Positions 1 through 34,297 of a stretch of 34,297 nucleotides of DNA are shown piece by piece; positions within the stretch are counted from its first letter, which is position 1; every line of letters starts with the position of its first letter. Below the pieces are notes generated by a model. The model was not told where the DNA came from. It did no database searches and saw nothing but the letters and a program-made list of their open reading frames with translations. The translations under genes and the position numbers were made by a program. Source of the stretch: Verrucomicrobiales bacterium (GTDB lineage Bacteria; Verrucomicrobiota; Verrucomicrobiia; Limisphaerales; DUCD01); contig DUCD01000023.1 in NCBI GenBank assembly GCA_012959985.1, positions 1 to 34,297 on the forward strand, given 5' to 3'.

Positions 1-2
1 TT

Positions 3-773
3 CGCTGGTATGAGATGTCTGATGCGGAAACCTCCTATGAACTGAAACGATTGAATCCGGAATTCCTTATCTCCGACGACCCATTCTTTCGTCCGCTCGC
101 CTTGTCATTCGGTCCGGATGGAGCGCTGTATGTCGCTGATTTCTATTCCGCGTTGATCGAAAATACTTCGCAACCTAAAAGACGATTTGGGCGTGACCAC
201 ATCCATGGGCGTATTTATCGAATCACTTATCCAGAGCGAAAACTACTGATGCCGCCGAAGATTACCGGACAGTCGATTTCTGAATTATTGGATTTACTCA
301 AGATCCATGAAAACGCTACTCGTCAACTTGCCCAGCGAGAACTGCAAGGTCGCGGTACCGAACAGGTGATTATCCATCTCAAGAATTGGATGAATAAGTT
401 GGACTCGGCACATCCCGAATACGAGCGTCATCTTCTGGAAAGCTTGTGGATTTACCAGAGACACGAAGTGGTCGAACCGAAACTGTTGATTCGACTTCTC
501 GACGCCAAGGACTTCCGCGTTCGTGCATCGGCCACTCGTGTGCTACGATTTTGGCAGGACCGAATGGATCATTCAATCGAACTCCTTGAAAAAATGGTTG
601 AAGACGATCATGCCCGTGTACGCCTTCAGGCAGTTCTGGCATGCGGATTCAATTCGTCGGACCGTGCCGTCAGTGTTGCACTCAGGGCGACACGACATCC
701 CATGGATGCCGGATTGAGAAACGCATTGGACGATACCATGGATTACTTTGATCGGATCAAGGCGGGAAAGTAA
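3..773 (+). CDS. PVC-type membrane-bound dehydrogenase/HEAT protein, C-terminal part (5' partial)
   Basis: The frame is open to the left edge of the window, so the gene begins outside it. The visible 250 or so residues start with the last blade of a sorbosone/glucose-dehydrogenase-like beta-propeller (FGPDGALYVADFY, then a GRDHIHGRIYRITY stretch). This is followed by alpha-helical repeats of HEAT type, with phrases such as AKDFRVRASATRVLRFW and HARVRLQAVLACG. In Planctomycetes and Verrucomicrobia such proteins are usually large secreted dehydrogenases that end in a CxxCH haem domain. No CxxCH is present here. The stop lies one base before the start of the next gene, which carries more helical repeats plus a copper domain, so the two probably work together in periplasmic oxidation of an unknown sugar or alcohol. 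The family is fairly sure; the substrate is unknown. Confidence 0.75.
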   Translation, partial: RWYEMSDAETSYELKRLNPEFLISDDPFFRPLALSFGPDGALYVADFYSALIENTSQPKRRFGRDHIHGRIYRITYPERKLLMPPKITGQSISELLDLLKIHENATRQLAQRELQGRGTEQVIIHLKNWMNKLDSAHPEYERHLLESLWIYQRHEVVEPKLLIRLLDAKDFRVRASATRVLRFWQDRMDHSIELLEKMVEDDHARVRLQAVLACGFNSSDRAVSVALRATRHPMDAGLRNALDDTMDYFDRIKAGK

Positions 774-774
774 G

Positions 775-2148
775 ATGAGCAAGGCAAGGCGTGTCCTCAT
801 TTCCATAGGCTTGATTTGCCTCACGGCCAATCTCCTCAGCGAATCTGCCAAAGGAGTAGTTCCAGGAAAAAAGATTGAACTGCCAGATTATCCGGAAGGG
901 GCTGCCTACATTCTCAGTCGTCTATCCAACGAGGAACTCATTCAGATTGAACGCAGCGAACCGGTCTTTGTGGCGATTGTGGCACGGGAGGGGATCAGTT
1001 CATTCATTCGGAAGGATGCCATTTCGAAATTGTCGGTCATCAGAAAAACGGATGAAGCGACTCAGATTCTCCGGGCGATCACCGAAATGGATCAGAAGCA
1101 GGACACATCGACTGATACCCTGAATGAACTTGCCGTGCTCCTGACCTCGTCCACACCGCAACAACTGGATGATTTGCGGACATTGCTTGTCGATCTCACG
1201 ACCGAAGGAAAACTTCACCGCACGCGAGTGATCGGGTATGCCGGGCTCGTTATTGTCGACAACGGAATTGATGACTTATGGAAGCCTTTACAAGAATCAA
1301 ATCATGGAGTCGAAGCGCTGCTCGAGAGCATTGGACTCATTCCTGATGCAAACTTGCACACTGCTTTTTTGCCGATGATAAAACATCTGTCCAACGATTT
1401 AAAGCATGCTGAACTTCGCAAGGCAGGGATCCTTGCCTCCACTCGAATCTCAGGATATGAAAGTGAAGCATCTACAAATCTGATCTCCCTGATCAAAAAG
1501 GACGTAGACCGAGCCACCGCGATTCAGGCTCTCCTTCAATTACCCTCAGCTTACTGGCCAAAGAAGCGTATTTCTGAATTGGCTGATATCATTCTCAGCT
1601 ATGCGGTCGAATTTGCGCCCGAAGAGCGCAATACTCCGGAATTCAAACGCACTCTCCAATTGGGCGAGGAAGTGGCCGCCCTTGTCCCCGAAGCGCCGGC
1701 CCGCGACATTCGCAGCCAACTGGGATCGCTGGGTATACGGATTGTGACCCTACGTGTCATTCCACAGTTGCTGCTCTACGATAAACGTCACATTGTAGTT
1801 GAGGCGGGGGAGTCGGTCGAAATAACGTTTGAAAATACCGGAATCATGCCCCACAACCTTGTCATCGTGGCGCCGAATGCCATGCAGGAAATTGGTTTGA
1901 AAGCCGCTGGGATGATCAATCACCCCGAGGGGCGTAATGGGAAAAAGTTTGTGCCTGACTCAAGAAACGTAATGGTTGCTACCCGAATGCTGACAGCTGG
2001 AGAATTCGGGGTGCTGAGGTTTGTGGCGCCGAAGGAAGTAGGGGATTATCCCTATCTCTGTACATTTCCCGGACATTGGTTTCAGATGAACGGCACAATG
2101 CATGTGGTCCGGGACATCAACAACTGGTCTGCTGAAACTAAACCCTGA
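775..2148 (+). CDS. Secreted HEAT-repeat protein with C-terminal azurin/plastocyanin copper domain
   Basis: I chose the ATG at 775, one base after the upstream stop, because it is followed directly by a basic-hydrophobic signal peptide (MSKARRVLISIGLICLTANL). An upstream in-frame start at 748 would bury that signal. The protein is 457 residues. Residues about 30-330 look alpha-helical and repeat-like. Residues about 340-450 form a cupredoxin domain. The type 1 copper ligands are visible as H360 (in MPHNLVI), C429 (YLCTFPG), H434 (GHW) and M438. The 5- and 4-residue spacings between the last three match azurin. It is inferred to be a periplasmic electron carrier taking electrons from the adjacent dehydrogenase. 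The context suggests translational coupling with the upstream gene. Confidence 0.85.
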   Translation: MSKARRVLISIGLICLTANLLSESAKGVVPGKKIELPDYPEGAAYILSRLSNEELIQIERSEPVFVAIVAREGISSFIRKDAISKLSVIRKTDEATQILRAITEMDQKQDTSTDTLNELAVLLTSSTPQQLDDLRTLLVDLTTEGKLHRTRVIGYAGLVIVDNGIDDLWKPLQESNHGVEALLESIGLIPDANLHTAFLPMIKHLSNDLKHAELRKAGILASTRISGYESEASTNLISLIKKDVDRATAIQALLQLPSAYWPKKRISELADIILSYAVEFAPEERNTPEFKRTLQLGEEVAALVPEAPARDIRSQLGSLGIRIVTLRVIPQLLLYDKRHIVVEAGESVEITFENTGIMPHNLVIVAPNAMQEIGLKAAGMINHPEGRNGKKFVPDSRNVMVATRMLTAGEFGVLRFVAPKEVGDYPYLCTFPGHWFQMNGTMHVVRDINNWSAETKP

Positions 2149-2200
2149 ACTTTTCTAAGTTCATTAAAAGGAAACAGGGAGAATGGAGAGAGTCAATTAA

Positions 2201-2264
2201 TGTAGCGTCGACTGTTTGAGTTGAAGGCCATTTGGTTGGTTTGGGAATGTGCTGAGACAGTGCA
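2201..2264. repeat. Diverged copy of the dispersed paired inverted repeat
   Basis: The left arm TGTAGCGTCGACTGT (2201-2215) resembles the start of the element near 16917 (TGTAGCGTCGGCTGT). The right arm GTGCTGAGACAGTGCA (2249-2264) resembles the right arm there (GCGCTGAGGACAGCGCA). Order and spacing are also similar (about 48 bases from arm to arm). It lies in the 242-base gap between the cupredoxin gene and the lipoprotein gene. I see no coding sequence in this gap. Confidence 0.5.
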
Positions 2265-2390
2265 GGTTACGGCAAATCGATCACACCCGATGGGATTAAA
2301 GATGGCCGAATGAATTTTCCGAGGAAATTCTATGGTCACTCACCGTTCTATAAGGCTAGTATAGCGTCAGGTTTATTTGAGAAAAAGCTT

Positions 2391-2654
2391 ATGAAAAAGA
2401 ATGTTTCTGGTTTTAACACCCCCATCGGAATTGGAATAATTGCATTAACACTCATATTTCAAGGGTGTTCATCCTCTGGACCCAACACCAAGCGTGGTGC
2501 CGTAGGAGGAGGAGCCCTCGGAGCGATTGTCGGTGGTATTATTGGTCATCAGTCAGGCCGTGGACTGGAGGGCGCTGCTATCGGTGCAGGAGTCGGTGCG
2601 GTGGGTGGCGGTGTGTTGGGGAATGCAAAGGATCAGGAAAACGAAAATAAATAG
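2391..2654 (+). CDS. Small glycine-zipper lipoprotein
   Basis: The ATG at 2391 gives an 87-residue protein. It has a lipoprotein signal peptide, a hydrophobic stretch ending in LIFQGC with the lipidated cysteine followed by serines. After the cysteine come two GxxxG-rich segments (GGGALGAIVGGIIGHQSG and AAIGAGVGAVGGGVLG), the hallmark of glycine-zipper (OmpA/SlyB-like) envelope proteins, and then a charged tail. An upstream in-frame start at 2310 would put 27 unrelated residues before the signal and is unlikely. It is probably anchored in the outer membrane. The function of such small zipper lipoproteins is generally unknown, though roles in envelope stress or integrity are often proposed. 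It stands alone, 14 bases before an SDR gene. Confidence 0.75.
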   Translation: MKKNVSGFNTPIGIGIIALTLIFQGCSSSGPNTKRGAVGGGALGAIVGGIIGHQSGRGLEGAAIGAGVGAVGGGVLGNAKDQENENK

Positions 2655-2668
2655 AATGTTTTCAAAAT

Positions 2669-3433
2669 ATGTCTGATTCAAAGAAATTGTCAGGAAAAAC
2701 CGCGTTGATTACTGGTGGCAGCAAGGGCTTGGGCGAGTCCATGGCACGTGCTTTGGCCGAATGGGGAGCGTCGATTGTTCTCGTTTCGAGGGGAGAAGAT
2801 CTTCTGAAAAAAGTTTCTGGAGAAATATCGGAAGAATTCGGAGTCAAGGCTGTGTATTATGTTGCGGACCTCACCCACGAATCGGATGTGGACCAATTGA
2901 AGAACCGGATTCAGGAAGAGGTGGGTGGAATCCATATCCTGATCAACAATGCGGGAATGAATCTGCGAAAGAATACCACAGAATTCACCCTGGAAGAATG
3001 GAATCAGGTGTTGCAGACCAATCTAACCGCCCCTTTTCTGATGTGCCGAGCATTTGTTCCTCAAATGCAGGAACAGGGTTCGGGCCGAATCATCAACATG
3101 ACTTCGATTATGAGTCACGTTTCTTTGCCAGGTAGGACAGCCTACTCGGCGACCAAGGCGGGGCTCCTCGGTTATACCAAATCCCTGGCTTTGGAGCTCG
3201 CTGGAAATGGTATTACCGTCAACGGTATCAGCCCGGGACCGTTTGCCACTGAGATGAACTTGCCTGTCATCAATAATCCCGAGATCAACAGCCAGTTTCT
3301 AGCGAAACTTCCGATCGGCAGGTGGGGGAAGGTTGAGGAAGTCGGGTTTCTGGCCCGGTTTCTCTGTTCCAGTGAAGCGGATTTCATCACTGGGACTGAT
3401 TTCATCATCGATGGTGGCTGGACGGCGCAATAA
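2669..3433 (+). CDS. Short-chain dehydrogenase/reductase (FabG/gluconate 5-dehydrogenase-like)
   Basis: This 254-residue protein is a classical SDR of normal length. The nucleotide-binding motif TGGSKGLG is at residues 15-22, NNAG at 93-96, and the catalytic Ser146, Tyr159 and Lys163 (SLPGRTAYSATK) are all present. The C-terminal GTDFIIDGGWTAQ is typical of the family. The sequence leans towards sugar-acid or gluconate 5-dehydrogenases rather than fatty-acid FabG: the NNAG motif is followed by MNLRKNTTEFTLEEW, and no acyl-carrier genes lie nearby. The exact substrate cannot be told from sequence. There is no obvious Shine-Dalgarno sequence before the ATG. It is followed by a heptamer repeat and the phosphate regulon. 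Confidence 0.85.
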   Translation: MSDSKKLSGKTALITGGSKGLGESMARALAEWGASIVLVSRGEDLLKKVSGEISEEFGVKAVYYVADLTHESDVDQLKNRIQEEVGGIHILINNAGMNLRKNTTEFTLEEWNQVLQTNLTAPFLMCRAFVPQMQEQGSGRIINMTSIMSHVSLPGRTAYSATKAGLLGYTKSLALELAGNGITVNGISPGPFATEMNLPVINNPEINSQFLAKLPIGRWGKVEEVGFLARFLCSSEADFITGTDFIIDGGWTAQ

Positions 3434-3449
3434 GGATACTTGAATGTTA

Positions 3450-3477
3450 AACGCTGAACGCTGAACGCTGAGCGCTG
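3450..3477. repeat. Tandem heptanucleotide repeat (four units)
   Basis: The unit AACGCTG occurs at 3450-3456, 3457-3463 and 3464-3470. A fourth unit, AGCGCTG at 3471-3477, has one change. It fills most of the gap between the SDR stop and phoB. If read on the minus strand it would give a repetitive open frame (SAFSVQRSAF-like), which is not a gene. Confidence 0.85.
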
Positions 3478-3502
3478 CATGTCTCATTTCAAATACCAAC
3501 TG

Positions 3503-4188
3503 ATGAGCAGGGAAACGATTCTGGTTATTGAGGATGAGGAGGATATACAGGAACTGATCCGGTATAATCTCGCGAAGGAGGGTTACCGTGTTCATTGTGT
3601 AGACGAAGGAGAAGAAGGTGTTGAGATTGCACGGACTGCAGAGGCGGATCTCATCGTGCTCGATCTCATGTTGCCGGGGATCGATGGTTTGGAGACTTGT
3701 CGGCGCATCAAGAAGAACCTTCCACTTCACATATTCCTGTCATCATCCTGACAGCAAAGAGTGAAGAAAGTGACATCATCACGGGGTTGGAAGTGGGCGC
3801 CGATGATTACATCGCCAAACCTTTCAGTCCAAAGATTCTTACCGCAAGAATTCGAGCTGTTCTCCGGCGGTCCAACCTTCCGATCAAAGATGACCAGGCC
3901 ATCATTCGAATTCATGAATTCATCATTCATCCGGGACGCCATGAGGTATTGATTGCCGGTAAGCCCGTTCAATTGACGTTCACGGAGTTCAAGATTCTTC
4001 ATTTATTATCCCGGCGAGCCGGTTGGGTGTTTTCCCGGTATCAGATAGTCGATGTCGTTCGGGGAGACGACTATGCCGTGACGGACCGATCGGTTGATGT
4101 GCAGATTGTCAGTCTTCGTAAGAAATTGGGAAAATCGGGCAAAGCCATTGAAACGGTCCGGGGTGTCGGCTATCGGTTCAAGGAATAA
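3503..4188 (+). pseudogene. phoB: PhoB-type response regulator, interrupted by a one-base deletion
   Basis: From the ATG at 3503 the receiver domain reads normally: acidic pocket ED-EED at residues 10-14, phospho-acceptor Asp54 in LDLMLPG, then CRRIKKN. At about 3718 the frame breaks and would stop at 3749-3751. In the next frame the protein continues at once with PSTSHIPVIILTAK, the receiver K-loop, followed by an OmpR/PhoB winged-helix domain ending in GVGYRFKE. Restoring one C in the run at 3718-3719 gives a single full-length regulator. An alternative start at 3479 would add eight residues. PhoB-type regulators activate phosphate-uptake genes when phosphorylated by PhoR, and that gene (also damaged) lies three bases downstream. 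It is either a true frameshift or a sequencing error in a homopolymer. Confidence 0.85.
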
Positions 4189-4191
4189 ACC

Positions 4192-4530
4192 ATGAAACGA
4201 AGACGATTGCTTTGGCAGCTGTTTCCGACCTATCTGGGTATAACTCTAGTTGCCCTGATTGCCGCCACCTGGTACGCATCGGTATCCTTCCGGCAATTTT
4301 ATTACAGTCAGGTTTTTAAAAGCTTGGAAGTCAGTGTGTTTCTGTTTGAACCCTTTATTTCCAGATCGCTTTCTGATCCGAATCGCCTTGATCTTCAGGA
4401 ACTGATATCGAGCGTTGGACGCAGAACAGAAGCACGGATCACGATTATCGATGCTGTCGGGAAGGTTTTAGGAGATTCACATTCTGACCCGGGACCCATG
4501 GATAACCACAACGATCGACCTGAAATCCGA
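4192..4530 (+). pseudogene. phoR: PhoR-like sensor histidine kinase, N-terminal remnant fused to pstS
   Basis: The ATG at 4192 follows the phoB stop closely and has a good ribosome-binding site (AAGGAAT). The product starts with a transmembrane helix (residues about 12-33) and a periplasmic segment. It ends in the PhoR-like phrase GKVLGDSHSDPGPMDNHNDR followed by PEI. Intact relatives would continue with HAMP/PAS, a His-containing dimerisation domain and an HATPase domain. None of these exists here. From about 4529 the DNA encodes the middle of PstS in a different frame, and the phoR frame stops at 4540-4542. So the sensor has lost all its catalytic parts. Either a deletion occurred in the cell or the assembly has joined two places. 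Confidence 0.8.
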
Positions 4531-5242
4531 GGTTTCAGTTGAAGTTTCGGGAGGTGGGTCCGGTACCGGTATTGCCGCATTGATCAATGGGACTGCAGAC
4601 TTGGTCAATTCCAGTCGAGCCATGAAAGATTCAGAATTGGACCGTTCCAAACAGTCATCAGGCGAAGATCCGAAGCCGTTCACCATGAGTTTTGATGCCT
4701 TGGCGGTTTATGTCCATAAGGACAATCCATTGGAGGAAATCACCCTGCAGCAGTTGGCGGGAATCTATGGAGAAGGTGGAAATCTCACCCAGTGGACTCA
4801 GCTCGGAATACAAAACCAAGGATGTTCCAGTGCTGAAATTATTCGGGTGAGTCGTCAATCCAATTCCGGAACTTACGCCTATTTCCGTGAAGCAATTTTA
4901 GGAAAAACCAAAGATTTCAAATTGGGATCTAGGGATTTACACGGTTCGAAAGATGTGGTGGAATTGATCAGTAAAACCCCTTGTGCCATCGGTTTCAGCG
5001 GGATGGGGTATGCAACAAAGGGAGTTAAAATGCTTCGGGTTGCCAGGAGTGAGAGTGCTGAAGCCTTTGCCCCCACTGTCCTGAATACCCGGGACAAAAC
5101 TTATCCGATTGCACGTCCGCTCTATATGTACACTCTGGGGGAACCGGAAGGGATACTTAAGAAATATATCGACTGGTGTCTGAGTGAAGTGGGGCAGAGC
5201 ATCGTCGAAGACAGTGGCTATGTTTCTGTTTCCAAGGACTGA
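4529..5242 (+). pseudogene. pstS: PstS phosphate-binding protein, N-terminally truncated
   Basis: The frame is open from 4472, but recognisable PstS begins near 4529 with EVSVEVSGGGSGTG and INGTADLVNSSRAMK. It continues through DALAVYVHKDNP, SRQSNSGTYAYF and a normal C-terminus ending in YVSVSKD. The signal peptide and the first lobe's N-terminal strand are missing. There is no ATG in frame before the conserved region, so export and phosphate binding are not expected as written. PstS is the periplasmic phosphate receptor for PstC-PstA-PstB, encoded directly downstream. The upstream neighbour is the truncated phoR, joined without a gap. The identity is firm; whether the truncation is real is open. 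Confidence 0.85.
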
Positions 5243-5272
5243 TATGAATTATAACAAATTCGAAAATTCGGG

Positions 5273-6154
5273 ATGAAAATGCGACGTTCTCAATGGGAGA
5301 TTCTTGCAGAGTCAGTGATCGAATGGATCATTCGAATCTGTGGAATCAGCGCCATCTTTTTCTTTGTCTTTCGCGAAGGAGCGGGGTTTTTATTCGGGGG
5401 CTTGGATCTGGGTCAGTTCTTCACGAGTCCAGAATGGTATCCTTCTTCGATCAGCAATGTGCGTTATGGAGTGTTGGCATTACTGGCCGGGACTTTCAGC
5501 GTTACCCTTCTAGCTATGGTGATTGCCGTGCCCTTCGGTCTCGGCGCCGCCATATTCGTTTCTGAATTCTGCAGCCCTAAGATGAAGGAGTCATTCAAGA
5601 TCCTGATTAAGCTTCTGGCCGCGATTCACTCGGTAGTCTGGGGATTCATCGGGCTGACCATCATGAATGAACTGATCATAGAGGTGTTCGATGCGCCGGT
5701 GGGTTTGACGGTTCTCAACGGCGGAATCATTCTGGCATTGATGAGTGTTCCGATCATTGTTTCCATTGGAGAGGATGCACTCAAGGCGGTTCCGGAATCT
5801 TACCGTGAAGCGGCATTGGCTCTGGGAGTCACTCGTTGGCAGATGATATACAGAGTCTTGTTGCCGGCTGCCAAAAACGGTTTGTTGGCGGCCGTTCTGT
5901 TGGGAGTAGGGCGTGCAGTCGGGGAAACCATGGCCGTGTTGATGGCGACCGGTCACGCTGTCAATATTCCCAACAGTCCTTTGGATTCCGTCCGTACCTT
6001 AACCGCGACGATTGCCGCAGAATTGGGAGAAGCTCCTGTGGGGTCGGATCATTATCAGGTTCTGTTCATTATCGGAATCCTTCTGTTCACTATCACCTTC
6101 TGCTTCAATTTGATGGCTGATTTAATCGTCAAGGGAATCCGCAGTGGGAAATAA
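5273..6154 (+). CDS. pstC: Phosphate ABC transporter permease PstC
   Basis: This intact 293-residue inner-membrane permease has about six hydrophobic segments. The cytoplasmic EAA coupling loop is visible as EAALALGVTRWQMIYRVLLP, which contacts the ATPase. The conserved GRAVGETMAVLMATG segment of PstC is also present. The length is normal for the family. The start at 5273 lies 30 bases after the pstS stop and lacks a clear Shine-Dalgarno sequence; a second in-frame ATG follows two codons later. It pairs with PstA to form the membrane channel of the high-affinity phosphate importer. The gene order pstS-pstC-pstA-pstB is the usual one. Confidence 0.95.
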   Translation: MKMRRSQWEILAESVIEWIIRICGISAIFFFVFREGAGFLFGGLDLGQFFTSPEWYPSSISNVRYGVLALLAGTFSVTLLAMVIAVPFGLGAAIFVSEFCSPKMKESFKILIKLLAAIHSVVWGFIGLTIMNELIIEVFDAPVGLTVLNGGIILALMSVPIIVSIGEDALKAVPESYREAALALGVTRWQMIYRVLLPAAKNGLLAAVLLGVGRAVGETMAVLMATGHAVNIPNSPLDSVRTLTATIAAELGEAPVGSDHYQVLFIIGILLFTITFCFNLMADLIVKGIRSGK

Positions 6155-6160
6155 CCGGCT

Positions 6161-7044
6161 ATGTTTACAGAATCGACATTCGGACGGAAAAAAAAGCGAA
6201 CCCAACTATGCGCCAAGTTGATTTTCATGGGGATGGTGTTTGTCATGATCCCCCCCTTAATCCTGATTGTGGCCTATTTGTTTATCAAGGCGTAGCGATT
6301 CTCTCGTTGGATTTCATCATGGAATCACCTAAAAGAGGTATGCGTGAAGGAGGCCTGTGGCCCGCGTTTCTCGGGACGGTATATCTGGTTATAATCTCAC
6401 TGATGGTGGCTGCGCCGATAGCGGTGATGGCGGCCGTCTACTTGAATGAATATGCCAAAGACAATTGGCTCATCCGGATCATAAATTTGGCCGTGATTAA
6501 TTTGGCCGGTGTTCCCAGCATCGTGCATGCATTATTTGGTTTGGGGGCTTTTGTGCTGTTTGCAGGGATGGGGAAATCGATCCTTGCCGCTTCGTTAACC
6601 CTGGCAATCATGACACTGCCGGTGATCATTGCCAGTACCAAGGAGGCGCTGTCCGCAGTGCCGACAACCTTTCGGGAGGCTTGTTGGAACGTGGGGGCCA
6701 CACGTTGGCAAACGATTAAGGGGATTGTTCTTCCCAATTCAATTACCGGAATCCTGACCGGAATCATCCTCCAAGTTTCCCGGGCTGCTGGGGAAACCGC
6801 CCCTATCATGTTTACCGGTGCCGTCTTTTATAAAAAAATAACGGGCGGAGATCTGTTCGCTTATGGTTTGAATGACCAATGCATGGCCCTGTCCATGCAC
6901 TTGTATACGATTTCCACCCAAGTGCCGGACGTGCCTGAAGCGCTTCCCTATGGAACTGCGGTGGTTCTCCTGTTGACCGTGCTTTTGGTCAACGTAATTT
7001 CCATCACTTTGCGCGTGTATCTTCGAACCCGAAAGAAATGGTGA
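6161..7044 (+). pseudogene. pstA: Phosphate ABC transporter permease PstA, one-base deletion near the start
   Basis: The ATG at 6161, six bases after pstC, begins a typical PstA N-terminus: basic residues GRKKKR, then a first membrane helix with FVMIPPLILIVAYLFIK. This frame hits a stop at 6293-6295. The next frame continues exactly where it should, with GVAILSLDFIMESPKRGM, and runs to 7044 with the EAA loop EACWNVGATRWQTIKGIVLP and the GETAPIMFTGA segment. One G restored in the run at 6289-6290 gives a single 294-residue permease. A shorter start at 6208 is only an accident of the shifted frame, since its first residues are hydrophilic and unlike PstA. The 3' end overlaps the start of pstB1. 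Confidence 0.85.
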
Positions 7045-7802
7045 ATCGACAAAAGAAAATCGAGGTTTCCGGTTTGTCCGTTGCATTCGGAAATAAGGAC
7101 GTTATTCGGAACATCACTTTTGATGTTTCAGGCAATGAGGTGCTTGGCATTATCGGGCCTGCACAATCGGGGAAAACGACTTTACTCAAAGTCCTCAATC
7201 GAACCCTTGAGTTGGTTCCTCAAGCAAAGATTGACGGTATTGTTCGTGTGGATGGAGAAAATATCCGGGAGATCAAAGACGTTTACTCCTATCGTAGACG
7301 TGTCGGCATGGTGGCGCCGTTACCGGTTGGCCTGCCATTGTCGGTTTATGATAATGTGGCCTTTGCTCCCAGGCGGGCTGGATTAAGAAAGCGGGCGCCG
7401 TTGCACGATCTGGTTGAGAAATGTTTGAGACAGGCAGCTCTGTGGGACGAGGTAAAGGATCGGTTGGGGAGTTTGGGGGCCAGATTATCGGGAGGGCAGC
7501 AACAACGTCTCACCATTGCACGCGCCCTGTCGCACCAGCCTGAAATTCTTTGTCTGGATGAGTTCTCTATTGCCATTGACCCGGTAACGACCATGAGGAT
7601 CGAGGATGTTCTGAAAGAGTTGAAATCCGAAATGACCATCATTCTGGTTACTAATCTTGTTCAACAGGCAAGACGTCTTGCGGATCGCACTGCGTTCTTT
7701 CTGAACGGTGATCTCGTGGAAATTGATGCAACAGAAAAAATGTTTTCAGGTCATGCGTTCGACCAACGGACCAACGATTATGTCAGTGGAGATTTCGGAT
7801 GA
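7038..7802 (+). CDS. PstB-family phosphate transporter ATPase, first copy (degenerate Q- and H-loops)
   Basis: This 254-residue ABC ATPase has its ATG overlapping the pstA stop. Walker A is GPAQSGKT (40-47), the signature LSGGQQQR is perfect (150-157), and Walker B is ILCLDE with D174 and E175. Two normally invariant positions are changed. The Q-loop, usually VGMVFQ, reads VGMVAP, so Pro94 replaces Gln. The switch histidine of VTHN is Asn206 in VTNLVQQ. The D-loop reads IAID instead of SALD. PstB ATPases normally work as homodimers powering PstCA. Here a second pstB follows with the opposite defect, which suggests a heterodimer. The stop overlaps the start of the second copy. Confidence 0.9.
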   Translation: MVNRQKKIEVSGLSVAFGNKDVIRNITFDVSGNEVLGIIGPAQSGKTTLLKVLNRTLELVPQAKIDGIVRVDGENIREIKDVYSYRRRVGMVAPLPVGLPLSVYDNVAFAPRRAGLRKRAPLHDLVEKCLRQAALWDEVKDRLGSLGARLSGGQQQRLTIARALSHQPEILCLDEFSIAIDPVTTMRIEDVLKELKSEMTIILVTNLVQQARRLADRTAFFLNGDLVEIDATEKMFSGHAFDQRTNDYVSGDFG

Positions 7803-8578
7803 GTGAAGAGGCGTTCCATTATAGTATAGAAACCAGGGAATTGAATCTGTGGTATGGCGACTTTCAGGCATTGATTAATATCGATGTCCAAATTCCCAAA
7901 GGAAAAATCACTGGCTTGATCGGTCCATCCGGTTGCGGGAAAACAACCTTACTTCGCTCGTTCAATCGCGTAAATGAGCATTACGGAAATGTCACTACTA
8001 CGGGTGAAATTAAACTCCTGGGAAAAAATATTTATGACTCGGATGTGGATTTGATTGAATTAAGGAAATGCGTAGGCATGGTTTTTCAACGGCCGAATCC
8101 CTTACCGCTCTCGGTCTATGAAAACGTGGTGTTCGGTTTACGTATTCACACCGAACGAAAAGAACTGAGCAAATCGACACTGGATCAAGCCGTCGAGCAA
8201 TCGCTTCGGGATGTGTTGCTCTGGGATGAATTAAAGGACAAACTTCATTCCCGGGGAACTTCACTCCAATTGGATCAACAGCAGAAACTGTGCATGGCTC
8301 GGCTCCTTCCACTGAAACCGGAAATCGTGTTGATGGATGAGCCATGCTCGGCCTTGGATTCTGAGGCAACACGAGGAGTGGAGGAATTGATGTTGAGTCT
8401 CGCGGGAAAGTATACCATCGTCGTCGTTACCCATAACATGGCCCAAGCCAGACGTGTCAGTGACGAATGTATTTTCATGTTGCTCGGAGAATTGGTCGAA
8501 CATGCCCGTACCGAAAGCATGTTTTTAAACCCTAGAAATCCTAAAACTGCGGAATACATTGAAGGACGATACGGTTGA
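7799..8578 (+). CDS. PstB-family phosphate transporter ATPase, second copy (degenerate signature motif)
   Basis: This 259-residue ABC ATPase overlaps the first copy by four bases (ATGA) and has a GGAG ribosome site. Walker A GPSGCGKT (42-49), Q-loop Gln97 (VGMVFQRPNP), Walker B IVLMDE (D180, E181), D-loop SALD and switch His212 (VTHNMAQA) are all intact. The ABC signature, LSGGQQQR in ordinary PstB, reads LQLDQQQK at 156-163, so the Ser-Gly-Gly that contacts the ATP gamma-phosphate is absent. The rest of the protein is typical PstB, for example RPNPLPLSVYENV. A homodimer of this protein should be inactive. Together with the first copy it could form one complete ATP site. It is followed by a porin gene, with no phoU in the window. 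Confidence 0.9.
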   Translation: MSEEAFHYSIETRELNLWYGDFQALINIDVQIPKGKITGLIGPSGCGKTTLLRSFNRVNEHYGNVTTTGEIKLLGKNIYDSDVDLIELRKCVGMVFQRPNPLPLSVYENVVFGLRIHTERKELSKSTLDQAVEQSLRDVLLWDELKDKLHSRGTSLQLDQQQKLCMARLLPLKPEIVLMDEPCSALDSEATRGVEELMLSLAGKYTIVVVTHNMAQARRVSDECIFMLLGELVEHARTESMFLNPRNPKTAEYIEGRYG

Positions 8579-8631
8579 GTTTTCGGCTTGAAAAGAATTA
8601 GTAACCCCACATCCAAAGGTCCGGAAAAAAT

Positions 8632-9840
8632 ATGGATTCAATAACAGGAAATCTCCACTTCAAGAATTCTGTGAAGTGTTTTTTTGGAAATCTGTGCCCA
8701 ATCCTGTTCATAGCAATTGGAGTTTTGATTCCTGGATGGGTGATCGAGGCCGAATCTAAAAACATCCCCCCGGAAGTTGAAGCGAATGATGCCGGTCCGG
8801 TTAAGGAAACCTCCTTTTTCGAGGACACTTTGGCATTAACCAAATTGTACAATAATCCCAATAATACGTTTGTGCAGTCTGTGACTTTCACCGGACGCTA
8901 TCAGATGGATTATACTGTTCTGGACTCAGACGATTATGACCGCCTAAACAATCGTCGCTGGAGAATGGGGTTCAAAGTCAAATTATTCAAAGACTTTAGC
9001 TTGCATTCTGAAGTGAGTCTTGATCATGACGAAAATCCTGTTTACACAGGATTGACGGATCAATATCTGGCCTGGAGTCCCAAAGAAAACCTCACTTTCA
9101 CCCTTGGTAAACATAGTACGCCTTTTACATTGGATGGTCATACTTCTTCTAAAAGGCTGTTGACCATTGATCGCAGTAATCTTTCAAACAATATGTGGTT
9201 CACCCGAGAATACCAGCCGGGTGTCAGTGGAAAGGGATTTATTAATCAGTGGGTTTGGCAAGTGGGAGTCTATTCTTCCGGAAGTGTTTCAAAGGAATTT
9301 GGGAATTTTGACGGCAAAGGGTTTATTTTGAGTACTGTGGGTTACGACTTTGCCAAGGCGCTGAATGTAGAGAAAGCATTACTGCGCCTCAATTACGTGT
9401 ATCAGGAAGAAGACGAGGACAATACGGCAACCCGAAACCTCCGAAATGTTGCCTCACTCAATTTTTCATATGACCGTGGAAAGTGGGGGTTCCGTTCCGA
9501 TCTGACAGGGGCAACTGGATACGAGGAGCAGAGCGATCTCTGGGGAGTGACAGTGATGCCTTTTTACAATATTTCTGACAAATTTCAACCCGTCCTGCGT
9601 TATACATATCTCTCCAGTAACGACCCTAATGGTGTACGCTTGGCTCGGTATGAAAATCAGGTGATTTCAGGACGGGGCGACGAGTATAACGAAATATTTG
9701 GCGGACTTAATTATTATATTTACGGTCATAATCTGAAGATCCAGTCAGGGATTAAATATGCCGAAATGCATGACGCCGCCCATGATGGAGGAAGTTACCG
9801 TGGATGGGGATGGACTACTGGGCTTCGTCTCAGTTGGTAG
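8632..9840 (+). CDS. Phosphate-selective porin O/P family outer-membrane protein
   Basis: The 402-residue protein starts with a long hydrophobic signal region (FGNLCPILFIAIGVLIPGW). It then consists of alternating amphipathic strands typical of a 16-stranded OprP/OprO barrel, with phrases such as FTGRYQMDYTVL, LYLAWSPK-like turns and LTFTLGKHSTPF. It ends in an aromatic residue (GLRLSW), the usual signal for barrel insertion. Its position immediately after the pst genes strongly supports a role as the outer-membrane entry route for phosphate or pyrophosphate. OprP-type porins also take up other anions, so specificity is inferred from context. Its stop is one base from the stop of the convergent cyclase gene. 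Confidence 0.85.
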   Translation: MDSITGNLHFKNSVKCFFGNLCPILFIAIGVLIPGWVIEAESKNIPPEVEANDAGPVKETSFFEDTLALTKLYNNPNNTFVQSVTFTGRYQMDYTVLDSDDYDRLNNRRWRMGFKVKLFKDFSLHSEVSLDHDENPVYTGLTDQYLAWSPKENLTFTLGKHSTPFTLDGHTSSKRLLTIDRSNLSNNMWFTREYQPGVSGKGFINQWVWQVGVYSSGSVSKEFGNFDGKGFILSTVGYDFAKALNVEKALLRLNYVYQEEDEDNTATRNLRNVASLNFSYDRGKWGFRSDLTGATGYEEQSDLWGVTVMPFYNISDKFQPVLRYTYLSSNDPNGVRLARYENQVISGRGDEYNEIFGGLNYYIYGHNLKIQSGIKYAEMHDAAHDGGSYRGWGWTTGLRLSW

Positions 9841-9867
9841 ATCAGAACTGAAAAAACTGATTTTTTT
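9841..9867 (+). terminator. Possible A/T-rich hairpin terminator between convergent genes
   Basis: ATCAG (9841-9845) pairs with CTGAT (9857-9861), with an A-run before and a seven-base T-run after (9861-9867). An alternative AAAAAA-CTGA-TTTTTT hairpin is nested in it. It sits over the abutting stops of the porin and cyclase genes. The stem is weak, so this is tentative. Confidence 0.3.
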
Positions 9868-10711
9868 CGGTGAACCCCTTGAGGTATTCCCGACTGACCG
9901 GCTTCATGGAAATCAGGTTTCGAGATTTTTCCTCGGCACCCGCACTGGCGAGACAGTCAATTCCGGTTGATTTGGCTTGGTTTTCCATGCGGAAAACGAA
10001 ATACACTTCTCGCCCCATCAGGTTGTCTTCTCCCATGGAAGCAACACCTCCGCCGACCCCGACTGTTCCGAAATGCAGAACCAGTCTGAAAGAAGGTGAA
10101 TGGTTTGTCTGAATCTTCTTCAATTTCTGGATGGCTTGAATTACATGGCCGGTCGACGATGGATCCTGGTACCAGTAAGCCAGAAACCCGTCTCCCAGGT
10201 ATTTGTTGATTCTGCCGTTATTTACCTGAATGACCTGTTTGCATTCCGATAGCCATTTGCCCCACTCCTGCGCCAACTCCTCCATTGGACAACTTTGAAT
10301 CAGTTTATGAGATTCAATAATGTCGGCCAGCAATAGCCAGCATTCGAATGATTTGGTGACGGCAATGGTGGGTTTGGATGAATCGATACTTGGATTGCCT
10401 GTTTCCGGGCAATTGGCTTGGCGGAAAACCAAAACAAAGACGCCTATGGATACCACATCATTTTCCCGAAGGCGTGTGGGTTGAATCACCCGGTGATTAT
10501 TCAGGTAAGTACCATTGACGCTACCCAGATCGACCAGCCAGTACTCATCCTGCTCTTGAGCGTGGATGAGGGAATGTCTTCTGGAAATCTCTCCATCTTT
10601 CAATACCACTGAATTAGAGGAAGACCGCCCCAGCGAGCAATTCCCAATGATGGGCCATTTCTGCCCGTCTTCAGATTCCAGCCAAGCGGTTGGGAGTATT
10701 TCATTCGCCAT
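9842..10711 (-). CDS. FHA-domain protein with class III nucleotidyl cyclase-like domain
   Basis: The first ATG in frame is at 10711 (MANEILPTAW). A TTG 14 codons upstream is possible but less likely. The product is 289 residues. Residues about 20-95 are an FHA phosphothreonine-binding domain, with GRS at 28-30, SRRH at 43-46 and NG at 66-67. Residues about 120-270 resemble a class III adenylate/guanylate cyclase, with metal aspartates D130 (LLLADIIES) and D174 (KYLGDGFLA) and Lys170. The later motif, usually GDxVNxAARLE, reads GREVYFVFRME. The transition-state Asn is therefore Tyr237, the purine-selecting Asp is Arg234, and only Arg241 is kept. Activity is uncertain. The same strand carries a Ser/Thr kinase, a natural source of phosphothreonine ligands. 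Confidence 0.8.
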   Translation of the reverse strand: MANEILPTAWLESEDGQKWPIIGNCSLGRSSSNSVVLKDGEISRRHSLIHAQEQDEYWLVDLGSVNGTYLNNHRVIQPTRLRENDVVSIGVFVLVFRQANCPETGNPSIDSSKPTIAVTKSFECWLLLADIIESHKLIQSCPMEELAQEWGKWLSECKQVIQVNNGRINKYLGDGFLAYWYQDPSSTGHVIQAIQKLKKIQTNHSPSFRLVLHFGTVGVGGGVASMGEDNLMGREVYFVFRMENQAKSTGIDCLASAGAEEKSRNLISMKPVSREYLKGFTEKNQFFQF

Positions 10712-10804
10712 AATCGAGGAATCAATATAGGGAATAACTTTCCAAGGAAACAAGCTGAAATCCGGATTACCGGAGTTGGCTCTGAGGCAGAGTGCTGATA
10801 AAAC

Positions 10805-11782
10805 TTACCAAATCAAGCCTCTGAAATTGACAAGGACCTTGGAGCCTTTTGGAAGATCGGGGATTCCCTGTTTAAGAAGAACAGGCCGATGTGGGCTGGT
10901 TGGTGGTTTCTTGTCAACAACACGGCCTTGTGATTGAAATTCGGTGATTTCCTTTTCGTAAGCTGCTTTTGCATGACTGTAATCCCGATAAGCAAGCGTC
11001 CAGGCGACATCGGCGGCATCGTTGATGGGGCTCAAATTACTGTCCGGGTCAATTTTCACCATTCGGAGTCCCTTATAATCCTCCATTCTATCCAGCGGGA
11101 TTTCAATGATGCCGATTGGAATTCCCGGTGAATACTCCACTAATTTCAGGCCGAAATAGTAGGTCACCCCGGAAAAACGGGAAATTTCTGAAGGATTGCC
11201 CGAAGGGAATACCCAGCCTGCTTGATTTCCTCCCGATAGATGGATGTCTCGGGTCAGTCCAGGTGAGCGGAATAACCTTAAACCGGATGATTGAGCTGAT
11301 ACATGTTTTCGACTCGGATTTGGGGGAACACCACGATCGAGTCGCCCTCCAAGGATCCAGACATCCCCTACCATCACATCACTCAAGGTTTTGGTGGTTA
11401 ATTTTTTTTTCGAACTCCTGGAAGTAATTTTCAGATGGTAAGGTCCTCCGGGTTTCAATTTAGAGAGAGGGATTTCCCATTGGCCGGATTTCGGGGTTTT
11501 TCTCGGGAATCTGGGGTATTTCTTTCCGTTGAATTCAATTTGTATCCGATCTCCCGGATCTGCCTGTCCCCAGATAAGACTGGTATTTAATCTTCTGGAA
11601 CCGTCGTTTTGTTGGAGGACCATATGATCAGAAAAACAGCTGGGAAGCGATATTTCAGCATGGCTGCTGAATATTCGGACCCCCATGAGAGACCCGATCA
11701 AAAGGAGGACTTTAATTCGTCTACAACTTGTGGCAATGGCTTGTTTTCCGTTGTGGCTCTGATTGTGGTGAAACCGGTTCAT
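10805..11782 (-). CDS. Sialate O-acetylesterase-like secreted protein, catalytic serine lost
   Basis: The 325-residue product has a basic stretch and a hydrophobic segment (RRIKVLLLIGSLMGVRIFSSHA), a likely signal peptide. It then has the beta-sandwich start of the sialate O-acetylesterase family (LPSCFSDHMVLQQND, IWGQADPGDRIQIEFNG) and the SDVMVGDVW lead-in to the SGNH hydrolase domain. In active members GDVW is followed by GQSNM carrying the nucleophile. Here it reads ILGGRLDRG, so Ser is Leu148. The later SWGGTPAEAW-type motif is replaced by PLDRMEDYKGLR. The family is usually around 500 residues or more, so the C-terminal catalytic part also appears to be missing. The fold assignment is good and loss of esterase activity is likely. 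The biological role is unknown. Confidence 0.7.
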   Translation of the reverse strand: MNRFHHNQSHNGKQAIATSCRRIKVLLLIGSLMGVRIFSSHAEISLPSCFSDHMVLQQNDGSRRLNTSLIWGQADPGDRIQIEFNGKKYPRFPRKTPKSGQWEIPLSKLKPGGPYHLKITSRSSKKKLTTKTLSDVMVGDVWILGGRLDRGVPPNPSRKHVSAQSSGLRLFRSPGLTRDIHLSGGNQAGWVFPSGNPSEISRFSGVTYYFGLKLVEYSPGIPIGIIEIPLDRMEDYKGLRMVKIDPDSNLSPINDAADVAWTLAYRDYSHAKAAYEKEITEFQSQGRVVDKKPPTSPHRPVLLKQGIPDLPKGSKVLVNFRGLIW

Positions 11783-11899
11783 TTATTCAGTATGTTTGGC
11801 AACGTATTCAAATTGTTTATTCAACTTGGATGCTGCAAAGCGAATCATTCGAGTGTTTGCAAAAACAAGGGGGCAAGGCAATCTGTAATTTCTCAGAGA

Positions 11900-11969
11900 G
11901 CGCTTTCCTGAGTGCGCCACGGGATCTGAAGATAAGAAAGGAGGTGCGCTGAGGACAGCGGGCCCTACC
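11900..11969. repeat. Paired inverted repeat, kinase 3' side (GCTGAGGACAGC family)
   Basis: The right arm at 11944-11969 starts GTGCGCTGAGGACAGCG and ends GGGCCCTACC. A diverged inverted arm (GCGCTTTCCTGAGTGCGCC) lies at 11900-11918. The element ends two bases before the kinase stop codon. It fills much of the 189-base gap between the kinase and esterase-like genes, in which I see no gene. The 26-base right arm recurs inverted, with one mismatch, at 14494-14519. Confidence 0.75.
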
Positions 11970-11971
11970 TT

Positions 11972-14344
11972 TTAATGGGAGCCTGGATTCTGAATCAGGA
12001 CGATTCGAAAACCGAACCAATCATGTCGATCCTTGGGAGAATGGTTGGAAAGGTATGTTTCGGTTTTCAAACCGGATTGAGTGAAGGTATACCATGAGGA
12101 TCCAAGAATAATTCCTTTGGATTCGGATTCCACATCCAGAGACCATTCGGAGACATTTCCAGCGATATCATAGAGCCCGAATTCATTGGGACGGAAGGAG
12201 GCGACAGAAGATGTTCGCGGATAGGGATCCCGATAAATACTGACATTCAGTGTTGTAAAACTTCTCGGCCAATTAACTGATTTTGCAGATTCTGTTGCAA
12301 AATTGCCACAGTCCATCGGTGGAGGCCACTGGTTTCCCCAAGGGTATTCATGTTGTCCTGCGGCACGCTTCCATTGAGATCGAGTAAGGAGTGAATACTG
12401 CTGCTGTGCTTCCAGGGCGTCGGCATCGTATTCCTTCCGGGTTAGCCATTCGCAAAACTGGAGGGCTTCCTCTCTATTGATTCCGACAACCGGATGATTC
12501 GGTCCCTGTTCAAATCCCGGGTTCTTCCAAGTATCTCCGTTTTCTTTCCAACCGGTTTCCGTGGTGGACAGAATCGGCAGATCCTTGGGGAAATCGATTG
12601 ACTCTGCAAATGTGGTGAACTGGCGTCGGGTTGTTTCTTTGGAACTGACCCAGAAATTGCCGAATGGAACCAAGACCATCTCCAGGGAATTGGTCCATTT
12701 TTCTTTGAGAAAGGGTGTGGAACGTGGGATTAGGTCGACATCAATGATATTGATTCCTCCGTTTTCCAGAAAAACATTGGTGGTGAGGGGGTAATGACCT
12801 TCCAATTCGATTTGATATTGGACGATCCCTTCCCGACGGCTGTTTAGGTCCTTTCCCCTGTAGACTGAAGATGATGCGGATCCTGTCAGGCTCAAATTGA
12901 TGCTGGATTTCTTTCCCCAGAAATCCAGAGCGGTGACGGTTGCCGGTTGTGTGGTGTGAATCCGGGCCTTCACCAAGTTGAAATCAATCATTTGCGTGGG
13001 CGGTTTTGTCCCGGCAGTGATAGTAAATGGACGAATGATACGGCGGTTCTTGGAGTCTTCGGCTTCCAGTAAGTAATTTCCGGCCTTCAAATTATTAAGA
13101 TTCTTCGCAGAGCCTTTTAAATGACCGCTACGGATGGATGTCCAATATCGATCGTTCCACAATTTTCCGGGTGCTTTCGGAGATTCTTTCCAGAGGGTGA
13201 AGGCCGTATTTAAAGCCAGATGATCGTAGGCTTTCAGGGAAAGGGTTTCATCTTTTGGTTTCTGGGAGGTGGTCGCTGGCTTTGCTTCGTCTTTTGGCTT
13301 GTTCCATTTAAGGAGTATTCCCGTGCCCACGGCTCCCATGAGAAGCAGGAAGCTTAGAAGGGGCATGATTCCTCTCCCTTTTTTTCTCGTTTTTTTGGAA
13401 TAGTGAGAGGGCGCTGGATTAAAATGCAGTCTGCCGGTTTGGTTGGCAGACTGGAGTTTCCGCGTGCCGTCGCCAAGAGAAGAAATATTGTCTGACAGAC
13501 TTTTTGCCGATTGCGGTCGATTGGCCGGGTATTTATCCAGGCATTGCATTATCAAATCGCAGGCATTCGAGGGGACATTGTTTTCCAATCCGAACCGAGC
13601 CAGTCGATCATGAATCGGTTCCGGCAAGTTGTTATAGATCTGGTTCGGAATATCTCCTTCAAAGAATGGAGGCTTGCTTGTCAGTAGCTCATAAAGTGTT
13701 GCTCCCAGAGAGTAGATATCATCGGCAGGTTCCGGTTTGTTCCCGTCCAGTTGCTGGGGGCTCATATAAGGGGGCGTACCTCCCAATGAGTTCACGCTGG
13801 ATTCTTCCTCTGTGGGAACGTGGCCATGCGCCAGCCCGAAATCCGCAAGTTTCAGCTCGTTTCGGCGAGTGAGCATAATGTTGCTCGGTTTGAGGTCACG
13901 ATGAATGATATGCTCAATGGCATGAGCATAGTGGAGTGCCGCACAGAGCTGTTTTAGAAGCGGGCGAATCTTATACCAATAGAGAACGTGCCCTTCCTGC
14001 TCGTGGCGCAGTTGATGCAGGGTGACCCCGTCCACATATTCCATCGAAATGCAGGGTGCGTTGCCTTCATTGGCATGCCAGTCAAATACACTGACGATAT
14101 TCGGGTGATGCAGTTTGCGGCTTTGCTGCACTTCACTCCGCATCATGTTCACAGCCTCCTGATCGGACTGGATATCCGGGGTTAGGAATTTTAATGCCAC
14201 CTGCAAACAGTTTTTGGAATCACTAAGTTCCAGGTCTGCCGCAAGCCATACCACACCCATACCGCCGCGTCCGAGTTCACGGCGGAGCTCAAATCGGTCG
14301 TTACCGACTTTTTGCCCTGAGAAGTATCCCTGCCCCTGGTTCAT
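11972..14344 (-). CDS. Transmembrane Ser/Thr protein kinase with C-terminal SUMF1/FGE-like domain
   Basis: This 790-residue protein has three parts. Residues about 18-295 are a PknB-type kinase: glycine loop GRGGMG (25-30), catalytic Lys52, HRDLKPSN with Asp150, and DFG with Asp168, all intact. A single transmembrane helix lies at about 326-345, after a basic stretch. A lysine-rich linker and beta-rich, PEGA-like segments (about 370-545) follow, then a formylglycine-generating-enzyme-type fold from about 554, with LEMVLVPFGNFWV, HPVVGINREEALQFCEWL, YPWGNQW, GLYDIAGNVSEW and WFGFRIV. In non-enzymatic relatives this fold serves binding. Chlamydial Pkn1 has a comparable kinase plus FGE layout. 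It probably senses an envelope signal and phosphorylates cytoplasmic targets, perhaps including the nearby FHA-cyclase. Repeats of one family flank it on both sides. Confidence 0.9.
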   Translation of the reverse strand: MNQGQGYFSGQKVGNDRFELRRELGRGGMGVVWLAADLELSDSKNCLQVALKFLTPDIQSDQEAVNMMRSEVQQSRKLHHPNIVSVFDWHANEGNAPCISMEYVDGVTLHQLRHEQEGHVLYWYKIRPLLKQLCAALHYAHAIEHIIHRDLKPSNIMLTRRNELKLADFGLAHGHVPTEEESSVNSLGGTPPYMSPQQLDGNKPEPADDIYSLGATLYELLTSKPPFFEGDIPNQIYNNLPEPIHDRLARFGLENNVPSNACDLIMQCLDKYPANRPQSAKSLSDNISSLGDGTRKLQSANQTGRLHFNPAPSHYSKKTRKKGRGIMPLLSFLLLMGAVGTGILLKWNKPKDEAKPATTSQKPKDETLSLKAYDHLALNTAFTLWKESPKAPGKLWNDRYWTSIRSGHLKGSAKNLNNLKAGNYLLEAEDSKNRRIIRPFTITAGTKPPTQMIDFNLVKARIHTTQPATVTALDFWGKKSSINLSLTGSASSSVYRGKDLNSRREGIVQYQIELEGHYPLTTNVFLENGGINIIDVDLIPRSTPFLKEKWTNSLEMVLVPFGNFWVSSKETTRRQFTTFAESIDFPKDLPILSTTETGWKENGDTWKNPGFEQGPNHPVVGINREEALQFCEWLTRKEYDADALEAQQQYSLLTRSQWKRAAGQHEYPWGNQWPPPMDCGNFATESAKSVNWPRSFTTLNVSIYRDPYPRTSSVASFRPNEFGLYDIAGNVSEWSLDVESESKGIILGSSWYTFTQSGLKTETYLSNHSPKDRHDWFGFRIVLIQNPGSH

Positions 14345-14655
14345 GCGTTTTGGTCTGGAGGATTTCGACTTGGTGAAATCAATGCGGTCTATTAGCGCTC
14401 GAGGTCCAAGTTAACCTGTTCTTGGTTTCATTCGTCAATGCCAATTCAGCATTGAAGCGGGATTCATGCCAATTAGAGTCGGCCCCGTGCGCCGGTAGGG
14501 CCCGCTGTCCCCAGCGCACCCGGCCCATATTTTCGGATAGCGGCCCGTTGGGGAGGGGGCCCTACCCAGCAAATTCAATACGTTTGCCATGGAATCCGTA
14601 TTCTCACCCCATTTTATTCTCGCAAAGTCCGGGGAATCCTGACAAACAGCATTTT
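14345..14655. other. 311-base intergenic region holding a repeat, no gene seen
   Basis: This gap separates the divergently read kinase and asparaginase-family genes and should contain both promoters. I could not identify a convincing -10/-35 pair. About 80 bases are taken up by an inverted repeat (14489-14572). An open frame runs from 14422 into the downstream gene, but its first 78 codons translate the repeat and look unlike protein, so I regard them as non-coding. Confidence 0.6.
14489..14572. repeat. Paired inverted repeat, kinase 5' side (same family)
   Basis: GGTAGGGCCC at 14494-14503 is the exact reverse complement of GGGCCCTACC at 14557-14566, and the similarity continues imperfectly inwards and outwards. 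The left arm (14494-14519) is the reverse complement, with one mismatch, of 11944-11969 on the other side of the kinase gene. Confidence 0.8.
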
Positions 14656-15708
14656 ATGAATCCCTATCTGCTGACAAACCAATTGGATCGACGGGAATTC
14701 CTTTCCCGGGGACTGGCGGCCGGAGCTGTTGCGGGGCTTGGTGTAAAGGCCTCAGGAAACGATACGGTTGCAAACTCTTTGCATCGCGGAATGCCGGTGG
14801 CTATTTCCAGTGGCAACGGGCTTCGAGCCACCGGGAAGGCAATGCAGATGATGAAGCGTGGAACTGACACCCTGGATGCGGCGATTGCCGGGGTCAATAT
14901 TGTAGAAGAAGATCCGAACGATATGTCGGTTGGGTATGGCGGCTTGCCGAATGAAAGAGGTGTTGTTGAGTTGGATTCATGTGTCATGCATGGTCCGACC
15001 TACCGGGCCGGCGCTGTGGCATCACTCCGCAATATCAAGACTCCTTCATTGGTTGCTCAAACCGTCATGGAACGAACCGATCATATTATGTTAGTGGGGC
15101 AGGGGGCTCTCGACTTTGCCAAAATGCACGGATTTCAGGAATTCAACTTGCTGACCGAAAATGCCCGAAAGGTGTGGGTGAGATGGAAGGAGAACCTTTC
15201 ACCCAAGGATGATTATCTTGGCGATTCAGAAATGAAAGGATTCGAGCGGCCGACCGGAACCATCAATTGCTGCGCCTTAAATGAAAAAGGGGATTTATCG
15301 AGTGTTACAACGACCAGTGGCTTGGCTTTCAAGGTTCCCGGTAGAGTGGGGGACTCCCCGATTATCGGCGCAGGCCTTTACGTTGATAATGAAGTTGGCG
15401 CCTGTGGTTCGACCGGGCGGGGAGAAGCCGTGATTCTTTCCTGTGGCAGTCGCACGGTAGTGGAAAATATGCGGCATGGCCTTTCTCCCGAGGAAGCAAT
15501 CCTTGATGTGTTGAAACGCATCAGTGAACAAACCGTGGATAAGAGATTACTTCGAAACGATGGAAGACCCGATTTCGATGTGAATTTCTATGCCGTTAAT
15601 AAAAAGGGAGAGTATGCCGGTGGACGGATTTATAAGGGAGGAACCTATGCAGTGCACGATGGGCGTGTCAACCGTATCAGGGACTCGATTCATCTGTTCG
15701 ATAAGTAA
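14656..15708 (+). CDS. Tat-exported N4-(beta-N-acetylglucosaminyl)-L-asparaginase family hydrolase
   Basis: I chose the ATG at 14656 because it gives a 350-residue protein with a twin-arginine signal, RREFLSRG followed by a small-residue hydrophobic run (LAAGAVAGLG). The mature part matches the Ntn-hydrolase asparaginase-2/aspartylglucosaminidase family: DTLDAAIAGVNIVEEDP, then TGTINCCALNEKGDLS, whose Thr is the expected autocleavage nucleophile, and VTTTSGLAFKVPGRVGDSPI with GAGLYVDNEVGACGSTGRGE, the substrate-binding segment. Precursors of this family cleave themselves before that Thr into two subunits. It may cut glycan-asparagine bonds or isoaspartyl-type peptides; which of these cannot be decided. 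It is followed ten bases later by a cysteine desulfurase gene. Confidence 0.85.
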   Translation: MNPYLLTNQLDRREFLSRGLAAGAVAGLGVKASGNDTVANSLHRGMPVAISSGNGLRATGKAMQMMKRGTDTLDAAIAGVNIVEEDPNDMSVGYGGLPNERGVVELDSCVMHGPTYRAGAVASLRNIKTPSLVAQTVMERTDHIMLVGQGALDFAKMHGFQEFNLLTENARKVWVRWKENLSPKDDYLGDSEMKGFERPTGTINCCALNEKGDLSSVTTTSGLAFKVPGRVGDSPIIGAGLYVDNEVGACGSTGRGEAVILSCGSRTVVENMRHGLSPEEAILDVLKRISEQTVDKRLLRNDGRPDFDVNFYAVNKKGEYAGGRIYKGGTYAVHDGRVNRIRDSIHLFDK

Positions 15709-15717
15709 TACCGGAAG

Positions 15718-16854
15718 ATGGTTTATTTCGATTACAACGCCACGACTCCAGTGCTTCCGGAAGTCAGGCAGGCATGGATGGAATCCCTGGATCAATATCC
15801 AGGAAATCCTTCAAGTCGGCACCGGGTTGGCAAGCGGGCGGATCGGGCGATCGAGAATTCCAGAGGGCAACTTGCCGACATCCTCGGTTGTGATCCACTG
15901 GACCTGATCTGGACTTCCGGAGCTACTGAGTCGAGCAACATCGTTTTAAATCATTTTCACAAAACGCTTCAAGCGGATGAAGAGCTCTGGGTTTCTGCCG
16001 TCGAGCATCCCTGCGTATTGGCATCCGTCCACCATTATTTTCCGGAACGTCATCGATTGCTTTCTGTGAAGGAATCGGGAGAATTGGATCTCAAGGCATT
16101 CAGCGCTCTGTTGTGCCAGCGTCGTCCCGGTGCCGTGGTAATCATGGCTGCGAATAACGAAACCGGAGTGCTTCAGCCTTGGAGAGACGTCATGGATCTT
16201 TGTCGTGAACATGGAGTTCCTTTTTTCTGTGATGCGGCCCAATGGATAGGGAAACTACCTTCAGCGGACTTGGGTAAAGTGGATTTCGTCTGTGGTTGTG
16301 CCCACAAATTCGGAGGACCGAAAGGCGTTGGGTTTCTTAAATGTGCAGGCAATGACAGCCTGAGGCCGTTATTTCATGGGGGAGAACAGTTGGAGGGACG
16401 TCGACCGGGGACCGAGAATGTGCCGGGTATACTTGCCATGCTGAGAGCGCTGGAAATCCGGGAATCTCAATTGGCCCAGGAAGGCACACTCGAACGGAGT
16501 CGGAGATCGGATCGTTTCATCAGCGAAATTGCAGGGAGAATTCCTGAATGTCGACTATTGGGGGAGTCGGCTCCGCGTCTCTGGAATACCGTCACCATGA
16601 TGATGCCTGCCGTGGACTGCCGGGTTCGGTGGGTCGTGAAGCTCGATAAGGCCGGGTTTGCCGTTTCCCCCGGATCCGCGTGTGCATCGGGTAACGAAGA
16701 GCCTTCCCATGTCGGACTCGCAATGGGATTAGCCCAGGAAGAAACAGGGAGAGTTCTGAGATTCAGTGGAGGATGGGAAACTGCCGCGGAAGATTGGAAT
16801 AAGCTTCTGGAGGCATTGGTGGATATTTACCGATCTCTTACTCCTTCAGGTTAA
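15718..16854 (+). CDS. Cysteine desulfurase (NifS/IscS-like class V aminotransferase)
   Basis: The 378-residue protein begins FDYNATTP as the family does. It has SGATESSNIVLNH for cofactor binding, the PLP-binding Lys197 in CAHKFGGPKG, and the active-site Cys322 in SPGSACASGNEEPSHV. The second part of the family signature (RPGTENVPG) is also present. It removes sulfur from L-cysteine for Fe-S clusters or thio-modified tRNA. No iscU or sufU scaffold gene is next to it, so the acceptor is unknown. The short ten-base gap to the asparaginase-like gene suggests one transcript, although no functional link is obvious. The gene is convergent with the downstream propeller gene. Confidence 0.9.
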   Translation: MVYFDYNATTPVLPEVRQAWMESLDQYPGNPSSRHRVGKRADRAIENSRGQLADILGCDPLDLIWTSGATESSNIVLNHFHKTLQADEELWVSAVEHPCVLASVHHYFPERHRLLSVKESGELDLKAFSALLCQRRPGAVVIMAANNETGVLQPWRDVMDLCREHGVPFFCDAAQWIGKLPSADLGKVDFVCGCAHKFGGPKGVGFLKCAGNDSLRPLFHGGEQLEGRRPGTENVPGILAMLRALEIRESQLAQEGTLERSRRSDRFISEIAGRIPECRLLGESAPRLWNTVTMMMPAVDCRVRWVVKLDKAGFAVSPGSACASGNEEPSHVGLAMGLAQEETGRVLRFSGGWETAAEDWNKLLEALVDIYRSLTPSG

Positions 16855-16884
16855 CCCCAATCGATTGTTTCCCCTCAGGGATGG

Positions 16885-17034
16885 GGTGTGATTACAAGTG
16901 CGGGGAAGAATCTTCTGTAGCGTCGGCTGTCCTCAGCCGAGAGGGATGTTGATTATACTGTAATTGCGCTGAGGACAGCGCACGCACCAGCATAAATTAC
17001 AAATTTGGCCTACCCCCGCACTTTTAATCGCACC
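16885..17034. mobile_element. MITE-like element with 21-bp terminal inverted repeats and an inner hairpin
   Basis: Bases 16885-16905 and 17014-17034 are inverted repeats matching at 19 of 21 positions, with AAGTGCGGGG and CCCCGCACTT as the perfect core. Inside, GCTGTCCTCAGC (16926-16937) and GCTGAGGACAGC (16968-16979) form a second inverted pair. The 150-base unit has no coding capacity and occupies nearly the whole 190-base gap between two convergent genes. A clear target-site duplication was not seen. A REP/BIME-type intergenic repeat or a two-way terminator is an alternative reading. Confidence 0.6.
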
Positions 17035-17044
17035 TCTCGTTTTT

Positions 17045-18619
17045 TTATTTTTTCAGGGCAAATAGATGAGTTTGGGTTGCTAGGTAAAGCACGCCGTTGG
17101 CCTCGATAGGCGAGGAATAAATGGGAACCTCCATGTTTGTTTCGAATAACAGTTTGTCTTTTTTAGGTGAGAAATCCTTGATTGCCGGCAAGACTACAAA
17201 GTCACCGTCTTCATCCCCGATGTAAACTTTTCCATCGGCTACCAAAGTGGAACCCCACAAGTGGGCCTTCATGTCGTAGATCCAGTGGAGTTTGCCCGAT
17301 TCCGCATCCAGACAGTGGATGAATCCGGAGTAATCTCCGATGAAGAGTAAGCCGGTCTTTGGGTCGATTGAAACTGAGGAGAGCGTGCGGTTGATGTCAT
17401 CATAGGTCCAGATTGTTCCGGACTTGGTGATGTCTCCTTTTCCTGTGGCATCTATGCAGGAAAGCCTGCCGACGCCTTCTCCATGCTCAGGATCCTGTCC
17501 GATGGAGATATAGACTCTGTTCTTATAAAAGACCGGTGTGGAGATGATTTCGCTTGGGCCGTCCGGGTCTGGATATTTGATCGGTTTATCGTTTTTGGTT
17601 TTATATTTTTCGGGAACACAATCGAAGCGCCAGACTTCCGGCAGAATGTCAAAGTCATCCTTTCCTTTGACTGGGGTGGTTCCAAAGGCGTAGCAAATAC
17701 CGTCACCCGCTCCGAAAAACACCAATTCCTTACCGTTGACGTTGCCACTCGAAGGGGATGACCAATTGCAGTGCATCAGATTCTTGCTGATTCCCGCTGC
17801 TTCCTCGCCCAACAGTTTGCCGGTTTTTTTGTCCAGTGCGATAAGACAGGGTGAGAATGGAGAAGGAATGTTCAGGTGCGACCAGTCCTGGCCGTTGGAA
17901 GTTGTGGCGAAGACTCGGTCTCCAACAACCAGAACGGAACTGCTGGCTATGTTGTGTGGGAACACTCCGAGTTCATTCCTCATGTCAAAGCGCCAGATGA
18001 TGTCGGCATCCGTAGCCCCCAACTCGATCGGGGGCTTTCCGGTAGCGGCCATGTAACGGCCTTCCTCCTTGAAGGGGCCATCATTTCCATCTTTGAACCC
18101 ATTGACATCCAGACAAAGGACTTCACAGCGGTTGCTGATCAGGTAGACACGGTCTCCATCGACAGCCGGAGAGGAACAGATGCCCAGGTATTCCCAATCG
18201 CTGACTTTGCCTGCCCCGAGTTTCGGGGCTAGCAGTTGCCATAAAAATTCGCCGGTTTTCTCATCGAAGCAATAGATGACGCCCTTGTCTCCCACGTGCT
18301 TGGGATTCCGCGGTGATTCATTATTAGTCCCAATAAACACCTTGCCATTGGCAACGGTTGTGTTTCCGTAAGCCTGAGACCCCAGCTTACTCACCCATTT
18401 CACGCCTTCTGTTGTACTGAGGTCTATTTCTTCAGTACCCCGTTTGAATTCTCCCGGCTTGAAGGACGTGATGATTCCCTTGGCAGGAGAAAACAAGTTC
18501 CTCGTAGACGTTCTGCCCCAGGATGACCAGTCACCTGCAGAAGCATTCAGTGCCGCCAAACCGGCGATCATTCCAAGGATAAGAAGCCTGCTTCCAGTGT
18601 TCGTTTTTATTCGTGGCAT
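17045..18619 (-). CDS. Secreted PQQ-like (BamB-type) beta-propeller protein
   Basis: The 524-residue protein has a clear signal peptide (TGSRLLILGMIAGLAALNAS, cut near AGDW). The rest is a repeating propeller, with blades of the pattern V.G.VY....G.L.ALD..TGK.LW: CFDEKTGEFLWQLL, SSPAVDGDRVYLIS, IALDKKTGKLLGEE, CLDAESGKLHWIYD and STLVADGKVYIGDEDGD. No quinoprotein dehydrogenase active-site residues or haem motif were recognised, so it is probably a binding or scaffolding propeller rather than an enzyme. Such proteins are very abundant in Planctomycetes and Verrucomicrobia. The gene is divergent from marR, with an 88-base spacer that may hold shared control sites. No Shine-Dalgarno sequence precedes the ATG. 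Confidence 0.85.
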   Translation of the reverse strand: MPRIKTNTGSRLLILGMIAGLAALNASAGDWSSWGRTSTRNLFSPAKGIITSFKPGEFKRGTEEIDLSTTEGVKWVSKLGSQAYGNTTVANGKVFIGTNNESPRNPKHVGDKGVIYCFDEKTGEFLWQLLAPKLGAGKVSDWEYLGICSSPAVDGDRVYLISNRCEVLCLDVNGFKDGNDGPFKEEGRYMAATGKPPIELGATDADIIWRFDMRNELGVFPHNIASSSVLVVGDRVFATTSNGQDWSHLNIPSPFSPCLIALDKKTGKLLGEEAAGISKNLMHCNWSSPSSGNVNGKELVFFGAGDGICYAFGTTPVKGKDDFDILPEVWRFDCVPEKYKTKNDKPIKYPDPDGPSEIISTPVFYKNRVYISIGQDPEHGEGVGRLSCIDATGKGDITKSGTIWTYDDINRTLSSVSIDPKTGLLFIGDYSGFIHCLDAESGKLHWIYDMKAHLWGSTLVADGKVYIGDEDGDFVVLPAIKDFSPKKDKLLFETNMEVPIYSSPIEANGVLYLATQTHLFALKK

Positions 18620-18707
18620 TATGAGTTGATGTTAATTGGTACTTACACGTATTACTTTTAATCTTGGCCCAAAGGGGTTGAACCATCATGTTGGATGCAG
18701 AAGAATA

Positions 18708-19184
18708 ATGACAAATTCAGATCCAGCCAAGAAAAGATTGCCGGTTTTGCTTCGGCGGGCCTGGTATGGAATGAATCAAGCTTTTCGGCGGCGGATTGCG
18801 AAGAGTGGGTTGACTCCCGATCAGTTCACCTTGCTGAGGACGCTGGAAGAATCCGGTAAGGAAGGCCTTACGCAGAAGGATCTTTCTGATAGAATGTCAA
18901 GTGATCCGAATACGATTGCGTCATTGGTCGATCGAATGCAGAGGAATGGATTGATTTTGAGGCAGCCACATGAATCGGATGGGAGGGCCCACCGGATACG
19001 GCTTGGAGATGCAGGCCGGGAAAGATTCGATTTGGCCAAGGGTGAAGCAATTGAGTTACAGCATTGGATTTTGGATCATCTGGCTGAAGAAGATCGTGAT
19101 TCGTTCCTGACAAACCTGAAAACCATTGCCGATGCTTGTCGAGAAGCGGTGGAACAATCTCCGGGGAAAAAGAAAAAGCTTTGA
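18708..19184 (+). CDS. MarR-family transcriptional regulator
   Basis: I chose the ATG at 18708, with AGAAG just upstream. A longer version from a TTG at 18636 adds residues unlike the family. The 158-residue protein has the winged helix-turn-helix of MarR: LTPDQFTLLRTLEESG, GLTQKDLSDRMSSDPNTIASLVDRM (recognition helix) and the wing LILRQPHESDGRAHRIRLGDAG. Dimerisation helices lie at both ends. Such proteins usually repress an adjacent or divergent gene until a small ligand binds. Candidates here are the divergent propeller gene and the aldo/keto reductase 71 bases downstream. I did not find a convincing palindromic operator in the upstream spacer. Confidence 0.9.
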   Translation: MTNSDPAKKRLPVLLRRAWYGMNQAFRRRIAKSGLTPDQFTLLRTLEESGKEGLTQKDLSDRMSSDPNTIASLVDRMQRNGLILRQPHESDGRAHRIRLGDAGRERFDLAKGEAIELQHWILDHLAEEDRDSFLTNLKTIADACREAVEQSPGKKKKL

Positions 19185-19255
19185 TGGTGAAAGGTTTAAG
19201 TGGATTGTCGAAAACATCTGATTGATCATTTCAGTAAAGGAGACTAATAACGGGA

Positions 19256-20245
19256 ATGGAATATCGGCAGCTCGGGAATACGGAGATCTCCGTTTCCGTC
19301 ATGGCTTTAGGGTGTTGGACCTTCGCTGGTGATTCGACCTGGGGAGAACAAACAGAAAAGGATTCCATAGACACCGTTCATGCGGCTATGGATGAAGGAA
19401 TCAATTTTTTTGATACCGCAGAAATGTATGGCGATGGATTGTCGGATGAGATTCTGGGTAAATCCTTGAAGAACCGCCGGGACAAGGCTGTTATTTCCTC
19501 AAAGGCTCTTTCCAAGCATGCTGCCTCCGACGATATTGTTCAATCCCTGGAAAACAGTCTTAGACGTATTGGGACGGATTACATCGATTTATTTCAGCTT
19601 CATTGGCCTAATGCAAAGGTGCCGGTTGAGGAAACCCTAGGGGCACTCACCAAGCTTAAGCAGGAGGGGAAAATCCGTGCGGTTGGGTTCTGCAATATTG
19701 GCCGAAAAGATCTGGAAGACTGGTTGCGGCATGCCCCTTGTGACTTGGTGCAGTTACCCTACAGCCTGCTTTTTAGAGCCGTGGAGTTTGAAATTACTCC
19801 TTTTCTGGAAGAAAAAGGAATCGGAATGCTGGTATATTCCCCATTATTACAAGGTGTGCTTACCGGCAAATTCGACTCGGCTGATGCCGTTCCAGAGGGA
19901 AGGGCTCGCACCCGCCATTTCTCACTTCATCGTCCCAAAACCCGACATAGTGAATCCGGCGCTGAATCCGAAACCTTTGGAGCCATAGATTCCATCCGGG
20001 AGATCTGCGAATCCCTGCACCAGCCAATTGCCCGGGTGTCTTTGGCCTGGATCCTTTCTCGTCCGAGCGTGGTGTCCTTGATCTGCGGTGCCCGGTCACC
20101 TAATCAGATTCAGGAGAATGCCAAAGCGGTCGACATGGTTCTTTCCCCGGAGCTGGTGGAGCAGCTCACCGAGGCGACAGAAGAATTGAAGAAAAAACTC
20201 GGTAGGAGCGTCGATTTATGGCAGTCGGATTCAAGAATCCGTTGA
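19256..20245 (+). CDS. Aldo/keto reductase
   Basis: The 329-residue protein shows the full catalytic tetrad of the family: Asp53 and Tyr58 (FFDTAEMYGD), Lys83 (SSKAL) and His116 (FQLHWP). The NADPH-binding end is LICGARSPNQIQENAKA. Overall it resembles the YghZ/Tas-type oxidoreductases, TIM barrels that reduce aldehydes, ketones or methylglyoxal-like compounds with NADPH. A ribosome-binding sequence AAAGGAG lies at 19236-19242. It may form a small unit with the upstream marR gene, a common arrangement for detoxification genes, but this is inference. The substrate is unknown. Confidence 0.9.
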   Translation: MEYRQLGNTEISVSVMALGCWTFAGDSTWGEQTEKDSIDTVHAAMDEGINFFDTAEMYGDGLSDEILGKSLKNRRDKAVISSKALSKHAASDDIVQSLENSLRRIGTDYIDLFQLHWPNAKVPVEETLGALTKLKQEGKIRAVGFCNIGRKDLEDWLRHAPCDLVQLPYSLLFRAVEFEITPFLEEKGIGMLVYSPLLQGVLTGKFDSADAVPEGRARTRHFSLHRPKTRHSESGAESETFGAIDSIREICESLHQPIARVSLAWILSRPSVVSLICGARSPNQIQENAKAVDMVLSPELVEQLTEATEELKKKLGRSVDLWQSDSRIR

Positions 20246-20358
20246 GAACTTGGTTTAAAATGGAATGAATTGCCCGGCAACCCCTCTGAGTATAGGAAGA
20301 TCGAGGGAACGGGATTCAATTCCTGCCGAGATTTGCTAATCAGTTTCAAAAAAATACA

Positions 20359-22611
20359 ATGATTCGGTCAAGATTCGGATCTAATTCAGATATGCGACCT
20401 CGAAAAACCCAACTTATCGCCGGAGTGGCAGCAGCCCTTCTGGGAGTGATATCGTCCATCCAGGCGGCTTCTCATACCAAGGCAGAATTGGTTCTGTCTC
20501 ATGATGCGATCAAGCCTGGAGACACGGTCACTGCAGCCATCCTTTTAACGATGGACCCCGGTTGGCACACATATTGGCGCAACGGGGGGGATTCCGGAAT
20601 TCCGACCAGCATCAAATGGAGTCTACCCCGGGGCATCACTGCGGGTGAAATTCAATGGTTGGTTCCAGAGAAAAGCGTGGATTTCGGGTTGGTATCCTAC
20701 ATTTACAACGATCAAGTCGCCTTGCTGGTTCCATTGAAGGTTGCTGCGGATGCCGACATGCAGGAAGTTTCCCTGTCGGCGGTGATCAATTGGCTTGAGT
20801 GCGAGGTGCAGTGCATTCCCGGAAAAGGCAATGTTGAAGCGACCCTCAGAATTGCTTCGACCTCCCGTCTGTCGAAAGAATCCAGAAAGTTTGATGATTG
20901 GAGAAAAAAGCTGCCTGCAAATGGATTTCCACACAAGATTTCCATCATTCTCGGTGATCCCAACGAAGACGATGAACGGTCATTGTCCCTGACATTCGAG
21001 GCTAAGGAGGGGCCGCCTGCCTGGGATTTTTTTCCATATGCCTATGAAGATTTTTCAATGGAATCAGTGCTTTCGGCCAGCCGGGACGAATCCGGTAAGG
21101 TTAAGTTGGCAAGTACTCTTTCCAAATATGACGGAGATTGGCCCAACGAGGTGCAGGGATTGCTGGTTAATGAAAATCAGGACGGAAAAGTCAGTAAGGC
21201 TTATGCGGTTACCTTAAACCTCAGGGCGAAGATTGCCGATTCTTCGAAAGGTGAACTTGAAATTGTCGTTGATTCCGTCTCGGGTGATTCGGATTCTTCC
21301 CGTGAATCGACCGGTGTCGGCTTCTTGGTGAAAATGCTGTTTTTCGCGTTTGTTGGAGGAATCATCCTGAATATCATGCCGTGTGTCCTTCCGGTTATTT
21401 CCCTGAAAGTGCTCAGTTTCGTCAATCAAAGCAACGAGGAGGCGTCTCGAACCCGGTTCCTGGGACTGGTTTTCGGCTTAGGGGTGATGGTTTCCTTCTG
21501 GGGATTGGCGCTCTTTATCATAGCGGTTAAAGCGGCCGGGGAATTTGCCAGCTGGGGAATGCAGTTTCAGAATCCCACTTTCCTTTTATTCATGACAGTC
21601 CTGATCACCTTGGTAGCTTTGAATTTATTCGGTGTTTTCGAAATTGTGCTGACAGGAAAATCAATGAACAAGGCCGGAAACCTAGCCTCGAAGAAAGGAG
21701 CTATGGGTGCCTTCTTCAATGGTGTGCTCGCCACCGTTCTGGCGACTCCCTGCACAGCACCTTTCCTGGGAGTGGCGCTTGGATTTGCCTTTGTTCAAAG
21801 TAACCCCGTCATTCTGGTCATGTTCACCTCGGCCGGCCTCGGTTTGGCTTTTCCTTTTGTATTGCTGTCCATCTTTCCGCAGTGGGCCGGATTTCTTCCT
21901 AAACCCGGTCTCTGGATGGTTCGATTCAAAATTGCAATGGGTTTTCCTATGTTGGCCACTGGATTCTATTTATTTTCACTGACGGTGCAACGCTTTGCCG
22001 GCGACAGCATTCTGTGGTTTGGTTTATTTCTGGTCATCATTGCTTTGGGAGCTTGGGTCTGGGGCGAATTTATTCAGAAAAATGGGAATAGACGTCCCGT
22101 TGCATTTGGATCCCTGGTCTTAATGGCTTTCTGTTGTGTTTATATCCTGGAGAAAGAACTGCATTGGAGGAGCCCGGTTGCGCCCGGTGACTCCAGAAAT
22201 GCACACATAGCCAAGCTGGGAGGGATTCTCTGGGAGCCATGGAGCCCGGAAGCAGTAAGAGACGCAGTCGCTCAGGGGCAACCGGTTCTGGTGGATTTTA
22301 CTGCAAGTTGGTGTCCGAATTGCCGGATAAACAAGAAAACAAGCATTGAGATCGATTCAGTCCGTAAAAAACTCAAAGAAATTAACGCTGTTACTCTGAA
22401 AGGAGATTATACGGCTCAGGATGAAGCTATTGGCAGGGAATTGAGAAAGCACAATCGTGCCGGCGTGCCTTTGGTACTCGTTTATTCTGGAGACCCTTCC
22501 AAGGAGCCTCGAAAGCTTCCTGAATTGCTGACTCCGGGATTGGTTCTGGATGCTCTGGAACAGGCGGCGGCTTCCAGCCTTTCTGTCAACGCTGCTCAGG
22601 CGTCCCTCTGA
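20359..22611 (+). CDS. Thiol:disulfide interchange protein, DsbD/ScsB family
   Basis: The 750-residue protein has three parts. After a signal peptide (a start at 20392, MRPRKTQLIAGVAAALLGV, is equally possible) comes a periplasmic domain with WHTYWRNGGDSGIPT and a cysteine pair in ECEVQCIPG. Then about eight membrane helices follow, with the two transmembrane cysteines in NIMPCVLPVISLK and ATPCTAPFLGVALG. Last is a thioredoxin-fold domain with the CxxC motif WCPNC (C652, C655). All cysteines needed to pass electrons from cytoplasmic thioredoxin through the membrane to periplasmic partners are present. It probably keeps periplasmic cysteines reduced, for example in cytochrome or copper protein maturation. 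No partner gene is adjacent. Confidence 0.9.
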   Translation: MIRSRFGSNSDMRPRKTQLIAGVAAALLGVISSIQAASHTKAELVLSHDAIKPGDTVTAAILLTMDPGWHTYWRNGGDSGIPTSIKWSLPRGITAGEIQWLVPEKSVDFGLVSYIYNDQVALLVPLKVAADADMQEVSLSAVINWLECEVQCIPGKGNVEATLRIASTSRLSKESRKFDDWRKKLPANGFPHKISIILGDPNEDDERSLSLTFEAKEGPPAWDFFPYAYEDFSMESVLSASRDESGKVKLASTLSKYDGDWPNEVQGLLVNENQDGKVSKAYAVTLNLRAKIADSSKGELEIVVDSVSGDSDSSRESTGVGFLVKMLFFAFVGGIILNIMPCVLPVISLKVLSFVNQSNEEASRTRFLGLVFGLGVMVSFWGLALFIIAVKAAGEFASWGMQFQNPTFLLFMTVLITLVALNLFGVFEIVLTGKSMNKAGNLASKKGAMGAFFNGVLATVLATPCTAPFLGVALGFAFVQSNPVILVMFTSAGLGLAFPFVLLSIFPQWAGFLPKPGLWMVRFKIAMGFPMLATGFYLFSLTVQRFAGDSILWFGLFLVIIALGAWVWGEFIQKNGNRRPVAFGSLVLMAFCCVYILEKELHWRSPVAPGDSRNAHIAKLGGILWEPWSPEAVRDAVAQGQPVLVDFTASWCPNCRINKKTSIEIDSVRKKLKEINAVTLKGDYTAQDEAIGRELRKHNRAGVPLVLVYSGDPSKEPRKLPELLTPGLVLDALEQAAASSLSVNAAQASL

Positions 22612-22761
22612 TGCAGTTTTCTTCATATTTTTCAGTTTCCGCTTGAACCCCTATTCGAGCTTGCTAAATTCCAGTTCGAAAGTCCAAATGACTCCGAATC
22701 CTGTTGTGATATCGGGAGGTTTCAGGAGCATCATGGAATAACCGGATATCAGGTCAAAAGC

Positions 22762-23703
22762 GTGAAAATATTCAGCGGATCGTCCAATCGCCAACTCACC
22801 GACAGCATCGTTGATTACATAGGGATTCCATTGGGTAAATGCACTGTGAAAGCATTTCCTGATGGAGAAACCTTCGTCAAAATCGATGAAAATGTGCGGG
22901 GAGCTGATGTGTTCGTCGTGCAATCGACATCTCCCCCTTCAAATCATAACCTGATGGAGCTGTTCATCATGATGGATGCACTGAAAAGAGCCAGCGCATC
23001 GAGGATCACAGCTGTCCTGCCGTTCTATGGTTATGCTCGGCAGGATCGCAAAGACCAGCCACGTGTTCCAATTACCGCTAAATTGGTCGCAAATCTGTTG
23101 GTGGCCGCCGGTGCCAGTCGGGTCCTCACAATGGATCTCCACGCTCAGCAGATTCAGGGCTTTTTCGATATTCCGGTTGACCACTTATATGCGGCACCCG
23201 TGATGTTCCAATATCTGAAGACTAAGAACCTGGATAATCTGGTCGTTGTCAGTCCTGATGCCGGTGGAATCAAGATGGCTCATGCCTATTCTCAGGTCCT
23301 CAAAGCCGACTTGGCCATCGTGGCTAAACGCAGGAAAAGCGCCACGGAAGTCGAATCCATGTCGGTTATTGGAGACATTGAGGATAAGAATGTCCTGCTG
23401 GTGGATGATCTTACCGAAACGGCTGGTACCTTGACTTCTGCCGCCTCTCTTTTGAAGAAAAAAGGGGCACGGGCTGTTCGTGCTTGCGTTTCGCATGCCT
23501 TGCTCAATGATCTCGGTGTGGAAAGATTACGAAAATCAGATATTGACGAACTGATTACGACTGATACTGTTCTGCGTCCCGATTTTGAGGGACTTAATGT
23601 AACGACTTTAACTGTTGCGAATTTGTTAGGCGAAGCAATCAAGCGCATTAATAACAATGCTTCTGTCAATTCGCTTTTTGAATACAGCGGACGGACAGAC
23701 TGA
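22762..23703 (+). CDS. prs: Ribose-phosphate pyrophosphokinase (PRPP synthetase)
   Basis: The product is 313 residues, normal for class I PRPP synthetases. It makes PRPP from ribose 5-phosphate and ATP for nucleotide, His and Trp synthesis. Visible motifs are FPDGETFVKIDENVRGADVF, the flexible-loop segment YGYARQDRK, LTMDLHAQQIQGFFDIPVDH, the ribose-phosphate loop SPDAGGIKMAHAYSQ and the PRPP-binding motif VDDLTETAGT (usually VDDMIDTAGT). The start is GTG at 22762, since MKIFSGSSN-type N-termini are typical; no ATG is suitably placed. The 150-base gap upstream shows no gene. It heads a conserved translation/replication run with rplY 34 bases downstream. Confidence 0.95.
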   Translation: MKIFSGSSNRQLTDSIVDYIGIPLGKCTVKAFPDGETFVKIDENVRGADVFVVQSTSPPSNHNLMELFIMMDALKRASASRITAVLPFYGYARQDRKDQPRVPITAKLVANLLVAAGASRVLTMDLHAQQIQGFFDIPVDHLYAAPVMFQYLKTKNLDNLVVVSPDAGGIKMAHAYSQVLKADLAIVAKRRKSATEVESMSVIGDIEDKNVLLVDDLTETAGTLTSAASLLKKKGARAVRACVSHALLNDLGVERLRKSDIDELITTDTVLRPDFEGLNVTTLTVANLLGEAIKRINNNASVNSLFEYSGRTD

Positions 23704-23737
23704 GTAGCCGTCGGAAAAAGCACTTTAATAAAAAAGA

Positions 23738-24376
23738 ATGAAATCAATACCACTGAAAGCATATCCACGGACAATAACAAGGACTGCCGGGGTCAAAAAG
23801 CTCCGTGCCTCGGGTCGCATCCCGGCTGTCATCTATGGCCGAGGAAAGGAATCCAAGATATTGGAAGTCATTGAAAAGGAGATGCAATCCATCATCCACC
23901 GGGCTCATTCGGAAAACATACTACTGGATCTGGCTATTGAAAACGATCCTGACGGTAAGCACTTGGCGCTGGTGCAGGAAGTGCAACATCACATTATAAG
24001 GCAGAATATCCTGCATCTTGACTTTCACGAAGTCTCGGCCGATGAAAAAGTGGTCCTTACGGTTCCCGTGGAAACCGTTGGAGAATCCAAGGGAGTTAAG
24101 ATCGACGGCGGAGTTCTCGAGCACGTTTTATTCAAAGTTAAACTGCGGGCCGTGCCGGATGATCTTCCGGATGTTCTTGAAGTGGACGTTTCGGACATGG
24201 CGGTTGGGGAGACCATTCACATTGGGGAACTTCCTCTGCCTGAAGGTGTTGAAATCTTTGGGGATAAGAATGTTCCGGTTATTGCTGTGTCGGGTGCCCC
24301 AACTGAGGAAGATGATGCTTCGCCTGAAGAAAAAGGGGAACCTGAGATCATCAGTGAAAAGAAGGAAGAATCCTGA
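23738..24376 (+). CDS. rplY: 50S ribosomal protein L25/general stress protein Ctc
   Basis: The 212-residue protein is the long Ctc form of L25. The N-terminal 5S-rRNA-binding domain includes LRASGRIPAVIYGRGKES and the EVQHHIIRQNILHLDFHEV motif. The C-terminal TL5-type domain has VPVETVGESKGVKIDGGVLE and GETIHIGELPLPEGVEI. It ends in an acidic, lysine-rich tail typical of this form. It binds 5S rRNA in the large subunit. The order prs-rplY-pth is common in bacteria, which supports the call. A 113-base spacer with a good promoter-like sequence follows before pth. Confidence 0.95.
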   Translation: MKSIPLKAYPRTITRTAGVKKLRASGRIPAVIYGRGKESKILEVIEKEMQSIIHRAHSENILLDLAIENDPDGKHLALVQEVQHHIIRQNILHLDFHEVSADEKVVLTVPVETVGESKGVKIDGGVLEHVLFKVKLRAVPDDLPDVLEVDVSDMAVGETIHIGELPLPEGVEIFGDKNVPVIAVSGAPTEEDDASPEEKGEPEIISEKKEES

Positions 24377-24411
24377 TTTCAGGGTTGGGTTTAGTCATTA
24401 TCCTTAAAGAC

Positions 24412-24439
24412 TTGCTATTTTTTAGGTTTTCTCTAATAT
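24412..24439 (+). promoter_or_regulatory. Predicted sigma70-type promoter before pth
   Basis: TTGCTA at 24412-24417 and TAATAT at 24434-24439 are separated by 16 bases. This lies in the T-rich spacer between rplY and pth, 50 bases before the pth start. It could drive pth-rpsF-ssb-rplI separately from prs-rplY. Confidence 0.45.
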
Positions 24440-24489
24440 CCCGCATTTTCTGATTCTCATCGGATCTCAAACATAAGGTTTGAAACCGA

Positions 24490-25077
24490 ATGTCGGAAAC
24501 ATATATCATTGCGGGTCTAGGGAATCCCGGTGCCGAATACCGGATGACTCGGCATAATGCCGGATTCATGGTCGCTGAGGACTTGGCGACCAGGTGGTCG
24601 GAGAAGTGGAAATTTGAAAAAAAATTTCGCTCCGATATGCATTCCGAAGCCGTTAGGTTTCCCGGAAAAAAGATTTTACTGTGTCGTCCGCAGACTTATA
24701 TGAATCGCAGCGGATTGGCCGTTGGCTTGATCTCGCGGTTTTATCAAGTCCCGGTTGAACGGATTCTGGTTATTGTGGATGATGCCGATCTGGAACTCGG
24801 GAAAAGACGACTGAAGCCTGAGGGCAGAACGGGTGGTCATCGTGGGTTGGAGTCGGTGGAGAATGCCTTGGGGACGCGTAAGTATGCGAGACTTCGCCTT
24901 GGAATCGGGCGGGAAAATCAGGGACAAAGTGGGTTTGAATCGTACGTTTTGGGTCGGTTCAAGAACGATGAGACGGATGCTTTAGACCACATGATCGCGC
25001 GAGCGGCGGATCAGGTGGAATGTTGGTTGGAGCTGGGAATGGAAAAAGCGATGAATCGCTATAATGGCTCCGACTGA
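24490..25077 (+). CDS. pth: Peptidyl-tRNA hydrolase
   Basis: This 195-residue protein is of the usual Pth length. It frees tRNA from peptidyl-tRNA dropped by ribosomes. Key residues are in place: GLGNPGAEY with Asn12, the catalytic His22 in TRHNAGF, TYMNRSG, the Asp97 region (VIVDDADLELGK) and GGHRGLES. The segment around Asp97 is slightly unusual: the family's HDELD reads VDDAD, keeping the Asp that activates His22. The AAGG upstream is 13 bases from the ATG, a weak ribosome site. The end overlaps or nearly touches rpsF. Confidence 0.95.
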   Translation: MSETYIIAGLGNPGAEYRMTRHNAGFMVAEDLATRWSEKWKFEKKFRSDMHSEAVRFPGKKILLCRPQTYMNRSGLAVGLISRFYQVPVERILVIVDDADLELGKRRLKPEGRTGGHRGLESVENALGTRKYARLRLGIGRENQGQSGFESYVLGRFKNDETDALDHMIARAADQVECWLELGMEKAMNRYNGSD

Positions 25078-25114
25078 GCAGAATTTTACAAGAATAAGGA
25101 ACGAAAGAAACGAA

Positions 25115-25456
25115 GTGAAAAACTACGAAGCGCTTTATATTATTAACACGACCGTCGCGGCCACTCAGGCAGATGTCGATCAGGTGATTGAAAAGATCAC
25201 CAAAGAAATGAAAGTCGGAGGAGGCAAAGTCGACAAAGTGGAACCATTGGAAAAGCGGACCTTCTCGCGAATCGCGAACAAGCGATCTCCTAATGGATTT
25301 TATGTGAATATCTGGTTTCATGGTGATTCCAAAGTGATGGATCACTTGAGAACCGTTTTCATAAGAGATGAATCTATTTTCCGAGTGCTTTTCACTGAGG
25401 TGAGATTCGGGCGCACTCCCGGTAAGGCGAAAACCGAGGAACCGGTGGCAGGTTGA
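25115..25456 (+). CDS. rpsF: 30S ribosomal protein S6
   Basis: I chose GTG at 25115, which gives the family-typical start VKNYEALYIINTTV and a 113-residue protein. An ATG at 25064, inside the end of pth, would add 17 hydrophilic residues not usual for S6. The conserved RNA-binding core is visible as EKRTFSRIANKRSPNGFYVNIWF, and the C-terminal strand as FRVLFTEVRF. S6 binds the 16S platform together with S18. Its usual partner gene rpsR is not in this cluster. ssb follows after 45 bases. Confidence 0.9.
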   Translation: MKNYEALYIINTTVAATQADVDQVIEKITKEMKVGGGKVDKVEPLEKRTFSRIANKRSPNGFYVNIWFHGDSKVMDHLRTVFIRDESIFRVLFTEVRFGRTPGKAKTEEPVAG

Positions 25457-25501
25457 TTCCTCAGAATGGACCTGAGGCTTGTAAACCCATAAGGCGTAGC
25501 C

Positions 25502-25957
25502 ATGGCAAACTTCAATAAAGTTTATCTGTTAGGCAACATTACCCGTGATCCGGAGATTCGCTATACGCCTAAAGGCACAGCGATCGCACGGTTGGGTCTT
25601 GCCGTCAATCGGTCTTGGAAAACCGAAAGCGGAGAAACGCATGAAGAAGCGACTTTCATTGATGTGGATGCATTTGGCAGGCAGGCGGAAACACTTGGGC
25701 AATACCTGCGCAAGGGGAATCCCATTTTTATTGAAGGCCGATTGCGGTTGGACACATGGGAAGATAAGCAAACCAACCAGAAACGAAGCAAATTATACGT
25801 TGTATTAGAAAATTTCCAGTTTCTGGGGAGCAAGAATGAGGGAACGGCTCCGGAGGGGGGCGGAGGCCCAGTTCAGGAAAAACCTCAATCTTCATCACCT
25901 CCAATGCAATCACCCCCACCTAACCATCTTCCCGATGACGATGATGTTCCATTTTAG
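25502..25957 (+). CDS. ssb: Single-stranded DNA-binding protein
   Basis: The 151-residue protein has an OB-fold of SSB type: NKVYLLGNITRDPEIRYTPKG, GLAVNRSW, ATFIDVDAFGRQAETLGQYL and GNPIFIEGRLRLDTWED. It then has a Gly/Pro/Gln-rich flexible linker and the acidic tip DDDDVPF, which recruits replication and repair proteins. Everything expected for a working tetrameric SSB is present. It lies between rpsF and rplI, as in many bacteria. AAGG stands ten bases before the ATG. Confidence 0.97.
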   Translation: MANFNKVYLLGNITRDPEIRYTPKGTAIARLGLAVNRSWKTESGETHEEATFIDVDAFGRQAETLGQYLRKGNPIFIEGRLRLDTWEDKQTNQKRSKLYVVLENFQFLGSKNEGTAPEGGGGPVQEKPQSSSPPMQSPPPNHLPDDDDVPF

Positions 25958-26041
25958 AGGGATTTTCAGATAGATCGCGGTTCCTAAGTGTCCGCTTTTT
26001 CGTGATTTTAAAGATATCAAAGAATAGACAAGAATCGAACA

Positions 26042-26563
26042 ATGGCTAAGACAGAAGTAATTCTCACTCATAAAATCGAGGGATTAGGTAGCGAATCTGA
26101 TGTTCAGACCGTCGCCGCCGGTTATGCCCGCAATTATCTATTTCCCCGTGGATTGGCGATACCTGTTACTTCGGGTAATAAGCGTCGGTTGGAAGCGCTT
26201 AAGAAACGCCGCAAGGTCCGTGAAGTCAATGAATTCAGTAATGCTGAAGAATTGGCTGCCAGCTTGAAGAAAATGATTCTCATCATGGAGGTTAAAACCG
26301 GAGATGATGGAAAACTCTTCGGCTCCGTAACCCCACAGAATATCGCCGAAGAACTGGAGCATCAATACGATGTCCATGTTGATCGGAAACGGATCCACAT
26401 CAATGAACGCATCCGAGGGGTAGGAGATTATGATATAGAATTGCATCTGCATGCACGGGTCCATTCCAATTTGAAAGTCCGTGTCAAAAGCACTAACCCA
26501 GTCGTCATTGAAAAGCAGGAGAAGGAAAGCTTGAAAGAGAAACAGGCGGCTTCCTCTGACTGA
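26042..26563 (+). CDS. rplI: 50S ribosomal protein L9
   Basis: The 173-residue protein has the L9 N-terminal domain with GLGSESDVQTVAAGYARNYLFPRGLAI (split here by the conserved Tyr-Ala-Arg-Asn-Tyr core), then the long connecting helix rich in Lys and Glu. The C-terminal RNA-binding domain has GKLFGSVTPQNIAEEL and GDYDIELHLHARVHSNLKVRV. A short charged tail makes it slightly longer than the usual 150 residues. It follows ssb after 84 bases that contain no rpsR. The next gene is dnaB, as in the classical rpsF-ssb-rplI-dnaB order. Confidence 0.95.
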   Translation: MAKTEVILTHKIEGLGSESDVQTVAAGYARNYLFPRGLAIPVTSGNKRRLEALKKRRKVREVNEFSNAEELAASLKKMILIMEVKTGDDGKLFGSVTPQNIAEELEHQYDVHVDRKRIHINERIRGVGDYDIELHLHARVHSNLKVRVKSTNPVVIEKQEKESLKEKQAASSD

Positions 26564-26631
26564 TCGAGTTGTATTCTCAACCGGGTTTTTCGGGTGGCTG
26601 TGTTCATGCGAACGGGGTCGCCTATTTGCTG

Positions 26632-26648
26632 TTTCGGACGGTCCGAAA
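26632..26648. promoter_or_regulatory. 17-base perfect palindrome upstream of dnaB
   Basis: TTTCGGAC-G-GTCCGAAA lies in the 188-base rplI-dnaB gap, 104 bases before dnaB. It could be an operator or a hairpin. No T-run follows, so a simple terminator is unlikely. The rest of the gap holds no convincing gene. Confidence 0.4.
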
Positions 26649-26751
26649 GCCTTCTCAAGGTGCCTGTGAACAACTTGAATAAATTGAGTTTGAATTCCAC
26701 TCCGAATTTCAGGATCATCACAGCTCACTCCTTTTTTAGATTGATGTAGAA

Positions 26752-28212
26752 ATGGATGCTGTTTCATTTAACACCTCCGGCACGTCTGCCGAGAAACCGA
26801 TTCGGAAAACGAAACATTCCGGTTCGCTTTCCTTTTCCAATACGGATCGGATTCCACCTCACTCAGAAGAGGCGGAAAAAGGGGTTCTTGGATGCATTCT
26901 CCTTTCCCCGTCGGATACCCTCGGAATCTGTATAGAGCGCCTCAAGGGAAATACAGAGGTTTTTTACGATTTGCGTCACCAAGTGGTCTTCGATCAACTG
27001 GTACTGATGTATGACCGGAGGGAACCTATTGACCTGATTACTATCCAGGAGGTCTTAAAAAAAGTGGGACAGTTGGATGTGGTTGGAGGGATTCCTTACC
27101 TGACCGAACTTACGGAATGCGTTCCTTCCGCCGCCAACTTGGTTTACTACCTTGATATTGTGTGGGAGAAATATGTGCTTCGCCGCATGATTAAAATCTG
27201 CACTGGGGTGGTTTCCCGGGTCTATGAGCATGATGGTGAGGTGGATGAGTTGTTGGATGAGGTTGAGAGGGATATCCTCGCGATCAGTGAGTCAAGGGTC
27301 GATGTCAATCAGGACAGCATTAAGGATCTGGTTCACAGGGCAATTAATACGATTGAACAATACCACCAGCGACAGGGCATGCTGACCGGGATCTCCACCG
27401 GATATCCTGATTTTGACAAGATGACAACCGGCCTGCACGGGGGGGAAATGATCGTATTGGCTGCACGGCCCAGTATGGGGAAAACCTCCTTGGCGATGAA
27501 TATTGCCGAGAGTGTTTCCATGGACCAGAAGGTGGCGGTGGGAGTGTTCAGCTTGGAAATGACGGCCGAATCTCTCGTGCTCCGTATGCTCTGCAGCCGT
27601 TCCCGGGTAAATCTTCGGAATTTGCGGGAGGGATTTCTGGCGGAAAGAGATTTTCCCAAACTGACGGGCGCTGCCGGAACATTGGCAAGTGCTCCTTTGT
27701 TCATCGACGATACTCCCGGATTGTCGATTCTCCAATTGCGAGCCAAGGCCCGGCGAATGTCCCAGCAGTATGGGATTAAACTCTTTGTGATTGACTACTT
27801 ACAGTTGCTTCATTCAAGTTCGAGACGAGCTGAGAACAGGCAGCAGGAAATCGCGGATATTTCCAGTGGGGTCAAGGCTCTGGCAAAGGAACTCAACGTT
27901 CCCATTATCATCCTGAGTCAGTTGAATCGTGAGTTGGAGAAGGACAAAAGCCGCAAACCCCGTTTGTCAGACCTACGGGAATCAGGTTCAATTGAGCAGG
28001 ATGCCGATCTTGTGGCTCTATTATATCGGGTGCAAACGGACGAGGATGATGACGGGGCGACCGCCGGTGCCGGAGAAAGTGACTTTCAACCGATTAATTT
28101 ACTTATCGCCAAGCAACGTAACGGGCCGACCGGTGAGGTGTGCCTAACCTTTTTCAAAGCATTTACCCGTTTTGAAAGCGCAACTAAAATCAGTGCTGAA
28201 GATCATCCCTAA
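26752..28212 (+). CDS. dnaB: Replicative DNA helicase DnaB
   Basis: The 486-residue protein has the DnaB N-terminal primase-interaction domain, beginning at about residue 35 with PPHSEEAEKGVLGCILL, after a longer, low-similarity N-terminal extension. The RecA-like motor domain follows: Walker A RPSMGKTS (239-246), FSLEMTAESLVLRML, Walker B LFVIDYLQLL, LSQLNRELE, then RKPRLSDLRESGSIEQDAD and KQRNGPTG. It unwinds DNA at the fork as a hexamer. No intein was seen. There is no Shine-Dalgarno sequence before the ATG. The 3' end overlaps the presumed start of bamA by about 20-40 bases. Confidence 0.97.
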   Translation: MDAVSFNTSGTSAEKPIRKTKHSGSLSFSNTDRIPPHSEEAEKGVLGCILLSPSDTLGICIERLKGNTEVFYDLRHQVVFDQLVLMYDRREPIDLITIQEVLKKVGQLDVVGGIPYLTELTECVPSAANLVYYLDIVWEKYVLRRMIKICTGVVSRVYEHDGEVDELLDEVERDILAISESRVDVNQDSIKDLVHRAINTIEQYHQRQGMLTGISTGYPDFDKMTTGLHGGEMIVLAARPSMGKTSLAMNIAESVSMDQKVAVGVFSLEMTAESLVLRMLCSRSRVNLRNLREGFLAERDFPKLTGAAGTLASAPLFIDDTPGLSILQLRAKARRMSQQYGIKLFVIDYLQLLHSSSRRAENRQQEIADISSGVKALAKELNVPIIILSQLNRELEKDKSRKPRLSDLRESGSIEQDADLVALLYRVQTDEDDDGATAGAGESDFQPINLLIAKQRNGPTGEVCLTFFKAFTRFESATKISAEDHP

Positions 28213-30586
28213 TCCCATCTGGTCCACCCAATCTGTTCTTATCGTCCTCCTGTTCTCCATCGCGGTCATGTTGCCGGGATTGTTGGGTCAGGCGGGCTTT
28301 GCACAGGTTCCTCCTAAACTCAAGGTGGAATCCATCGCTATCAAGCATGTAGGGCCTGCTGCTGTCAGTGATGAGTTCGTCAAGGCGAACATTCGCACCA
28401 AGGTGGGAGAAGAATATAGTCCCGTGACGATTGACGAGGACATTCGGGCTTTGTTTGCCACGGGCTTCTTTAACAATATTCAGGTTTCTCCTCCGGAAAT
28501 TCAGGGCGACGGAGTGACTTTGACTTATATCCTTCAAGGGAAACCCATTGTCAGCAACATTGTTTTTGAAGGGAATAAGAAGCTGAACCGTAAAAAATTG
28601 TTGAAGAAGATTTCGACCAAAGCCACCGAGCCTCTGGATGAACGGAAACTCTTCATGGATACTCGTGAGATCGAATCAGCTTATGAAAAGGTTGGCTATC
28701 ACGGGACGAAGGTCGAATATGCCTCCAGCATTGATTCCCAATCCGGAAAGGGGGAGGTGGTGTTCACTATTACCGAGTCTCCCAAAGTCAAGATTCAGGA
28801 AGTAAGTTTTCCAGGAGCCACGGCCTTTAAGCAAAAACGTCTCCGCAAGGTCATTAAGACACGCAAGCGTTGGTTCATGTCCTGGATCACCGGTAGTGGA
28901 GTTCTCAAGGAAGAGCAGTTTGAGGATGACAAGGAAGCATTGAGGGAATTTTATCGGGAGAAGGGATACATAGACTTTGAGATCAAAGGCGTTGAATTCA
29001 TATACCCGAAACCTCGGGAAATGATCGTTAAATTCACGGTGTTTGAGGGGCAGCAGTATAAAGTGGGCGGGGTGAAGATCGAGGGAAACGAAATCTTCAG
29101 CCAGGATCAGATTTTCCCTCAAATCCGGATGAATGTCGGAGCTACCTTCACTCCCAGTGGTCTGTTGGATGACTACAAATCGGTTGAAGACCTTTATGGA
29201 ACCGATGGGTATATCGATACCAGAATTCGGGTCCAACGAACTCCCAACACCGAAACTGGGTCTATGGATTTGGTCTATCGGATAGAAGAAGGAGATCAGT
29301 CCTATATTGAGAAAATCGAAATCCGAGGGAACACAAAGACTCGGGATGAGGTTATTCGACGCGAACTTACGGTGGCTCCGGGAGAGGTTTTCGATATGGT
29401 CGAGGTTGGGCGCGGCAGAGGTAGACTGTTAGTCACCCGTTATTTTGAAAAGGTGGAAACCAATCCCTCGGATACTGATGTTCCGGATCGAAAAGATTTG
29501 ATCATAGATATTGAAGAAGGTTCCACGGGGCGGGCAGAAATCGGTGCCGGCTTCAGTTCCATCGAGAATCTAGTGGGTTTCATCGGGTATACCGAAAGTA
29601 ATTTCGATCTTTTCAATCCTCCTTATTTTCGAGGAGATGGGCAGAAATTCCAAGCCCGGGCATCCGTGGGCACGGAAAGCCAGGATTACCTGTTACGCTT
29701 TGAAGAGCCTTGGTTTCTCGATAGGAAACTTAAACTGGCCACCGACCTGTTTCATCGCGAGTTTCAATTTGTCAGTGATGATTACGATGAAAGGAGAACG
29801 GGCGCACGATTGAATTTCACCAAAGCCCTGTGGACGGATTTTCTGCGAGGCAGCGTGGGCTATACTATTGAGAACGTTGGCATTATAGACGTGGAAGATG
29901 ACGCTTCACCCGTCATTAAGGCAGAGGAGGGGAATACTTTGGTTTCCAAAATTACTGATTCTCTGGTCTATGAGGATTTACGAATTTCGGACAAAGAGAG
30001 TCGTTTGGTGGACGGCGGCTATCGCGTTGGTTTGTTCAATGAAGTAGCCGGGGGGCCGCTTGGGGCAGATGCCGATTTCTATAAATTCGAGTTTCGTTCG
30101 TCTGTTTATTTTAAAGGATTTTCGGCTATTGACCGACTGGACTGGAAAGGGCATGTCCTCCAGGTGATTGCCAGAACCGGGGTTGTCGACGATTATGGGA
30201 ATTCCGATCGAGTGCCACTTTTTGATAGGTGGTTTCTCGGTGGACAAAGGACTCTGCGTGGTTTCGATTTTCGGGAAGTCGGTCCTAAAGATTCAACCGG
30301 AGAACCCATTGGGGGCAATACTTACGTCTTTGGATCGATCGAATACAGCATTCCCATTATCAGCATGTTGCGCTTCGCGGTATTCTACGACATAGGCACT
30401 ATCAATGTGGATTCCTATGATTTTGGTGTAAATGATTACAATTCCAATTTCGGGTTTGGAGTCCGTTTGAACATTCCTCGATTAGGACCTCTTCAATTGG
30501 ATTACGGGATTCCGCTGGAAGCGGATGATCACAACGACAGCAGTGGAAAATTCCAGTTCGGAGTCAGCGGATTCCGTGATTTTTAG
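28172..30586 (+). CDS. bamA: Outer-membrane protein assembly factor BamA
   Basis: The protein is up to 804 residues. There is no ATG before the signal peptide. The start is probably TTG at 28172 or GTG at 28193, inside the end of dnaB, leading to a hydrophobic signal (STQSVLIVLLFSIAVMLPG). Several POTRA domains follow: VSDEFVKANIRTKVGEEYSP, FATGFFNNIQV, KPIVSNIVFEGNKKLNRKKL, VKIQEVSFPGATAFK, YKVGGVKIEGNEIFS and SYIEKIEIRGNTKTRDEVI. The Omp85 barrel has the GGQRTLRGFDF motif (the RGF loop) and ends in GVSGFRDF with the aromatic last residue. It folds beta-barrels, including the porin in this window, into the outer membrane. It is followed by skp. Confidence 0.93.
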   Translation: MKAQLKSVLKIIPNPIWSTQSVLIVLLFSIAVMLPGLLGQAGFAQVPPKLKVESIAIKHVGPAAVSDEFVKANIRTKVGEEYSPVTIDEDIRALFATGFFNNIQVSPPEIQGDGVTLTYILQGKPIVSNIVFEGNKKLNRKKLLKKISTKATEPLDERKLFMDTREIESAYEKVGYHGTKVEYASSIDSQSGKGEVVFTITESPKVKIQEVSFPGATAFKQKRLRKVIKTRKRWFMSWITGSGVLKEEQFEDDKEALREFYREKGYIDFEIKGVEFIYPKPREMIVKFTVFEGQQYKVGGVKIEGNEIFSQDQIFPQIRMNVGATFTPSGLLDDYKSVEDLYGTDGYIDTRIRVQRTPNTETGSMDLVYRIEEGDQSYIEKIEIRGNTKTRDEVIRRELTVAPGEVFDMVEVGRGRGRLLVTRYFEKVETNPSDTDVPDRKDLIIDIEEGSTGRAEIGAGFSSIENLVGFIGYTESNFDLFNPPYFRGDGQKFQARASVGTESQDYLLRFEEPWFLDRKLKLATDLFHREFQFVSDDYDERRTGARLNFTKALWTDFLRGSVGYTIENVGIIDVEDDASPVIKAEEGNTLVSKITDSLVYEDLRISDKESRLVDGGYRVGLFNEVAGGPLGADADFYKFEFRSSVYFKGFSAIDRLDWKGHVLQVIARTGVVDDYGNSDRVPLFDRWFLGGQRTLRGFDFREVGPKDSTGEPIGGNTYVFGSIEYSIPIISMLRFAVFYDIGTINVDSYDFGVNDYNSNFGFGVRLNIPRLGPLQLDYGIPLEADDHNDSSGKFQFGVSGFRDF

Positions 30587-30598
30587 CCTTTGATCACC

Positions 30599-31180
30599 AT
30601 GCAGAAAAAGTCACATCTTTTTGTTTTTTTAGTCCTCTTCTTTGTTTTTCCAGCTCCGGATGTCTTCGGGCAGTTGCGTATTGGAGTCATCGATCTAAAA
30701 AAAGTGTTCGATGATTTCCATGAGACGAAAGCCTACGACGCCAAGTTACAGGGCCGAAAGTCTGAATTCAGCCTTAACAAGGACAAGGAAAGGATCAAGT
30801 ATCAGGGAGCCAATGAAGCTTACCGGAAACTAGCTCGGCAATCCAAAGATCCGGGCTCTTCGGCGAGCGCCATTGAAAAGGCAAAGAAGTCTGCCGATGA
30901 ACAGTGGCTCGAAGTGAAACGAATCGAACAGAATCTGACTCAGTTGGATCGCGTCGCCTTTCAGAATCTACAGAGTCAGCGTGAACGCTTTCGAGAGAAA
31001 ATTCTGAATCGAATCATGGAAGTGCTGCGTCACCAAGCCAAAGAAAAAGGCTTTATGTTCGTTTTTAACATATCTTCAGAAGATGCCAATCGCCTGCCGA
31101 TCATTGCTTACCAGTCGGGGAATCCTGACTTGACGACTGAGGTTCTGAATGAACTGAACGCCGGAATCGAAACCGAATAG
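30599..31180 (+). CDS. skp: OmpH/Skp-family periplasmic chaperone
   Basis: I chose the ATG at 30599, 12 bases after the bamA stop. The 193-residue product has a strong signal peptide (KKSHLFVFLVLFFVFPAPDVFG) followed by LRIGVIDLKKVFDDFHET, the typical OmpH start. Long charged helices, predicted coiled coil, form the tentacles, and a closing strand reads KEKGFMFVFNISSE. Skp holds unfolded outer-membrane proteins on the way to BamA. The bamA-skp pairing is a classical neighbourhood and supports the assignment. lpxD, often the next gene, is not present. Confidence 0.88.
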   Translation: MQKKSHLFVFLVLFFVFPAPDVFGQLRIGVIDLKKVFDDFHETKAYDAKLQGRKSEFSLNKDKERIKYQGANEAYRKLARQSKDPGSSASAIEKAKKSADEQWLEVKRIEQNLTQLDRVAFQNLQSQRERFREKILNRIMEVLRHQAKEKGFMFVFNISSEDANRLPIIAYQSGNPDLTTEVLNELNAGIETE

Positions 31181-31194
31181 CCAACCGGACATGC

Positions 31195-31223
31195 GGCGAG
31201 CTGAGACAGCGAGCCCCACTGCC
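31195..31223. repeat. Diverged single arm of the GCTGAGGACAGC repeat family
   Basis: GCGAGCTGAGACAGCGAGCCCC follows the same pattern as GTGCGCTGAGGACAGCG plus GGCCC at 11944, with several changes. It starts 14 bases after the skp stop and overlaps the left end of the neighbouring inverted repeat. Confidence 0.45.
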
Positions 31224-31433
31224 ATTCGGTTAAGGATATAAATTATCAGACCACTGGACTTGCTGCTCAGGTCTCCCGATCCAAAGAGGCGACTTCTTCG
31301 CGCGCCGTCCAAAACCTCCCGGAATATCAGAGCTTGGTGGACAAACGCGTCTGCGGTATGGATTGCGTCGACCAGTTCAACGAAGTCGACGATTTCCGTT
31401 GGATGACCAGATCAGGCTTAACCGAATGGCAGT
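31218..31433. mobile_element. 216-base segment bounded by 17-bp perfect inverted repeats
   Basis: ACTGCCATTCGGTTAAG (31218-31234) is the exact reverse complement of CTTAACCGAATGGCAGT (31417-31433). The segment lies in the 284-base gap between the convergent skp and aldo/keto reductase genes. The interior shows no start-to-stop gene of recognisable family. It may be a MITE-like insertion, or long arms of a transcript hairpin ending both genes. Confidence 0.5.
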
Positions 31434-31464
31434 ACAGCGGACCCTGCCCTTGGTTGGCTATTTC

Positions 31465-32664
31465 TTATGATTCGCTTTCTCGTTTGACGGGTTTGTCGAA
31501 TAGCATTTCATGAGCTTCCCGCAGAATCGAAGGAATCCGTTTAGAAAAGGGACTGTCTTTCAAGGCGGCCAGTATCTCTTTCTCATCAAACTGTGACGCA
31601 TTGGTCCCGGGAAACCAGTGATCGCCCTGTCCCAGTAGATTGTAACGCATTTTTGCCCAATCAACCAGATCCAGGGAGCGGGCATAGCTCCATAGTCTCA
31701 GAATTTCTGAAATGTTGATTTCTCCCGGCACGTCGATATAATTCGGCAATCCTTCATGCCATTTTTCCCACCAGTCTGTTCCCAGACATTGGTTCATTTC
31801 CCTTCGCAATCGGTCCTCGATCAGCTGGATGGTTTCCGGGATTTTACCGTAATAGTCCAAGGCCTTCACATGTTCATCGAAATCGGATGGTTTTGCAGCA
31901 CCGCAACTGAGTGTATGAATCTCAGGGCGAGCCAGGCAATAGAGGTCGTTGAAAATCATTGGTGATAAAGGGCTGCACAGATCGATAAGTTTTTTTGGTG
32001 GGGCGTAGAGTAATCCTCCCTTGTGGTTGGGACTGATGATGAAAACTCCCATGTCGAGACGGTTTGCTTCTTCGATGGCCGACCTGTTCAAGTCATTCAC
32101 AAAGTACCAATGGAGGTTCAGATAATCGAATTCGCCACTTCCCACTGCTTTCAGGATGATGTCCGTTGTGGCGTGGGTTGAGAAACCTATGAAACGGACC
32201 CGACCCTCTGCCTGGAGTTTTCTTGCTGCCTCCAGGCATCCTCCCTTTTTCATCGACCAATCCAGGTGATCATTGTCATTGATGCCGTGAAGCGAAAGCA
32301 GATCGACATAATCGAGTTGCAGGTAATTCATGGAGGTTTCAAAAGTCTTCAAGAACTCAGCGGGATCGGGGAAGGGGGGAACTTTCGTTTGCACGATGAT
32401 TTTTTCCCGGGGCAATTTGGGAAGAATCTGACCCAATTGCATTTCCGAGGAACCATAGCCTCGCGCGGTTTCGATATGATTAATGCCCAACTCCAAAGCC
32501 CGGTGAATCGTCGCCTCCAGATTCTCCTGATTGTTTTTCGGGATTTCTTCCGGTTTCACATCCTGCCATTTATGCTGATACCGCATTCCCCCGCAGGAGA
32601 TCACAGGAATAGACAGCTCTGTTTTTCCGAATCTTCGATATTTCATAGGACTGGGATATGCCAT
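31465..32664 (-). CDS. Aldo/keto reductase with degenerate ferredoxin-like C-terminal domain
   Basis: The 399-residue protein has an AKR barrel in residues 1-260. Tyr70 (ARGYGSS), Lys94 (VQTKVPP) and His126 (SLHGIND) are kept. The catalytic Asp is Glu65 (HIETARGYG), a change seen in some AKR groups. The C-terminal third matches the layout of AKRs that carry 4Fe-4S clusters, with IPETIQLIEDRL, then NQCLGTDWWEKW in place of a CxxCxxCP motif, then ISEILRLWSYA and a second site reading HWFPGTNASQF. Only one cysteine (C293) remains of the usual set, so no cluster is expected. It is divergent from the M48-like gene. The start M1 or M7 (MKYRRFGKTEL) is unsettled. Confidence 0.85.
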   Translation of the reverse strand: MAYPSPMKYRRFGKTELSIPVISCGGMRYQHKWQDVKPEEIPKNNQENLEATIHRALELGINHIETARGYGSSEMQLGQILPKLPREKIIVQTKVPPFPDPAEFLKTFETSMNYLQLDYVDLLSLHGINDNDHLDWSMKKGGCLEAARKLQAEGRVRFIGFSTHATTDIILKAVGSGEFDYLNLHWYFVNDLNRSAIEEANRLDMGVFIISPNHKGGLLYAPPKKLIDLCSPLSPMIFNDLYCLARPEIHTLSCGAAKPSDFDEHVKALDYYGKIPETIQLIEDRLRREMNQCLGTDWWEKWHEGLPNYIDVPGEINISEILRLWSYARSLDLVDWAKMRYNLLGQGDHWFPGTNASQFDEKEILAALKDSPFSKRIPSILREAHEMLFDKPVKRESES

Positions 32665-32787
32665 TTTCAGGGCCGTTTTTCAACATCTGGTTGATTGCAG
32701 TCTTTTTCAAACATGGAATTCTCTTCTAATTCAGCGAAGTTGGTGCTATATTTCCAATTTCTGAATCTACTTGAGATTCAAAAAGTA

Positions 32788-33591
32788 ATGAGAAATTTGT
32801 CGCGTTGCATATTAATCATACTCTGCTGTGGAGCGTTGTTCCTGCCGGCTCCGTCACGGCAAGTCGAACCGGTTTATAGAACCGGTTTGAAGACGATGCG
32901 AACACTTGGAATGGATGTTCACAGCATGCTGGACCGGAAATACAGGAATGATCTCAGCAAAAGACCCATCTTTGTCCATACCGATGTTACCCCTTTCGTC
33001 CGTGCGGATTCGGATTCCCAAAACGGTGACAACATCGTCTGGGTGTCAATCGGCTTTGTGGACCTAGCCAACCATCTGGGCCATGCACAGGCGATTAATA
33101 AAATCGCCAAGAAGGGTTATCTTGAAGATTACATCTCCCAACTGGCAAGGGAGACTGGACAATCCGCCTTGAAAGCTCCACCGGGAATCCTCAACAGCAA
33201 ATTCTGGAGTGATAATATCATGGACGAACAATACAGCACGTTCAACCAGATTGTCGGGTTTGCTGTCGCTGTGGAAATGGCTCACCATTACTTAGGGCAT
33301 TACAAAAAATACAAAGGTAAACTCAAGAATGCAGATGACCAATGGGTCGGGAAAATAAACAAGTATCTGAGCACAAAGGAATGGCAGAAAGCCATGGAAT
33401 ACGGAGCTTGGAATTCTCTGGACGCTGTGGGGGGAATTGATGGGATTCTCATGCTTTACCAATCGTTTGATAAGATGAAGAACCGCCCCGATTGGTCGTA
33501 TTATTTCCTTCCAGAAAAAACCAGTTACAAAAAAATCCGGAAAGAGCTCAAGAAAATAGAAAAGAGGTTTTACGCCGGTGGATCGCTCTGA
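32788..33591 (+). CDS. M48-like secreted peptidase homologue lacking the first zinc histidine
   Basis: I chose the ATG at 32788, which gives a 267-residue protein with a signal peptide (RNLSRCILIILCCGALFLP). A longer frame from 32695 adds residues unlike any signal. The central segment reads AVEMAHHYLGHY. Peptidases of the M48 type have HEMAHHYLGH here, so the motif's first His is Val162, while Glu163 and His166 remain. E204 in the following KAMEYGAWNSLDAVGG may be the third ligand. It is therefore either a pseudoprotease or has shifted metal ligands, for example using His167 or His171. The overall match outside this motif is weak, so the family call is moderate. Function unknown. Confidence 0.6.
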   Translation: MRNLSRCILIILCCGALFLPAPSRQVEPVYRTGLKTMRTLGMDVHSMLDRKYRNDLSKRPIFVHTDVTPFVRADSDSQNGDNIVWVSIGFVDLANHLGHAQAINKIAKKGYLEDYISQLARETGQSALKAPPGILNSKFWSDNIMDEQYSTFNQIVGFAVAVEMAHHYLGHYKKYKGKLKNADDQWVGKINKYLSTKEWQKAMEYGAWNSLDAVGGIDGILMLYQSFDKMKNRPDWSYYFLPEKTSYKKIRKELKKIEKRFYAGGSL

Positions 33592-33616
33592 CGAGCGAAT
33601 CTTTTATTCGGTTTCT
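33584..33616 (+). terminator. Possible Rho-independent terminator after the M48-like gene
   Basis: CGCTC (33584-33588), TGAC loop, GAGCG (33593-33597) form a perfect five-base stem that overlaps the stop codon and is followed by a T-rich stretch. It sits between two convergent genes. The stem is short. Confidence 0.35.
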
Positions 33617-33618
33617 AT

Positions 33619-34296
33619 TTATTCTACGAATTCCAAATGTTGCTGGTGAGGAATGATATTCCGCTCATGAGCCGCGTGTAGGAACCGTCGGATCGATTCG
33701 CGTCCTTTTTCACCATAATCCAAGGTCCAGTGATTCACATACATGCCGACAAACTGGTCCGCGAGTTCAATGCCCATGTCACGTGCGTATTGAAGGGCAT
33801 GCTCAACCGCTTCTTTCCGGTGATCCAGACTGAACTGGATGCTGGTGGTTAAAATATCAGAAACCATTTTGCGGACCTCCGGTTCCATTCTTTTGCTGAT
33901 GACATTCGCTCCCAGCGGCAATGGTAATCCATCGTTTTCTTCCCCCCACCATTTGCCGAAATCCAAACTCAAGACGAATCCCTGATCCTGATAGGTCAGC
34001 TGGCCCTCGTGAATAATCAATCCGACATCTGCCGAACCTTCTTTGACCGCGTTGAAAATCTGATCGAACGGGACCACCCTATAATTCAATTCTTCAGCCT
34101 TTTTTCCTGTCCATAACTGCAAGGCAAGAAACGCACTGGTGAGCGTGCCGGGAACGGCTATTTTTTTACGGCAGATCTCGTCTTTGGAATAAGCTTTGGG
34201 ACCGACCAGCATGGGCCCATAACCGTCTCCCATGCTTGCTCCACTGGGGAGAAGTGCGTAATTCTCACTGACATAAGCGTAGGCATGCACACTGAT
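33619..34296 (-). CDS. mqnD: 1,4-dihydroxy-6-naphthoate synthase MqnD (5' partial)
   Basis: The frame runs off the right edge, so the N-terminus is outside the window; the GTG at 34290 is internal (preceded in frame by Ile-Ser). The 225 visible residues match MqnD: YALLPSGASMGDGYGPMLV, then IAVPGTLTSAFLAL, the substrate-site segment DVGLIIHEGQLTYQ, LPLPLGANVISKRM, and a C-terminus with MYVNHWTLDYGEKGRESIR. MqnD converts cyclic de-hypoxanthinyl futalosine to 1,4-dihydroxy-6-naphthoate in the futalosine route to menaquinone. It shows that the organism probably uses that route rather than MenFDHCEB. No other mqn gene is visible here. Confidence 0.9.
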   Translation of the reverse strand: MSVHAYAYVSENYALLPSGASMGDGYGPMLVGPKAYSKDEICRKKIAVPGTLTSAFLALQLWTGKKAEELNYRVVPFDQIFNAVKEGSADVGLIIHEGQLTYQDQGFVLSLDFGKWWGEENDGLPLPLGANVISKRMEPEVRKMVSDILTTSIQFSLDHRKEAVEHALQYARDMGIELADQFVGMYVNHWTLDYGEKGRESIRRFLHAAHERNIIPHQQHLEFVE

Positions 34297-34297
34297 C

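Follow-up and report, generated by a model that had tools for sequence, protein, structure and literature searches.

In this Verrucomicrobiales draft genome, the beginning of a phoR-like sensor kinase gene runs straight into the end of a pstS gene in another reading frame. This raises the question of whether the organism has truly lost the sequence in between, or whether the contig merely skips it. The window, i.e. the whole stretch of DNA analysed here, comprises 34,297 bases at the start (1-34297) of a 46,056-base scaffold, and the draft genome has a size of 7.5 Mb in 524 contigs, with 94% completeness and 4% contamination. The most probable answer, in our judgement, is that positions 3479-7044 represent a recently inactivated phoB-phoR-(phoU?)-pstSCAB locus with a genuine deletion. 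The features of the locus are listed in Table 1.

Table 1. Features of the phosphate locus and the adjoining gene, with positions in the window.
Feature	Position	Strand	Basis or remark
phoB-like response regulator gene, frameshifted near 3721-3732 (~3725)	3479..4188	+	ORF 3479-3751 and ORF 3697-4188
phoR-like sensor kinase gene, 5' remnant	4192..4530	+	only membrane helix and sensor-domain start; PF16736, alignment with L117, L118 and L040
deletion joint phoR/pstS (probable)	4526..4530	+	frames and homologue boundaries; missing: phoR kinase core, pstS 5' end, possibly intervening phoU
pstS (phosphate-binding protein), 3' remnant	4526..5242	+	PF12849, TIGR02136
pstC, open frame, damaged	5273..6154	+	TIGR02138; alignment of relatives
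pstA, frameshifted near 6287-6295 (~6290)	6161..7044	+	frames read from sequence; TIGR00974 in ORF 6208-7044
pstB1 (ATP-binding subunit), open frame	7038..7802	+	TIGR00972
pstB2 (second ATP-binding subunit), open frame	7799..8578	+	TIGR00972
porin O/P-like gene, open frame, adjoins operon	8632..9840	+	PF07396

The joint between phoR and pstS

The window agrees with PhoR homologues up to the motif 'DRPEIR' (4527-4530) and then reads GFS followed by a stop codon (4540-4542), giving a phoR frame of 116 aa (4192-4542). Its sCache-like domain matches positions 33-76 of the 117 positions of PF16736, and the match ends at residue 112, base 4527. In the homologues, found in two order-level relatives and one other genome, 'DRPEI' or 'NRPEI' is followed by the kinase core. 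The full-length homologue L117, which is 34% identical over 112 aa, continues for 489 residues past 'DRPEIR', and the two measured cases span 476-489 residues beyond the motif. The histidine kinase core needed for a functional PhoR-PhoB pair is absent, the sensor start alone being left of PhoR.

The pstS homology opens at 4526-4529 in a different frame. PF12849 is matched from base 4526 over positions 36-266 of 267, and TIGR02136 over positions 66-294 of 295, the latter below its cut-off. PstS relatives, with up to 69% identity, align with the window from 'EVSVEVSGGGSG' on. A functional Pst system would need a complete PstS with a signal peptide and both lobes; the remnant lacks the signal peptide and the first ~72 residues. 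Homologue boundaries and the three profiles bear out the earlier note, which had described a chimeric phoR-pstS junction in two frames. The stretch that it considered plausible in both frames (4517-4531) was too wide, as only about four bases (~4526-4530, CCGA) can be read as both PhoR and PstS. Resemblance to relatives is lost in the PstS frame 5' of 4526 and in the PhoR frame 3' of 4530.

Size of the loss

Kinase core and pstS start had been thought to amount to well over 1 kb of missing sequence, and full-length relatives agree with this, indicating a loss of at least 1.65 kb (~1.43-1.47 kb of phoR, encoding 476-489 aa, and ~0.22 kb of pstS, encoding ~72 aa). Among 70 loci with enough upstream sequence, 39 have a phoU ahead of pstS on the same strand, and in none is phoR the gene immediately before pstS in the same orientation. 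The PhoU family, which 13 of 14 control genomes contained, had no match anywhere in the organism's own genome. Because phoU precedes pstS in so many loci and has no match in this genome, it may have gone together with the phoR/pstS segment in a single event, and the total would then be ~2.8-2.9 kb. Short-homology and non-homologous joining both fit as the route of deletion. None of the collections searched contained the undeleted parent sequence. A scan for close relatives that used the PstS remnant alone as query returned none, and among the relatives covered, the nearest of them at order level, no close one with phoR adjoining pstS came to light.

The PhoU encoded upstream of pstS in one relative (L026, 4419-5546) and in others is ~380 aa long, and its C-terminal part reads like a low-molecular-weight phosphatase or arsenate reductase domain.

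Further lesions in the operon

The joint is one of several lesions in the operon and no lone oddity. In phoB, PF00072 is split between ORF 3479-3751 (positions 1-68) and ORF 3697-4188 (positions 69-111), and the PhoB profile TIGR02154 between positions 3-71 and 69-225 of 226. Since the two frames together cover the profile with no part missing, the break fits a small net frameshift near 3725. The receiver and DNA-binding domains, which a functional PhoR-PhoB pair would carry in one frame, are separated by it. In pstA, the first frame stops at 6293-6295 and the remainder lies in ORF 6208-7044, and the gene is uninterrupted in one frame in an order-level relative (G035). PstC is missing a six-residue stretch of its first membrane helix that 81 of 82 relatives keep, and carries the substitutions E113K and P119H at sites that are E and P in all 85 relatives. 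Because these changes preserve the frame and affect conserved sites, they are not typical sequencing errors. With the pstA frameshift and the loss in PstC helix 1, the intact pair of permeases required by a functional Pst system is missing; its ATPase is present, both pstB frames being open with Walker motifs like those of relatives.

At conserved columns, PstA, PstB1 and PstB2 are not clear outliers in their number of changes, and the decay must therefore be recent. A surplus of PstA and PstB substitutions had been considered as a sign of decay and was dropped, as there is no such surplus. The altered signature of PstB2 was likewise dropped as a further lesion, being common to most relatives.

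Several independent inactivating lesions thus lie beside intact neighbours, as in a decayed pseudogene locus, and the genes tested elsewhere along the 46-kb scaffold are whole. When three lesions were scattered at random in a simulation (42 kb of coding sequence), 1% of draws placed all of them inside 2.6 kb; this is a rough guide, since the lesions were picked post hoc. The gene pair 3-773 / 748-2148 was considered as a frameshift pointing to scaffold-wide error and rejected, because the second frame (748-2148) opens with a signal-peptide-like sequence of its own and the frames of several homologues are just 633-721 aa long. Immediately beyond the window, a protein frame is broken by a run of unknown bases (L034, ~1200-1600), which represents an assembly gap or a withheld stretch.

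Missing pieces in the rest of the genome

The only PF12849 PstS match in the genome is the broken copy, and no convincing PstS N-terminus was found elsewhere in it (best E 0.03). The PhoR sensor region likewise occurs in a single copy. Histidine kinase cores are many, and the missing part of a PhoR homologue, used as query, gave matches of only 24-47%, mostly limited to the shared kinase core. No kinase match could be recognised as the lost PhoR piece, though strictly any of them might be. These genome-wide absences are weak evidence, since the draft consists of 524 contigs, is 94% complete and has the gap or withheld stretch past the window.

Origin of the joint

If the joint were a chimera of assembly or reads, phoR and pstS would be intact in the living organism and the contig would skip the interval between them. 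The draft is fragmented and this very scaffold has a gap or withheld stretch, which leaves room for such an error, and low-coverage or strain-mixed stretches could produce frameshifts as well as false joins. Against it, the overlap of about four bases is too small for a k-mer join, far below assembler word length. For the ends to share a word as long as assemblers use, one of the two proteins would need to lose all resemblance to its relatives exactly there, which makes such a word very unlikely. Furthermore, the joint contains no Ns, the lost PstS start was not found on any other contig, the PstC changes, affecting invariant positions, point to real relaxation, and the other tested scaffold genes are whole. 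We thus consider a chimera unlikely. Of the two origins offered in the earlier note, a join by the assembler on a shared word loses ground through the short overlap, and a real deletion is favoured because the operon holds other independent lesions, the tested scaffold genes are whole and the joint shares few bases.

The joint and the frameshifts could also be real in part of the population only, with a strain variant represented in the consensus. This would agree with the recent decay and with an assembly that appears to resemble a metagenome bin, but the bin holds no alternative contig with intact genes, even if binning may lose one, and such a variant seems very improbable. That the hybrid and split genes still function, e.g. 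by ribosomal frameshifting or internal restart, is scarcely credible. PstB1 and PstB2 are conserved and open frames run on at both sides of the breaks, yet PhoR is without its kinase domain and PstS without signal peptide or first lobe, no slippery heptamer was seen by eye at the breaks, and relatives read through in one frame. In the recent decay that we favour, a deletion of at least 1.65 kb would have taken the PhoR kinase core and the PstS start and left the remnants joined out of frame, frameshifts would have broken phoB and pstA, and PstC would have lost part of a membrane helix. As kinase core, first lobe of PstS and intact PstA are all absent, the sensor pair and the high-affinity transporter should both be non-working.

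The tandem PstB pair

Orthologues of PstB1 carry the signature LSGGQQQR in all 81 relatives, but 'DEFSIA' after Walker B. In PstB2 the Walker motifs are canonical, and it is the signature that is changed, reading LQLEQQQK or LQLDQQQK in 72 of the 81. The tandem pair (7038-8578) is accordingly predicted from its motifs to be asymmetric, with one standard and one degenerate ATP site kept over several phyla. No description of this asymmetry was found in a limited literature search.

Phosphate uptake and implications

The locus has the gene families of the phoBR-pstSCAB phosphate starvation locus, with the pstS-C-A-B-B order of order-level relatives. It differs in that phoB, phoR, pstS and pstA are broken, pstC is damaged and the genome is without phoU. 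In a verrucomicrobial relative (L036, 2074-6603), a second, divergent pstSCAB-phoU set lies directly upstream of the set orthologous to that in the window.

An intact Pit transporter of the PHO4 family (471 aa) is encoded on another contig together with a TIGR00153 partner, and the genome has no match to the Na/Pi cotransporter family. Phosphate is probably imported by this Pit transporter. In ammonia-oxidising archaea from phosphate-richer waters, Pst is lost or rare and Pit is kept (PMC7490402). The likeness lies in Pst loss with Pit retention, whereas here the Pst genes persist as broken remnants. A literature search found no close match to the phoR/pstS decay, which looks like ordinary gene decay.

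High-affinity phosphate uptake should not be annotated for this genome on the strength of automated calls, which would include PstC, PstA, PstB and parts of PhoB and PstS. It is conceivable, if rather doubtful, that in adapting to phosphate-rich conditions the lineage has given up the whole phosphate-starvation response (PhoB, PhoR, PhoU and Pst) and relies solely on Pit, and that this loss has been caught midway, with permease and ATPase genes still readable. Pst loss with Pit kept is a known ecological pattern (PMC7490402), and an example at an intermediate stage, from a genome that is large and non-streamlined, would add modestly to it.
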